This document shows positions 1-64,000 of a stretch of DNA of 64,000 bases, piece by piece. The notes beneath the pieces were generated by a model. It searched no databases. It saw only the letters and a program-made list of their open reading frames with translations, and was not told the origin of the DNA. How positions within the stretch are numbered: position 1 is the stretch's first letter; the number at the start of each line of letters is the position of its first letter. The stretch covers positions 4,154,001-4,218,000 of the forward strand of contig NZ_JBANDL010000002.1 in assembly GCF_037027445.1 (NCBI RefSeq), written 5' to 3'. Both the position numbers and the translations under genes were made by a program. The stretch is from Lysobacter firmicutimachus (GTDB lineage Bacteria; Pseudomonadota; Gammaproteobacteria; Xanthomonadales; Xanthomonadaceae).

Positions 1-2253
1 CCACTGCAGCAGACCCAGCGGATTCAACAGCGGCAGCCACGGCAGCGGCGAAGACGACGCCGGGTCGAAGGCGTACGCTGCGATCGCGGCCCACGCCGCC
101 AACAGGAACGAGGCCAGCGCCGGCGCACGCCAACGCGGCAATTGCGCCGCCACCGGCCAGCCGACGACGCGTGGGCGCCACAGCAACAAGGCCGCGCTCA
201 ACAACATCGGCAGCAGCACCGCGGCCGCGGTCCAGCCGCTGCCATAGATCTCGTCGAGCGGCACGGCGCGGCCGTCCGGACGCAGCCAGCGATGCAGGCC
301 GATGCCGATCGCCAAGACCCAGGCCCACAGCCAACCGCTGTGCGCGAAACCGAGCTCGGGCCCGGCACGCTCGCGCAGCGCGGCCAGGCTGCGCGCGCCG
401 CACAGCGCGTACACCGTCCAGGCCAGCCACCCCAGAGCGGCGAACGGCTGCCCGTGCGCTTCGACCTGGGCGAACAGCAGCGGCACGGCCGCGAGCAGGG
501 CCAGGGTCGCGGTCGCCGACAGCGCGCGCCAATCGTGGCGACGGAACACCTCGGCCGCGGCCAGGCCGGTCGCGGCGACCAGCATCAGTACGGCGTCGAC
601 GCGTTCGCGCGCTGCGACAAATTCGGCGATCTCGCTGCCGACCGCGCCCAGCCACCAGGCCAGTCCCCAGACGTAGTACGGCAGCGCCAGCCGCGGCGCG
701 GCGCTGCGGCGATGGCTCCAGGCGCTGGCGAAACCGGCGCCGGCGATCAGCAAGGCGCCGGCGAAGCTGGGGTTGAGCAACGGCCGCTGCGCGTCCCAGA
801 CCGCATCGCTGGCGCCGATCGCGAATGCGAACGCGGCGGCCAGTTGCAGGCCGGCGCCGGTCAGTTGCGGCAGCGGGCGCCGCTGGCGCAGCCCCAGCCA
901 GACCAGGGCCGCGCCTTCCAGCGCGAACACGCAGGCGGTGGCCTCGGCGGCCAACGCCAGCGGGATGGCCAGGGTCGCGAAGCCGACCGCAAGCAAGGCA
1001 TAGGGCGTGGCCAGGCCGAGGAAGCGCGGGTCGCGACGCAGGCCAACGGCCAGCAGCGCGTACAGCGCGCCCAGGCCCAGGGCGCAGAACGCCAGCGGCA
1101 TGCGCTCGCCTTCGAGCAAGCCGGCCTGCAGCGAGAACGCGATCAACGGCGTGCCGAACACCAGGCAGCCGTCGATCAGATCGCGTCGGCCGGCGGCGCG
1201 GCGGCGCGCGTACAGCACCGGGATCAGCAGGTAGAAGGCGAAGAACAGCAACAGGAAGGGTTCGCTGCTGGCGAAATGCTCGGGCCGGTAGCGCAGCACG
1301 CCCCACAAGGTGCCGATGCCCCAGGTGAAAGCGAAGCCGAGCAGGTTCAGCGCGCGCCACGGCCGCCACCAGGCGATGGCGAAGATGCCGGCGTTGAGGA
1401 CGGCGTAGTAGCCGAACAGGGCGACATGGTTGCCCGAGCCGGTCGACAGCCAGATCGGCGCGAGGAAACCGGCCAGTATCGCCAGCACCGCCAGCGCGAG
1501 CGCGTTCTGCCGCACCGCCAGCACGCCGGCGCCGGCGACCAGGGCCACGCTGAGGCCGAACGCGGCGCCGGCCGGGATCATGCCGTAAAGCTTGAACGCC
1601 GCGAACACCACCAGCAGCAGCACGCCGATCGCACCGCCCTGCAGGCTCAACGCGAACGCGCGCTTGCGCTCGCGCTGGCGCCAGCCGAACACCAGCCCGG
1701 CCATCGCCGCCAGGGCCACGCCGCTCAGGCGCAACTCCATCGGCAGGCGCATCCAGCCTTGATCGCTGGCGTACTTGAGCAAAGCCGCGACGCCGGCGAA
1801 CAGCACCAGCACGCCGACCTTGACCGGCACGTTGCCCTCGCTGAACCAGCGCCGCAACCAGCGCAGGCCAAGGGTGAACACATCCGGCGGCGGCGGCGCG
1901 GCCGGCGCTCGCGGCGAGGCCGGGCGCGGCGGCAACGTGGGCGGCGCGACCGCCGGCGCGGCGCGCGCGGCGGCCGGCGGCGCGGACGGCAACGGCGGCG
2001 GCTCGGGGGCGGCGGGCACCGGACCGGCCTGGGCAGCGGCCGGCGCCGGGGGCGCCGGCCGTGGCGGCGCTTCGCGCGCCATGCGCTCGGCCAGGGTCGG
2101 CGCGCGCGCTTCGGCCTCGCTGCGCAGGCCGGTCAGCGCGCGCTCCAGCTCGGCCACGCGCGACTTCAGCCCGGCGATCTGGACCAGGGCGACCACCAGC
2201 AGGACCGGCACCAGCAGCACCGCCAGCGCCAGCAACACGAGTAGTGATTCCAT
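1..2253 (-). CDS. DUF2339 family multi-pass membrane protein (3' end cut by window)
   Basis: The protein starts at the ATG at 2253 and is still open at base 1, so the C-terminus is missing. The N-terminus is one hydrophobic helix (MESLLVLLALAVLLVPVLLV) followed by a short coiled segment (AELERALTGLRSEAEAR). A long Ala/Pro-rich linker follows, up to about residue 125. The rest is a near-continuous series of 15-20 transmembrane helices starting near WLRRWFSEGNVPVKVGVLVLF. This architecture (N-terminal anchor, coil, Pro-rich linker, many helices) and the GNVPVKVGVLVLFAGVAALLKYA-type block are typical of the DUF2339 family of inner-membrane proteins, whose biochemical role is unknown. It is divergent from the riboswitch-nrdA unit and shares its upstream gap. 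No function should be assigned beyond membrane protein. Confidence 0.85.
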   Translation of the reverse strand, partial: MESLLVLLALAVLLVPVLLVVALVQIAGLKSRVAELERALTGLRSEAEARAPTLAERMAREAPPRPAPPAPAAAQAGPVPAAPEPPPLPSAPPAAARAAPAVAPPTLPPRPASPRAPAAPPPPDVFTLGLRWLRRWFSEGNVPVKVGVLVLFAGVAALLKYASDQGWMRLPMELRLSGVALAAMAGLVFGWRQRERKRAFALSLQGGAIGVLLLVVFAAFKLYGMIPAGAAFGLSVALVAGAGVLAVRQNALALAVLAILAGFLAPIWLSTGSGNHVALFGYYAVLNAGIFAIAWWRPWRALNLLGFAFTWGIGTLWGVLRYRPEHFASSEPFLLLFFAFYLLIPVLYARRRAAGRRDLIDGCLVFGTPLIAFSLQAGLLEGERMPLAFCALGLGALYALLAVGLRRDPRFLGLATPYALLAVGFATLAIPLALAAEATACVFALEGAALVWLGLRQRRPLPQLTGAGLQLAAAFAFAIGASDAVWDAQRPLLNPSFAGALLIAGAGFASAWSHRRSAAPRLALPYYVWGLAWWLGAVGSEIAEFVAARERVDAVLMLVAATGLAAAEVFRRHDWRALSATATLALLAAVPLLFAQVEAHGQPFAALGWLAWTVYALCGARSLAALRERAGPELGFAHSGWLWAWVLAIGIGLHRWLRPDGRAVPLDEIYGSGWTAAAVLLPMLLSAALLLWRPRVVGWPVAAQLPRWRAPALASFLLAAWAAIAAYAFDPASSSPLPWLPLLNPLGLLQW

Positions 2254-2355
2254 CACGTTTTCCCGGTCCTTATGCCGCGCACGTTACACCATGCCGGGCT
2301 TGGCGATTAAGGGGCTTGACGCTCCCTGCACATCGCCTCCTCACCAGATATCGCG

Positions 2356-2384
2356 TTGACGGATCGACCGAACCACACTATGTT
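2356..2384 (+). promoter_or_regulatory. Sigma70-type promoter of the B12 riboswitch-nrdAB transcript
   Basis: A TTGACG -35 hexamer (2356-2361) is followed after exactly 17 bases by TATGTT (2379-2384). Transcription from such a promoter would start about seven bases on, near 2391. That is the first base of the riboswitch P1 strand GTCGG. The agreement between predicted start and aptamer edge is the main support. The start site itself is inferred. Confidence 0.75.
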
Positions 2385-2390
2385 GTGCCC

Positions 2391-2655
2391 GTCGGTGCCG
2401 GTCGCGAGATCGGCTGAAAAGGGAAGCCGGTAGGGGCATGGCGTTGGACGCCGCCCGAAGCCGGCGCTGCCCCGCAGCGGTATGGGAAACGAACGGGTCA
2501 TGGCACTGGGCGGAGCGCCTGGGAAGCGGCCCTAGTAGGAGGAACGAGCCGAGAGCGCAGAGACCTGAGCAGCGAACGAGCGGTCGCCCCGCTCTCACTC
2601 TCATGTCTCTGCGCTCTTTCTCGCTCTGAAGTCCCGAGCCCGAAGACCTGCCGAC
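2391..2655 (+). ncRNA. Cobalamin (B12) riboswitch upstream of nrdAB
   Basis: The conserved blocks of an adenosylcobalamin aptamer appear in order: AAAAGGGAAGCCGGT near 2416, CTGCCCCGCAGCGGTATGGG near 2467, GGCACTGGGCGG and CCTGGGAAGCGGCC near 2500-2530, AGTAGGAG, and the B12 box AGCCCGAAGACCTGCC at 2637-2652. GTCGG (2391-2395) and CCGAC (2651-2655) can form closing stem P1. An unusually long peripheral hairpin sits before the B12 box: AGAGCGCAGAGAC near 2553 pairs with GTCTCTGCGCTCT near 2605. In this family cobalamin binding lowers expression of the downstream gene. Here that gene is the B12-independent class Ia ribonucleotide reductase, so B12 sufficiency should switch it down. Confidence 0.93.
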
Positions 2656-2682
2656 AGCCGCGCGCCTGCACACCGCGCGGTA

Positions 2683-2715
2683 CCGGCCCAGGAGTCTTCG
2701 GGGGAAGACGGCCGG
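2683..2715 (+). promoter_or_regulatory. Candidate expression-platform hairpin of the nrdA riboswitch
   Basis: CCGGCC (2683-2688), a five-base bulge, GTCTTC (2694-2699), GGGG loop, GAAGAC (2704-2709) and GGCCGG (2710-2715) form a strong two-part stem. The segment GTCTTCGGG (2694-2702) is also exactly complementary to CCCGAAGAC (2639-2647) of the B12 box. The two pairings exclude each other, as expected of a switch: aptamer plus hairpin, or anti-aptamer. No U-run follows, so this is not a standard intrinsic terminator. The mechanism (Rho-dependent or translational) is not visible. The remaining leader to the nrdA start is about 250 GC-rich bases in which I see no gene. Confidence 0.5.
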
Positions 2716-2967
2716 TGTCGCAACGCGAGGGCCTCACGGCCGTCGCGTCCGTCCGTTTCGGCGCCACGCGCGGAACGGACCGCGCCCGTCTCGGCGCGTG
2801 CGACACCCTGCCAGCACGCTCCGGAGTTTCCGCGCCCGCGGGGGCACGGCCGTGCCATCGGCGACGCCGCGCGCGCGGCCCGTCGCGATGGCGCGTCCGC
2901 GTCCTCCGCACGCCGCCTTCGCGGGAAGGTCCGGCGACCCGTGCGCCCTTGCCCCGGAGTAACGCCC

Positions 2968-5439
2968 ATGACCACGCTCGCCACCGATCCTTCCGTCGCC
3001 GCCGCCCCCGCCGGCGCCGCTTCGCCCCGCCAGGACGCGTCCGCCGCGCCCGGCTTCGCCCTGACCCCGCCCGCGGCCAACCTCACCATGAGCGTGACCA
3101 AGCGCAGCGGCCGCCGCGAACCGGTCGATCTGAACAAGATCGTGCGCGCGGTGACCCGTTGCGGCGAGGGCCTGTACTCGGTGGATCCGATGCGCGTGGC
3201 CACCCGCACCATCTCCGGCCTGTACGACGGCGCGACCACGCGCGAACTCGACGAACTGTCGATCCGCACCGCCGCCCTGCTGACCGCCGAGGAGCCCGAA
3301 TACGGCCGCCTCGCCGCGCGCCTGCTGGCGGGGGTGATCGAAAAGGAAGTCGCCGGGATCGAGATCCACGCCTTCTCGCAGTCGATCCAGCGCGGCCATG
3401 AGCTGGGCCTGATCAACCAGCGCCTGCTCGAATTCGTCCAGGCCAACGCGCGCAAGCTCAACGACGCGATCGACCGCAGCCTGGACGCCAAGTTCGACTA
3501 CTTCGGCCTGCGCACCCTGTACGACCGCTACCTGCTGCGCCACCCGACCGCGCGCACCGTGATCGAAACCCCGCAGCAGTTCTTCCTGCGCATCGCCTGC
3601 GCGCTGAGCGAAGACGTCGGCGACGCGCTGGCGCTGTACCGGCGCATGGCCCAGCTCGACTACATCCCGTCCTCGCCGACCCTGTTCAACGCCGGCACCA
3701 CCCACGAGCAGTTGTCGAGCTGCTTCCTGCTGGATTCGCCGGACGATTCGCTGGAAGCGATCTACAAGCGCTACATGGACGTGGCCAAGCTGAGCAAGTT
3801 CAGCGGCGGCATCGGCCTGAGCTACACCCGCATCCGCTCGCGCGGCTCGCTGATCCGCTCCACCAACGGCCTGTCCAACGGCATCGTGCCGTGGCTCAAG
3901 ACCCTCGACGCCTCGGTCGCCGCGGTCAACCAGGGCGGCAAGCGCAAGGGCGCGGCCTGCGTCTACCTGGAACCGTGGCACGCCGACGTCGAAGAGTTCC
4001 TGGAGCTGCGCGACAACACCGGCGACGAAGCGCGCCGCACCCACAACCTCAACCTGGCCAACTGGATTCCGGACGAATTCATGCGCCGGGTCGAGGCCGA
4101 TGGCGAGTGGTCGCTGTTCGACCCGGCCAAGGTGCCGCAACTGACCGACCTGTGGGGCGAGGCGTTCGAGCGCGCCTACCACGCCGCCGAAGCCGCCGGC
4201 CTGGCGACCAAGAAGGTCAAGGCGCGCGACCTCTACGGCCGGATGATGCGCACCCTGGCGCAGACCGGCAACGGCTGGATGAACTTCAAGGACAAGTCCA
4301 ACCGCGCCTGCAACCAGACCCTGTGCGACGGCAACGTGGTCCACCTGTCCAACCTGTGCACCGAGATCCTCGAGGTGACCTCGCAGGACGAAACCGCGGT
4401 GTGCAACCTGGGCTCGATCAATCTCTCCCACCACGTCGAGATTTTCGAGGACGGCAAGGGCGCATTCGACTTCGACAAGCTGGCCGAGACCGTGCGCCTG
4501 GCCGTGCGCCAGCTCGACCGGGTGATCGACCTGAACTTCTACCCGATCGAGACCGCTCGCCGCGCCAACCTCAAGTGGCGCCCGGTCGGCCTCGGCGCGA
4601 TGGGCCTGCAGGACGTGTTCTTCAAGCTGCGCCTGCCGTTCGACTCCGAACCGGCGCGCAAGCTCGGCCGCGAGATCGCCGAAGCCATCTACTTCCACGC
4701 CCTGGCGGCGTCGAACGAACTGGCGATCGAGCACGGCAAGCACCCCAGCTTCGACGACACCCGCGCCAGCGCCGGCGAACTGCAGTTCGAGGCCTGGGGC
4801 GTGGAGCCCTCGCAGCCGGAACGCTGGACCGAGCTGCGCGCGCGGATCAAGCAGCACGGCCTGCGCAACTCGCTGCTGGTGGCGATCGCCCCGACCGCGA
4901 CCATCGCCTCGATCGCCGGCTGCTACGAATGCATCGAACCGCAGGTATCGAACCTGTTCAAGCGCGAGACTCTGTCCGGCGACTTCCTGGTGGTCAACAA
5001 GTACCTGGTCGAGGAGCTCAAGCGCCTGGGCCTGTGGACCGCCGACATGCGCGACCGGATCAAGATGGCCGAAGGCTCGATCCAGTCGGTGAACGAGATT
5101 CCCGAATCGCTGCGCCAGGTCTACCGCACCGCCTGGGAGCTGCCGATGCGCTCGCTGATCGACATGGCCGCCGACCGCGGCGCGTTCATCGACCAGAGCC
5201 AGTCGCTCAACCTGTTCATCGAGAGCCCCAACATCGGCCAGCTCAGCTCGATGTACATGTACGCCTGGAAGAAGGGCCTGAAGACCACCTACTACCTGCG
5301 CTCGCGCCCGGCGACCAAGATCGCCAAGACCACGGTCAGCGCCCCGGCGGCCGCGACCGCGCCGAAGCCGGAGTACACGCCCAGCGAAGCGATCGCCTGC
5401 TCGCTGGAAAACCCGGAAGCCTGCGAAGCCTGCCAGTAA
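2968..5439 (+). CDS. nrdA: Class Ia ribonucleoside-diphosphate reductase, alpha subunit
   Basis: This is the large catalytic subunit reducing ribonucleoside diphosphates to deoxyribonucleotides. The ATG at 2968 is chosen because GGAG lies eight bases upstream; an in-frame GTG at 2941 has no such site. It is 823 residues long. Residues 41-130 form an ATP-cone for allosteric activity control. The active-site cysteines are visible: C252 (EQLSSCFLLD) pairs with C479 (AVCNLGSINL), and C464 in NLCTEI is the expected thiyl cysteine with its partner Glu466. The C-terminal redox pair is present as CxxC (C819, C822) in the tail EACEACQ, for reduction by thioredoxin/glutaredoxin. nrdB follows after a repeat element. 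The gene lies behind a cobalamin riboswitch, which suggests that a B12-dependent reductase also exists in the genome (inference). Confidence 0.97.
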   Translation: MTTLATDPSVAAAPAGAASPRQDASAAPGFALTPPAANLTMSVTKRSGRREPVDLNKIVRAVTRCGEGLYSVDPMRVATRTISGLYDGATTRELDELSIRTAALLTAEEPEYGRLAARLLAGVIEKEVAGIEIHAFSQSIQRGHELGLINQRLLEFVQANARKLNDAIDRSLDAKFDYFGLRTLYDRYLLRHPTARTVIETPQQFFLRIACALSEDVGDALALYRRMAQLDYIPSSPTLFNAGTTHEQLSSCFLLDSPDDSLEAIYKRYMDVAKLSKFSGGIGLSYTRIRSRGSLIRSTNGLSNGIVPWLKTLDASVAAVNQGGKRKGAACVYLEPWHADVEEFLELRDNTGDEARRTHNLNLANWIPDEFMRRVEADGEWSLFDPAKVPQLTDLWGEAFERAYHAAEAAGLATKKVKARDLYGRMMRTLAQTGNGWMNFKDKSNRACNQTLCDGNVVHLSNLCTEILEVTSQDETAVCNLGSINLSHHVEIFEDGKGAFDFDKLAETVRLAVRQLDRVIDLNFYPIETARRANLKWRPVGLGAMGLQDVFFKLRLPFDSEPARKLGREIAEAIYFHALAASNELAIEHGKHPSFDDTRASAGELQFEAWGVEPSQPERWTELRARIKQHGLRNSLLVAIAPTATIASIAGCYECIEPQVSNLFKRETLSGDFLVVNKYLVEELKRLGLWTADMRDRIKMAEGSIQSVNEIPESLRQVYRTAWELPMRSLIDMAADRGAFIDQSQSLNLFIESPNIGQLSSMYMYAWKKGLKTTYYLRSRPATKIAKTTVSAPAAATAPKPEYTPSEAIACSLENPEACEACQ

Positions 5440-5453
5440 CGACCACCCTGTTC

Positions 5454-5542
5454 CTGTAGGAGCGACGCGAGTCGCGACCGCGACATCGCGCATACGGCGC
5501 GAGCTTGCGACCCCGCGGTCGCGGCTCGCGCCGCTCCTACAG
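5454..5542. repeat. REP-type palindromic element between nrdA and nrdB
   Basis: An 89-base imperfect palindrome. The left end reads CTGTAGGAGCGACGCGAGTC and the right end is its complement, ...GCGCCGCTCCTACAG, with complementary GTCGCGACCGCGAC and GTCGCGG inner segments. The same end sequence (GGCTTACGCCGCTCCTACAG) recurs near 12875-12895 and 13050-13072. It fits the dispersed extragenic palindromes of Xanthomonadaceae. The hairpin may stop or stabilise the nrdA-nrdB transcript. Confidence 0.85.
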
Positions 5543-5562
5543 GGCTGCATCAAGGAACCACG

Positions 5563-6579
5563 ATGTCCATCGCTCCGCCCCGCCTGCTCGACCCCGGCTT
5601 CGATCTCACCCTGCGCCCGATGCGCTACGCGCAGTTCTACGAGATGTACCGCGACGCGATCCGCAACACCTGGACCGTCGAGGAGGTCGATTTCTCCCAG
5701 GACGTCAACGACCTCAAGCACAAGTTCGGCCCGGCCGAACGCCATCTGGTCGAGCGCCTGGTCGCGTTCTTCGCCACCGGCGACAGCATCGTCGCTAACA
5801 ACCTGGTGCTGAACCTGTACCAGCACATCAACGCGCCGGAAGCGCGCATGTACCTGTCGCGACAGCTGTACGAGGAAGCGCTGCACGTGCAGTTCTACCT
5901 GACCCTGCTCGACACCTACCTGCCCGATCCCAACGAGCGCGCCAAGGCCTTCGCCGCGGTAGAGAACATTCCCTCGATCCGGGCCAAGGCCGAGTTCTGC
6001 TTCCGCTGGATCGACTCGATCCAGGGCCTCAAGCGCATCGAGACCCGCGAACAGCGCCGCCAGTTCCTGCTCAACCTGATCTGCTTCGCCGGCTGCATCG
6101 AAGGTCTGTTCTTCTTCGCCGCCTTCGCCTACGTCTACTACCTGCGTTCGCGCGGCCTGCTCAACGGCCTGGCCTCCGGCACCAACTGGGTGTTTCGCGA
6201 CGAGAGCTGCCACATGGCGTTCGCGTTCGAGGTCATCCGCACCGCGCGCGAGGAAGAGCCCGACCTGTTCGACGCCGACCTGCGCGCGCAGGTGGTGAAG
6301 ATGTTCGAAGAAGCGGTGGAGTGCGAGTACCTGTTCGCCCAGGACGTGTTGTCCGGCGGCGTGGTCGGCCTGTCGCTGAAGGACATGCGCCAGTACCTGC
6401 AGTACTGCGCCGACCAGCGCATGGTCCAGCTCGGCCTGCCCAAGCACTTCGGCGCGACCAATCCGTTCGCCTTCATGGATCTGCAGGACGTGCAGGAAGT
6501 GACCAACTTCTTCGAGCGCCGGGTCTCGGCCTACCAGGTCGGCGTGCAGGGCGAAGTCGCGTTCGACGAAGCGTTCTGA
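5563..6579 (+). CDS. nrdB: Class Ia ribonucleoside-diphosphate reductase, beta subunit
   Basis: The 338-residue radical-generating subunit that pairs with NrdA. The diiron/tyrosyl site is readable: E105-x-x-H108-x3-Y112 in EEALHVQFY corresponds to the Glu-His-Tyr radical motif of class Ia/Ib beta subunits, so the radical tyrosine is retained and this is not a Tyr-less class Ic form. The second metal-ligand helix is NWVFRDESCHMAFAFEVI (Glu, His). The start ATG at 5563 follows an AAGGA-type site. It is probably co-transcribed with nrdA across the REP element and so shares the B12 riboswitch. An 11-bp hairpin follows the stop. Confidence 0.96.
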   Translation: MSIAPPRLLDPGFDLTLRPMRYAQFYEMYRDAIRNTWTVEEVDFSQDVNDLKHKFGPAERHLVERLVAFFATGDSIVANNLVLNLYQHINAPEARMYLSRQLYEEALHVQFYLTLLDTYLPDPNERAKAFAAVENIPSIRAKAEFCFRWIDSIQGLKRIETREQRRQFLLNLICFAGCIEGLFFFAAFAYVYYLRSRGLLNGLASGTNWVFRDESCHMAFAFEVIRTAREEEPDLFDADLRAQVVKMFEEAVECEYLFAQDVLSGGVVGLSLKDMRQYLQYCADQRMVQLGLPKHFGATNPFAFMDLQDVQEVTNFFERRVSAYQVGVQGEVAFDEAF

Positions 6580-6589
6580 TCCACGAAAG

Positions 6590-6615
6590 CCCCTCTCCCG
6601 CCGACGGGAGAGGGG
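6590..6615. terminator. Hairpin downstream of nrdB (CCCTCTCCCG palindrome)
   Basis: CCCCTCTCCCG (6590-6600), a CCGA loop and CGGGAGAGGGG (6605-6615) form a perfect 11-bp stem followed by CTGGGGTGAGGGCG. This hairpin plus GGGGTGAGGG tail is a common dispersed element of GC-rich Proteobacteria. It has no U-run, so termination is inferred from position only. Confidence 0.55.
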
Positions 6616-6738
6616 CTGGGGTGAGGGCGCGCCTCCGCCCGGCGTCGTGGTCGCCCCCGTCCCTCTCCCCAACCTCTCGGCCCTGCGCTTGCTTCGCTCG
6701 CCGCCAGCGTGGGAGACGCCGTTACCTTGCGCTCTGGA

Positions 6739-7152
6739 ATGTTCGAATTCATCGCCTCCCCCGCTGCCGACTCCGCCGCCATGACCGAAGCCCGCATGAC
6801 CGAAATCGTCTTCCCCGACCACACCAACCACCTGGGCACGCTGTTCGGCGGCCAGGCGCTGGCGTGGATGGACAAGGCCGCGTTCATCGCCGCCTCGCGC
6901 TATGCGCGGCGCACCGTGGTCACCGCGCGCTCGGAACAGATCGACTTCCACACCGCGGTGCCCAAGGGCGCGCTGGTCGAGCTGATCGCACGCGTGGTCG
7001 ATACCGGCCGCACCTCGATGCAGGTCGAAGTCGAAATGCACAAGGAAGATCTGCTCTCGGGCGAGTCGCAGCTCGCCACCCGCGGGCGTTTCACCATGAT
7101 CGCGCTCGACGAGACCGGCAAGCCGACGCCGGTGCCGACGCTGCCGCGCTGA
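6739..7152 (+). CDS. Acyl-CoA thioesterase, hotdog fold (YciA-like)
   Basis: A small hotdog-fold thioesterase that would hydrolyse acyl-CoA to free acid plus CoA in the cytoplasm. The family signature is IVFPDHTNHLGTLFGGQALAWMDKAA, with the catalytic Asp in WMDK and the HLGTLFGG turn. The C-terminal half (FHTAVPKGALVELIARVVDTGRTSMQVEVEM) also matches. The start is uncertain. ATG 6739 has a weak CTGGA site. ATG 6781 gives the more usual N-terminus (124 residues) but has no visible site. It stands alone between nrdB and an aldo/keto reductase gene. Substrate range cannot be read from the sequence. Confidence 0.85.
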   Translation: MFEFIASPAADSAAMTEARMTEIVFPDHTNHLGTLFGGQALAWMDKAAFIAASRYARRTVVTARSEQIDFHTAVPKGALVELIARVVDTGRTSMQVEVEMHKEDLLSGESQLATRGRFTMIALDETGKPTPVPTLPR

Positions 7153-7267
7153 ACGACGCGTAGGCCACGCGGCGGCCCACGTCCGCTTCGCCAGCGCAAA
7201 CTGCGGATATTCCGCCTCCACCTCGCTTCCTAGACTGCGCGCACTTCCCCCCGACAGGAACTGCGAT

Positions 7268-8314
7268 ATGCGTCTGGACCATTACCGCACCCTCGGCCGC
7301 TCCGGCCTGCGCGTCAGCCCGGTCAGCCTGGGCACGATGACCTTCGGCGACGACTGGGGCTGGGGCAGCGACCGCGACGAAGCGCGGCGCGTGTTCGATC
7401 TCTACCTCGAACGCGGCGGCAACTTCTTCGACAGCGCCAACTTCTACACCGGCGGAAGCTCCGAGCGCCTGCTCGGCGAATTCGCCCGCGGCCGCCGCGA
7501 CGCGCTGGTGATCGCGACCAAGTATTCGCTGAGCATGGACCCGGCCGATCCCAACGCCGGCGGCAACCATCGCAAGAATCTGCAACGCTCGGTCGACGCC
7601 AGCCTGCGCCGGCTCGGCAGCGACTACATCGACCTGCTGTACCTGCACGCTTGGGACGACACCACGCCGGCGGAAGAGGTGATGCGCGGCTTCGACGATC
7701 TGGTCCGCGCCGGCAAAGTGCTCTACGCCGGCGTTTCCGACCTGCCGGCCTGGCAGGCCGCGCGCATGCAGACCTTGGCCGAGCTGCGCGGCTGGTCGCC
7801 GCTGATCGCGCTGCAGATCGAAGCCAGCCTGGCCCAGCGCGACGGCGAGCGCGAACTGCTGCCGATGGCGCAGGCGCTGGGGCTGGGGGTCACCGCATGG
7901 TCGCCGCTGGCCTCGGGCGTGTTGACCGGCAAGTACGCGCGCAGCGACCTCGACCCGGCCAGCGCCCAGGGCCGGCGTGCGGTGGCGATCGGCAACGGCG
8001 CGCTGACCGAACGCGCGCTGGATATCGCCGAGGTGGTCAAGGCGGTCGCCGCAGAGCTGCAGCGCAGCCCGGCGCAGGTCGCGCTGGCCTGGTTGTTGCA
8101 GCGCCCGCAGGCGATCGTGCCGGTGATCGGCGCGCGCACGCCGGCGCAGCTATTGGAGAATCTGGACGCACTCGACGTGGCGTTCGAACCGGCCCAGTTG
8201 CGACGGCTGGACGAAGCCAGCGCGGTGCGCCTGGGCTTCCCGCACGATTTCCTGGCCCTGCCCGGCATCCGCCAGGCCATGCTCGGCGCACAGCCCATCC
8301 AGCGCGGCTGGTAA
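7268..8314 (+). CDS. Aldo/keto reductase
   Basis: A 348-residue NADPH-dependent oxidoreductase of the aldo/keto reductase superfamily (TIM barrel). Catalytic elements are visible: Asp and Tyr in FFDSANFYTGG, Lys in ATKYSLSMD and His in LLYLHAWDD. The C-terminal NADP-binding part is IVPVIGARTPAQLLENLDAL, close to the YghZ/Tas-like subgroup. The ATG at 7268 has ACAGGAA eight to ten bases upstream. No operon partner is evident. The next gene is convergent with only 28 bases between stops. The natural substrate is unknown. Confidence 0.92.
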   Translation: MRLDHYRTLGRSGLRVSPVSLGTMTFGDDWGWGSDRDEARRVFDLYLERGGNFFDSANFYTGGSSERLLGEFARGRRDALVIATKYSLSMDPADPNAGGNHRKNLQRSVDASLRRLGSDYIDLLYLHAWDDTTPAEEVMRGFDDLVRAGKVLYAGVSDLPAWQAARMQTLAELRGWSPLIALQIEASLAQRDGERELLPMAQALGLGVTAWSPLASGVLTGKYARSDLDPASAQGRRAVAIGNGALTERALDIAEVVKAVAAELQRSPAQVALAWLLQRPQAIVPVIGARTPAQLLENLDALDVAFEPAQLRRLDEASAVRLGFPHDFLALPGIRQAMLGAQPIQRGW

Positions 8315-8342
8315 TCCGCCAGGCGCCGACGCGACGGGCGCT

Positions 8343-9479
8343 TTAATCGCGGCGCTTGCCGCCGCCCTTGCGCGCGACGACCTTGTCGGCCGGTTTGTCG
8401 GTCGCCTCGTCGTCCGCGACCGCCGCCGCCAGCGGCGGCAGCGCGGGCTCGTGCAGGTACAAGTCGGCCGGGCTGTCGTTCGGGCAGCTGCGGTCCGGGA
8501 AACCATGGCGCGACTGCACGTCGCGCGCGCAATCGGGCAGTTCGCCGAAATCCTTGCCGGCGGCCATGCACTGCGCGTCGACCTCGCGCCGTACCTGTTC
8601 GCGCCTGCGCACGAAGTCCTCGCCGCATTTGCGGGTCAGGCGGATGCGGTCGAGATCGTCCTGGGCGGCGTTGCTGCCGTCCAGGCCGTACAAGGTCAAT
8701 TCGTCGGGCGTGAGGATGCGCAGATCGCGGTTGGCGATGGTCATCATCAGATCGGCGACTGCGGTGGCGACGCCGTTGCGCTCCAGGTAGTCGCGCACTT
8801 CGCGGCTGATCGCGCGCAGTTCGCGGCTGAGTTCGGCGCGCGAGGTCGCGGTGGAACGGTCGCGCATCAGCCGATGGATGCCGACCTTGCCCTCGACCGA
8901 GCGGGTGTCGCCGGCGGCCAGCACCAGTACGCAGGCGCTGTGGCAGACCGCGCCGTCCCGGACCCAGATCGACCAGCCCGACTCGGCGATCGAGTCGCCG
9001 GCGCGGATCGCCTCTTCGACGTGGCCGCCGCTGGAATCGATGTCGAGGACCCGGGTCGGGATCTCCATCCGCGTCGCCATCGCCGCGACGCGCTGCACCA
9101 GGGCGGTGAAGCCGGCGCCGATCTTGCCTTCGTAGCGCACCCGCACCACCCCGGCCGACTGGCACGGCGCCAGGGCGTCGACCAGGCTGAAGAAATCCAG
9201 CCCGCTCAGGCGCTCGCCGTCGCCGTCGCCCAGGTAGTCGTAGCCGCAGCTGATCCGCGCACTGCCGTTGTCGAGCTTGGCCGGCGGCCAGTAGGTGCCA
9301 CGCAAGACTTCCGCCTCGCTGGGCGGCGTCGAGCGCGCCGGTGACGCCGCCCGCGCCGGCTCGTTCTGGCTGCCCAGGGTCACCGCCTCGCTGCGGGCCG
9401 GATCGGGTGCGGCGTCCTTCGCGCAGCCTGCCAGGCCCAGCAGACACAAACCCAGCGCAAGCGACCATCTGTAAAACAT
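8343..9479 (-). CDS. Putative lipoprotein with ClpP/crotonase-like fold
   Basis: A 378-residue exported protein. The N-terminus LCLLGLAGCA is a lipobox with Cys19 as the lipidation site. A low-complexity spacer follows, to about residue 60. The central part resembles ClpP-fold periplasmic proteins: a strand-turn DIDSSGGHVEEAI with the Gly-Gly oxyanion turn, then CHSACVLVLAAGDTRSVEGKVGIHR, where the Ser in HSAC sits at the usual nucleophile position and the His of GIHR follows. Such proteins are widespread, usually labelled hypothetical, and their substrates are unknown. The C-terminus is basic (RKGGGKRRD). It is convergent with the aldo/keto reductase and divergent from the metE riboswitch. 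Catalytic competence is inferred, not shown. Confidence 0.75.
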   Translation of the reverse strand: MFYRWSLALGLCLLGLAGCAKDAAPDPARSEAVTLGSQNEPARAASPARSTPPSEAEVLRGTYWPPAKLDNGSARISCGYDYLGDGDGERLSGLDFFSLVDALAPCQSAGVVRVRYEGKIGAGFTALVQRVAAMATRMEIPTRVLDIDSSGGHVEEAIRAGDSIAESGWSIWVRDGAVCHSACVLVLAAGDTRSVEGKVGIHRLMRDRSTATSRAELSRELRAISREVRDYLERNGVATAVADLMMTIANRDLRILTPDELTLYGLDGSNAAQDDLDRIRLTRKCGEDFVRRREQVRREVDAQCMAAGKDFGELPDCARDVQSRHGFPDRSCPNDSPADLYLHEPALPPLAAAVADDEATDKPADKVVARKGGGKRRD

Positions 9480-9811
9480 GTTCCACCCATCGGATTCGGG
9501 ATTGCGGGCCGTCCCGGGCCCGCCTCGCGCATCGTTGCGACGATGCCACGTTAGCCGCAGCCGTTATCCGACTCAACGGCGTCGCGACGCCGCAAGCGGC
9601 CGCCGCGGCCGTGCGCTTCATCTTCGTCGGCGCCGCATGAACGCCAGCCGGCGAAATCCGCCTCGCGCGCGCCCCGTCGCCGGACCCGTGCGCAGCCGGC
9701 AGACCGGGCAAAGCCGCGCGCACCGATTGACTCCGCCGGCCGCGCTGCGTAACTTGGCGTCGTTACGGTGAACATCGCTTCATAAAGATATAGCGATGCG
9801 ACACGCCGCCA
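9480..9811. other. Intergenic gap before the metE riboswitch
   Basis: About 330 bases without a convincing gene. The AT-richer stretch TTACGG (9763-9768)...ATAAAGATATAGC (9782-9794), shortly before the aptamer, is the likely metE promoter area. No well-spaced hexamer pair stands out. The rest is GC-rich and featureless. Confidence 0.5.
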
Positions 9812-10032
9812 CCGGTCCCCCGGAGGCGGCCAGAGGGAATCCGGTGCGAATCCGGAGCTGCCCCGCAGCGGTATGGGAAACGAACGGGCCTTGGCACTGG
9901 GCGGTAATGCCTGGGAAGCGGCCTCAGTAGGAGAAGCCTGAAACGGGAAACGCGTGGTCAGGAACGAGCCGTGCTCGTTCCTCCCCCCCTTCCCGGCTTC
10001 AAGTCCCGAGCCCGAAGACCTGCCGCGACCGG
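9812..10032 (+). ncRNA. Cobalamin (B12) riboswitch upstream of metE
   Basis: This second aptamer shares a roughly 75-base core with the nrdA riboswitch: CTGCCCCGCAGCGGTATGGG, AAACGAACGGG, TGGCACTGGGCGG, GCCTGGGAAGCGGCC and AGTAGGAG, with scattered differences. AGGGAATCCGGTGCGAATCC near 9834 is the canonical 5' block, and the B12 box AGCCCGAAGACCTGCC is at 10008-10023. P1 is CCGGTC (9812-9817) with GACCGG (10027-10032). The peripheral arm differs from that of the nrdA copy: GGAACGAGC-CGT-GCTCGTTCC is nested within GAAGCC...GGCTTC. In this family B12 binding represses the downstream gene. Here that is the B12-independent methionine synthase. Confidence 0.95.
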
Positions 10033-10074
10033 AAGGCTCGCCTTCCGTCCGACTCCGGCGCGTGCGCCGGTCGC
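10025..10074 (+). promoter_or_regulatory. Candidate anti-P1 expression platform of the metE riboswitch
   Basis: GCGACCGG (10025-10032) contains the 3' strand of aptamer stem P1. It is also perfectly complementary to CCGGTCGC (10067-10074). Between them lies a second perfect stem, CGGAAGG-CTCG-CCTTCCG (10030-10047), and CCGGCGC-GT-GCGCCGG. P1 and the downstream 8-bp pairing cannot form together, so this is the likely switch point. No U-run is present; the output mechanism is inferred. Confidence 0.5.
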
Positions 10075-10232
10075 GCGCCCTCGCGGCGCCGGCCGCCGCG
10101 CGCAGCCGGCTCGCCCGCGGGGGCGAAGGTCGAAACCAGGGTCGTCGCAGCCGGGCGCGCCAGCGCCGGGCCGGCGCCGCCGTGGTCTCCTTCGTTGCCC
10201 TGCGTCATGCCCACGCATCGCAGGTACTCATC

Positions 10233-12512
10233 ATGATCAGCGTTACCCATCTCGGCTTCCCGCGCATCGGCGCGCGGCGCGAGCTCAAGCAGGCCCTGGA
10301 ATCGTTCTGGAAAGGCGAGTCCGCGGCCGACGCCCTGTACGCCGCCGCCGCAGCGCTACGCGAACGCCACTGGCGCCTGGCCGGCGCCGCCGGCGCCGAC
10401 AGCGTGCCGTGCAACGACTTCTCCCTTTACGACCAGGCGCTCGACACCGCGGTGCTGTTCGACGCGATTCCGGCCAGTCACCGCGAGCTGTACGAACACG
10501 ATCCGTTGGCCGGCTACTTCGCCCTCGCCCGCGGCGTGCAGGACGGACGGCGCGATCTGCACGCGCTGGAAATGACCAAGTGGTTCGACACCAACTACCA
10601 CTACCTGGTGCCGCAGTTCGAGCCCGGCCAACGCTTCGCCCTGCGCGCCGACAAGCCGCTGGCCGAACTGGCCCAGGCGCAGGCGCTGGGCCTGCAGGCG
10701 CGGCCGGTGCTGCTCGGCCCGGTGACCTGGCTCAAGCTCGGCAAGCGCCGCGACGGCGGCGACCCGCGCGAACTGCTCGAGGCCCTGCTGCCGGCGTATG
10801 CGCAGTTGCTGGAACGGCTCAAGGCCGCCGGCGCGCAATGGGTGCAGATCGACGAGCCGGCGCTGGTGCTGGACCTGGACGACGCCGACCGCGCCGCCTA
10901 CCGCCGCGCCTACGCCGCCCTGGCCGAGGCCGACGCGCCGCAGCGCCTGCTGGCCACTTACTTCGGCGGGCTCGGCGACAATGCCGCGCTGGCGGCGCAA
11001 TTGCCGGTGCAGGGCCTGCACCTGGATCTGGTGCGCGCACCGCAGCAACTGGAAAGCCTGCTCGCCCTGCTGCCGGCCGAGCGCGCGCTGAGCCTGGGCG
11101 TGGTCGACGGCCGCAACATCTGGCGCGCCGATCTCGATGCGGCGCTGAGCCTGGCGCGCCGCGCCGGCGAACGTGCGCGCTGGCTGGCGCCGTCGTGTTC
11201 GCTGCTGCACGTGCCGACCGATCTGGAACTGGAACGCAAGCTGCCCGGGCCGCTACGGCAGTGGATGGCCTACGCCAAGCAGAAGATCGAAGAACTGCGC
11301 CTGCTCGCCGACGCCCTGGCCGGCGACGAGCGCGCTGCGCGCGAACTGGCCGCCGCCGCGAGCGCGCGCGCCGCGCGCCTGGCCTCGCCGCTGCTGCGCC
11401 ATCCGCAGGTGCGCAAGCGCCTGGCCGACGTGCGCCCTGAAATGGGCCGGCGCGCCTCGCCGTATCCGCGCCGCATCGCCTTGCAGCAAAAACGCCTCGG
11501 CTTGCCGCCGTTTCCGACCACCACCATCGGCTCGTTTCCGCAGACCGCGCAGGTGCGGCGCGCGCGCGCCGAGCACAAGGCCGGACGCCTGGACGACGCC
11601 GGCTATCGCCGCTTCCTGGAACAGGAAACCCGCGACTGCTTGAAGGAGCAGGAAGCGCTGGGCCTGGACCTGCTGGTGCACGGCGAATTCGAACGCAACG
11701 ACATGGTCGAGTACTTCGGCGAGCGGCTCGACGGCTTCGCCTTCACCGCCCACGGCTGGGTGCAGAGCTACGGCTCGCGCTGCGTCAAGCCGCCGGTGTT
11801 GTACGGCGACGTGGCGCGGCCCAAGCCGATGACCGTGCGCTGGACCCGCTACGCCCAGACCCAGACCGAGCGTCCGGTCAAGGGCATGCTGACCGGCCCG
11901 GTGACGATCCTGCAGTGGTCGTTCGTGCGCGACGACCAGCCGCGCGCCGACAGCTGCCGGCAGATCGCCCTGGCCTTGCGCGAAGAAGTGCAGGACCTGG
12001 ACGCGGCCGGCATCGCCGCGATCCAGATCGACGAGCCCGCGTTGCGCGAAGGCCTGCCGCTGCGCCGCGCCGACTGGCCGGCTTACCTGGCCTGGGCCGG
12101 CGACTGCTTCCGCCTCGCCGCCAGCGGGGTCAGCGACGCGACCCAGATCCACACCCACATGTGCTACGCCGAGTTCAACGACATCATCGAGGCGGTCGCC
12201 GCGCTCGACGCCGACGTGATCTCGATCGAGACCTCGCGCTCGCGCATGGAGCTGCTCGACGCCTTCGCCCGCTACCGCTATCCCAACGGCATCGGCCCGG
12301 GGGTCTACGACATCCACTCGCCGCGGGTGCCGAGCGAGGCGGAAATGCGCGCGCTGCTCGACAAGGCCCTGCAGGTGCTGGCGCCGGAGCAACTGTGGGT
12401 GAACCCGGACTGCGGCCTGAAGACCCGCGGCTGGCCGGAAGTGCGCGCGGCGTTGCAGGCGATGGTGCAGGCCGCGCGCGGCCTGCGCGAATCGGTCGCC
12501 GCACCGGCCTGA
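10233..12512 (+). CDS. metE: B12-independent methionine synthase (5-methyltetrahydropteroyltriglutamate-homocysteine methyltransferase)
   Basis: This 759-residue cytoplasmic enzyme transfers the methyl group of 5-methyl-THF triglutamate directly to homocysteine. The start [19 protein letters not shown] is the conserved MetE N-terminus and fixes the ATG at 10233, about 200 bases after the riboswitch. The zinc/homocysteine ligands line up with the E. coli enzyme: H642 and C644 in HTHMC, E666 in SIETSRS and C727 in NPDCGLKT. The folate-side motif [10 protein letters not shown] is present near residue 425. It is controlled by the upstream cobalamin riboswitch. The implied B12-dependent counterpart (MetH) is not in the window. 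Confidence 0.98.
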
Positions 12513-13075
12513 GCGACCGGCAAGCTTGCGCGGTTGCTGTTGCTGTTGCTGTTGCTTTTGAGCTTGGCGTCGCGACGGACTCGCCAGAACAAAAGCAGTC
12601 CCGGAGGGAGGCCCGCAGGGAGGCGGGCCGTGCGCAGCCAGGCCAGGGAGGGCCTGTGCGGAGCAGCCCTGCGCAAACCTTGCCCCATAGCGGCTCTTGA
12701 TTCGAAACAGTTGTGGCGTTTTCTTTGGTTACTTTTGACCGAAGGAAATCCCGTGGGACGTTGTCGCCTTGGACAAAGAAAGTGACCCGGCCGCTTGCGG
12801 ACGGAAGCATTGAAGCTCTGAAGACTTCGAAGCCTTCGAACGACAAACGGCGCGAGACCGCAGCAGTGCGGTCGCGGCTTACGCCGCTCCTACAGGGGGC
12901 TTGGACAAAGAAAGTGACCCGGCCGCTTGCGGACGGAAGCTTGGCTTTAGAGCTTTAGAGCTTTAAAGCTTCAAAGCTTTAAAGCTTTAAAGCTTTGAAG
13001 CTTTCGAAGCCTTCGAACGGCAAACGGCGCGAGATCGCAGCAGCGCGGTCGCGGCTTACGCCGCTCCTACAGGGG
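12513..13075. repeat. Repeat-rich gap: CTGTTG microsatellite, duplicated segment, REP ends and GCTTTAAA tract
   Basis: I see no gene here. From 12531 there is a short GTTGCT run. TTTTCTTTGGTTACTTTT near 12720 and CAAAGAAAGTGACC near 12773 are inverted to each other, as in a dispersed Xanthomonadaceae repeat. A segment starting TTGGACAAAGAAAGTGACCC is present twice (12769-12900 and 12901-13075). Each copy continues with GGCCGCTTGCGGACGGAAGC, CTTCGAAGCCTTCGAACG, CAAACGGCGCGAGA and a half REP ending GCCGCTCCTACAGG. The second copy is longer because of a GCTTTAGA/GCTTTAAA octamer tract (about 12945-13000). Confidence 0.85.
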
Positions 13076-13110
13076 CAAAAGAAAAAGCCCCGCGGATGCG
13101 GGGCTCTTCC
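13076..13110 (-). terminator. Rho-independent terminator of gapA
   Basis: On the minus strand GCCCCGC, loop ATCC, GCGGGGC and then TTTTTCTTTT form a classic intrinsic terminator about 40 bases after the gapA stop. Confidence 0.9.
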
Positions 13111-13148
13111 GGATCGTTGCCTACGCCGGGGGCGCCGGCGACCGCCGC

Positions 13149-14339
<1,191 letters not shown>

Positions 14340-14416
14340 TTAGAGTGCGCAGTGGCGCAAGCCCCGTTCAGCATGATTACAATCCGGCCTTTCCGACCAC
14401 CCAGGGGACTCAAGGA

Positions 14417-15040
14417 ATGAACCATCGTCTGATCGGCGGCGCCCTCGCCGCAGCCCTCGCCTGCGCGGCCCAGCCGGCCCTGGCCCAGCAAGCCGGCAAC
14501 TTCACCGTCGGCATCGGCGTCCACCAGGTCAACCCGAAGTCCAACAACGGCACCGTCCTCAACGGTGCGGCCCAGTTGGAAATCGACGACAACGTCCAGC
14601 CGACCTTCACTTTCGAATACTTCATCCGCGAGAACCTCGGCATCGAGGTGCTGGCCGCAACGCCGTTCAAGCACGACATCGCGGTCAAGGGCGTGGGCAA
14701 GGTCGGCGAGACCAAGCACCTGCCGCCGACCTTCTCGCTGCAGTACCACTGGAACAGCCGCGGTACCGTCTCGCCCTTCGTCGGCGTCGGCATCAACTAC
14801 ACGACCTTCTTCAGCGAGAAGACCACCGGCGCGCTGGACGGGCTGGACCTGCGCCTGGAAGACTCGGTCGGCGTCGCCGCCCACGCCGGCATCGACTTCA
14901 TCCTCAGCGAGCGCAGCGCGATCCGCGTCGATGCGCGCTGGATGGACATCCGCAGCGACGTCGAGCTGGAAGGCGAGAAGATCGGCAAGGCCGACATCGA
15001 CCCGACCGTGTACGGCCTGGCCTACGTGATGAAGTTCTGA
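14417..15040 (+). CDS. OmpW-family outer membrane beta-barrel protein
   Basis: A 207-residue exported protein. Residues 1-24 are a signal peptide (LIGGALAAALACAAQPALAQQ). The mature part alternates polar and hydrophobic residues, as in an 8-strand barrel. It contains OmpW motifs: VGIGVHQVNPKSNNG, FTFEYFIRENLGIEVLAATPFKHDI, LPPTFSLQYHW, FVGVGINYTTFF and the C-terminal DPTVYGLAYVMKF with terminal Phe. AAGGA lies just before the ATG. OmpW proteins form narrow channels for small hydrophobic compounds and respond to stress in other species. The substrate here is unknown. It is divergent from gapA. Confidence 0.9.
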   Translation: MNHRLIGGALAAALACAAQPALAQQAGNFTVGIGVHQVNPKSNNGTVLNGAAQLEIDDNVQPTFTFEYFIRENLGIEVLAATPFKHDIAVKGVGKVGETKHLPPTFSLQYHWNSRGTVSPFVGVGINYTTFFSEKTTGALDGLDLRLEDSVGVAAHAGIDFILSERSAIRVDARWMDIRSDVELEGEKIGKADIDPTVYGLAYVMKF

Positions 15041-15177
15041 TCCGCGGCGGGCTTCGGCCCGTCGTTCCGGCCGCCGCCGCGCCCGCGGCGCGGCCGTCGC
15101 GCGGCGACCGCGAGCGACGCCGCGCACCGCCATGTTCGGACAGTCGCGGCCCGGCCGGCTCGGCTAAAGTGCGTCCG

Positions 15178-16059
15178 ATGAACGCATCCGGTCACCGCTC
15201 ACGTCCGTCTTCCCTGGCCGCGCGCGCGCTGCGCCCGCTGGCCTGCGCCGCGCTGTTGCTGACCGTGCCCGCGCAGGGCCTGGCCTGGGGTCCGCAAGGC
15301 CATCGCCTGGTCGCTGCCCTGGCCTGGGACGGCATGACCCCGCAGGCCCGCGCCGAGGCGCTGCAGTTGCTCGCCGGCGAAGCCGACCCGAGCCTGCCCG
15401 GCATCGCCAACTGGGCCGACGAACTGCGGGCCAACGACCCCAAGCTCGGCAAGCTCAGCGCCAAGTGGCATTACGTCAACCTGGCCGAACGCACGGCCGG
15501 CGACGATTGCGGCTACGAGCCGGCCCGGCATTGCCCCAACGGCGACTGCGCGATCGAGGCGATCCGCACTCAGACCGCGATCCTCGCCGACCCCGGCCGC
15601 AGCCGCGCAGAACGCCGGCAGGCGCTGAAGTTCGTGGTCCACCTGGTCGGCGACGTGCACCAGCCGCTGCATGCCGGCTATGCCGACGACAAGGGCGGCA
15701 ACGATTTCCAGATCCATATCGACGGCGAGCCCGAGCCCGCCGACGGCTACGGCACCAACCTGCATTCGCTGTGGGACAGCCGCATGTTGACGATGGCCCG
15801 GCTCGACGACGCGGCTTATCTGGCCAAGTTGCGGCGCAGCCCGGTGCCGGCGGCGAAGGCGACCGGCGTGCCGCCGGCGGCTGCGGACTGGGCCCGGCAA
15901 TCGTGCCGGATCGCCGAGCGACCGGGCCTGTACCCGCCCAGCCATACCCTCGCCCCGGCCTATGTCGCGACCTGGCGGCCGGTCGCCGAGCAGCAGCTGC
16001 GGCTCGGCGGCGCGCGCCTGGCCGCGGTGCTCAATGCCGCGCTCGCGCCCAAGCGCTGA
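15178..16059 (+). CDS. S1/P1-type zinc-dependent nuclease
   Basis: A secreted single-strand-type nuclease of the S1/P1 family, 293 residues from ATG 15178. The signal peptide ends at about residue 36, so the mature protein begins WGPQGHRL; the N-terminal Trp is itself a zinc ligand in this family. Further zinc-site motifs are NWADE, KWHYVNL, FVVHLVGDVHQPLHAG, GGNDFQIH and NLHSLWD. All three zinc sites appear intact, so it is probably active on DNA/RNA in the periplasm or outside the cell. It stands alone between ompW and a metallo-hydrolase gene. Confidence 0.95.
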   Translation: MNASGHRSRPSSLAARALRPLACAALLLTVPAQGLAWGPQGHRLVAALAWDGMTPQARAEALQLLAGEADPSLPGIANWADELRANDPKLGKLSAKWHYVNLAERTAGDDCGYEPARHCPNGDCAIEAIRTQTAILADPGRSRAERRQALKFVVHLVGDVHQPLHAGYADDKGGNDFQIHIDGEPEPADGYGTNLHSLWDSRMLTMARLDDAAYLAKLRRSPVPAAKATGVPPAAADWARQSCRIAERPGLYPPSHTLAPAYVATWRPVAEQQLRLGGARLAAVLNAALAPKR

Positions 16060-16125
16060 ACCAGGGCCGCGGCGCCCTGCGGGCGCCGTATCCTTCGCGG
16101 TAGCCCCTCGTCGCAGGAGACCGGC

Positions 16126-16995
16126 ATGACGCCGCAGGTTCTGCCCTTCCACCATCGAGACACCGGCACCTGGTCCTACCTGGTCGCCGACGCCGATAGC
16201 GGCGCGGCGGCGATCGTCGACCCGGTGCTGGACTACCAGGCGGCATCCGCGCGCACCGCGCTCGATTCCGCGCAACGCTTGCTCGATGCGGCCGCGCAGC
16301 GCGGTTGGCGGATCGAGTGGCTGCTGGAAACCCACGCCCACGCCGACCACCTCAGCGCTGCGCACGCGCTGCGCGAGCGCCTGCGCACCGCCGGCGGCGC
16401 GCCGCAGTTGGCGATCGGCCGCGGCATCGAGCAGGTGCGGCGCCACTTCGCGCCGCTGTTCGGCCTGCCGGCGCACGACCCGGCGCCGGCCTTCGACCGC
16501 CTGTTCGACGACGACGAACGCTTCCGCATCGGCGGCCTGCCGGCGCAGGCGATTCCGGTGCCCGGCCACACCCGCGACAGTCTGGCCTATCTGATCGGCG
16601 ATGCCTTGTTCGTGGGCGACTCGCTGTTCCTGCCCGACAGCGGCACCGCGCGCTGCGATTTCCCCGGCGGCGACGCGGCCCAGTTGTACCGCTCGATCCA
16701 ACGCCTGTACGCCCTGCCCGACGCCACCCGCGTGTTCGTCTGCCACGACTACGGCCAGCCCGACCGCGAACCGGCCTGCGAAACCACCATCGGCGAACAG
16801 AAGCGCAGCAACGCGCATGTGCGCGCCGATACCGGCGAGGCCGAGTTCGTGGCCCTGCGCCAGGCGCGCGACGCGACCCTGGCGGTGCCGGCGCTGATCC
16901 TGCCGGCGCTGCAGGTCAACCTGCGCGGCGGCGCCCTGCCCGAGCCGGACGCCGACGGCCAGCGCTATCTGAAACTGCCGCTCGACCGCCTCTGA
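16126..16995 (+). CDS. Metallo-beta-lactamase-fold hydrolase (persulfide dioxygenase/glyoxalase II-like)
   Basis: A 289-residue cytoplasmic protein with the metal-binding [11 protein letters not shown] motif, [25 protein letters not shown] (His and bridging Asp) and a late HDYGQPDRE (final His). The layout, with ETHAHADH and VCHDYG but without a lactamase substrate loop, matches the ETHE1/BlhA-like branch. Those members oxidise glutathione persulfide or hydrolyse thioesters. The GERKRSNAHV-type segment ([11 protein letters not shown]) near residue 224 is also typical of that branch. No rhodanese or sulfur gene is adjacent, so the exact reaction is not settled. GGAG lies a short way upstream of ATG 16126. 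Confidence 0.85.
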
Positions 16996-17176
16996 CGCGA
17001 TCGCCCATCGGCGCGGAGGACGCTCTCCGGCGGCCGATCGCGCCGGCCGGATCGCGTCCGGCGCGGTGGGTGCGCCAGGCCGAATCGATCCGGACCATCG
17101 ACGCGCCCTGAGCGCAGGCACGGCGGCGGCGCTTCGCGCTACTCTCGCCCTACCCCACACGCCGAGGCTTCGCGCC

Positions 17177-17965
17177 ATGCTCCGCCCGTTCCGCCGCTTG
17201 CTCGGCGCCTTGTGCGTCGCCGGCCTGCTCGCCGGTCCGCTCGCCGCGCAATCGCGCCACGATGCCGCCCCGGTCACGGTATTCGCCGCCGCCAGCCTCA
17301 AAGAGTCGCTGGACGAAGCCGCCGCCGCGTTCCGGCGCAGCGGCGGCGCGCCGGTGCGGGTGTCCTACGCGGCCAGCTCTGCGCTGGCGCGCCAGATCGA
17401 ACAGGGCGCGCCGGCCGATGCCTTCGTCTCGGCCGACCTGGAGTGGATGGACTATCTGCAAGAGCGCGGCCTGATCGACGTCCCCAGCCGGCGCAACCTG
17501 CTCGGCAACCGGTTGGTGCTGATCGCGCCGCAAGCCAGCCGCGCGCCCGCGGTGGCGCTCAAGCCCGGGGTGGATCTCAAGCCGCTGCTCGGCGACGGCC
17601 GCCTGGCCCTGGCCCTGACCGCGAGCGTGCCGGCCGGCAAGTACGCCCGCGCCGCCTTCGTCCGTTACGGCGTCTGGGCCGCGCTGCAACCGCGCGTGGC
17701 CGAAGCCGAGAACGTGCGCGCCGCGCTGATGCTGGTCGCGCGCGGCGAAGCGCCGCTGGGCGTGGTCTACGCCAGCGATGCGCGCGCCGAACCGAAGGTG
17801 CGGGTATTGGCGACGTTTCCCGCCGACAGCCATCCGCCGATCGTCTATCCGGTGGCGCGGCTGGTCTCGAGCAAGAACCCGGGCGCGGCCGCGTTCGTGC
17901 GCTGGCTGGGCACGCCCGCCGCGGCCACGATCTTCCGCCGCCACGGCCTGGCCGTATTGAAGTAG
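17177..17965 (+). CDS. modA: Molybdate ABC transporter, periplasmic binding protein
   Basis: The first gene of modABC, encoding the oxyanion-binding protein that delivers molybdate to the ModB permease. Residues 1-25 form a signal peptide ([18 protein letters not shown]). The mature part begins [17 protein letters not shown], the ModA hallmark with the Ser of AAASL as ligand. [33 protein letters not shown] and [11 protein letters not shown] carry the other ligand loops. It has 262 residues, normal for the family. ModB starts ten bases after its stop. No molybdate riboswitch or ModE gene is apparent nearby. Confidence 0.95.
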
Positions 17966-17975
17966 CCGCACTGCG

Positions 17976-18665
17976 ATGGAGTTCAGCGACGCCGAACTGA
18001 CCGCGATCTGGCTCAGCCTCAAGATCGCCACGGTCGCGACCTTGGCCAGCTTGCCGTTCGGCATCGGCCTGGGCTGGTTGCTGGCGCGCGTGCGCTTTCC
18101 CGGCAAGCTGCTGCTCGACACCGTGCTGCACCTGCCGCTGGTGTTGCCGCCGGTGGTGACCGGCTATGCGCTGCTGGTCCTGCTCGGCTCGCAGGGGCCG
18201 CTCGGCCGTTGGCTGCACGAGCAATGGGGCATCGGCTTCGCCTTCCGTTGGACCGGCGCCGCGCTGGCCAGCGCGATCATGGGCTTCCCCCTGCTGGTGC
18301 GGGCGATCCGGCTGTCGATCGAAGCGGTCGACCCGCGCCTGGAACAGGCCGCCGCGACCCTGGGTGCGAATCGCTGGCGAGTGTTCTTCGGCGTGACCCT
18401 GCCGCTGGCCTGGCCCGGCCTGCTGGCCGGCGCGGTGCTGTCCTTCGCCAAGGCGCTGGGCGAGTTCGGCGCAACCATCACTTTCGTGTCGAACATTCCC
18501 GGCGAAACCCAGACCCTGTCCTCGGCGATCTACGGCCTGATGCAGGTGCCCGACGCCGAGGCCGGCGTGCTGCGCCTGGCCGCGGTCGCGGTGGCGATCT
18601 CGTTCGCCGCGGTGCTGGCCTCGGAATGGCTGGTGCAGCGCCAGCGCGCGAGCGCGCAGCGATGA
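17976..18665 (+). CDS. modB: Molybdate ABC transporter, permease
   Basis: A 229-residue inner-membrane permease with five to six helices. The EAA loop that contacts the ATPase is EQAAATLGANRWRVFFGVTLPLAWPG. GYALLVLLGSQGPLG and SFAKALGEFGATITFVSNIPGETQTL are characteristic ModB segments. It overlaps modC by four bases (ATGA), implying translational coupling. Confidence 0.95.
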   Translation: MEFSDAELTAIWLSLKIATVATLASLPFGIGLGWLLARVRFPGKLLLDTVLHLPLVLPPVVTGYALLVLLGSQGPLGRWLHEQWGIGFAFRWTGAALASAIMGFPLLVRAIRLSIEAVDPRLEQAAATLGANRWRVFFGVTLPLAWPGLLAGAVLSFAKALGEFGATITFVSNIPGETQTLSSAIYGLMQVPDAEAGVLRLAAVAVAISFAAVLASEWLVQRQRASAQR

Positions 18666-19294
18666 ACGCGACGACCTTCCTGCTCGACCTGGAACTGCGC
18701 CGCGGCGGTTTCGCGCGCCGCATCGAGATCCGCAGCGACCGCCGGGTGATCGCCGTGATCGGCGAATCCGGCGCCGGCAAGACCTCGCTGTTGCACGCCA
18801 TCGCCGGCCTGCTGCGGCCGGCGCGCGGGCGCATCGAGATCGCCGGCCAGTGTCTGTTCGACAGCGCCGCGCGCATCGACCTGCCGGCGCACCGGCGCCG
18901 CATCGGTTACGTGTTCCAGGACGCGCGCCTGTTCCCGCACCTGGACGTGCGCCGCAACCTGCTCTACGGCTGGCGCGGGGAGGCGCGCCGCGAAACCCGC
19001 TTCGAGTTCGACGCCATCGTCGAACTGCTCGGCATCGGGGCCCTGCTCGGCCGCGGCACCGCCGGCCTGTCCGGCGGCGAGACCCAGCGCGTCGCGCTGG
19101 GCCGCGCGCTGTTGTCGCAGCCGCGCATCCTGCTGCTCGACGAACCGCTGTCGATGCTCGACATGGACCGCCGCGACGAATTGCTGCCCTACCTGCAACG
19201 GGTCCGCGACGAGACCGCGCTGCCGATGATCTACGTCAGCCATTACCCCGAGGAAGTGCGGCGCATCGCCGAGGAGACCCACCGCATCGGCTGA
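18662..19294 (+). CDS. modC: Molybdate ABC transporter, ATP-binding protein (short form)
   Basis: The ATPase that powers ModAB. Walker A is GESGAGKTS, the Q-loop is YVFQDARLFPHL, the signature is LSGGETQRVALGRALL, Walker B is ILLLDEPLSMLD, and the H-loop is YVSHYPEEV. It has only 210 residues. Typical ModC proteins are around 350 and end in a molybdate-binding TOBE/Mop domain, which is absent: the reading frame stops soon after the H-loop at EETHRIG. The nucleotide-binding domain looks complete, so transport should be possible, but regulation by bound molybdate would be lost. Confidence 0.92.
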   Translation: MNATTFLLDLELRRGGFARRIEIRSDRRVIAVIGESGAGKTSLLHAIAGLLRPARGRIEIAGQCLFDSAARIDLPAHRRRIGYVFQDARLFPHLDVRRNLLYGWRGEARRETRFEFDAIVELLGIGALLGRGTAGLSGGETQRVALGRALLSQPRILLLDEPLSMLDMDRRDELLPYLQRVRDETALPMIYVSHYPEEVRRIAEETHRIG

Positions 19295-19321
19295 GGCCGG
19301 CGCCGCAGCCCGTCGCGCGGA

Positions 19322-20500
19322 TCATCGCCGGGCGTTCGCCGCCGGCGGCGCGCGGCGCTTGACGCCCGGCACCAGCCGCACCGCTTCGCCGCGGAACTGC
19401 GCGGCCAAGCCGAATTCGGCCTCGATCAGCTGGAATGCGGTTTTGGCGCTGACGCGCTGCAGATCGAACGTCAGCATCCGGCGGGTATCGTCCAGCGCTT
19501 CGGGGTTCTCCAGGCGCAATCCGGCCTCGGTCGCGACCCGCAAGGCGAAGCCACGCTGGCTGACCGGCCGTTCGATGCTCATGGTGATCAGCCGGTCCTG
19601 GGGCGCTAGCGTCGGTTGGGTCGCCCAGGCGGCGAATGCGGTCGCGCCGCCGAGCACGGCCAACGCGACCGCGCCGATGCGCGCCCGGACCGCACCGGGC
19701 AAAGGATGTCTGAGCATGGCGATTCGCTCCGTGATCGGATGGGTGGACGCCCACGAACACGTCAGCGGTGCGGCGCCGACGCGCAGCGCGCTCTTCAGCA
19801 TCGCTTCGGCGTAGTAGCGCCGCGCACCGGGGTATCGACGCAACACGCGCGCATCGCAGGCGAATTCCTGATCGGCGCGGAAGCGGCCGACGGCGTAATG
19901 CAACAGCGGGTTGAACCAGTACAGGCAGGACAGCAGGGCGACGAAGGCGTTGAGGTGCAGGTCGCCGCGGACGATGTGGCTGCGTTCGTGGGCGCGCACC
20001 AGGCTTCGCTCGACGGCGCTGTAGCGCCGTTCGAAATCGCGCGGCACCACGATCCTCGGCCGCCACAGGCCGAACGCCGCCGGCAAGCCGCAATCGGTGC
20101 GGGCCTCGTGCAGGCCGTCGGCGCGGCGACGCAGCGCGCCCAGGCCGCGCACGAAGCGCCACTGCCGCCAGAGCAGCAGCAGCGCCATCACCGCCGCGCC
20201 CAGTGCCCAGACCGTGCCCAGCCCCCTCCAAGACTCCTGGACCACGGCCGCCGCCTGCATGCGCTCGGCATAGAGCGCAACCGGCTGCATCGCCATGGAC
20301 AGCACGCCCGCGTCGCGGGGCGGCCAGGACGGCAGCAACACCGCCAGCATCGACGCAGGCACGATCAGCCAGGCCGCGTAGGCCACTCCTGCGCCGAAGC
20401 CGCGACGCAACGGCGCGCGCAGCAGCAGGACCAGCGCCAGGGCGGCGCTCATCGCCAGCGTCGTTTCGATCAGCGCGGCGCTCCAGTCGTGACGGCCCAT
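19322..20500 (-). CDS. M56 (BlaR1-like) membrane metallopeptidase with C-terminal STN-like domain, paralog 2
   Basis: 392 residues from the ATG at 20500 (AAGGAG seven bases upstream). Helices lie near residues 13-28, 36-57, 95-112 and 274-292. The cytoplasmic M56 zinc site is HERSH (171-175), with the third ligand in DQEFACD (about 211-216) and the WFNPLLHYA helix between them. After the last helix, residues 305-380 (SIERPVSQRGFALRVATEAGLRL...LTFDLQRVSAKTAFQLIEAEFGL) look like a secretin/TonB short N-terminal (STN) domain, which would face the periplasm. Classical BlaR1 has a penicillin-binding sensor there instead. It is the third gene of a blaI-M56-M56 cluster and close to its neighbour in layout. 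The ligand is unknown. Confidence 0.85.
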   Translation of the reverse strand: MGRHDWSAALIETTLAMSAALALVLLLRAPLRRGFGAGVAYAAWLIVPASMLAVLLPSWPPRDAGVLSMAMQPVALYAERMQAAAVVQESWRGLGTVWALGAAVMALLLLWRQWRFVRGLGALRRRADGLHEARTDCGLPAAFGLWRPRIVVPRDFERRYSAVERSLVRAHERSHIVRGDLHLNAFVALLSCLYWFNPLLHYAVGRFRADQEFACDARVLRRYPGARRYYAEAMLKSALRVGAAPLTCSWASTHPITERIAMLRHPLPGAVRARIGAVALAVLGGATAFAAWATQPTLAPQDRLITMSIERPVSQRGFALRVATEAGLRLENPEALDDTRRMLTFDLQRVSAKTAFQLIEAEFGLAAQFRGEAVRLVPGVKRRAPPAANARR

Positions 20501-20591
20501 CCTCCAACTCCTTCGGCAAAGCGCGCGCTCGGGCGCGGGAACCCATCGATCCGGCGACCGCGCAGACACCGCGGCCGCCGCGGGCGGGAGA

Positions 20592-21788
20592 TCAGCGCTG
20601 CGCGCCCTTGCGGTAGAACATCACCGACTGCGCGCCGGGCGCCTGCGGGCGCTCGCCGGCGGCGAAGCGCACGCGGTCGCCGTCGATTTTCGCGGTCAGG
20701 CCGGTTTGCATCTGCAACAGGGCGAAGGCCATGCCCGCATCGATCTGGCTCAGGCGCGCCTCGCGCACCGCGACCGCATCGCTGAGGATCTCCGGATTGT
20801 CGATGCGCAGGCCGGCCAGTTCGGCGACATGCGCGGCGTACTGGCGTTGGCTCATCTGCGCGGTGTTCAGATCGAAACGGCGTTCGGCCGGCGCCGAGGC
20901 GGGCTGCGCCGCCCAGGCGCCGAAGCCGGTGACGGCGGCGAGCGCGATCAGGACGGCGGCGCCCAGGCGCAGGCGGGAAGCGGAGGGAGCGGTGCGATTG
21001 AGCATGGCGATACGTTCCTTGAGCGGATGCGAAGAGGACCACGTGCAGGCCAACGGCGACGGCCCGCCGCGCAAGCCGGCTTTGAGCAAGGCCTCGCCGT
21101 AGCTGCGCCGCGCCGTGGGAAGGCGGCGCAGCACGCGTTGGTCGCAGGCCAGTTCCTGGTCGCTGCGGAAAGCGCGCGCGGCGTAGTGCGACAACGGGTT
21201 GAACCAGTACAGGCACGACAACGACAGCACCGCGGCATTGGCGTACAGATCGCCGCGGGCGATGTGAATCCTTTCGTGCAGGGCGATGAGCCGGCGCTGG
21301 CGGGTGTCGTAGCGGCATTCGAAGTCCCGCGGCAGGACCACTTTCGGCCGCAACAGGCCCATCGCGGCGGGCAGGCCGTAATCGGTCTGCGCCTGCATGC
21401 TGCCGTCGGCGCGCGGATGCAGCCGGCCCAGGCGCCGCTCGAACCGGTGTTGCTGCCGCCATGCACGCAACGCCATCGCCAACGCACCGCTCAGCCAGAG
21501 CAGGCTCAGCGCGACCCACAGCGTGGCGACCGGCGCTTGCGGCGCGGCCGGCGCGAGCGCCATCGGCGCACCGGGCACGACCTGCCATGCCGTCGCCGTT
21601 GGCGGCCGCGGCGCGGCCGGCAACAGCACCGCCACGACCGCCAGCGGCACCAGCCACCACGCGGCATAGGCCACCCCGGCCCCGAACGCGCGTCGCAAGG
21701 GCCGGCGCAAGGCCAGCACCAAGGCGATCGCGAGGCTCATCGCCGCAGCGGTCTCGGCCAACGCGCGCAACAGTTCAACGGCGCTCAT
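20592..21788 (-). CDS. M56 (BlaR1-like) membrane metallopeptidase with C-terminal STN-like domain, paralog 1
   Basis: 398 residues with the same plan as the next gene: helices near 12-28, 37-57, 88-108 and about 280-300. The zinc site is HERIH (171-175) with the third ligand in DQELACD and the intervening LSCLYWFNPLSHYA helix. The periplasmic tail after residue 305 (LNTAQMSQRQYAAHVAELAGLRI...ARLSQIDAGMAFALLQMQTGLTAKI) is again STN-like. Its start overlaps the end of blaI by 14 bases, so repressor and protease are coupled. In the BlaR1/BlaI model a sensor protease leads to loss of the repressor. That role is inferred here. Confidence 0.87.
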   Translation of the reverse strand: MSAVELLRALAETAAAMSLAIALVLALRRPLRRAFGAGVAYAAWWLVPLAVVAVLLPAAPRPPTATAWQVVPGAPMALAPAAPQAPVATLWVALSLLWLSGALAMALRAWRQQHRFERRLGRLHPRADGSMQAQTDYGLPAAMGLLRPKVVLPRDFECRYDTRQRRLIALHERIHIARGDLYANAAVLSLSCLYWFNPLSHYAARAFRSDQELACDQRVLRRLPTARRSYGEALLKAGLRGGPSPLACTWSSSHPLKERIAMLNRTAPSASRLRLGAAVLIALAAVTGFGAWAAQPASAPAERRFDLNTAQMSQRQYAAHVAELAGLRIDNPEILSDAVAVREARLSQIDAGMAFALLQMQTGLTAKIDGDRVRFAAGERPQAPGAQSVMFYRKGAQR

Positions 21789-22146
21789 CGTCGAGCTCGT
21801 CCAGCAGTTTGCGCAGCTCGGCGATGTCCTTGCGGCTGAGCTTGCGGTGTTCGCTGAAATGCGCGACCAAGGGAGCGACGCGGCCGCCGAACAAGCGCTC
21901 GAGCAGCCCCTGGCTCTCTTCCATGACCCAGTCCTCGCGCTTGAGCAAAGGCGCGTAGAGATAACGCCGGCCGTCCTTTTCGGCGCGGATCGCCCCCTTG
22001 TTCAACAGCCGGTTGAGCAGGGTCTTGACCGTGGCCTCCTGCCACGACTGGGCGCCGGCCAGGGCCGCGACCACTTCTTCGGCGCTGAGCGGGTGGCGTT
22101 GCCACAACACGTCCATCACCACGGATTCGGCATCGCTGATCTGCAT
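21775..22146 (-). CDS. blaI: BlaI/MecI/CopY-family transcriptional repressor
   Basis: A 123-residue winged-helix repressor. The family pattern is clear: ISDAESVVMDVLWQRHPLSAEEVV at the N-terminus, recognition helix WQEATVKTLLNRLLNKGAI, wing AEKDGRRYLYAPLL, and a C-terminal dimer helix ending LRKLLDELDDERR. It is followed with overlap by two M56 protease genes, the usual repressor-sensor pairing. Two TTAC-N4-GTAA dyads lie directly upstream of the ATG and are the likely autoregulatory operator. No beta-lactamase or PBP gene adjoins, so the regulated targets are unknown. Confidence 0.93.
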   Translation of the reverse strand: MQISDAESVVMDVLWQRHPLSAEEVVAALAGAQSWQEATVKTLLNRLLNKGAIRAEKDGRRYLYAPLLKREDWVMEESQGLLERLFGGRVAPLVAHFSEHRKLSRKDIAELRKLLDELDDERR

Positions 22147-22147
22147 C

Positions 22148-22186
22148 GTTTACATCCGTAATTTTTTGTAGATTACATGCGTAAAC
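22148..22186 (-). promoter_or_regulatory. Probable BlaI operator: two TTAC-N4-GTAA dyads
   Basis: TTACATCCGTAA (22150-22161) and TTACATGCGTAA (22173-22184) are two perfect 4-bp dyads with centres 23 bases apart. They are flanked by GTTTAC and GTAAAC, so the whole block is itself a near palindrome. It is AT-rich in a GC-rich setting, abuts the blaI start and faces the divergent acetyl-CoA hydrolase gene 80 bases away. Length and symmetry suit two repressor dimers. Confidence 0.75.
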
Positions 22187-22268
22187 GAAAATCGCAAGCG
22201 CCGTTCGTCGGCACGCCGGCCCCCGCCGATGAAGGCCGCCTCACCCGCCCGGATGCGATACTGCGGCC

Positions 22269-24338
<2,070 letters not shown>

Positions 24339-24465
24339 CGCCGGCGGGACGGCGCCGCCTCAACCGGCCCGATCGGCCGCCGCCTGCGCCGGCAGCGCGC
24401 GCCTGCCGGCGTTCGCGCAAACGCGCGACGAGACGATGGCCGAGACGGATGCCGGGCTTCTCGAT

Positions 24466-24797
24466 TCAGCGATAGATCAACCATGAGGCCGGCACGACCA
24501 GCGCCAGACTCAATGCCAGGCAGGCGAAATACGCGACGCCCGGCGGCCATTCGGCATGGAAGCGGGCGAACGCATCGTACAGGCGCGACACCAGGAACGG
24601 GGGCACCAGGTACAGCGAATAGCTGATGGCGCCGAAAAGCAGTTCAGCCGGTTGACCAGCCATCGGTTGCTCGCCAGCAACAGCCCCAGCAGCAACAGAC
24701 CGCAGAACAGCGAGGCCAGGTACCAGCCGTCGCCGATCATCGGGATCGGCGGCAGCAGGCCGTAAAACAGGGTGCCGAGCCGCCCGATCGGGCAACC
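24466..24797 (-). pseudogene. Frameshifted C-terminal remnant of an acyltransferase-3 (OafA/YrhL-like) protein
   Basis: Two minus-strand frames each carry part of one membrane protein. The upstream part, about 24797-24650, reads GRLGTLFYGLLPPIPMIGD and WYLASLFCGLLLLGLLLASN. The downstream part, to the stop at 24466, reads LLFGAISYSLYLVPPFLVSR and ends in a final helix LALSLALVVPASWLIYR. The ISYSLYL block is the hallmark near the end of acyltransferase-3 proteins. The join needs a frameshift near 24650, and the N-terminal 250-300 residues are missing, so this is a decayed fragment. Confidence 0.8.
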
Positions 24798-24805
24798 CGC
24801 GGCGC

Positions 24806-24829
24806 GCAGGTCCGGTGCGCCGGACCTGC
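24806..24829. terminator. Perfect inverted repeat after transketolase
   Basis: GCAGGTCCGG, loop TGCG, CCGGACCTGC form a 10-bp stem just beyond the tktA stop and exactly at the start of the pseudogene remnant. There is no U-run on either strand, so function as a terminator is inferred from position. Confidence 0.5.
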
Positions 24830-24841
24830 CTGCGGGCAGGC

Positions 24842-26842
24842 TCAGCCCAGCCGCTTGACCGCCTCGACCACGCGCTCGACGGTGAAGCCGAAGTGCGGGA
24901 ACAGGGCTTCGGCCGGGGCCGAGGCGCCGAAGGTGTCGATGCCGATCACCGCGCCGTCCAGGCCGACGTACTTGCGCCAGAAGTCGCTGACGCCGGCCTC
25001 GACCGCGACCCGCTTGCGGACCGCGTTGGGCAGCACCGATTCGCGGTAGTCGGCCGGCTGGCGATCGAACACGTCGCTGGACGGCATCGACACCACGCGC
25101 ACCTTGACGCCTTCGGCGCTCAGGCGCTCGGCCGCCTGGGTGGCCAGGCCGACTTCCGAACCGGTGGCGATCAGGATCGCCTCCGGCGCGCCGTCGCTGT
25201 CGCGCAGTACGTAGCCGCCGCGCGCGATCTGCGCGACCTGCTCGTCGTTGCGCGGCTGATGGGCCAGATTCTGGCGCGAGAAGATCAGGCAGCTCGGGCC
25301 GTCCTGGCGCTCGATCGCCGCACGCCACGACACCGCCGACTCGACCGCGTCGCAGGGACGCCAGACGTCGTTGTCGGGAATGTAGCGCAGCGAGGCCAGG
25401 TGCTCGATCGGCTGGTGGGTCGGGCCGTCTTCGCCCAGGCCGATCGAGTCGTGGGTGTAGACGTGGATCGCGTGCGCGCCCATCAGCGCGCTCATGCGCA
25501 CCGCATTGCGGGCGTAGTCGCTGAACACCAGGAAGGTGGCGTCGTAGGGAATGAAGCCGCCGTGCAGTTGCAGGCCGTTGCCGATCGCGGTCATCGCGAA
25601 CTCGCGCACGCCATAGTAGATGTAGTTGGCGTTCGGGTCGCTGCTGGCGACCGACTTGCTGCCCTTCCACAGGGTCAGGTTGGAGTGGGCCAGGTCGGCC
25701 GAGCCGCCGACCAGCTCCGGCAGCAGCGGAGCGAAAGCTTCGATCGCCATCTGCGAGGCCTTGCGCGAGGCCACGGTCGGGCCGTCGGCCTGCAGCTTGG
25801 CGATGTAGGCGTCGGCCTGGGCGCGGAAGTCCTGCGGCAGCTCGCCGGCGGTGCGGCGGCTCAGTTCGGCGGCCTCGGCCGGGAACTGCGTGGCGTAGGC
25901 GGCGAAGGCGCGGTTCCACTCGTCCTCGCGGGTCTGGCCGGCGGCGCGGGAACGCCAGCCGTCGTAGATCGCTTCGGGGATCTCGAATTCGGCATGCGGC
26001 CAGTTCAGCGCGGCGCGGGTGGCGACGATCTCGTCCTTGCCCAGCGGCGCGCCGTGCGAGGATTCCTTGCCCGCCTTGGCCGGCGAACCGTAGCCGATGG
26101 TGGTGCGGCAGCAGATCAGGGTCGGCTTGTCGCCGTGCTTGAGCGCGGTGTCGATCGCGGTCTTGATCTCGACCGCGTCGTGGCCGTCGACGTTGCGGAT
26201 CACGCGCCAGCCGTAGGCCTCGAAGCGGGCCGGGGTGTCGTCGGTGAACCAGCCGTCGGTGTTGCCGTCGATCGAGATCTTGTTGTCGTCCCAGAACGCG
26301 ACCAGCTTGCCCAGGCCCCAGGTGCCGGCCAACGAAGCGGCTTCGTGCGAGATGCCTTCCATCAGGCAGCCGTCGCCCATGAACACCCAGGTGCGGTGAT
26401 CGACGACGTCATGGCCGTCGCGGTTGAAGCGCTGCGCCAGCAGCTTCTCCGCCAGCGCCATGCCGACCGCGTTGGCGAAGCCCTGGCCGAGCGGGCCGGT
26501 GGTGGTTTCCACGCCCGGGGTCATGAAGTTCTCGGGATGGCCCGGGGTCTTGGAGTCGAGCTGGCGGAAACGCTTGAGTTCGTCGATCGACAGGTCGTAG
26601 CCGGACAAGTGCAGCAGCGCGTACTGCAGCATCGAGCCGTGGCCGTTGGACAGCACGAAGCGGTCGCGGTTGGGCCACTTGGGGTTGTTCGGGTTGTGGC
26701 TCAGGTAATCGTTCCACAGCACTTCGGCGATGTCGGCCATGCCCATCGGCATGCCGGGATGGCCGGAGTTGGCGGCCTGCACCGCGTCGATGGCGAGGAA
26801 ACGGATGGCGTTGGCGAGGTCGCGGCGGCTGGGCGTCGTCAT
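24842..26842 (-). CDS. tktA: Transketolase
   Basis: A 666-residue thiamine-diphosphate enzyme of the pentose phosphate pathway that transfers two-carbon ketol units. The N-terminus [21 protein letters not shown] is conserved. The ThDP/metal motif is [20 protein letters not shown]...DDNKISIDG. The pyrimidine domain holds [18 protein letters not shown] with the catalytic Glu region and [20 protein letters not shown]. The C-terminal domain has [11 protein letters not shown]. Length is normal. The gene reads away from gltP with a gap of about 300 bases. Confidence 0.97.
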
Positions 26843-27089
26843 TGGGCTTGGGCGGCTGGAGGCTGGGAGGCGGAACTGGGAGGCCGGTCCCGCAAGCGAG
26901 CGCGGTTCGGGGAGCGGCGAAGAGCCGCTATTGTCCCATCCCGGGCCCCGCCCTGTCGCCCCAAGCCCCCGCTCGCGCCGGCGGCGATGCCGGTTCAGGC
27001 GGCGCCGCGCCCGGCTGCGACCGGGCTACGGCCAGGATCGGCATGCCGCCCGGGCGGTCCTGCCGGTCCGCGGCGGCGCCGAAACGCAA

Positions 27090-27111
27090 CGGCCCGCCAT
27101 GCGGCGGGCCG
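27090..27111 (-). terminator. Probable terminator of the dicarboxylate symporter gene
   Basis: CGGCCCGCC, loop ATGC, GGCGGGCCG form a 9-bp stem, followed on the minus strand by TTGCGTTTC, a weak U-rich tail, 27 bases after the stop. The rest of the gap to transketolase (26843-27089) is GC-rich and shows no gene. Confidence 0.65.
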
Positions 27112-27137
27112 GACGAGCTGCGCAACGGGGACCCGGC

Positions 27138-28517
27138 TCAGTCGCCGAGTTGCTCCGCCGGCGGGTCGCTGACGCCGCGCGAAACCATCGAGGCGATGGC
27201 GATGTCGCCGGTGACGTTGAGCGTGGTGCGGCACATGTCGAGGAAGTGATTGACGCCCAGGATCAGACCGATGCCTTCCGGCGGCACCTTGACCATGGCG
27301 CAGATCATCGCCACCACCGGCAGCGAGCCCGAGGGCACGCCGGCGGTGCCGATGCCGCCGAGGATGCAGACCAGCATGACCATGACCTGCTGGCCCAGGC
27401 TCAGGTCGACGCCGAAGAACTGGGCCAGGAAGATCACCGTGACGCCCTCGAACAGCGCGGTGCCGTTCTGGTTGGCGGTAGCGCCGACAGTGAGGACGAA
27501 GCGCGACACCCGGCGCGGCAGCTTGAGCTCCTCTTCGGCCACGCGCAGCGCGGTCGGCAGGGTGGCATTGCTCGATGCGGTCGAGAACGCCAGCACCATC
27601 GCTTCCTGCACGCCCTTGAAGAACGCCGTCGGCGAGCGGCCGCCGATGAACTTCAGCGCCAGCGAATAGACCACGAACAGGTGGATCGCCAGCGCCGCGA
27701 CCACCACCGCGACGTACTTGGCCAGCTTGAACAGCAAGTCCCAGCCGAACGCCGAAGCCAGGTTGAACATGAAGCAGAACACCGCGTACGGCGCCAGCTT
27801 GATGACCAGGCCGATCAGGGTCATGGAGATGTCGAACAACCCCTGGATGCCTTCGCGCAGCGTGTCCACGGCCTTGGAGCGGGTCAGCACCATGCCCACG
27901 CCGATCATCAGGGCGAAGAACATCACCGCCAGGATGGCGTCGTTGGCCGCGGCCTGGATCACGTTGCTGGGCACGATCGAGACCAGCATCTGGATGCCCT
28001 TGGGCGCTTCGGCGCTGCCCTTGACGATGCTCTGCGCGCGCTCGGCGTTCTCGCTCATCAACTGCTGGGCCTGGGCCGGATCGACCCCGGCGCCGGGCTG
28101 GAACAGGTTGACCATGACCAGGCCCAGCACCACCGCCAGCGAGGACATCAGGATGGTCAGGCCGAGCGTGCGCCAGCCGACCCGGCCGAAGGCGCGGATG
28201 TCGCCCATCTCGCTGACGCCCATGACCAGGGCCGAGAACAGCAGCGGGATCACCAGCATGAAGATCAGGCGCAGGAAGATCTCGCCCGCGGGGCCGGTGA
28301 GGGTCTCGGTGAGCAGCTTGAGCAGCGGCCGGCACTGCCAGATCTGCTCGGCGCCGGCGACCGCCGGCACGCAGGTCTGGCCGCCGAGCTGGGCCCAGGT
28401 GAGGCTGTTGAGGCCGGTGGCGTAGACGATCAGGCCGAGGGTGAGGCCGGCCAGAAAGCCGATCGCCATCTTCCAATGCAGCGGGAGCGACTTGCGCGCG
28501 TTCAGGGTTTCGCTCAT
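27138..28517 (-). CDS. Dicarboxylate/amino acid:cation symporter (DAACS/SDF family)
   Basis: A 459-residue inner-membrane transporter for C4-dicarboxylates or glutamate/aspartate with Na+ or H+. It has about eight helices plus two re-entrant hairpins. Signatures: LIFMLVIPLLFSALVMGV, the serine-rich hairpin STASSNATLPTALRVAEEEL, NQNGTALFEGVTVIFLAQ (NxxGT ion site), GIGTAGVPSGS and LGVNHFLDMCRTTLNVTGD (substrate-binding Asp/Arg). A hydrophilic loop at residues 55-75 follows helix 1. Substrate (dicarboxylate versus glutamate) is not certain; the Arg in MCRTTLN favours an acidic substrate. Confidence 0.93.
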   Translation of the reverse strand: MSETLNARKSLPLHWKMAIGFLAGLTLGLIVYATGLNSLTWAQLGGQTCVPAVAGAEQIWQCRPLLKLLTETLTGPAGEIFLRLIFMLVIPLLFSALVMGVSEMGDIRAFGRVGWRTLGLTILMSSLAVVLGLVMVNLFQPGAGVDPAQAQQLMSENAERAQSIVKGSAEAPKGIQMLVSIVPSNVIQAAANDAILAVMFFALMIGVGMVLTRSKAVDTLREGIQGLFDISMTLIGLVIKLAPYAVFCFMFNLASAFGWDLLFKLAKYVAVVVAALAIHLFVVYSLALKFIGGRSPTAFFKGVQEAMVLAFSTASSNATLPTALRVAEEELKLPRRVSRFVLTVGATANQNGTALFEGVTVIFLAQFFGVDLSLGQQVMVMLVCILGGIGTAGVPSGSLPVVAMICAMVKVPPEGIGLILGVNHFLDMCRTTLNVTGDIAIASMVSRGVSDPPAEQLGD

Positions 28518-28593
28518 GAATCCGGCCCGGCCAATACAGCCGGCAGGATACACCAGGGCCCACGGTCGGCCGCCGCAGCGGCCGGGCCCCGGC

Positions 28594-30300
28594 TCAGGCC
28601 CCGCGGCGCGGCGGGTACAGCGGCGCCAGCGGCGAGTCCGGTTCGGTCTCGGGGGCCTGCCAGCGCGGCCCGCGGGCGAAGGCGTCGCGCAGCAGAGCGC
28701 GCGCGGCGACGCCGTCGCCACCGCCCCAGCGCGCCCGGCGCAAGGCCTGCACGGCCTCGCGTTGCAAGGGATCGGCCAGGCGCTCGACCAGTTCGTCGTC
28801 GTCGGCCGCCGGCGGCGTGGCCGCCGCGCGCAGCGCCGCAGCGATCTGTTCGAAGTCGCCGCGGTCCAGCAGTTCGCGCAGCGCCGCCGAGGGCTTGGCG
28901 AGCTTGGAGTTCGGCGCGGCACTCTGCGCGGCCTTGGCGGCGCTCGCGGCCGGGGATGCCGCCGGATGCGCGCGCAGGTGCAGCGCCCAGAGCAGGGTCG
29001 CCAACCACAACGCGGCGAAGAAGAACGCCGCCACGGCCCAGAGCTTGCCGCCGGCCGGGCCGGCACCGGCACCGGTTTCGGTCGCCAGGGCATCGGCGGC
29101 GACGCCGTCGGCGACCGGCGCGCTCGAACGCGGCGCGGCGCCGGGCGCGGTCGAGGGCGCACCGCCGGCCAGCACGTTCCAGTTCAATGGCGGCAGGGTC
29201 GCACTGCGCGCCTGGCCGGCACCGACGTCCCACCAATCCATGCGCACGCCGTCCAGGCGCACCGCACCGGCGCGTGCCGGCACCAGCGAGAACTTGCGCG
29301 TCAGCACCACCCTGGGCCGACCGTCGACGAAGCTCTCGTCGGCCTGCACGGGTTCGGGAAACACCTGCACGCCGTCGATCGGCGGCAATTGCAATTCCGG
29401 CAGTTGCGCCGCACCGGCGCCGTCGACGCGCGCCTCGATCACCAGACTGGCCGCACCGCCGGCGCGCAGTTCCTGCGGTGCGGTGCGGTAACGCAGGCTC
29501 AGCGCGCGCAACGGCAGCCAGGGCTGCGGCGCGTTCGCCGGCAACGCCTGCACTTCGAGCGTGCGCGGGCGGGTGCGGGCGCGCTGTTCGTCGCCACTGC
29601 CGCCCATCATCTGATCGATCATGCCCGGCGCGCTGCGCCCTTCGAACACCGCCGGCGGCACGGTCAGTGCGCCGCTGCGCTCGGGCACCAGCAAAAAGCG
29701 GCGCTCGACCACGGTGTAACGGCGGCCGCCGAGGTCGCGGCTGTACTGGGCGTCGTCGCCGACCCGCATCAACGAAGCGCCGTCCGGCGCGGGCTGATCG
29801 ATCTTGCCCGACAGCAACGGCACCGCCGCGTACAGCCGCACCACCCAACCCACCGCCTGTTGCACGTAAGGGCTGAGGTCGTCGCCCTCGTTTTCGATGA
29901 AGACATCGGCGCCGGCGCCCTGCGGGGTACCGCCGGCATCGGCTACGACCTCCAATTGCAGGGGCCGGGTGCGCTGGCCGGCGACCTGCAGCGCGGGAAT
30001 GTCGATCCGCCCGCTGCGTTTGGGCGCCAGCGAAACCGCATACAGGCTGCGCACCGACAAGCCGCCCCGATTGGGCACGACCTGGCTGTTGCTGGTGCTG
30101 CCGGTGACTTGGAAGTCGGCGTGCAGCGGGCCGTAATCGGGACGCCCGCCGACCGAACCGACCAGTTCGATGTTGAGGGTGACGGTCTCGCCGGCATGGA
30201 TCCGCTCGCGGTCGAGCCAGGCGCGCGGCTGCGCGAACGCACCGGCGCTCAACGTCGCCAGCAACAGCCACAGTCCGAATTGAACCAGCCTACGCGCCAT
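28594..30300 (-). CDS. BatD-family protein (aerotolerance operon)
   Basis: 568 residues. Signal peptide 1-23 (LWLLLATLSAGAFAQPRAWL), then beta-sandwich-type BatD repeats: LDRERIHAGETVTLNIELVG, YGPLHADFQVTGSTSNSQ and VRSLYAVSLAPKRSGRIDIPAL. One C-terminal helix (LWAVAAFFFAALWLATLLWAL) precedes a cytoplasmic tail. The protein should be anchored in the inner membrane with its bulk in the periplasm. It is last in the six-gene MoxR/Bat operon, four bases after BatB/C. Bat proteins were linked to oxygen tolerance in Bacteroides and stress tolerance elsewhere. Their molecular function is unresolved. Confidence 0.88.
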   Translation of the reverse strand: MARRLVQFGLWLLLATLSAGAFAQPRAWLDRERIHAGETVTLNIELVGSVGGRPDYGPLHADFQVTGSTSNSQVVPNRGGLSVRSLYAVSLAPKRSGRIDIPALQVAGQRTRPLQLEVVADAGGTPQGAGADVFIENEGDDLSPYVQQAVGWVVRLYAAVPLLSGKIDQPAPDGASLMRVGDDAQYSRDLGGRRYTVVERRFLLVPERSGALTVPPAVFEGRSAPGMIDQMMGGSGDEQRARTRPRTLEVQALPANAPQPWLPLRALSLRYRTAPQELRAGGAASLVIEARVDGAGAAQLPELQLPPIDGVQVFPEPVQADESFVDGRPRVVLTRKFSLVPARAGAVRLDGVRMDWWDVGAGQARSATLPPLNWNVLAGGAPSTAPGAAPRSSAPVADGVAADALATETGAGAGPAGGKLWAVAAFFFAALWLATLLWALHLRAHPAASPAASAAKAAQSAAPNSKLAKPSAALRELLDRGDFEQIAAALRAAATPPAADDDELVERLADPLQREAVQALRRARWGGGDGVAARALLRDAFARGPRWQAPETEPDSPLAPLYPPRRGA

Positions 30301-30304
30301 CGCC

Positions 30305-32119
30305 TCAGTCTCCCTTCAGCGACTGCATCTGCCGCCGCTCGTATTCGATCTTGAACTTCTCCCGCAACAGCCCGCCCGGGTCGTCCGGGACGCGCTTGAG
30401 CCAGGCCTCGTTGGCCATCCGGCGTTCGCGCTGCTGCGCACTTTCGCGGCCGGGCGCCGGCGCCTTGCGATCGCCGCGTTGCGCACCGCCGCCCTGCGCC
30501 GCCCCCTGGCGCTCGAGCTCGCGCCGGATGCGTTCGCGCTGCGCCGCGTCGGCTTGCTGCTGCGCGGCCTGATCGGCGGCGCGCGGCGCTTCGCTGCGGC
30601 CGTTGCCGGCCCCCGAAGAACCGGGCTGCGGCTGGGGTTGCGGCCGCGGGGCGTTGCGGTCGCGCCGCGGATCTTGCGCGCGCTGACCGTCCTGCTGGCC
30701 CTTCTGCGACTGCGGCTTCGATTGCGAGCCTTGGCCGCCGTCGCGGCCCTGCCCCTTTTGTCCGCCGCCGTTGCGCTGCGGCGCGTCCTGCTTTCCCTGC
30801 TCCTGCGGCGACGGCGGACGCTGCTTGGCCGCAGCGACCGCGCGCCGGTTGGCCATCGCGTCGGCCATGCCCGGTTGCAGTTTCAGCGCTTGGTCGTAGG
30901 CCTGGATGGCTTCGTCGTAGCGGCCCTGGCGCGCCAGCGCGTTGCCGAGGTTGTACTGCGCATCGGCGCCCTGGCCCTGACGATACAACTCGCCGGCGCG
31001 CTCGAACTCGCCCTTGCGATAGGCCGCCGTGCCCTCCTCCATGCGCGCGTGCGCGGCCTGGTCGGCGCGTTGCCACAGACCCTGCGCGCGCGCCGGCGAC
31101 AGCGGCAGGCCCAGGCACAGCAGCAGCGCCAGCGCCGCCGCGCCGCTGCGGCGGCGGAACGCGAACAAGCCCAACAGCAGCAGCGGCGGCAACAGCCAAT
31201 AGCCGTTGTCCTCGCGCATCCGCCCCTGCTTGCCCTGCGCCGCGCCGGCATCGCCGATCTTCGGCGCCAGCACGCCGAGCGCGCGCAGATCGGCGTCGCC
31301 CTGGCCGATCGCGGCATAGCGGCCGCCGCCGTCGCCGGCCAGGCGACGCAGCGAATCGGCGTCCAGCGCCACCGAGACGATTCGGCCGTCGGGCCGGCGG
31401 AACGGCGTCGCCGTGTCGCCGCCCAGGCCCAACGCCGACACCCGATAGCCTTGTTCGCGGGCCTTCTCCGCCGCCGCGCGCGCGGCGCGATCGGCTTGGT
31501 CGGTGATCAGCAGGATCTCGCCGCGCTCGAAACCGGCCTGGCGCAGCAAGCGCGCCGACCAGGCGATCGCGCGATCGGCGCGCTGGCCGTCGCCAGGCAT
31601 GATGTCCGGCGTCAGCGCGTCGAGAAAGATCGCCACGTTGCGCCCGTCGTCGGTCAACGGAGCGACGGTGTAAGCGTCGTCGGCGTAGACCACCAGACCG
31701 ACATGGCCGCCGTCGCGCTCGCGCAGCAGGACCGACAACTTGGCCCGCGCCTGCGCCAACCGGGTCGGCGGCAGATCGCCGGCCAGGCTGCGGCTGGACA
31801 GGTCCAGCGCCAGCACCAGCGGCGTGCGCGCCTGCCACAACGGCTGTTCGCTTTCGCGCCAGCTCGGCCCGCTCAAGGCCAGCACCGCGACGACATAGCC
31901 CAGCGCCGCGGCGACCGCCGCCAGGCGCGACGCCCGGCCAGCACGGCCATCCAGCAGATGCGGCAGCAGGTGCGCATCGACCGCGCCGCGCCAGACGCTG
32001 CGATCGCGCCGGCGCCGACGCCACCACCCGGCCAGCAACGGCAGCGCCGCGAGCAGCCACAGCCACTGCGGCCGCAGCCAATGCAGATCGGTCCACAGCG
32101 ACCACACCGAAGCGCTCAT
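30305..32119 (-). CDS. VWA plus TPR protein (BatB/BatC fusion)
   Basis: 604 residues. Two N-terminal helices (about 15-32 and 66-83), then a von Willebrand A domain (about 88-270), a helix at 312-328, a second hydrophobic segment (LALLLCLGLPLSPARAQG), TPR repeats (about 365-440: EFERAGELYRQGQGADAQYNLGNALARQGRYDEAIQAYDQAL), and a long Gln/Arg/Gly-rich disordered region. It ends in a short conserved helix. The MIDAS motif is DLSSRS, not DxSxS, so metal binding may be weakened. The start overlaps BatA by four bases (ATGA). Fusion of BatB-type VWA and BatC-type TPR is seen in other Gammaproteobacteria. Confidence 0.9.
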   Translation of the reverse strand: MSASVWSLWTDLHWLRPQWLWLLAALPLLAGWWRRRRRDRSVWRGAVDAHLLPHLLDGRAGRASRLAAVAAALGYVVAVLALSGPSWRESEQPLWQARTPLVLALDLSSRSLAGDLPPTRLAQARAKLSVLLRERDGGHVGLVVYADDAYTVAPLTDDGRNVAIFLDALTPDIMPGDGQRADRAIAWSARLLRQAGFERGEILLITDQADRAARAAAEKAREQGYRVSALGLGGDTATPFRRPDGRIVSVALDADSLRRLAGDGGGRYAAIGQGDADLRALGVLAPKIGDAGAAQGKQGRMREDNGYWLLPPLLLLGLFAFRRRSGAAALALLLCLGLPLSPARAQGLWQRADQAAHARMEEGTAAYRKGEFERAGELYRQGQGADAQYNLGNALARQGRYDEAIQAYDQALKLQPGMADAMANRRAVAAAKQRPPSPQEQGKQDAPQRNGGGQKGQGRDGGQGSQSKPQSQKGQQDGQRAQDPRRDRNAPRPQPQPQPGSSGAGNGRSEAPRAADQAAQQQADAAQRERIRRELERQGAAQGGGAQRGDRKAPAPGRESAQQRERRMANEAWLKRVPDDPGGLLREKFKIEYERRQMQSLKGD

Positions 32120-33120
32120 GCCGGCCTCCGCCGCGGCCACAGGAAACCGAGCAGGGCCAAGGCCAGGGCGCCGCCCAGCGGCCAGGCGTAACGTTCGATG
32201 CGCGGCCGCACCGCCTGGCCCGGTCGGCGGATCGGCTCGAGCCGGTCGATCTCGGCGTAGATGCCGACCAGCTCGCCGGTGTCGCGGGCGCGGAAGAAGC
32301 GGCCGCCGGTGGTCCGGGCGATGTGGCGCAACGTGCTTTCGTCGAGCGCGTCGCCGCCGGGCACGGCGATCTTGAAGCCGAACAGCGACAGCGAGCCGTC
32401 GCCGCCGAAAGCGATGGTGTGGATGCGCACCCGATCGTCGCGCGCCAGCTCGGCGGCCTTGCGCGGGTCCAACGCACCGGCGGTGTTGACGCCGTCGGTA
32501 AGCAGGATCAGCACGCGCTGTTCGGCCGGCTGCTCGCGCAGACGCTTGACCGCCAGCCCGATCGCGTCGCCGATCGCGGTCTCCTGGCCGGCCAGGCCGA
32601 CCACGCTGTCGCGCAACTGGTCGCGCACGGTGGCGCGGTCCAGGGTCAAGGGCGCCAGCGCGTAAGCGCGGCGGCCGAACACGATCAGGCCGACGCGGTC
32701 GCCGCTGCGCCGCTCCAGAAAGTCGGCCAGCACCGCTTTGGCCGCGGTGAGGCGATCGACCGGGCGGTCGTTCAAACTCATGTCGGGCTCGCTCATGCTG
32801 CCCGACAGGTCCAGCGCCAGCATCAGATCCCGTCCGACTTGCGGCGGCTGCACCGCCTCGCCGAGCTGTTGCGGCCGCGCCGCGGCCACGCACAGCAGCG
32901 CCCACGCCAGCCACATCCATCCGCGCGCACCGCCGCCGCGCAAGCTGCGGCCGCCGTGGCCGGCGACCGCGTCCAGGCGCGCGCCGAACGGCACCTTGAG
33001 CGCGGCCGACGCTTCGCGCGCCGGCGGCAACAGCCAGCGCGCCAGCCACGGCAGCGGCAGCGCCAGCAGCCACCACGGCCAGGCGAAGAGCTCGCTCCAC
33101 CGGCTCAGCCAGTCGCTCAT
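32116..33120 (-). CDS. VWA-domain membrane protein (BatA)
   Basis: 334 residues. N-terminal helix around 12-31, a second at 66-82, then a VWA domain with an intact MIDAS (DLSGSMSEPD, 104-113), ILLTDGVNTAGALDP and a C-terminal helix (WPLGGALALALLGFLWP) ending in a basic tail. BatA proteins are inner-membrane VWA proteins paired with MoxR ATPases. It lies 25 bases after the DUF4381 gene and overlaps BatB/C, consistent with a single transcript and a complex. Confidence 0.92.
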   Translation of the reverse strand: MSDWLSRWSELFAWPWWLLALPLPWLARWLLPPAREASAALKVPFGARLDAVAGHGGRSLRGGGARGWMWLAWALLCVAAARPQQLGEAVQPPQVGRDLMLALDLSGSMSEPDMSLNDRPVDRLTAAKAVLADFLERRSGDRVGLIVFGRRAYALAPLTLDRATVRDQLRDSVVGLAGQETAIGDAIGLAVKRLREQPAEQRVLILLTDGVNTAGALDPRKAAELARDDRVRIHTIAFGGDGSLSLFGFKIAVPGGDALDESTLRHIARTTGGRFFRARDTGELVGIYAEIDRLEPIRRPGQAVRPRIERYAWPLGGALALALLGFLWPRRRPA

Positions 33121-33145
33121 GCGTCGGCGTCCGTGTCGTGCGCGC

Positions 33146-33601
33146 TCATCGGCCCGCCCCCATCCACTGCAGGAAGCGGCGCCGGGCCAGGTCGCGCAAC
33201 GCCGCGACCCGACCGGGCTCGACCTCGCGCCGATAGGCGCCGTCGAGCAGAACGCGGCCGTCGCCTTCGGCGAAGTCGCGGCGGCGGCTGTCACGATCGA
33301 GGAATTCCAGCCAGGCCTCGCCCTGCAGACGGTCGGCCTGCGGATCGCGCCGGCGCGCGGCGCGACGCAGCAGTTCGGAAATCGCCGCGACCTGGGCCGC
33401 GGGCGTTTCGGCCGCGGCCAGCGCCTGATCGAACACGCGTTCGATCGCCGCGCGGCGTCGCGCACGGCGACGGCGCCAGAACCAGACGACCGCGGCGACC
33501 GCCAGCAACGCGGCGGCCAGCAGCCACCAGCCCGGCGCCGGCGGCCACCACGACGGCGCCGGCGGCAGATGCACGTCGCGCAGCGGCAGTTGCGCGGCCA
33601 T
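33146..33601 (-). CDS. DUF4381 domain protein of the Bat operon
   Basis: 151 residues. A Pro/Trp-rich N-terminus (RDVHLPPAPSWWPPAPGWW) leads straight into one transmembrane helix (LLAAALLAVAAVVWFW), then a basic stretch and a helical cytoplasmic domain with EAWLEFLDRDSRR and LRDLARRRFLQWMGAGR. This matches DUF4381, found almost only between DUF58 and BatA genes. Its ATG overlaps the DUF58 stop by one base, so translation is coupled. Function unknown; probably a membrane adaptor of the MoxR/VWA complex. Confidence 0.88.
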   Translation of the reverse strand: MAAQLPLRDVHLPPAPSWWPPAPGWWLLAAALLAVAAVVWFWRRRRARRRAAIERVFDQALAAAETPAAQVAAISELLRRAARRRDPQADRLQGEAWLEFLDRDSRRRDFAEGDGRVLLDGAYRREVEPGRVAALRDLARRRFLQWMGAGR

Positions 33602-34497
33602 CAGGCCACCAGCGGCCGCGCGCAGCCGAGCAAGGGCAGCCAGGATTCGCTGGTCGCGTCGGTCGCCAACGCCTGCACGCGCACGCCTCGCGCCGGCAGT
33701 TGCTCCAGCGCGGCGTCGACCGGCGCGACGAAGGTCTCGCGCCAGCGCCGGCGCGCGTCGTCGGCGCCGAGATCGAGTTCGATCCGCTGCCCGTCGCGAC
33801 TGAACGGAAGCATCGCCCGCGGCGGTTGCGTCTCGACCGGATCGGTCAACAGCAGCACCACGACTTCGTGATGCTGGGCCAGGGTCGCCCAACGCCGGGC
33901 CGGCAGCGCTGCGACGCTGGCCGGATCGGCCAGCACCAGCAGCCGCGAACCCGGGCGCAGCAGGCGCGCGGCATGGTCCAGCCCGACCTCCAAGCCGGCA
34001 TCGTCGGCCGGAGCCTGGGCGTACCAGCGCACCATCGCGTCGAGCACGCGCAACGCGCCGCGCGGGCCGGCCGCAGGCGTCACCGGCGGCTCGCGCAGGC
34101 TGCCGCGCAAGGCGGCGATGCGGTCGCCGTCGCGCACCGCGGCCCAGGCGGCTACCGCGCCGGCGCGCGCCGCCTGCACCGACTTGAACCGCACCCGGGT
34201 GCCGAAATACAGCGACGGCGCGGTATCGGCGACGATCAGGCTGAGCCGTTCGCGCTCGGCCTGGAACAGTTTGGTGTGCGCACGGCCGGTGCGCGCGGTC
34301 AGGCGCCAATCGATATGGCGCGCGTCGTCGCCGTGCGAGTACTCACGCGACTCGGCGTACTCCATGCCGCGACCGCGCAGCGGCGACAGCGCTTGGCCGC
34401 TGACGCCGTGGCGGCCCTGGCGGGCAGCGCGCCGCCCGCTCGCCGCCGCACGCAGCGCGACCAGCTCGCTCAGACTCGGCACCACCCCTTCGCTCAC
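33601..34497 (-). CDS. DUF58 domain protein
   Basis: 298 residues, cytoplasmic, no signal or helix. The DUF58 signature RGMEYAESREYSHGDDARHIDWRLTARTGRAHTKLF is complete (residues 43-78). A VWA-like half follows (ERERLSLIVADTAPSLYFGTRV). It is the standard second gene after MoxR in Bat-type operons. The 94-base space to MoxR contains a GGGATTC-type heptamer block. Confidence 0.93.
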   Translation of the reverse strand: MSEGVVPSLSELVALRAAASGRRAARQGRHGVSGQALSPLRGRGMEYAESREYSHGDDARHIDWRLTARTGRAHTKLFQAERERLSLIVADTAPSLYFGTRVRFKSVQAARAGAVAAWAAVRDGDRIAALRGSLREPPVTPAAGPRGALRVLDAMVRWYAQAPADDAGLEVGLDHAARLLRPGSRLLVLADPASVAALPARRWATLAQHHEVVVLLLTDPVETQPPRAMLPFSRDGQRIELDLGADDARRRWRETFVAPVDAALEQLPARGVRVQALATDATSESWLPLLGCARPLVA

Positions 34498-34553
34498 CGC
34501 AAGCCTCCGTCAAACTGCGGATTCGAACGGGGATCTCCCGTCGCCGCGCAACC

Positions 34554-34587
34554 GCTGCGAATCCCCGATCCCGAATCCCGAATCCCC
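34554..34587 (-). repeat. GGGATTC heptamer block between MoxR and DUF58 genes
   Basis: GCGAATCCCCGATCCCGAATCCCGAATCCCC is a run of the complement of GGGATTC-type heptamers, the same dispersed repeat as near 58860, 59400, 62570 and 63240. Confidence 0.8.
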
Positions 34588-34591
34588 GCCC

Positions 34592-35608
34592 TCAAGGCAA
34601 CGGCACCCGCTTGAGCAGTTCGCCGAGCAGGCGATCGCCGTCCCAACCCTCGGCGGTGGCCTCGTAGCTAGGCAGGATGCGGTGGCGCAATACCTCCGGG
34701 GCGATCGCGCGCACGTCGTCGGGGGTGACGAAATCGCGCCCGGCCAGCCAGGCGTGCGCGCGCGCGCAACGCTCCAGCGCGATCGAACCGCGCGGGCTGG
34801 CGCCCCAGGCGATGCGCCGGGCCAGCGCCGGGTCGTAGCGGCCGGCGTCGCGCGAGGCCAGCACGATCTCGATCAGATAACGCTCCACCGCCGGCGCCAC
34901 GTGCAGGTCGAGCACTGCGGCGCGGGCGGCGAACACGTCGGCCTGCGGCATCCGCGTCAGCGCGGCCGGGGCGGGCCGCAGCGTCTGCCGCGCGCGTTCG
35001 CGCGCCAGCCGCAGGATCTCGGTTTCGGCGGCGGCCTCGGGGTAGCCGATGCGCACGTGCATCAGGAACCGGTCCAACTGCGCTTCCGGCAAGGGGAAGG
35101 TGCCTTCCTGTTCGATCGGGTTCTGGGTCGCCATGACCAGGAACAGCGGCGGCAACGCATAGGTCGCCCGACCGACGGTGACCTGACGCTCGCCCATCGC
35201 CTCCAGCAACGCCGATTGCACCTTGGCCGGGGCACGGTTGATTTCGTCGGCGAGCAGGATCGGATGGAAGATCGGCCCGGCCTGGAACTCGAACCGGCCT
35301 TCCTGAGGGCGCCAGACTTCGGTGCCGGTCAAATCGGCCGGCAGCAGGTCGGGAGTGAACTGGACCCGGGCGAAGTCCGCCTCCAGGCGCGTGGCCAGGG
35401 CGCGCACCGCGCTGGTCTTGGCCAGGCCGGGCGCGCCCTCGACCAGCAGGTGGCCGTCGGCGAGCAAGGCGATCAGCAGCCGCTCGATCAGCTCGGCCTG
35501 GCCGACGATCTCCAGCGCCAGCGCGTCGCGCAGGGCCCGGAAATCGTCGTGCAGGCGGGCGCCGTCGGCGCCTTGGGGGTCGCGGGAGCGGTCGATTGCG
35601 CTGTCCAT
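34592..35608 (-). CDS. MoxR-family AAA+ ATPase
   Basis: 338 residues from ATG 35608 (MDSAIDRSRD). Walker A GAPGLAKTSAV, Walker B ILLADEINRAPAKVQSALLEAMGERQVTVG, sensor 1 LVMATQNPIEQEGTFPLPEAQLDRFLMH and sensor 2 WGASPRGSIALERCARAHAW are complete, giving the MRP subfamily of MoxR. MoxR ATPases act as chaperone-like activators of VWA-domain partners, which here are BatA and BatB/C in the same operon. It is the first gene of the operon. The 200 bases to pilQ include the pilQ terminator. Confidence 0.94.
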   Translation of the reverse strand: MDSAIDRSRDPQGADGARLHDDFRALRDALALEIVGQAELIERLLIALLADGHLLVEGAPGLAKTSAVRALATRLEADFARVQFTPDLLPADLTGTEVWRPQEGRFEFQAGPIFHPILLADEINRAPAKVQSALLEAMGERQVTVGRATYALPPLFLVMATQNPIEQEGTFPLPEAQLDRFLMHVRIGYPEAAAETEILRLARERARQTLRPAPAALTRMPQADVFAARAAVLDLHVAPAVERYLIEIVLASRDAGRYDPALARRIAWGASPRGSIALERCARAHAWLAGRDFVTPDDVRAIAPEVLRHRILPSYEATAEGWDGDRLLGELLKRVPLP

Positions 35609-35756
35609 CCGGTATCCAGTGACGATCGGGAGCGATACGCCCCGATTTTGACCCAAGTCGGCGGGAGAGGTTCAAAACCGCCGCAGCGCGGCCGCGGCCA
35701 GTTCATGCCGCGCTCACGGCGCAGGCGATGCAAGGCCCGGTCCGACGCCAGCCGCA

Positions 35757-35785
35757 AAAACGCGAAAAGGGCCCGAAGGCCCTTT
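35757..35785 (-). terminator. Rho-independent terminator of the pilMNOPQ operon
   Basis: On the minus strand AAAGGGCC, loop TTCG, GGCCCTTT and then TCGCGTTTTT form an intrinsic terminator just after the pilQ stop. Confidence 0.85.
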
Positions 35786-35806
35786 CCGCACGGCGTCCAG
35801 CGCGAA

Positions 35807-37888
35807 TCAGCGCTGGGTGACCTGCATCACCTTCGGCGTGACGAAGATCAGCAGCTCGGCCTTTTCCTTGCTGCGGCTCTTCTTCTTGAACAGATTGCCG
35901 AGGAACGGGATGTCGGCCAGGAACGGCACCTTGGACAGATCGGTGCGGTCGCGGAACTCGTACACGCCGCCGATCACGACGGTCTGACCGTCCTCGACCA
36001 GCACCGCGGTGTTGATGTTGCGCTTGTTGATCTGCGGCACCTGGCCGATCGAGGTGTCGACGAAACCCTGGATCTCGTCCTTCTTGACGTTCATGTTCAA
36101 GAACACGCGGCCGTCGTTGGTGATGGTCGGGTTGACCTTCATCTCCATCAGCACGTCCTTGAACTGCACGTTCGGGATCGGAATGCTGTTGCCGCCCTGC
36201 TGCGGCGAGATCGTCACGTAGCCGACTTCCTGGCCCTGGCTGATCACCGCCTCGCGCTGGTTGCTGGTGACCACGCGCGGGTTGGACACGACTTCGCCGC
36301 GTCCCTCGGTCTGCATCGCGCTGAACTCCATGTCCAGGTTGACCCACTTGCCGAGGATGGTGAAAGCCAGCGCGCCGGCCGGGTTGAGCACGCCGACGTT
36401 GCTGTTGAGGCTGGCCGGGAACAGGAACGCCGGATTGGTCAGGGTCTGCAGCAGCGAGCGGGCCTGGTCCTGCAGCGACTCGGCCTTGGTCCGGTCGCCG
36501 GCGTCGGCGTACCGGGCCGCAGCGGTGCTCAGGCTGTCCGCCTGACGACGGATCAGATCGTTCTTGGCCTCGATGTTGCGGTAGTTGTTGATGCTCTCCA
36601 GCGTACCGCTGGTGATCACGTCGCCCTTCTGGCCGGAGACGCCGAAGCGCGCGCCCAGGTCGCGGGCGAAGCTTTCGGTGGCGATGACGATGCGGGCCTC
36701 GATCAGGACCTGGTCGACAGGACGGTCGATGACCCGGATCAGTTCCTTCATCTGCGCGACCTTCTTCGGAATGTCGCTGATCATCAGGGTGTTGGTGCGC
36801 TCGTCGGCGACCAGTCGGCCGCGCGGCGAGAGGAAGCCGTTCTCGTTGTTCCCGCTGCCTTCGCCGCCGCCGCTGCTGCCGCCACCGATGCCCTTGGCCT
36901 CGGTCAGCGCCTTATAGATCTGCCCGGCGTTGTGGTAGTTGATCTGGATGTATTCGGTGGTCAGGTCGACGCGGTTGTCGAGGGCGATGCGCGCGTCCTC
37001 GCGATCCTGCTCGTACTTGGCCACTTCCGCCTGCGGCGCGACCCACACCACGTTGCCGCTGCGGCGCTTGTCCAGGCCCTTGGCCTGCAGGACGATGTCC
37101 AGCGCCTGGTCCCACGGCACGTTGACCAGGCGCAGGGTCACGTTGCCCTGCACCGTGTCGGCGGCGACGATGTTGAGGTTGGACTCTTCGGCGACCAGCT
37201 GCAGCACGGTGCGCACCGGCACGTCCTGGAAGTTGAAGGTCACCGGGCGGCCGGAGTAGGTACGGGTCACGCCCGCCGGAGCCGGCGCGGACGCCGCGGC
37301 GGTGGCGCCGGCGGCCGACTTGCCGCCTGCAGCGCCGACCGCGCGATTGCCCGCCGCGGCGGCGCGCGGCACCACCTCGACGATGTACTCGCGGCCGGTC
37401 TGGTAGGCCATGGTGTCGTAGGCGCCGGCGGTGTTGAGCACCAGTTGGGTGCCCGTGCCGCTGGTGCGCGCGTCGATGCGTTGCACCGGAGTCGCGAAGT
37501 CGACCACGTTCAGCGGCTTCTGCAGCGCATCCGGCAGCTGCGCGTTGCCGACGTTGACCAGGACTTGCGCGCCCTGGTTGCGCAGGTCGGGCATGGCGCC
37601 GTCGCCGCTGAAGCGAACGATGAGCTTGCCGGAGCCGCCGTCGCCGCGCTTGAAGTCGATGTTGGCGACCGAGATCGCGCCCGGCAGCTGCTTGGCCGGA
37701 TCGTTGCTCGGGGTCGGCGCGACCTGGGGCGCGGGCACGGCGGCCGGCGCGGTCGCAGCGGTCTGGGGCGCCGCCTGGACTGCGCTGATGCCGGCCAGCA
37801 GGCCGATCACCAGCCCCGCCAGGCGCGGGCCGGATGCCATGGGGCGTCGGGCCGACGGCATGGTTTTGGCGTTGAATACGATCATCAT
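35807..37888 (-). CDS. pilQ: Type IV pilus secretin
   Basis: 693 residues forming the outer-membrane pore for the pilus. Signal peptide about 1-40 (LAGLVIGLLAGISAVQA). AMIN-type region about 70-200 (ISVANIDFKRGDGGSGKLIVRFSG). A Gly/Ala-rich linker follows. STN/N0 domain begins VTFNFQDVPVRTVLQLVAEESNLN; N1 begins EYIQINYHNAGQIYKAL, with a Gly/Ser-rich loop (GGGSSGGGEG). The secretin core runs from VLIEARIVIATESFARDLG to VVIGGVYEFRDRTDLSKVPFLADIPFLGNLFKK. It is the last gene of pilMNOPQ, 11 bases after pilP. Complete and unremarkable in length. Confidence 0.97.
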   Translation of the reverse strand: MMIVFNAKTMPSARRPMASGPRLAGLVIGLLAGISAVQAAPQTAATAPAAVPAPQVAPTPSNDPAKQLPGAISVANIDFKRGDGGSGKLIVRFSGDGAMPDLRNQGAQVLVNVGNAQLPDALQKPLNVVDFATPVQRIDARTSGTGTQLVLNTAGAYDTMAYQTGREYIVEVVPRAAAAGNRAVGAAGGKSAAGATAAASAPAPAGVTRTYSGRPVTFNFQDVPVRTVLQLVAEESNLNIVAADTVQGNVTLRLVNVPWDQALDIVLQAKGLDKRRSGNVVWVAPQAEVAKYEQDREDARIALDNRVDLTTEYIQINYHNAGQIYKALTEAKGIGGGSSGGGEGSGNNENGFLSPRGRLVADERTNTLMISDIPKKVAQMKELIRVIDRPVDQVLIEARIVIATESFARDLGARFGVSGQKGDVITSGTLESINNYRNIEAKNDLIRRQADSLSTAAARYADAGDRTKAESLQDQARSLLQTLTNPAFLFPASLNSNVGVLNPAGALAFTILGKWVNLDMEFSAMQTEGRGEVVSNPRVVTSNQREAVISQGQEVGYVTISPQQGGNSIPIPNVQFKDVLMEMKVNPTITNDGRVFLNMNVKKDEIQGFVDTSIGQVPQINKRNINTAVLVEDGQTVVIGGVYEFRDRTDLSKVPFLADIPFLGNLFKKKSRSKEKAELLIFVTPKVMQVTQR

Positions 37889-37900
37889 GCTATCCCCTAA

Positions 37901-38449
37901 TCATTGATCTTCCAGCGCCACGGAGGCCGGTCGTTCCAGCCAGCCGCCTGCGCCATCCGGCACCAGCTCGACCAAGTCGATGCGCTCCTCAGACACGGCG
38001 GTCACACGACCGTCGTTCTGCCCCATGTACGCACCGGGTCGAACACGATAAGTCACTTTGTCGGGCGCCATGACCAGCGCCACCATACCGCCCCCGCGGC
38101 CCAGGGTCCCGACCATGTCGAGACCGTCGAGCGGGAACATCTCCAGCGGCTGCTTGCGCCGCGCCTTGTCCGGACGCAGGCCGGAGCCGGTGTCCTCGTC
38201 GGTAAAGGCGGTGCTGAAGGGATCGCGCATATCCTGCGCGTTGTATTCGAAGGTTTCGAACTGCTGCATGACCGGCAGCGGGTCCAGCGGCGGGGCCGGC
38301 TTGGCCTTGACCTCGGCGACCCACTTTTCCAGGTTCGGCGCGTCGCCCGGGGTGCTGGTGACGCTGCGGAAGCAGCCGGTCGCCAGCAGGGCCAGAGCGA
38401 GCGCGCTCAGGCCGGCGAGGGAAGAACGGCTAACGAAGCGAGCGCGCAT
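37901..38449 (-). CDS. pilP: Type IV pilus inner-membrane lipoprotein
   Basis: 182 residues. Lipobox LLATGC with Cys26. Pro-rich segment (KAKPAPPLDPLP) then the PilP conserved region FETFEYNAQDMRDPFS and the beta-rich homology domain QPLEMFPLDGLDMVGTL...KVTYRVRPGAYMGQNDGRVTAVSEERIDLVELV. It links the PilNO inner-membrane pair to PilQ. It starts one base after the pilO stop. Confidence 0.95.
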   Translation of the reverse strand: MRARFVSRSSLAGLSALALALLATGCFRSVTSTPGDAPNLEKWVAEVKAKPAPPLDPLPVMQQFETFEYNAQDMRDPFSTAFTDEDTGSGLRPDKARRKQPLEMFPLDGLDMVGTLGRGGGMVALVMAPDKVTYRVRPGAYMGQNDGRVTAVSEERIDLVELVPDGAGGWLERPASVALEDQ

Positions 38450-38450
38450 C

Positions 38451-39167
38451 TCAGCTGCCCTCCTTCTTGCTGTCGCCGCCCGCGGCGCCGTCGGCGGCGG
38501 GGGCAGGAGCGGAACCGTCTGCCGGCGGATTCTGCGCGGCCATTTCTTCCTCGTCCAGATAACGATAGGTCTTGACCGTGCCGGCCAGCTCGAGCGGGCT
38601 GTTGGGGGTGATCCCGCCGGCCGCGTCCTTGTTGTTGTTGCCCTTGGGCTTCAGCGAGATGTCGTGCATGGTCATGATGACCACGCGCGGCAGCGAAGCC
38701 ACGCCGCTGACGAAGGCGCCGAACTGGTGGTAGGTACCGACCATGCGCAACGCGATCGGCTTCTCGGCGTAGAACTCCTTCGGCACTTCCGCGCCCGGCT
38801 GGAACAGCTCGTTGGAGATGCCGGTGGCCAGGGCGGTCTGGGAGATGTCGACGATGAGGTCGGGCATCTCGGTCTTGCTCGGCAGCTGGCGCAGCATCTG
38901 CTGCAGCTGCTGCTCCATCTGCGCGAGCTGCTGCTTCAGCGGTTCCAGGTTGGCGGCGCGGCCCTGCTTGGTCTCGAAGGTGGTGCGCAGCTCGGTTTCC
39001 TGGCGCTCCAGGCCCTCGAGCTCTTCGCGCTTCTCGCGCACGAACAGCCACCAGGCCAGACCGACGATCACCAGCCCGACCACGGCGCAGAACACGATCT
39101 GCGCGCGGCGCGGCCAACCGCCGATGTTGTTGAAGTCCAGATTCTTCATAGAAGCCTTCTTGCTCAC
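38451..39167 (-). CDS. pilO: Type IV pilus assembly protein PilO
   Basis: 238 residues from a GTG start at 39167 that overlaps the pilN stop (GTGA). This start is preferred because of coupling and because homologs begin with a similar short basic stretch before the DFNNIGGWP motif. A later ATG at residue 7 is possible. Helix 22-41 (IVFCAVVGLVIVGLAWWLFV), coiled coil 42-100 (EELEGLERQETEL...QLAQMEQQLQQMLRQLP), then the ferredoxin-like domain (TALATGISNELFQP, LRMVGTYHQFGAFVSGVASLPRVVIM). The tail is Ala/Pro-rich. It forms heterodimers with PilN. Confidence 0.95.
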   Translation of the reverse strand: MSKKASMKNLDFNNIGGWPRRAQIVFCAVVGLVIVGLAWWLFVREKREELEGLERQETELRTTFETKQGRAANLEPLKQQLAQMEQQLQQMLRQLPSKTEMPDLIVDISQTALATGISNELFQPGAEVPKEFYAEKPIALRMVGTYHQFGAFVSGVASLPRVVIMTMHDISLKPKGNNNKDAAGGITPNSPLELAGTVKTYRYLDEEEMAAQNPPADGSAPAPAADGAAGGDSKKEGS

Positions 39168-39966
39168 GACGCGGCTCCTGTCTTGGTCGGGGCGGCCGGC
39201 GCGGCGGCAGGCTTGGCGGGGGCGGCGGCGGGCTTGGCGGCCTCGGCCGGCTTGACCGCCGGCGCGGCGGCCGGAGCGGTCGCGGCACCCGGCTGGGCGC
39301 CGGCGGCGGCCGGCTGGCCAGCGGCGGAAGCGGCCGCCGACGCAGCGGCAGCGGCCGCGGCTTCCGGCGCGGCCGGCGGCGCCGGCTCGTCCGGCACGCC
39401 ATCGCCGTCCTCGTCCTTCGGCGCGTTCGGGTTGGCCAGCTTGACCTGCAGCTTGAACTCGTACGGCAGGCCCTTCTCGTTGCCCTTGGCCTCGATGACG
39501 TTCAGGTCGGGCTTGGTCATCCAGCCGGACACTTCGAGGTTGCGCATGTAGGTACTGACGCGGGCGTTGGACTGGGCGCGCCCTTCCAGGGTCAGCGTCT
39601 CGGCGTCCTGCTTGATCGCGGTCAGCACCGCGCCGTCGGGAATGGTGCGCACCAGCGAATCGAACAGGTGCACCATCTGCGAACGGTTGGACTGCAGCTT
39701 CTCGATCACTTCCTTGCGCGCGAGCAGCTTGCTCTTCTTCTTGTCGAGCTCTTCGATCTCGGTGATCTTCTTGTCGACTTCGGCGATCTGCGCGTCGAGG
39801 AAGGCGTTGCGCTTGCGCTGGCCGCTGATTTCGCTGTTGTAGTAGAAGACGATCAGCACCGACAGGGCGACGGCGACCAGGGCCGACAGGCCGAGGATGG
39901 CGCCGAATTCCTTCTGGCGGGCTTTGCGCCGTTCGGCGCGCCACGGGAGCAGGTTGATGCGTGCCA

Positions 39967-39967
<1 letters not shown>
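39164..39967 (-). CDS. pilN: Type IV pilus assembly protein PilN
   Basis: 267 residues. The N-terminus MARINLLPWRAERRK is the INLLPWR motif that docks onto PilM. Helix about 22-41, coiled coil about 42-85 (DAQIAEVDKKITEIEELDKKKSKLLARKEVIEKL), ferredoxin-like domain to about residue 180. An unusually long Ala/Pro-rich tail of about 85 residues follows. The tail contains DEDGDGVPDEP, resembling a calcium-binding DxDxDG loop. The start overlaps the pilM stop by one base. Confidence 0.95.
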
Positions 39968-41426
<1,459 letters not shown>

Positions 41427-43991
41427 ATGTCCCGTATTCGCCGTTGGCTGCGCTGGGCGCTCTACGCGTTCATCGGCGCGGTCCTGCTGGGCGCGATCGC
41501 GCTCGGCGCCCTGTACTACCTGATCGTTCCCAAGCTGCCCGACGTCGAGACCCTGCGCAGCATCGAGCTGCAGGAGCCGATGTACGTCTACGCCCGCGAC
41601 GGCCGCCTGATGGCGATGTTCGGCGAAACCAGGCGCTATCCGGTGGCGATCGAGGACGTGCCCGAGCGGCTGAAGCAGGCCTTCATCGCGATCGAAGACG
41701 CGCGCTTCTATAAGCACCACGGCGTCGACTACAAGGGCGTGGCGCGCGCGGTCTGGCTGCTGGCGACCACCGACGACAAGCGCGTGCCCGGCGGTTCGAC
41801 CATCACCCAGCAGGTCGCGCGCCAGTACTTCCTGAGTTCGGAATACAGCTACAAGCGCAAGCTCGGCGAAATGCTGCTGGCGATGCGCATGGAGCGCGAA
41901 CTCAGCAAGGACGAGATCTTCGAGCTGTATCTCAACAAGAGCTTCTTCGGCAACCGCGCCTACGGCGTCGGCGCCGCGGCCGAGTTCTACTACGGCAAGA
42001 AGATGAGCGAACTGTCGCTCGACGAGATGGCTTCGCTGGCCGGCATCCCGAAGTTCCCGTCCAGCGGCAATCCGCTCAGCAACCCCGAGCGCGCCAAGAT
42101 CCGCCGCGACTACATCCTCGACCGCATGGCCGAGCTGCAGTTCATCAGCGCCGCCGAGGCCGCCCAGGCCAAGACGGTGGCGATGCACGCCAGTCCGCAC
42201 GAGCGCCCGATCGAGGTCTACGCGCCCTACGTCGCCGAGATGGTGCGCCAGGAAATGGTCGCCCGTTACGGCGCCGAAGCGCTGACCAAGGGCTATCACG
42301 TCACCACCACCATCGACCCGACCCTGCAGGCCGCGGCCGACAAGGCGGTGCGCGACGGCCTGTCGGTGTACGACCGCCGCCACGGCTGGCACGGAGTCGA
42401 GCAGCACTTCGATCTCGCCGCCGGCGACGACGCGGCCGCAGCCAAGCTGCGCCTGCGCGGCATCCCAGCCCAGGCCCACCTGCTGCCGGCGGTGGTGCTC
42501 GGCACCCGCGGCGGCCAGGCCCAGGTGGTGCTCGGCGACGGCACCGAGCTGAGCCTCAGCGAGAAGCAGGGCTTCGCCGGACGCAGCCCGGGCAGCCTGC
42601 TCAAGCGCGGCGACATGGTGCGGGTGGCGAAGATCGAAACCCCGGCCGCCACACCGGCCAAGCCGGCCGGCGAAGCGTCCAGCGACGCGCCCGCCGCGCC
42701 GGTCGCGCCGCCGACGATCAGCTACCGTCTCGACCAGCTGCCGCAGGCGCAGGCCGCGCTGGTTTCGCTGGAGCCGGCCAACGGCGCGTTGCGCGCCTTG
42801 TCCGGCGGCTACAGCTTCGCCGGCGCCAAGTTCAATCGCGCCACCCAGGCGCGGCGCCAGCCGGGCTCGAGCTTCAAGCCCTTCGTCTACGCGGCCGCGT
42901 TCGAGCGCGGCTACAACCCGGCTTCGATCGTGCTCGACGCCCCGGTGGTGTTCAAGGACCGCCGCGGCCACCTGTGGCGGCCGCAGAACGACAGCGGCAA
43001 CTTCGCCGGCCCGATGCGCATACGCGAGGCGATGGTGCAGTCGCGCAACCTGGTCTCGGTGCGCCTGCTCGATGCGATGGGCGTGGATTTCGCGCGCAAG
43101 TACATCAGCCACTTCGGCTTCGAGATCGAACAGCTGCCGCCGAATCTGTCGATGTCGCTGGGCACCGCTTCGCTGACCCCGCTGTCGGTGGCGCGCGGCT
43201 ATGCGGTCTTCGCCAACGGCGGTTTCCGCATCACTCCGTGGTTCATCGACGAGGTCAAGGACCGCGCCGGCGCGGTGGTATTCAAGGAGAAGCCGGCGGT
43301 GGCCTGCCCCGAATGCGGCGGCCGCGGCCAGGCGGTGGCGGCGCCGGTCAGTCAGATCGTCGACGGCTTCGACCTGGGCCCCTCGCCGAGCGCGGGCGCG
43401 GACGGCGACGCCAAGACCGCGGCGGCCAAGCCCAAGCAGCCCGAGGCCGCGCCCGCTCCGGCGAAGAAGCCGCCGACCAAGGAAGAGATGGCGGCGATGC
43501 ACATCGCCCCGCGCGCGATCGACGACCGCATCGCCTACCAGATCGTTTCGATGCTGCGCGACGTGGTCAAGCGCGGCACCGGCACCGCGGCCAAGGTGCT
43601 CGGCCGCGAAGACGTCGGCGGCAAGACCGGTTCGACCAACGACCACCGCGACGCTTGGTTCTCCGGTTTCGGCGGCCCCTACGTCACCACCGTCTGGGTC
43701 GGCCGCGACAACTACAAGTCGCTGGGCTATCGCGAGTACGGCGGCAAGGCCGCGTTGCCGATCTGGATCGACTACATGCGCGTCGCGCTCAAGGACCAGC
43801 CGGTGGCGGCCAACGAACCGCCGCAGGGCATGGTCAAGGTGTCGGTGGCCGGCAACGGCGCGCTGATCCCGGACGGCGCCGGCGGCGTGATCGAGTGGGT
43901 CAAGGCCGAAGACCTGGAGCGCATGCAGACCTACACCGACTACGGCCACGAAGACGCCGCGCCGTCGGAGGAGTCCTTCGACATCTTCTGA
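41427..43991 (+). CDS. mrcA: Penicillin-binding protein 1A (bifunctional peptidoglycan glycosyltransferase/transpeptidase)
   Basis: 854 residues, the bifunctional class A PBP. Membrane anchor 11-34. Glycosyltransferase domain: catalytic Glu90 in [47 protein letters not shown]. An OB-type insert (about 320-420) ends in an Ala/Pro-rich strand. Transpeptidase: S481-S-F-K484 (SxxK), SRN (SxN) in [10 protein letters not shown], and K733-T-G. A second low-complexity insert (residues 630-690) before KTG includes CPECGG, a possible metal or disulfide motif. ponA next to pilM is conserved synteny. A strong terminator follows. Confidence 0.97.
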
Positions 43992-44049
43992 TCGCCGCAC
44001 CGCGCCGCGGCGGGCCTGGGTCCGCCGCGGCGCGCGAGCCTACGCAAAG

Positions 44050-44081
44050 GGCCGCACGCCGCGCGTGCGGCCTTCTTTTTT
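44050..44081 (+). terminator. Rho-independent terminator of ponA
   Basis: GGCCGCACGC, loop CGC, GCGTGCGGCC and TTCTTTTTT make a perfect 10-bp stem with a U-run about 60 bases after the ponA stop. Confidence 0.93.
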
Positions 44082-44237
44082 GCCTGCGACGCGGCGTTCT
44101 TGCCCAATCTGGCGCCTCGCCGGCGCCGGTTTCGGTCCGTACATCAACCCGACCGGTGGACGTGCTAGCGTTGGGGCGCCGGCAGGTTCCGGCCGCGGCG
44201 AGCGCCCTCGCCGTGACGTGCCCGCCCGGAGGTCGAG

Positions 44238-44891
44238 ATGCACCAGGCCCGACAGCACGCACACCAGCACGCGCAAACCCGCATCCGCGAGCGCCGTCAC
44301 CGGCTCGCTCACGAAGCGGCCCGTCTGATCGCCGAAAGCGGCATCCGCGACTATCACCAGGCCAAGCTCAAGGCCGCCGAGCGCCTGGGCATCTTCGACG
44401 ACGCCTCGCTGCCGCGTAACCGCGAAATCGAAGACGCGCTGCGCGAGTACCAGCGCCTGTTCCAGCGCGACAACCTCGGCGGCCTGCGCCAACGCCGCGA
44501 GGCCGCGCTGCGCGCGATGGAGTTCTTCGCCGAGTTCGAACCGCGCCTGGTCGGCCCGGTGCTCGACGGCACCGCCGACGCGCGCAGCCCGGTCGCCCTG
44601 CACCTCTACAGCGACGATCCCGATGCGGTGCCGCGCTTTCTCGAACAGCACCGCATTCCGGCCGAAGCGCGCGAGCGCCGCCTGCGCCTGGACCGCGAAC
44701 GCAGCCTGGATGCGCCGGTATGGCTGTTCTCGGCCGAAGAGCTGAGCTTCGACCTCAGCGTGCTGCCGCTGGACGTGCTGCGCCAGGCGCCGCTGTCCAG
44801 CATCGACGAGAAGCCGATGAAGCGCGCCTCGGCGGCGCAGCTGCGCCAGTTGCTGGCCGACGAGGAAATCTCCGAGTTCGAGCGCGGCTGA
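44238..44891 (+). CDS. Conserved hypothetical protein, mostly helical
   Basis: 217 residues from an ATG with a good GGAGG site seven bases upstream. No signal or membrane helix. It begins with a His/Arg-rich helix (HQARQHAHQHAQTRIRERRHR), continues with AARLIAESGIRDYHQAKLKAAERLGI, a charged middle (NREIEDALREYQRLFQRDN) and FFAEFEPRLVGPVLDGTADARSPVALHLYSDDPDAVPRFL. That last segment has a nucleotidyltransferase-like GPVLDGTAD...LHLYSDD pattern (tentative). The C-terminus is acidic and helical (QLRQLLADEEISEF). I do not recognise a characterised family. It is probably monocistronic after the ponA terminator. Confidence 0.8.
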   Translation: MHQARQHAHQHAQTRIRERRHRLAHEAARLIAESGIRDYHQAKLKAAERLGIFDDASLPRNREIEDALREYQRLFQRDNLGGLRQRREAALRAMEFFAEFEPRLVGPVLDGTADARSPVALHLYSDDPDAVPRFLEQHRIPAEARERRLRLDRERSLDAPVWLFSAEELSFDLSVLPLDVLRQAPLSSIDEKPMKRASAAQLRQLLADEEISEFERG

Positions 44892-45039
44892 GTTCGAGCG
44901 CGCTCGCCCCAGGCACCGGCGGCAATAGGCGCGTCACGACACGCCGGGCAAACCGCAGCGGAGCAGATTCGACGCGCGCCCGATGACGCTGGCGCGCACT
45001 GCGGCCACAATCGACCGTTTCCCCGATCAAGGACGTCCG

Positions 45040-45432
45040 ATGCGAATCAAGGAAACCGCCGCGCTGTGCCTGCTGCCCCTCGCCGCCATCGTCGCCGGCA
45101 CCGCCGCCGCCGCGACGCCGATCGCCCTGTCCAAGCTGTACGCGAGCTACGAGAGCGCCGACTACAGCGCCCTGTCGATGCCCGAGTACGACCAGCGGGT
45201 GCGCTTCACGGCGGTGGTGCTGGAACAGAACACCTCGCTGGCCGACACCGCGCTGACTTCGGCGACCGACGCCGGCAGCGAGGCCGAATACGCGCGCCTG
45301 AGCAGCGAGGACCCGGGCCAGAGCCGCAAGCTGTCGGCGCTGGAGCCCGGCACGGCGTTCACCGCGACCTGCACGGTCGGCTTCAGCTCCGGCAGCGACT
45401 ACATGACCCTCACCGACTGCACGGTCGAGTAA
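45040..45432 (+). CDS. Small exported protein, possible OB-fold
   Basis: 130 residues from ATG 45040 (AAGGA eight bases upstream). Signal peptide 1-24 (AALCLLPLAAIVAGTAAAA). The mature part, LSKLYASYESADYSALSMPEYDQRVRFTAVVLEQN..., ending ALEPGTAFTATCTVGFSSGSDYMTLTDCTVE, resembles the pattern of exported OB-fold (tRNA_anti-like) proteins: an opening strand pair, a PGTxFTATC turn and a closing L-x-D-C strand. Two Cys (about 111 and 127) could form a disulfide. No function can be given. A terminator shared with gltA follows. Confidence 0.72.
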   Translation: MRIKETAALCLLPLAAIVAGTAAAATPIALSKLYASYESADYSALSMPEYDQRVRFTAVVLEQNTSLADTALTSATDAGSEAEYARLSSEDPGQSRKLSALEPGTAFTATCTVGFSSGSDYMTLTDCTVE

Positions 45433-45468
45433 GCCGCCGCGCGACCCAACGGGTCGCCGCAACGAAAA

Positions 45469-45494
45469 ACGCCCCGCCGAAGCGGGGCGTTTTC
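45469..45494. terminator. Bidirectional terminator between the small exported gene and gltA
   Basis: ACGCCCCGC, loop CGAA, GCGGGGCGT with TTTT on the plus side and AAAAA before the stem (a U-run for the minus strand) can end both convergent transcripts. Confidence 0.92.
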
Positions 45495-45515
45495 GCATCC
45501 GGGAACCGGCGCCGG

Positions 45516-46823
<1,308 letters not shown>

Positions 46824-47208
46824 GAAACACTCCTCGGTCTGCTGCCGCAGGGAGGGCCGCGGCAGGAGGGCAACAGGGGTCACAAACGGATTGCGATACT
46901 GAATTATCGCACAACGATTCCAGAGCCCAAGCTCGGACTTTGGTCGGGACGCCGCCGGCAGCGACACGGTGCGTTGCCGGTGCGGCACGGGAAAGCTCGC
47001 CGGCACAGGGTGGCGGCGGGCGCGACGGAAACCGGCTTGCATGTCCTGGCGGGAGCGCTAGCGGGGATGGGCCGCTGGCGCGGAACGGGACACAGGGGCC
47101 TGGGCCGCGGCTTATGCCGCCCCGGCAGGAAAGCCCGCAACGTGCGCCGACGCGGGGTTGACCGCAGGTGCCGCAACGCTACCGAAAGCAGCGCGATGCG
47201 CAAACGCA
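46824..47208. other. Upstream gap of gltA
   Basis: About 385 bases between gltA and the rpmE2 terminator. An AT-richer segment near 46895-46915 (ATTGCGATACTGAATTATCGC, shown in part) is where the gltA promoter probably lies. The remainder is GC-rich with no gene or repeat that I can support. Confidence 0.4.
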
Positions 47209-47234
47209 AACGGCCGCCCTTGCGGGCAGCCGTT
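47209..47234 (-). terminator. Hairpin terminator of rpmE2
   Basis: AACGGC-C-GCCC, loop TTGC, GGGC-A-GCCGTT form an 11-bp stem with one mismatch. On the minus strand it is followed by TGCGTTTGC, a weak U-rich tail, 25 bases after the gene. Confidence 0.65.
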
Positions 47235-47259
47235 GGGTGTACAGCGATGCGGCGCGGAA

Positions 47260-47502
47260 TTACTTCTGCGCGTAACGCTTGCGGAACTTGTCGACGCGGC
47301 CGCTGGTATCGACGATCTTGTGCTTGCCCGTGTAGAACGGGTGCGAGGCCGACGAGATATCGACCTTGATCAGCGGGTACTCGGCGCCATCGAGCTTGAT
47401 CGTTTCCTTGCTCGACAGGGTCGAACGGGTCAGGATCTGGAAATCGGTGGTGACGTCCTGGAACACGACGTCGCGGTACTCGGGATGGATGCCTGCCTTC
47501 AT
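47260..47502 (-). CDS. rpmE2: 50S ribosomal protein L31, type B (zinc-independent paralog)
   Basis: 80 residues: [27 protein letters not shown]...[28 protein letters not shown]. It has the HPFYTGK signature of L31 but no cysteine at all, so it lacks the zinc ribbon of the C+ form. In other bacteria such C- paralogs replace the zinc form under zinc starvation and are Zur-repressed. I find no clear Zur box in the 90 bases upstream, so control here is open. The ATG at 47502 is fixed by family length. Confidence 0.95.
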
Positions 47503-47790
47503 GGCACTCAACCTTAAGGTGTGCGGGAAAGTCGCGCAGTATAGCCAGCTCCTGGCAGTGCGCGCAAGCCCGGAGAGCATTGGATTTCATCGCACGGAGC
47601 GGTGAGAGCGATGGAGTCGGACTTCCGGGCCAGACGGCAAAAATCTCCTGACGCCGGCGCCTTTGCCACTCAAAAGCGGCGTTTGGGCGACGCCGGCGGA
47701 GGGCCGCGCGCGGCCGCCCCGGGGCGGCCTTGGGAACGGGCCCCGGTGACCGGCCTTCATAGGCGCCCGCTGTGCGCGGGACCCGCTCCC
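47503..47790. other. Upstream gap of rpmE2
   Basis: No gene seen. It is GC-rich, with GCGCAGTATAGCCAG near 47535 as the only promoter-like patch (minus-strand -10 CTATAC). It runs into the 46-bp tandem repeat. Confidence 0.4.
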
Positions 47791-47915
47791 GGTCGCCGAC
47801 TGCCTACGCGGGGGACGCGCTTCGGACGCTGGCGCCGGTCGCCGGCTGCCTACGCGGGGGACGCGCCTCGGACGCTGGCGCCGGTCGCCGACTGCCTACG
47901 CGGGGGACGCGGATA
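47791..47915. repeat. 46-bp tandem repeat, about 2.7 copies, overlapping the iunH 3' end
   Basis: GGTCGCCG(A/G)CTGCCTACGCG begins at 47791, 47837 and 47883, exactly 46 bases apart. Each copy continues GGGGGACGCG then TTCGGACGCTGGCGCC or a close variant, and the third copy is cut after GACGCG. The third copy holds the iunH stop codon (47896-47898) and its last codons. The other two copies repeat that 3' end downstream of the gene. Confidence 0.92.
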
Positions 47916-48837
47916 GGGCGGCCTGGAGGAGGGATTCGAAGCGCTGTTGATCGTATTTCATCAGAATCGACACCTTGTCCGGCCGCCCTTCCTGGCGCCG
48001 CCAGTCGACGATCGTCGCGCCGCGACTGTGAGTACCGTCCAGCTCGATCGACAGCGGCCGCGCCTGCAGTTCCAGCGCGCCTTCGGGTTCGAGCGCGAAG
48101 GCCATCGCCAGTGCGTCGGCGGCGTGCCAGTGGTCGCCGCGGCGGTCGATCGACCACATCCGGGTCTTCTCGGAAATGCGCTCGTAGAACTTGCCGCGCG
48201 CGGAATCGGTCTTGAACCACTCCAGCACGCGGTCGTGGTGCAGGCCGTGGGCGATCACCGCTTCCCAGTCGGCCAGATCGATGCGCTCGAAGGCTTCGAA
48301 CACGATGTGCGCGGCCTCCGGATCGAAATAGATGTTGAATTCCGCGGCCGGGGTGATGTTGCCCTGGCAGGTCACCGCGCCGCCCATCACCACCAGGCGC
48401 GCGATGCGCTGCGGCAGGGTCGGGTCGAGCTTGAGCGCGAGGGCGACGTTGGTCAGCGGGCCCAGCGCGACCAGCAACAGCTTGCCGGCGTGCTGGTGCG
48501 ACAACCGAATGATCGCCAGCGCCGCGTGCTCGGCCTCGGCCCGGCGCTGCGCGGGCTCGTAGCCGACGTCGCCGAAACCGTCCTGGCCGTGCACGTAGCC
48601 GGCGTCCGGCGAGGGATGCAGCAGCGGCGCGTCGGCGCCGGCGAACACCGGCACGTCGACGCCGGCCACTTCGCACAGCTTCAGCGCATTGGCGACGGTG
48701 TGCTTGAGACCGACGTTGCCGGCGGCGATGGTCAGGCCGACCAGTTGGTGGCGCGGATCGTTGAACGCCATCAACAGCGCCAGCGCGTCGTCCACGCCGG
48801 GGTCGGTATCGATAAGCAGGGGAATGCGATCGGTCAT
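47896..48837 (-). CDS. Inosine/uridine-preferring nucleoside hydrolase
   Basis: 313 residues. The calcium/ribose-binding motif DTDPGVDDALAL is at residues 10-21; VALGPLTNVALAL, MGGAV and NIYFDPEAAHIVF (Asn/Asp ligands) complete the site. The final Asp-type segment HWHAADALAMAFAL contributes the catalytic His/Asp. The enzyme splits ribonucleosides into base and ribose for salvage. Its ATG overlaps the stop of the DUF4166 gene (ATGA), so the two are co-translated. The last residues (SASPA) lie in a tandem-repeat unit. Confidence 0.95.
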   Translation of the reverse strand: MTDRIPLLIDTDPGVDDALALLMAFNDPRHQLVGLTIAAGNVGLKHTVANALKLCEVAGVDVPVFAGADAPLLHPSPDAGYVHGQDGFGDVGYEPAQRRAEAEHAALAIIRLSHQHAGKLLLVALGPLTNVALALKLDPTLPQRIARLVVMGGAVTCQGNITPAAEFNIYFDPEAAHIVFEAFERIDLADWEAVIAHGLHHDRVLEWFKTDSARGKFYERISEKTRMWSIDRRGDHWHAADALAMAFALEPEGALELQARPLSIELDGTHSRGATIVDWRRQEGRPDKVSILMKYDQQRFESLLQAALSASPA

Positions 48838-49439
48838 GTAACCACTCTTTCGACAGGATCGGCCGATTCGGCCGGGACAGCGTGCAGTGCGCCTTCGTAG
48901 CGCAGCAGTTCGCCGAAGGGAAACCAGGAGAACGCGACGGCGAAGCGATAACGCTCGCCGTCGGGATGGGACTCGATGCGCTTGTAGGCATCGGTGCGCG
49001 GAAACAGGAAGCGCGGTGCCGGCAGACCGCCCACGCGCAGGCCGAGCAGTCGCCAACGCCAGCCGCCGCCGTCGAGGTCGACGCCGAGCCGCATCCGGAC
49101 CGGACCGGTGGATTCCAGCCAATGGCCGTGCGGATAAGACCCGACCGGCCGAAACACCGACAGCAGTTCGCTGCCGTCGTCGAAACGGCGGTGCCAGCGC
49201 ATGGCGTCTTGGCTGTGGGAAATGTCGACCCGGAACCCGCGCTGCGCGCGGTCGGTGGGAATGCCCAGGCGCTCGGCGAGGCGGCGACCGAGCAGGCCGG
49301 CCAGACCGCGACCGGTGGAAATCCCGATCTGCCCGTCCAGCGCACCGCCGCTGCGGTGCAAAGCTTGCAGGCGCGGGTGCAGCCGCTCGAAGGCCGGGCC
49401 GAACCAGTGCATCGCCGCGTTGTGAGGGGCTCCCGGCAT
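48834..49439 (-). CDS. DUF4166 domain protein
   Basis: 201 residues from ATG 49439 (an ATG nine codons later is an alternative). No signal peptide. The DUF4166 pattern is visible: FERLHPRLQALHR near the start, GLAGLLGRRLAERLGIP, DGSELLSVFRPVG..HGHWLEST, LGLRVGGLPAPRFLFP and FAVAFSWFPFGELLRYEG. Family function is unknown; members often occur beside saccharopine-dehydrogenase-like or oxidoreductase genes. Here it is instead coupled to a nucleoside hydrolase. Confidence 0.85.
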   Translation of the reverse strand: MPGAPHNAAMHWFGPAFERLHPRLQALHRSGGALDGQIGISTGRGLAGLLGRRLAERLGIPTDRAQRGFRVDISHSQDAMRWHRRFDDGSELLSVFRPVGSYPHGHWLESTGPVRMRLGVDLDGGGWRWRLLGLRVGGLPAPRFLFPRTDAYKRIESHPDGERYRFAVAFSWFPFGELLRYEGALHAVPAESADPVERVVT

Positions 49440-49506
49440 CCGGGTGAGGCGCTCCAGCGGGCGGGACACTATAGCCAAATCCCACCGCCGAAATGCAAGC
49501 CCCTTC

Positions 49507-49567
49507 GGCGCTCTTCGGGAACCCTCGTGCCCGGGCCGGCCGGGCACGAGGGTTTCGGCAAAGCGCC
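49507..49567. terminator. Long inverted repeat between the DUF4166 and RTX genes
   Basis: AACCCTCGTGCCCGG (49520-49534) and CCGGGCACGAGGGTT (49540-49554) are perfect 15-base arms around GCCGG. Flanks GGCGCTCTTCGG / CGGCAAAGCGCC extend the palindrome imperfectly to about 60 bases. It lies upstream of the DUF4166 ATG and downstream of the RTX gene stop (both minus), so it may end the RTX transcript. No U-run. Confidence 0.7.
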
Positions 49568-49616
49568 GGGCTTCCCAACCAAGCGCTTCAAGCGCTCGGG
49601 CACGCCCTCGCCGCGC

Positions 49617-50372
49617 TTACAAGGCCCCGCCCCGGCGCCCGGGCGAGAGCGCCGTCGCGCACGGCGGCGACGCCCGTCCGGCAACCGGCACCGGCGAAAC
49701 GCCGCCGCGCCAGCCTGCCGACGCGGTCGCGGCGCCGGGCAGGCGGGCGAGGATGTCGCTCATTTCCCAGGCCGCTCCTTCCTGGAACCAGAACTGGTCC
49801 ACCGCGCGCGGCCACTGCCAGGGATCGTCGGCGGGCGGGAAGAAAGCCGCCAGGGTGACGGTTTCCGCGCTGGCCAGGCGCACGACCAGATCCAGGCCGT
49901 CGCGCTCGAGCTGCACCTGGTCCGGATGAACGCCGGGCTTCAGCACCAGGATGGTGAGGAACTGGCCCTCGACGTCGCTCTGGTGGATGCGGTCGTGGCC
50001 GTCGCCCAGGCCGAACACGTAGGCGTCGTTGCCCAGCTCGCCGTGCAAGGCGTCGTCGCCGCTGCCGCCGGCGAGGATGTCGTCGCCGTCGCCGGCGTAC
50101 AGCGTGTCGTTGCCGCCCTCGCCCAGCAGCAGGTCGTTGCCGTCTAGGCCGTACAGCGTATCGTCGCCGGCGCCGCCGGTCAGGGTGTCGTCGCCGGTAG
50201 TGCCGGTCAGCACCTGTCCCGACAACTGCACGCGCCACAAGCGGCCGGCCGGGTAACGCAGCGCATCGCGCGTCGCCCGGCCCCATTCCATATCGCCGAC
50301 CTGGCGGACTTCGCCGGCCACCGCCGGCAGCGAAGCGAATTCGTGCTGCGGCACATCGAACAAAGCGGGCAT
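49617..50372 (-). CDS. Small RTX (haemolysin-type calcium-binding repeat) protein
   Basis: 251 residues from ATG 50372. No N-terminal signal. Residues 56-117 hold about seven GGxGxDxLx-type nonapeptide repeats (GTTGDDTLTGGAGDDTLYG, GEGGNDTLYAGDGDDIL), ending in the GNDAYVFGLGDGHD strand that starts a haemolysin-related C-terminal domain (to about 190). An Ala/Arg-rich tail of about 40 residues follows. Such proteins usually leave by a type I secretion system using a C-terminal signal; no such transporter is nearby. There is no catalytic domain: it looks like a repeat cassette alone. It is downstream of recG but separated by 130 bases. Confidence 0.85.
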   Translation of the reverse strand: MPALFDVPQHEFASLPAVAGEVRQVGDMEWGRATRDALRYPAGRLWRVQLSGQVLTGTTGDDTLTGGAGDDTLYGLDGNDLLLGEGGNDTLYAGDGDDILAGGSGDDALHGELGNDAYVFGLGDGHDRIHQSDVEGQFLTILVLKPGVHPDQVQLERDGLDLVVRLASAETVTLAAFFPPADDPWQWPRAVDQFWFQEGAAWEMSDILARLPGAATASAGWRGGVSPVPVAGRASPPCATALSPGRRGGAL

Positions 50373-50504
50373 GGGACGCTCCTGTCGTGAATGCGCGGGA
50401 CTCCCTCCGCGCTCGGTGCGGGCCGTGCGGCGCACGCTCGCGCGATCATTGCAGCAGAGCCGTGTCGCACAGGCGCAGACGCAGGCGAAGATCGCCTTGG
50501 ATGT

Positions 50505-52622
50505 TCAGGCCGAGGCGTAACGCGCCGCGCCGCCGACCCAGCGCGCGACGATGCGCTCGGCCTGTTCCGGCGATTGCGCGAGCAGCTTCTCGCCGAGCTC
50601 CTGCACCAGCGGCAGCAGGTCGGCGTCGCGGGCCAGGTCGGCGACGCGGAAACCGGCCAGGCCGGTCTGGCGGGTGCCGAGCAGTTCGCCGGGGCCGCGC
50701 AACTCCAGATCCTTTTCGGCGATGACGAAACCGTCGTGGGTCTGGCGCATGGTCTCCAGGCGTTGCCGCGCCAAGCCCGACAGCGGCGAGCGATACAGCA
50801 GCACGCAGGTCGAGGCGGCGCTGCCACGGCCGACCCGGCCACGCAGCTGATGCAACTGGGCCAGGCCCAGGCGCTCGGCGTTCTCGACGATCATCAGCGA
50901 AGCGTTGGGCACGTCGACGCCGACTTCGATCACCGTGGTCGCGACCAGCAGATCCAGCGCGCCGTCCTTGAACGCCTGCATCACCGCCTGCTTTTCCTTG
51001 GGCTTCATGCGCCCGTGCACCAGCCCCACGCGCAGCGGCGCGAGCTGGCGCGACAGTTCTTCGAAGGTGGATTGCGCGGCCTGCGCCACCACCTCGTCGG
51101 ACTCGTCGATCAAGGTGCAGACCCAATAGGCCTGGCGGCCTTCGGCGCAGGCGTTGCGGATGCGCTGGACCAGCTCGGGCCGGCGCTCTTCGCTCAGCGC
51201 CACGGTCTGCACCGGCGTGCGGCCGGGCGGCAGTTCGTCGATCGCCGACACGTCCAGGTCGGCGTAGGCGGTCATCGCCAGGGTGCGCGGGATGGGCGTG
51301 GCGGTCATCACCAGCTGATGCGGCACGATCGCGTCGTCGCCGACGCTGCCGCCGGCGCCCTTGTCGCGCAGCGCCAGGCGTTGGTGCACGCCGAAACGGT
51401 GCTGTTCGTCGACGATGGCCAGGGCCAGATCCTGGAAGGCCACGCCCTCCTGCATCAGCGCATGGGTGCCGACCACCACCTGGGCCTCGCCGGCCGCGAC
51501 CTGCGCCAGCACGTTCTTGCGCGCGCGACCGGTGACCTTGCCGGCCAGCCAGGCCACGCGCACGCCCAGCGGTTCCAGCCAACGGCGCAGATTATTGAGG
51601 TGCTGCTCGGCCAGCAGCTCGGTCGGCGCCATCAGCGCGGCCTGGCGGCCGTGCTGCACCGCCAGCATCGCCGCCAGCGCGGCGACCACGGTCTTGCCGC
51701 TGCCGACGTCGCCCTGCACCAGCCGCAGCATCGGCGAAGGCTTGGCCAGGTCGGCGCGGATTTCGTCGAACACCCGCCGCTGCGCCGCGGTCAGCTTGAA
51801 CGGCAGCGATTTGCGCAGGCGCTCGGCCAGCGGCAGTTGCTTCAGCGGCCGCGCGCGGTGCGCCTGCTGGCTGATGCGCTGGCGGCGCAGGCTCAGGTGA
51901 TGGGCCAGCAGCTCTTCCAGCGCCAGCCGGCGTTGCGCCGGATGCCGGCCTTCGATCAGCGCGGCCACATCGGCATCGACCGGCGGCCGGTGCACGGTCA
52001 GCAGCGCTTCGCGCAGGGTCGGCAGTTTCAGTCGCCGACGCAGCTCGCCAGGCAGCAGCTCCAGCGCGGCGTCGTCGGGCAGGCGGTCGAGGGCGAAGCC
52101 GATCAGCTTGCGCAGGGTGGCCGGGCCGATGCCTTCGATGGCCGGATACACCGGGTCCAGCGACTGCCCGAGTTCGACCTCGGCCGTGTCGTCGAGAATG
52201 CGATAGCTCGGATGGACGATCTCCAGCCCGTGCTGGCCGGGCTTGGGCGTGCCGTACAGCCGCACCCGCGCGCCGACCCGGAACTGAGCGACCTGGGCGG
52301 CGCGGAAATGGAAGAAGCGCAACACCACCGTGCCGTGCGAATCGTCGCCGACCGCGACCCGCAGCATCGGTCGGTAGCGGAAGCCGCGCTCGACCGCCTC
52401 CACCCGTCCTTCGACCTGCGCCGCGATCCCCGGCTGCAGGCGCCGGATCGGGGTGAGTTGGGTGCGGTCTTCGTACTGGCGCGGCAGTTGCAGCCAGAAA
52501 TCCTGCAGGGTCAGCAGCCCCCGCGCCGCCAGTTTTTCGGCCACGGCCGGGCCGACCCCGGGCATGCGCGGCAGCGGTTGCGTGTGGAGATCGACGGCGG
52601 GACCGTCCTTACGGCTCTGCAT
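50505..52622 (-). CDS. recG: ATP-dependent DNA helicase RecG
   Basis: 705 residues; remodels stalled replication forks and Holliday junctions. Wedge/OB domain about 55-165 (RRLQPGIAAQVEGRVEAVE). Walker A is GDVGSGKTVVAALAAMLAV, the DEAD-type box is DEQHRFGV, and helicase motif III is MTATPIPRTLA. The C-terminal helicase half has GRMKPKEKQAVMQAF, TTVIEVGVDVPNASLM and QLRGRVGRG. Start and length match the family. It is part of the conserved gmk-rpoZ-spoT-recG neighbourhood, though here separated from it by a 6-kb module. Confidence 0.97.
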   Translation of the reverse strand: MQSRKDGPAVDLHTQPLPRMPGVGPAVAEKLAARGLLTLQDFWLQLPRQYEDRTQLTPIRRLQPGIAAQVEGRVEAVERGFRYRPMLRVAVGDDSHGTVVLRFFHFRAAQVAQFRVGARVRLYGTPKPGQHGLEIVHPSYRILDDTAEVELGQSLDPVYPAIEGIGPATLRKLIGFALDRLPDDAALELLPGELRRRLKLPTLREALLTVHRPPVDADVAALIEGRHPAQRRLALEELLAHHLSLRRQRISQQAHRARPLKQLPLAERLRKSLPFKLTAAQRRVFDEIRADLAKPSPMLRLVQGDVGSGKTVVAALAAMLAVQHGRQAALMAPTELLAEQHLNNLRRWLEPLGVRVAWLAGKVTGRARKNVLAQVAAGEAQVVVGTHALMQEGVAFQDLALAIVDEQHRFGVHQRLALRDKGAGGSVGDDAIVPHQLVMTATPIPRTLAMTAYADLDVSAIDELPPGRTPVQTVALSEERRPELVQRIRNACAEGRQAYWVCTLIDESDEVVAQAAQSTFEELSRQLAPLRVGLVHGRMKPKEKQAVMQAFKDGALDLLVATTVIEVGVDVPNASLMIVENAERLGLAQLHQLRGRVGRGSAASTCVLLYRSPLSGLARQRLETMRQTHDGFVIAEKDLELRGPGELLGTRQTGLAGFRVADLARDADLLPLVQELGEKLLAQSPEQAERIVARWVGGAARYASA

Positions 52623-52779
52623 GGCGTAAGGATAGGGCCGGAACTGCGGGTCGGGAAAGCGCGCGGCGCGACGCCGTCGACCGTCGACGAGGGCGCGACG
52701 GACGACGCGACCGGCGCGTTCGCTGGCGCCGCGGCGGGGCGAGCGGGCGTTCGCCGCGCCCGCCCGCCGGTCGAACGAG

Positions 52780-55194
52780 TCAGTACCGGGCGCTGAACTC
52801 CAGCCCGAACGTGCGCGGCTCGCTGACGCGGGCGCCGACGGTGCCGAGCACGGTCTTGCCGTAGGTGCCCAGCGCGTTGACGTACTGGTGGTCGAACAGA
52901 TTGTTCGCGTAGGCGGCCAAGCCCCAGCGGCCCTGCGGCGAGGTCCAGGCCAGGCGCAGGTCGGTGCGGTTCTGCGCTTCGCCCAGGTCCAGCGCCGGGC
53001 TCACCCCGCAGCGGTTCTGCGAGCGCGACTCGTCGCTGCAGCGGACCTTGCCGCGGTAAGCGTGGCGCAGCGAGGCGCGCAGGTCGCCGCGACCGCCCAG
53101 ATCCCAGCGGTAGTGCGCGCCGCCGGCGAACGACCAGTACGGCAGGCCGGTCGGGTCGCCGCTGGCGTCGATGCCGTCGGCGGTGACGTAGTTCTTGTAG
53201 GTGGAATCGATGAAGCCGGCGTTGAAGTCCAGGCCGAAGGCGTCGCTGACCTGCCAGCGCAGGTCGAAGTCCAGGCCATAGGCTTCCAGGTCGGAGGTAT
53301 CGATCACGAAACGCGGGATGTCGGTGCTGTTGTCCAGCCGCACCGCCTGGCGGTTGTCGTAGACGTAGTAGTAGACCGAGGCGTTGAGCTGCAGGCGCTG
53401 GTCCGGGAAGGCCTTCTTGATCCCGGTCTCGAAGTTCCAGACGTCCTCGTTCTCGAAGCTGCTGCCGATCTGCAGCGAGTTGAAGCCGCCGGCCTTGTAG
53501 CCCTTGGCCAGCGAGGCGAAGACCATGGTGTCGTCGTCGAAATGGTAGTCGACGACGAAGCGCGGGCTGAAATCGGTCCAACTGTCGGAAGTTCGCCGCA
53601 GGACGCCCTTGTTCATCAGCGCAGGCGGGTCGATGAAGGCGACGTCGAAGACGAAGAACTCGCGCGGGATCCCGGCCAGATCGAAGAAGCCCAGCGCGTC
53701 GAGCTGGTCCAGCGCAGCGTCCAGTTCCGGCGCCGAACGCGGCGTGTTGAGCCAGCTGAACTTCTTCTCGTCGCGGGTGTAGCGCAGGCCCACGGTCAGA
53801 TTGAGCTTGTCGGTGGCGTGCCAGATCACGTCGCCGAACACCGCGTAGGCGCGGGTGTCCAGGGTGTTGTTGAACTTCTCGTTCCAACGGTGGCCGAGCA
53901 GGCTGATCGGAATGCCGAGCGCGCCGAGCTGCTGGTCGACGTAGCCGAACAGGTAGCCGGTCGGGGTCGGCGCCAGGCCGAGGTTGTGGACGATGGTGTC
54001 GACCGAGTCGGTCATCGCGTTGACTTCGCTGGTCTGCCTGGCGCGCTCGTCGAAATAGCTGGCGCCGGCGACCCAGTCGATCTTGTCGGTGCTGCCGGCG
54101 AACTTGAACTCCTGGTAGAAGCTGCGGTTGCTCTCGGTGTTGGTCGAGTCGACATAGAGATAGCGGCGGTTGGTACCGTCTTCTTCGACCCGGTTGAGCG
54201 AGTCGTAATCGCGCCACGAGGTGGTCGAGGTGAAGCCGCCCCAGTCGGTGCCGTGATCGACGATCAGGGTGACGCCGTCGAAGCGCCGCGATTCCTCGTT
54301 GCCCTCGGCGTCGCTGAAGGTCGGCACCTTGCGCGGATCGAGATAGGCCGACTCGTCGACCGGCAGTGCCGGCAGGCCCGGCGCCGGCGGCAGGGCGACG
54401 ATGCCGGTCGTGGCCTGCCCGAGCTGATCCAGACTCTCATGATCCCAGCTCAGCAGCACCGAGGTGCGCTCGCCGAGCCGGGTCTTGAACGCCGCGCGCG
54501 TGGCCCAGTTGTTTTCCGGATTGAGATCGCGCCCGGTCTGCGCATCCTGAATCCAGCCGTCGGCGTGATTGATCAAGGCATTGAAGCGGAACGCCGAGTT
54601 CTCGCTGACCGGCAGGTTGAGCATGCCGTCGACGTACTGCTTGCCGTGGTTGCCGACGCGCAGCTTGGCCGCCACTTCGGTCGCCGCGGCGCTGGGCTTG
54701 CGGGTCACGATCGAGATCGCGCCGGCGGCGGTATTGCGGCCGAACAAGGTGCCCTGCGGCCCTTTCAGCACTTCGATCCGCTCCACGTCGGTGAACGGCA
54801 GCAGCACGCCGCCGCCGCGGCCGGCATAGACGCCGTCGACGTAGACGCCGACCGCCGGATCGGTGCCGATGCCGAAGTCGTCGGTGCTGATGCCGCGCAG
54901 TTGGAACCCGGGCTGGGTCGGCTGCTGGCTGTCGACCACCAGGCCGGGCACGAAGCTGTCCAGGTCGCCCAGGTCCTGCGCGGCGACCTCGTCGATCAGC
55001 TGGTCGGTGACCACCTGCAACGCGATCGGCACGTCCTGCAGCTCCTGCTCGCGGCTCTGCGCGGTGACGGTGATCTTGTCCAACTCCTTGGGCTGATCCG
55101 GCGTTTGCGCCGCAGCGGGCAGGAAGGCGCCGCCGCACAACGCGGCGATGGCGGTGCCGGTCGCGACGACCAGGCGGTGTTTGCGCAACGACAT
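52780..55194 (-). CDS. TonB-dependent outer-membrane receptor
   Basis: 804 residues. Signal peptide 1-29 (VVATGTAIAALCGGAFLPAAAQ), TonB-box-like LDKITVTAQSREQ (38-50), plug domain with LRGISTDDFGIGTDPAVGVYVDGVYAGR and VERIEVLKGPQGTLFGRNTAAGAI, then a 22-strand barrel ending GLEFSARY with the terminal aromatic residue. The plug and the SREQELQDVPIALQVV start are typical of the large clade of Proteobacterial receptors for plant- or lipid-derived substrates, not of a specific siderophore receptor. It is the first listed gene of the module, downstream of the cytochrome and beta-helix genes on the same strand. Ligand unknown. Confidence 0.93.
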   Translation of the reverse strand: MSLRKHRLVVATGTAIAALCGGAFLPAAAQTPDQPKELDKITVTAQSREQELQDVPIALQVVTDQLIDEVAAQDLGDLDSFVPGLVVDSQQPTQPGFQLRGISTDDFGIGTDPAVGVYVDGVYAGRGGGVLLPFTDVERIEVLKGPQGTLFGRNTAAGAISIVTRKPSAAATEVAAKLRVGNHGKQYVDGMLNLPVSENSAFRFNALINHADGWIQDAQTGRDLNPENNWATRAAFKTRLGERTSVLLSWDHESLDQLGQATTGIVALPPAPGLPALPVDESAYLDPRKVPTFSDAEGNEESRRFDGVTLIVDHGTDWGGFTSTTSWRDYDSLNRVEEDGTNRRYLYVDSTNTESNRSFYQEFKFAGSTDKIDWVAGASYFDERARQTSEVNAMTDSVDTIVHNLGLAPTPTGYLFGYVDQQLGALGIPISLLGHRWNEKFNNTLDTRAYAVFGDVIWHATDKLNLTVGLRYTRDEKKFSWLNTPRSAPELDAALDQLDALGFFDLAGIPREFFVFDVAFIDPPALMNKGVLRRTSDSWTDFSPRFVVDYHFDDDTMVFASLAKGYKAGGFNSLQIGSSFENEDVWNFETGIKKAFPDQRLQLNASVYYYVYDNRQAVRLDNSTDIPRFVIDTSDLEAYGLDFDLRWQVSDAFGLDFNAGFIDSTYKNYVTADGIDASGDPTGLPYWSFAGGAHYRWDLGGRGDLRASLRHAYRGKVRCSDESRSQNRCGVSPALDLGEAQNRTDLRLAWTSPQGRWGLAAYANNLFDHQYVNALGTYGKTVLGTVGARVSEPRTFGLEFSARY

Positions 55195-55264
55195 CGAAAG
55201 CTCCCCTCTCGTTCGTTCCAGACCCGAACGCGCGTATTCGGCGCGTTCCCCAACCGCCGGGCGC

Positions 55265-56404
55265 CTAGCCGCAGCTCCCCTGCTGCGCGGCGATCCAATC
55301 GCGGATCAGTTGTACGCCCTCGGCATGCACCACGCTGCGACCGAGTTCCGGCATCATCACCGCCGGATCGTCGCTGAGCATGCGATAGACCAAAATCGAT
55401 TCGTCCGGCTTGCCCGGCACCAGGCCGTAGCGGCGGTCGCCGGTGCCCTTGCCCGCTGCGATCGGCAGCTTGCAGCGCCCCAGCCGCAGCGGCTCGCGAG
55501 TGGCCGCGTCCAGCCACAGGCCGGAGGTGTTGCCGGGCCCGCTCGGGCTGTGGCAGTGGCCGCAATTGACGTCCAGGTACGCACGCGCCTTGGCATCCAG
55601 CGGCGCTCCCGGGTCGCGCCAGTTGGCGGCGCGCGGCGCGGCCTGCGGCGCCGGCGCACCGCGCAGGTAGCCGGCGCGGGTCCAGCGCGCGATCTGATTG
55701 GCCAGGCCGTCGTCGTAGGCGAAATCGCGATTGAGTTGGCGCGCCTTCGGTCCGATCGGCTGCAGCGCCTTGCTCTTCATGTCGGTGCCGTGGCAACCGG
55801 CGCACTGGTTCTGGTCCGGCACCTGATATTGCGCCGGTTCGCTGCGTCCGTCGGCGCCGGTCAGGCGCAACGGCACCAACTCGCCGGCGCGCATCAACCG
55901 CGCCCGAGTCTGCTGTTCGTTCCAGACATAGGGCAGCGCGATCCAACCCTCGCGACGCCGCACCAGCAACCGGGTTTCGACCAGCCGCACCTTGCTCAGC
56001 TCCAGCCCTCCGCCGCGCAGGTCCGGGCCGTCGTCGGCGCTGCGCAACACCGTATCGCCCTCGCCGCGCGGGTAGTAGAAGGTCTTACTGAGAATGGTGC
56101 CGACCGGGAAGTCGAACGCGCGCTCGGCGTCGTAGGCCGCGGCCTGCCCCTGTGGCATCCACACCGTGCGCAGCTTGTGCGCGTAGTCGGAGAACAGCGG
56201 CGTGTTGAGGTCGTAGGGCATCACGCCCCGGTTCAGGCGCAGGCGCCCGTCGGCGACGCGCAGCAGGTTCCATTCGGCCAGATCCGCCGGCTGGCCTTCG
56301 GCGAAGAAGCGCACCGGCGGCGGCGCGGCTTCCCGCGCGCACGCCGCCAGGCACAGCGACAGCAACAACCCGATCCAACCGCGGCCCATCGCGTTCGTTC
56401 GCAT
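55265..56404 (-). CDS. Diheme c-type cytochrome lipoprotein (SO2930/HNE_0200 family)
   Basis: 379 residues. Lipobox LSLCLAAC with Cys22. Two haem-binding motifs, CAGCH (201-205) and CGHCH (281-285), with a late Met-rich segment (VMMPELG) that may give an axial ligand. The N-terminal domain (RFFAEGQPADLAEWNLL, LNTPLFSDYAHKLRTVWMP, GTILSKTFYYP) is characteristic of the TIGR03806 (HNE_0200) family, which as I recall is known for pairing with the beta-helix family next door. The function of the pair is undefined. The start overlaps nothing; it lies three bases after the beta-helix gene. Confidence 0.88.
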   Translation of the reverse strand: MRTNAMGRGWIGLLLSLCLAACAREAAPPPVRFFAEGQPADLAEWNLLRVADGRLRLNRGVMPYDLNTPLFSDYAHKLRTVWMPQGQAAAYDAERAFDFPVGTILSKTFYYPRGEGDTVLRSADDGPDLRGGGLELSKVRLVETRLLVRRREGWIALPYVWNEQQTRARLMRAGELVPLRLTGADGRSEPAQYQVPDQNQCAGCHGTDMKSKALQPIGPKARQLNRDFAYDDGLANQIARWTRAGYLRGAPAPQAAPRAANWRDPGAPLDAKARAYLDVNCGHCHSPSGPGNTSGLWLDAATREPLRLGRCKLPIAAGKGTGDRRYGLVPGKPDESILVYRMLSDDPAVMMPELGRSVVHAEGVQLIRDWIAAQQGSCG

Positions 56405-56407
56405 CGA

Positions 56408-57640
<1,233 letters not shown>

Positions 57641-57813
57641 GGGTCTCTCCGGATTTGGCTTGCGGCGCGCGGATGCGACGCCGGTCCGCATCGCTCCGTG
57701 CCCCCGCACGGCTAAGCCAGGAGTCTCCGCCGGGGCCGTGAGCGCGCGTGAGGGCGGATGCGGCACACTAGGGGGGCAATCGCGGTCAACCGTGCGGCCA
57801 GGAGCGTGGGGAG

Positions 57814-58878
57814 ATGCGCCAGCCATCCGATCGGGACCCAACCCAGGACGACGTCGCGATGATGTCGCCGAACCTGCTGTGGGGTCTGCTGGAAACCGCG
57901 GACCGGCTCGGCGCGCCCAGCGACGACTGGTTCGCCGGCACCGGGCTCAGCCGCGCCCAGGTCAGCGACCCGGGCGTGCGCCTGCCCGACCGCCCCACCG
58001 CGGTGGTGATCGAACGCGCGCTGCGGGTGCTGCCGGCGAGCATCGGCCTGGACATCGGCCACGCCCAGCACATCGGCAACTTCGGCCTGCTCGGCCTGGC
58101 CATGACCACCGCGCCGACCTTCGGCGACGCACTGCAGATCGGCCTGCGCTTCACCCCGGTGGTCGGCAGCCTGATGCGCTTCGTCGAAAGCGCGTCCGAG
58201 CCCGGCACCCTGGCCTTGGCCGGCCGGATGACCCTGACCTACCCGGCGATCCACCGTTTCGTCTGCGAAGAGTTCTTCAGCAGTTGCCTGGCGCTGGCGC
58301 GCGGCCTGGTCGGCGAGCGGTTGCGGCCGCTGCGGGTCGAGTTCAGCTACCCGGCCCCGCCTTACGAGTCGCGCTATCGCGACGTGTTCGATTGCCCGCT
58401 CGCCTTCGCCCAGCCGCAAGACCGGCTGGTGCTGGATGCGCAGTGGCTGGCCGCGCCGTTGCCGACCCACAACCCGATCGCCTCGCGCCAGGTGCTGGCG
58501 CTGTGCGAGGCGCAGATGCCGCAAGGCCCGCTGCCCGGCGAAGTCACCGCCGCGGTGGAACGCCTGTTGCGCGCGCAACTGGCCCAGGACCCCAAGCTGG
58601 CCGGTATCGCCGCGCAGTTGCACGTCAGCGAGCGCACCCTGCGCCGCCAGCTCACCGGCGAGGGCACCAGCTTCCACGAGATCCACGACCGCCTGCGCAT
58701 CGACCGGGCCTATGCCCTGCTACGCGAACGCCAGCCGACCATCGCCGCGGTCGGCGCCGCGGTCGGCTACAAGGATCCGCGCGATTTCCGCCGCGCTTTC
58801 AAGCGCCTGACCGGCGAAACGCCGCGCGCCTTGCGCGAGCGGTTTTTGTCTGGGCGGGGATTGGGAATTGGGGATTAG
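57814..58878 (+). CDS. AraC-family transcriptional regulator with N-terminal arabinose-binding-type domain (OruR-like)
   Basis: 354 residues. The N-terminal ligand domain (LLWGLLETADRLGAPSDDWFAGTGLSRAQV...IGNFGLLGLAMTTAPTFGDALQ) is of the PF12625 type. The C-terminal AraC DNA-binding domain (about 245-342) has two helix-turn-helix units: LAGIAAQLHVSERTLRRQLTGEGTSF and IAAVGAAVGYKDPRDFRRAFKRLTGETPRALR. Divergent from the beta-helix/cytochrome/receptor genes with a 173-base gap, so it is the likely regulator of that set. The last residues (GRGLGIGD) and the TAG stop are read from a GGGATT repeat block. Confidence 0.93.
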   Translation: MRQPSDRDPTQDDVAMMSPNLLWGLLETADRLGAPSDDWFAGTGLSRAQVSDPGVRLPDRPTAVVIERALRVLPASIGLDIGHAQHIGNFGLLGLAMTTAPTFGDALQIGLRFTPVVGSLMRFVESASEPGTLALAGRMTLTYPAIHRFVCEEFFSSCLALARGLVGERLRPLRVEFSYPAPPYESRYRDVFDCPLAFAQPQDRLVLDAQWLAAPLPTHNPIASRQVLALCEAQMPQGPLPGEVTAAVERLLRAQLAQDPKLAGIAAQLHVSERTLRRQLTGEGTSFHEIHDRLRIDRAYALLRERQPTIAAVGAAVGYKDPRDFRRAFKRLTGETPRALRERFLSGRGLGIGD

Positions 58879-58926
58879 GGATTCGCGGAGCGGGGATTCG
58901 GGATTCGGGATTCGGGATTCGGGATT
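58855..58926 (+). repeat. GGGATTC heptamer block at the end of the AraC gene
   Basis: Runs of GGGATTG/GGAATTG/GGGATTA/GGGATTC units, including five consecutive GGGATTC copies near 58893-58926. The block supplies the regulator's final codons and stop. Confidence 0.9.
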
Positions 58927-58992
58927 GCCGGAGCGTAAAGCGCGACGGCCGCGTGGGCGGCCGTCGTTTCGAGCGGTGTTCGACGCTGCGGC

Positions 58993-59376
58993 TCAGCGCA
59001 GGACCAGGATCGCGTCGACTTCGAACCCGACGCCGCGCGGCAGGGCCGAGACTTCGACCGTCGAGCGCGCCGGATACGGCGGGTTGAAGTACTCGCCCAT
59101 CACCGAATTGACCTTGCCGAACGCGCCCAGGTCGGTGAGGTAGAGGCCGAGCCGGACCACGTCGGCCAGCGAGCCGCCGGCGGCTTCGCACACCGCCTTG
59201 AGGTTCTGGAACGCGCGATGCGCCTGCGCCTCGATATCGCCCTCGATGACCAGGCCGCTGGCCGGGTCGAGCGGAATCTGGCCGGACAGATACACCGTGT
59301 CGCCGACGCGCACGGCCTGGGAGTACGGGCCGATCGCGGCCGGGGCTTGGTCGGTGTGGATGATTTCTCGGGACAT
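58993..59376 (-). CDS. ridA: RidA family enamine/imine deaminase
   Basis: 127 residues. Family motifs: [31 protein letters not shown], the catalytic-site Arg in [22 protein letters not shown], and [17 protein letters not shown]. RidA hydrolyses reactive 2-aminoacrylate-type enamines from PLP enzymes. It is last in the yicC-gmk-rpoZ-spoT-ridA series. Its leader is made of a dispersed repeat and has no visible Shine-Dalgarno sequence (AATCCCGGCCCCAAACC before ATG). Confidence 0.96.
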
Positions 59377-59387
59377 GGTTTGGGGCC

Positions 59388-59520
59388 GGGATTGGGGATT
59401 GGGGATTCGGGATTGGCTAAAGCCAGGAGCAAGAGCGTACGCCGGTACATGCCGCCTTTGCCAATCCCGAATCCCGAATCACAAATCCCGCTCTTGCGAA
59501 TCCCCAATCCCCAATCCCGG
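59388..59520 (-). repeat. Heptamer-ended dispersed element, copy A (spoT-ridA gap)
   Basis: The left end is GGGATTGGGGATTGGGGATT and the right end CCCCAATCCCCAATCCCGG, so the termini are inverted repeats of GGGATTG/C heptamers. The core reads GGCTAAAGCCAGGAGCAAGAG, CGCCGGTACATGCCGCCTTT and GCCAATCCCGAATCCCGAAT (given in pieces). The core aligns with the reverse complement of copy B near 63250. About 133 bases, filling nearly the whole gap. Confidence 0.82.
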
Positions 59521-59544
59521 CGGCGGCGGCAAAGCCGCCGACGC

Positions 59545-61725
59545 TCACATCCGCTGCACGCCCAACACCACCGTCAAGCGGCGCACGCGGCGCATGACGT
59601 CGGCGAGGTGGCGGCGGTCGCTGACTTCGATCGCGAAACGCATGATCGCGATGTTGGCGTCGCGTTCCAGGTACTCGACCCGGTCGATGTTGGATTCGGC
59701 CTCGGCGATCGCGGCGGCGACCTGGGCCAGCGAGCCCGGGCGGTTGTCGACTTCGATCCGCAGCGCGGCGGAGAAGTCGCCGGAGACCTGGCGGTCCCAG
59801 CCGATCGCGACCCAGCGGTCGGGCGACTTGCGGTAGTCGGCGACGTTGGGGCAGTCCAGGCGGTGCACCACGATGCCCTTGCCGGCGGTGTGGTAGCCCA
59901 TGATCTCGTCGCCCGGCAACGGCAGGCAACAGTTGGCGAAGCTGATCACGCCGCGCTCGGCGCCGGTGATCAGGATCTTGTCTTCGGGCAGGCGCGCGCG
60001 GTCGATGGCGCGGCCGCGCGACTTGCCCGGCGCCTCGCGCGCCAGCGCCAGCGCGACCTGGTTAGGCATGCGGTTGCCCAGCGCGATGTCGGCCAGCAGC
60101 GCCTCCAGGCGCGGGTAACGGTATTCGCTCAGATAGCCTTCCAGGCGCAGCGCCGGAATCCGATCGAGCGAGGTCTCCAGCGCTTCCAGCGCGCGGTCGA
60201 GCATGCGGTGGCCGAGCTGGACCGCATCCTCGTGTTCGAGCTGCTTGAGCTGCTGGCGGATCGAGGTGCGGGCCTTGCCCGACACCACGAATTCCAGCCA
60301 CTGCGGCTTGGGCGTGGACGACTTGGCGGTGATGATCTCCACCCGCTGGCCGCTGGCCAGCTTGGTGCGCAGCGGCACCAGCTTGCTGTCCACGCGCGCG
60401 GCCACCGCGCGGTTGCCGACGTCGGTGTGCACGGCGTAGGCGAAATCCAGCGCGGTCGAATTGCGCGGCAGCGACATGATGTCGCCCTTGGGCGTGAACA
60501 GGTAGACCTCGTCCGGGAACAGATCGACCTTGACGTTCTCCAGGAACTCCAGCGACGAGCCGGTCGCGCGCTGCGACTCGACCAGGCTGGCGATCCAGCT
60601 GTGCGCGCGCGACTGGGCGCTGTTCGGGCCTTCGCCGCCGTGCTTGTACGACCAGTGCGCGGCGATGCCGCGTTCGGCGATCAGGTCCATGTCCTCGGTG
60701 CGGATCTGCACCTCGACCGGCGAGCCGTAAGGGCCGAACAGCACCGTGTGCAGCGACTGATAGCCGTTGGCCTTGGGAATGGCGATGAAATCGCGGAAGC
60801 GCGAATCCAGCGGCTTGTACGCCGAATGCACCACGCCCAGCGCGTGATAGCAGTCCGGCACGCTGCGCACCACCACGCGGAAGCCGAACACGTCCATCAC
60901 CTGATTGAAGCTCTTATGTTCGTGATGCATCTTGGTATAGATGCTCCACGGCGACTTCACCCGGCTGATCAACCGATGTTGAAGCTTCTCCTTCGCCAGC
61001 CGCTGGGCCAGATGCGCTTCGATCTGCACCAGCGACTCGCGCCGCACCACCGGCTGGGTGCGGATGCGTTTTTCGATCACCGCATGGCGCCACGGATGCA
61101 GCGCGCGGAAGCCCAGGTCCTGCAACTCGGCCTTGATCAGGTTCATGCCCAGGCGCTGGGCGATCGGCGCGTAGATCTCCAGGGTCTCGCGGGCGATGCG
61201 CTCGCGCGCTTCCGCGCTCTGCGCGCCGAGGGTGCGCATGTTGTGCAGGCGGTCGGCGAGCTTGATCAGGATCACGCGCAGGTCGCGCGCCATCGCCAGC
61301 AGCATCTTGCGGAAGCTTTCCGCGGCCGCTTCCTGGCGGTCGCGGAACTGCAGCTTGTCCAGCTTGGTGACGCCGTCGACCAGCTCGGCCACGGTCGGGC
61401 CGAATTCGGTCGCCAGGCATTCGCGGGTCAGCGGCGTGTCTTCGATGGTGTCGTGCAGGATCGCCGCGACCAGGGTCTCCACGTCCAGGCCCTGGTCGGC
61501 CAGCACCTTGGCCACCGCGACCGGATGGGTGATGTAGGGCTCGCCGGATTTGCGCGTCTGTCCGGCGTGCGCGGCCGCGCCGACCGCCCAGGCGCGGCGC
61601 AGCAGCTGCCGCTGCGGTTCGGGCAGATAGTGCGCGGCCAATTCCAGTTCGCGCACGTAGTCCGGCAGCTCCGTGTCTTCGGGAGCGGCGGGATAGACGG
61701 TAAGCGCGGGCTCGGCAGGAGTCAT
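59545..61725 (-). CDS. spoT: Bifunctional (p)ppGpp synthetase/hydrolase SpoT
   Basis: 726 residues. HD hydrolase domain about 45-200 with His91-Asp92 in ILHDTIED and the later NMRTLGAQS helix. Synthetase domain about 240-360: MDVFGFRVVVRSVPDCYHALGVVHSAYKPLDSRFRDFIAIPKANGYQSLHTVLFGPYG. TGS domain starts VDLFPDEVYLFTPKGDIMSLP. The C-terminal ACT domain begins FSAALRIEVDNRPGSLAQVAAAI. Both catalytic halves look intact. Controls the stringent-response alarmone. It follows rpoZ across a terminator-like hairpin. Confidence 0.97.
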   Translation of the reverse strand: MTPAEPALTVYPAAPEDTELPDYVRELELAAHYLPEPQRQLLRRAWAVGAAAHAGQTRKSGEPYITHPVAVAKVLADQGLDVETLVAAILHDTIEDTPLTRECLATEFGPTVAELVDGVTKLDKLQFRDRQEAAAESFRKMLLAMARDLRVILIKLADRLHNMRTLGAQSAEARERIARETLEIYAPIAQRLGMNLIKAELQDLGFRALHPWRHAVIEKRIRTQPVVRRESLVQIEAHLAQRLAKEKLQHRLISRVKSPWSIYTKMHHEHKSFNQVMDVFGFRVVVRSVPDCYHALGVVHSAYKPLDSRFRDFIAIPKANGYQSLHTVLFGPYGSPVEVQIRTEDMDLIAERGIAAHWSYKHGGEGPNSAQSRAHSWIASLVESQRATGSSLEFLENVKVDLFPDEVYLFTPKGDIMSLPRNSTALDFAYAVHTDVGNRAVAARVDSKLVPLRTKLASGQRVEIITAKSSTPKPQWLEFVVSGKARTSIRQQLKQLEHEDAVQLGHRMLDRALEALETSLDRIPALRLEGYLSEYRYPRLEALLADIALGNRMPNQVALALAREAPGKSRGRAIDRARLPEDKILITGAERGVISFANCCLPLPGDEIMGYHTAGKGIVVHRLDCPNVADYRKSPDRWVAIGWDRQVSGDFSAALRIEVDNRPGSLAQVAAAIAEAESNIDRVEYLERDANIAIMRFAIEVSDRRHLADVMRRVRRLTVVLGVQRM

Positions 61726-61929
61726 TACGGAAATTTACGCGCGCTCAGGCGCAGGAAGCAACGCGATCGACGGTTTCAAAGGTGGCGCCGGCCGCGAACG
61801 GCGCAAGCGGCCGGGTCGACGCGGCGGGCACGGCGCGCGCTGCGGTTCAGCTAGGCCAATGGCGGCGGCCTGCCCAGGCCGCCCGCAGGACCGATCCCGC
61901 AGACCCCGCCGGTCCGAGCCGCAAACGAA

Positions 61930-61957
61930 AACGGCCCCGCCGCAGCGGAGCCGTTTC
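61930..61957 (-). terminator. Terminator-like hairpin between rpoZ and spoT
   Basis: On the minus strand AACGGCTCCGC, loop TGCG, GCGGGGCCGTT, then TTCGTTTGC form an 11-bp stem with one mismatch and a short U-rich tail, 38 bases after rpoZ. It would end or attenuate the transcript before spoT. Confidence 0.75.
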
Positions 61958-61994
61958 GCGATGCCGGCGCCCGCGCGATGCGCGGACCGGGAGA

Positions 61995-62294
61995 TCAGTC
62001 GTCGCCCTTGGACAGGTCGTCGTCGGCGACCACTTCGGCCGCGGCCCATTCCAGGGCTTCGCGCTCTTTGCGCTCGCGCTCGGCCTTCTCGACCGCATCG
62101 ATGTAGTCCGGGTTGACCTGGCGCGCGGCGATTTCGCGCAGCGCCAGCACGGTCGGCTTGTCGTTGGCTTCGCTGTTGTCCAGCTGCGGTTCGACGCCGT
62201 TGGCCAGCTGACGGGCGCGCTTGGCGGCCAGCATGACGAGTTCGAAGCGGTTCGGGACCACTTCCAGGCAATCTTCGACGGTGATGCGGGCCAT
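61995..62294 (-). CDS. rpoZ: DNA-directed RNA polymerase omega subunit
   Basis: 99 residues: [33 protein letters not shown] is the conserved omega core, followed by [13 protein letters not shown] and an acidic, family-typical variable tail ([17 protein letters not shown]). Omega stabilises the beta-prime subunit and forms part of a ppGpp site in Proteobacteria. It is coded between gmk and spoT. Confidence 0.97.
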
Positions 62295-62605
62295 GGGGCT
62301 CCTGCGGCCGGTGCGGCCGTCTTGCAAGCGGTTGGGGACCGGGGATTTTAGAGGCCCGCGCCGGCCGAAGCAAGGTTTTCGCCGGCAAGGCCTTAGCAAT
62401 CAATCAGTTAGCGAGCGGTCGCGACCCGTCGACCGGTCGAAACTCGACCCGGAGAAGAGCCCACCCCTTAGCCGGCCCCTTTTAGAGGGAAAGCCGGAGC
62501 GGGGCTCGGGCGGGGTATCGGCCACCGCCGCGGCCAGCCCCTCCCGGGAGGCCCACACCAGCCCCCCCCTAATCCCTAATCCCCAATCCCGCCTCTCCAA
62601 CCAAC
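62295..62605. repeat. gmk-rpoZ gap with a heptamer half-element
   Basis: No gene in 311 bases. The end next to gmk holds CTAATCCCTAATCCCCAATC (62572-62591), the GGGATTA/G heptamer arm without a clear opposite arm. Near 62440 there is a GACCGGTCG palindromic patch. The rest is GC-rich. Confidence 0.65.
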
Positions 62606-63223
62606 CTATTCGTCCGTCAGCAACGCGGTGATCAGGCGCGAATGGCGCGCCACCTGGAGCTCGCGGCGCAGTCGGCTGGCGAGGAAGATCGCGCACATCT
62701 CGTCGACCGCGGTATCGAAGACCTCGTTGACGATGACGTAGTCGAACTCGTGGTAGTGCGACATCTCTTCGCGCGCGGCGGCCAGGCGGTGGCGGATGGT
62801 TTCCTCGCTGTCCTGGCCGCGCGAGCGCATGCGCGACTCCAGGGCCTGGCGCGAGGGCGGCAGGATGAACACGCTGACCGCGTCCGGCACCTTGGCCCGC
62901 ACCTGGCGCGCGCCCTGCCAGTCGATTTCCAGCAGCACGTCCTTGCCGGCGGCCAGGAACGGTTCCACCGACTGCCGCGCCGAGCCCTTCCAGTCGCCGT
63001 GCACGCGCGCGTGCTCGAAGAAGTCGCCGGCCTCGACCATCGCTTCGAACTCTTGCGCGCTGACGAAGTGGTAGTGCTCGGCGTGACGCTCGCCGGGACG
63101 CGGCTGGCGCGAAGTGAAGGAGATCGACAACCGGATGTTCGGGTCGCGCGCGAGCACCGCGTTGACGATGCTGGATTTGCCGGCCCCGGAGGGGGCGGCG
63201 ACGATGTAGAGGGTTCCGCGCAT
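62606..63223 (-). CDS. gmk: Guanylate kinase
   Basis: 205 residues. P-loop APSGAGKSSIVNAVL, GMP-binding SISFTSRQPRPGERHAEHYHF with EFEAMVEAGDFFEHARVHGDWKG, then VLLEIDWQGARQV and the Arg-rich lid RMRSRGQDSEETIRHRLAAAREE. Phosphorylates GMP/dGMP with ATP. The start ATG at 63223 is fixed by the family N-terminus MRGTLYIVAAPSG. The leader immediately before it (AATCCCGGCCCCA) is the end of a dispersed repeat and contains no Shine-Dalgarno sequence. Confidence 0.97.
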   Translation of the reverse strand: MRGTLYIVAAPSGAGKSSIVNAVLARDPNIRLSISFTSRQPRPGERHAEHYHFVSAQEFEAMVEAGDFFEHARVHGDWKGSARQSVEPFLAAGKDVLLEIDWQGARQVRAKVPDAVSVFILPPSRQALESRMRSRGQDSEETIRHRLAAAREEMSHYHEFDYVIVNEVFDTAVDEMCAIFLASRLRRELQVARHSRLITALLTDE

Positions 63224-63228
63224 TGGGG

Positions 63229-63337
63229 CCGGGATTCGTGATTCGGGAGTCGGGATTGGCAAAGCGGCTGGCGGGAAAGGAACCGGCGACGAGAATCCGC
63301 TCCTGGCGAATCCCGAATCGCGAATCCCCATTCCCGG
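63229..63337 (+). repeat. Heptamer-ended dispersed element, copy B (yicC-gmk gap)
   Basis: The left end is GGGATTCGTGATTCGGGAGT and the right end GAATCGCGAATCCCCATTCC. Read as its reverse complement, the core contains GCCAGGAGC, CGCCGGT and GCCGCTTTGCCAATCCC, the same landmarks in the same order and similar spacing as copy A near 59420-59466. It fills the gap from just before the gmk start to the yicC stop. Confidence 0.82.
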
Positions 63338-64000
63338 CTACTCGATGTTCTGGATCTGCTCGCGCACCTGATCGATCAGCACCTTGAGCTCGACCGCGGC
63401 GGCGGAACTGCGGGCGTCGACCGATTTGGAGCCCAGGGTGTTGGCCTCGCGGTTGAATTCCTGCAGCAGGAAATCCAGGCGGCGGCCGACCGCTTCGCGC
63501 AGCTTGAGCACGCGGCGGGCCTCGGCGACGTGCGAATCCAGCCGGTCGAGCTCTTCGTCGACGTCCAGCTTCTGCAGCCACAACACCAGTTCCTGCTCCA
63601 GGCGGCCGTTGTCGGCCGGCTGGGCCAGGTCGGCCAGGCGGGTTTCCAGCTTGGTGCGCTGGCCGGCGCGGATGGCGGGCATCATTGTGCGCACTTCGCC
63701 GGCGATGCGGGCGATGCCGTCGACGCGCTCGGCGATCACCGCGGCGAGCTTGGCGCCCTCGCGTTCGCGCGAGGCGACGAACTCGTCCAGCACGCCGTCG
63801 AGCAGGGCCAGCGCCTCGGCCTGCAGCGCCGCCGGGTCGGCGGCCGGCGCCTGCAGCACGCCGGGGAACTGCAGCAATTCGGTGAACTCGGTGCGCAGCG
63901 CCGGGAAGCGCGCCGACAGGTCGATCGCCAGGTCGCTGAGTTCGCGCAGCCGGGTCGGATTGAGCTGCAGCGCATCGCCTCCTTCCGGCGCGCGCAGGCG
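63338..64000 (-). CDS. yicC: YicC-family endoribonuclease (5' end cut by window)
   Basis: The frame stays open to the last base, so the N-terminus is missing; about 220 C-terminal residues are present. Visible YicC blocks: LQFPGVLQAP, FVASREREGAKLAAVIAERVDGIARIAGEVRTMMP, QELVLWLQKLDVDEELDRLDSHVAEARRVL and the conserved C-terminus GRRLDFLLQEFNREANTLGSKSVDARSSAAAVELKVLIDQVREQIQNIE (in parts). YicC/YloC proteins have been described as endoribonucleases. Position before gmk is conserved. Confidence 0.93.
   Translation of the reverse strand, partial: RLRAPEGGDALQLNPTRLRELSDLAIDLSARFPALRTEFTELLQFPGVLQAPAADPAALQAEALALLDGVLDEFVASREREGAKLAAVIAERVDGIARIAGEVRTMMPAIRAGQRTKLETRLADLAQPADNGRLEQELVLWLQKLDVDEELDRLDSHVAEARRVLKLREAVGRRLDFLLQEFNREANTLGSKSVDARSSAAAVELKVLIDQVREQIQNIE

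Follow-up and report, generated by a model that had tools for sequence, protein, structure and literature searches.

What do a beta-helix lipoprotein and a diheme cytochrome accomplish together when their genes lie side by side, and do the receptor and regulator encoded next to them belong to the same system? The question is raised by a locus of Lysobacter firmicutimachus within the window, here the whole stretch of 64,000 nucleotides that was analysed, where a TonB-dependent receptor (TBDT), a two-heme lipoprotein (CYT), a right-handed beta-helix lipoprotein (HELIX) and an AraC-family regulator follow one another (Table 1). The first-pass annotation, made from the letters alone, had named HELIX and CYT as the TIGR03805/TIGR03806 pair, and rightly so: HELIX scores 425.6 bits against TIGR03805 (beta_helix_1; curated cut-off 141.5) and CYT 390.9 bits against TIGR03806 (SO2930 family diheme cytochrome; curated cut-off 313.3), so that both stand well within the families of the Shewanella SO2930/SO2931 pair.

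Both families are known only as uncharacterised, and searches of non-subscription literature returned no reported function of the pair, in agreement with that annotation, and no mention of TIGR03806. In the available portions of the texts retrieved, a list of outer-membrane/extracellular c-type cytochromes includes SO2930 and SO2931 (PMC4837345), SO2931 recurs in metal, electrode and disulfide contexts under the description of outer-membrane cytochrome, and no specific function was found for SO2930, SO2931, SO2934 or HNE0200; a passage retrieved for TIGR03805 or beta-helix repeats concerns an exopolysaccharide gene cluster. To these families the present locus adds a receptor, a regulator and an operator-like site.

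A four-gene cassette between ridA and recG

Table 1. Features of the locus and its flanks, in window positions
Feature	Position	Strand	Description
recG	50505-52622		flank of cassette
TBDT	52780-55194	-	TonB-dependent receptor, 804 aa; Plug + TonB_dep_Rec_b-barrel; last cassette gene
CYT	55265-56404	-	diheme c-type lipoprotein, 379 aa; TIGR03806
HELIX	56408-57640	-	right-handed beta-helix lipoprotein, 410 aa from likely ATG; TIGR03805
Putative AraC operator	57751-57789	-	TTGnCCG...CCCC / AGTRTGCCGn5GCCCT; direct repeat, ~22-bp period
AraC-family regulator	57814-58878	+	divergent, 354 aa; PF12625 ligand-binding domain + HTH_18
ridA	58993-59376		flank of cassette

The layout agrees with the earlier description of two genes three bases apart and a divergent, ligand-binding regulator: 3 nt separate the HELIX stop from the CYT start, 70 nt lie between CYT and TBDT, and the regulator, with its PF12625 match, faces away from the other three genes. 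The mechanical HELIX open reading frame extends beyond the likely ATG to 57841. Each lipoprotein has a lipobox-like cysteine; C22 of CYT is retained in 63% of dereplicated homologues and C21 of HELIX in 65%. The window proteins are 99-100% identical to those on a Lysobacter antibioticus contig (L002).

The regulator, HELIX, CYT and the receptor form one cassette, which is either inherited whole or missing. An even sample of 149 Xanthomonadaceae genomes yields some TIGR03806 match in 39 and a score above the curated cut-off in 33; exactly these 33 CYT-carrying genomes hold the receptor at E<=1e-100, all 33 hold the regulator orthologue at E<=1e-40, and in all 33 the genes are adjacent and identically arranged (in G872 the receptor is split over two frames). 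Two further genomes have regulator matches that are only 32-33% identical. Given this all-or-none co-occurrence, the grouping is not a matter of chance, and the suggestion that the four genes constitute a module is thereby upheld. A hypergeometric value for the pattern is given no weight, since it assumes independent genomes and these are not independent. Within Lysobacter, TIGR03806 was present in 19 of 19 genomes sampled by profile search.

Among genomes without the cassette, recG was located in 14, and in the 13 examined (in the fourteenth, G341, recG lies at a contig end) ridA and recG are neighbours, with 42-141 bp between aligned ends and none of the four cassette genes detected between them. 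The sole match in cassette-free L144 is a weak receptor more than 5 kb from ridA-recG, and three of the 13 (G796, G803 and G808) have a CYT relative of low score elsewhere, on a different contig. Three Tahibacter loci and L037 carry the four genes with neither ridA nor recG in their flanks.

The beta-helix and the two-heme protein

Fusion in nature supports the view that HELIX and CYT are partners, as far as sequence comparison can tell: they share a single open reading frame in six of 37 pair loci (L082, L083, L112, L116, L117 and L128), among 55 loci retrieved, and in two likely Shewanella genomes such a fused frame is followed by a second CYT. A GSDH propeller likewise shares an open reading frame with CYT-domain relatives in eight of ten proteins scanned, being absent from L132 and L134. 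The heme module is thus repeatedly coupled to a substrate-handling domain, and HELIX may take that place in the cassette.

The predicted fold of HELIX matches the beta-helix of AlgE A-modules, by the fold comparison applied, and includes many invariant residues, so that the description as a beta-helix lipoprotein, borne out by TIGR03805 and the lipobox-like C21, can be refined to that of an AlgE-type beta-helix. The catalytic site of AlgE carries a YG-x-D-P-H motif. According to the available part of the source, the catalytic residues are Tyr149, Asp152 and His154 (PMC7385640). When the HELIX motif YG[LIF]YPV is laid on by spacing, which makes the equivalence one that we infer, these positions read Tyr, Tyr and Val in 29 of 29 HELIX rows. 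While sharing the fold of the mannuronan C-5 epimerases, HELIX apparently has neither their catalytic Asp nor their His, and epimerisation is for this reason unlikely.

A NosD-like copper protein was also considered for HELIX and is disfavoured. Copper binding would be expected to need conserved Cys, His or Met, and the only such residues well conserved in HELIX homologues are those of the lipobox and two C-terminal cysteines; the score against TIGR04247 (NosD_copper_fam) is 35.6 bits, far below the cut-off of 300, though Pfam NosD (PF05048) is passed with 43.0 bits at a gathering score of 23.6 and PF13229 Beta_helix scores higher, at 59.3.

CYT contains two CxxCH motifs, heme 1 at residues 201-205 (C201/C204/H205) and heme 2 at 281-285 (C281/C284/H285). 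In its AF2 model (pLDDT 91.5), residues ~31-250 adopt the beta-sheet fold of the P460/c'-beta superfamily with CxxCH at the domain end, in agreement with the superfamily by fold comparison, and a second domain carries heme 2. K107 occurs in 42 of 42 CYT rows, embedded in P-x-G-x4-K in 39 and preceded by an arginine at -28 in 35; the lysine is placed at the cross-linking position by motif spacing against McP460 numbering (PMC6427953), not by residue-level structural alignment. A P460/c'-beta-like heme 1 domain with a cross-linking-lysine motif is a prediction, made with PF16694 (Cytochrome P460; gathering score 27 bits) not reached by CYT, either whole (13.8) or as the domain alone (14.7), or by its best scanned relative (P0203, 25.7); profile and sequence searches with CYT returned no P460 chain in the PDB. 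What sets CYT apart from the superfamily, besides the missed cut-off, is its second c-type heme domain, lipid anchor and beta-helix partner, and the words 'diheme', 'fusion' and 'domain' are absent from the available text of a 2025 review of the superfamily (PMC11928373). As its first heme domain is P460/c'-beta-like, CYT would not be simply a heme carrier; the label of diheme cytochrome, correct by TIGR03806 and the two motifs, would thus be too plain.

In the available text of the review, hydroxylamine oxidation is the function given for P460 and gas binding the one proposed for c'-beta (PMC11928373), and the retention of the lysine and arginine pattern in CYT would suit a P460-like hydroxylamine/NO oxidase or scavenger, in a cassette for defence against, or use of, N-hydroxy compounds, among them hydroxamates imported by TBDT. 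Such a role is nevertheless quite unlikely: no residue of CYT could be identified as the distal carboxylate that activity requires (E143, considered as a counterpart of Glu96/Asp102, is invariant, but its distance from the lysine varies), no nitrogen-oxide genes were found among the selected neighbours scanned with Pfam, and a small diffusible molecule has no obvious need of a receptor and a beta-helix.

Operator-like site, regulator and receptor

The 33 AraC-HELIX intergenic sequences compared, not dereplicated and including the one of the window and that of the near-identical L002, have a strongly conserved block in common. A regular expression for the composite 39-bp direct-repeat site fits 32 of the 33; the CCG-CCG spacing is 22 bp in 30 of these, 21 bp in one and 23 bp in another. 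Its 19-bp core occurs as an exact match once per genome, always before HELIX, in 11 of 11 Lysobacter genomes, with no second exact match in any of them, while sites with one mismatch number 2-7 per genome (44 in total vs 20 for the reversed control, across the 11 genomes), some recurring between genomes. This is the picture to be expected of an AraC operator with a single main target, the putative role of the site in the window. A consensus scan of 52500-59000 found no sigma-70-like promoter. Xanthomonadales is the only group among the examined loci in which close regulator relatives turned up; downstream of the pair at two likely Shewanella loci lies a distantly related PF12625 regulator (22-24% identity), read in the opposite direction.

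The receptor was sought in 16 genomes, 12 picked for an apparent receptor near the pair and four for none. The best match of the genome to the window TBDT adjoins the pair in ten (two Tahibacter, Roseateles, two Brevundimonas, L033, L056, L085, L100 and L102) and lies away from it in five (G340, G923, G186, G162 and G415); the whole-genome search of G300 returned no match. Within that selection, ten of 16 genomes support a specific receptor subfamily that would stand beside the pair in several distant lineages. Elsewhere FadL directly precedes the fusion in L112, and DUF1302 follows CYT in three Endozoicomonas/Parendozoicomonas loci and DUF1329 in one (by Pfam for L047, by similarity for the others). 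The expectation that receptor and regulator are conserved with the pair stood for all 33 Xanthomonadaceae carriers, so that conserved co-occurrence does exist, but did not extend to universal partnership, as other lineages have FadL, DUF1302 or no recognised outer-membrane protein.

The best NCBIfam match of the receptor is TonB-siderophore, at 144.5 bits, which would favour import of a ferric siderophore or heme, with CYT reducing or releasing the metal at the envelope or performing extracellular electron transfer; a FecCD permease two genes further on at locus L086 and the treatment of Shewanella SO2931, in the available portions of papers, as an outer-membrane cytochrome in metal/disulfide reduction, with no specific function, point the same way. 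An iron or metal role is very unlikely all the same, given that the score falls below the family cut-off of 223.5, that the regulator is an AraC protein with PF12625, that the cassette has no inner-membrane siderophore transporter, and that FadL or DUF1302 adjoins the pair elsewhere. Against the PqqU receptor family NF041535 (cut-off 1200), TBDT scores only 21.3 bits.

Substrate, proposed mechanism and spread

The most likely class of substrate is a hydroxylated organic compound, be it an alcohol, an aldehyde or a sugar-like molecule. The neighbouring genes are suggestive in this respect: genes for alcohol or aldehyde oxidation (PQQ-ADH, GMC, ALDH) are found close to the pair in several lineages, and other lineages have beta-lactamase/esterase-family or alpha/beta-hydrolase genes there. 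Many of the remaining scanned neighbours have unrelated housekeeping roles. ALDH accounts for 10 of 486 near genes and 3 of 452 far genes at the same loci, in counts pooled over lineages to which Brevundimonas contributes seven of the near genes. A sugar-like compound would suit the HELIX fold and the GSDH relatives, and a hydrophobic one would suit FadL and DUF1302. A PQQ-dependent dehydrogenase was rejected because only four of the 33 carriers have pqqC; Pfam finds neither PF07995 nor a PQQ propeller in HELIX or CYT, and the cassette differs from the GSDH-cytochrome fusions in having no GSDH domain.

Such fusions, in which the propeller sharing a frame with the CYT domain would be the source of the chemistry, together with the PQQ-ADH, GMC or ALDH genes near some pairs, would also agree with a CYT that only accepts electrons and a HELIX that docks, the real dehydrogenase (an alcohol/aldehyde dehydrogenase or an unlinked periplasmic enzyme) being encoded elsewhere. 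This arrangement is judged rather unlikely: the four genes common to all 33 cassettes include no dehydrogenase, the 11 genomes have no further exact copy of the operator core (one-mismatch sites do exist), and the P460-like pocket keeps R79 and K107 without exception, residues that a mere carrier would not obviously require.

The reading preferred here, held with slightly better than even confidence, is a self-contained inducible cassette for uptake and for oxidation by a HELIX-CYT complex, and it builds on the four-gene unit, on the conserved operator-like site at the locus, on the fused HELIX-CYT frames, and on the predicted folds and the residues kept across homologues. The regulator would sense the compound or its product and, via one operator, turn on helix-cyt and probably tbdt; TBDT would carry that same compound across the outer membrane; lipid-anchored HELIX would hold it in a groove of invariant residues; and CYT, joined to HELIX in the manner of the natural fusions, would oxidise it at a five-coordinate P460-like heme with His205 as proximal ligand, Lys107 as predicted porphyrin cross-link and Arg79 capping, from which heme 2 (His285/Met351) would pass electrons on to the respiratory chain. 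The Pseudomonas SphR-SphBCD sphingosine system offers a parallel, as SphR controls a periplasmic oxidase and a lipoprotein cytochrome c; SphC, a TAT-secreted FMN-linked oxidoreductase, and SphB, a cytochrome c5-like lipoprotein, are by their descriptions unlike the cassette enzymes, and 'beta-helix' is absent from the available text (PMC11893366).

Together, the P460-like domain, lysine motif and fusions supply a first mechanism that is testable with purified protein, and through the conserved operator-like site the inducer can be approached directly. A broader proposal, advanced tentatively and with the balance of belief leaning against it, is that HELIX-CYT represents a class of P460-type oxidoreductases that is widespread among ordinary heterotrophs and has gone unrecognised, in which a lysine-cross-linked heme, joined to an electron-exit heme and docked on an AlgE-type beta-helix, would oxidise imported organics and extend cross-linked-heme catalysis beyond hydroxylamine. 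Should the lysine cross-link exist, P460-type chemistry would extend well beyond the nitrogen-cycle bacteria of its discovery.

The CYT family is common, with at least 7,870 relatives at E<=0.001, counted among candidates capped at 8,000. TIGR03806 matches 46 of 398 genomes in a phylum sample (37 above cut-off) and 39 of 369 in a class sample (7 above cut-off). In public genomes searched by tblastn, HELIX is encoded nearby in 72 of the best 80 of 200 CYT loci; seven of the other eight are from Bacteroidota, and L055 ends at a contig edge. Plasmids have one relative at 47% (Novosphingobium) and three at 27-28%.

CYT-domain relatives fused to GSDH propellers

At eight loci from public genomes (L118-L122, L124, L125 and L127), a relative of the cytochrome domain shares a single ORF with a GSDH propeller, and these fusions form a group of multi-domain redox proteins. 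The L119 ORF additionally carries ThuA and five F5/8-type-C (discoidin) stretches. Elsewhere, CYT-like genes stand in tandem on a single contig (L134), all three with low TIGR03806 scores.

Receptors in two parts

In one Xanthomonadaceae cassette (G872), the receptor is spread over two reading frames, while the cytochrome and regulator genes are complete. On the Novosphingobium sp. EMRT-2 plasmid (L150), an IS5-family transposase separates the two annotated parts of the receptor adjoining the pair, each of which shows similarity to the window's receptor (42% and 34%).

Neighbouring genes

An 837-aa protein near the Parendozoicomonas pair (L047), itself accompanied by DUF1302/DUF1329, combines a ricin-B-type lectin domain with a weak M19 dipeptidase match. 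In the window, the ORF directly 3' of recG, on the same strand, contains RTX-like GGxGxDxL repeats.

Coordinates of the individual features
Source	Position	Feature
Window	49617-50435 (-)	ORF beside recG
G872	C1:343517-345914	Receptor split over two reading frames
L047	14587-17097	837-aa protein
L150	4789-8581	Receptor in two annotated parts
L134	484-4269	Three CYT-like genes
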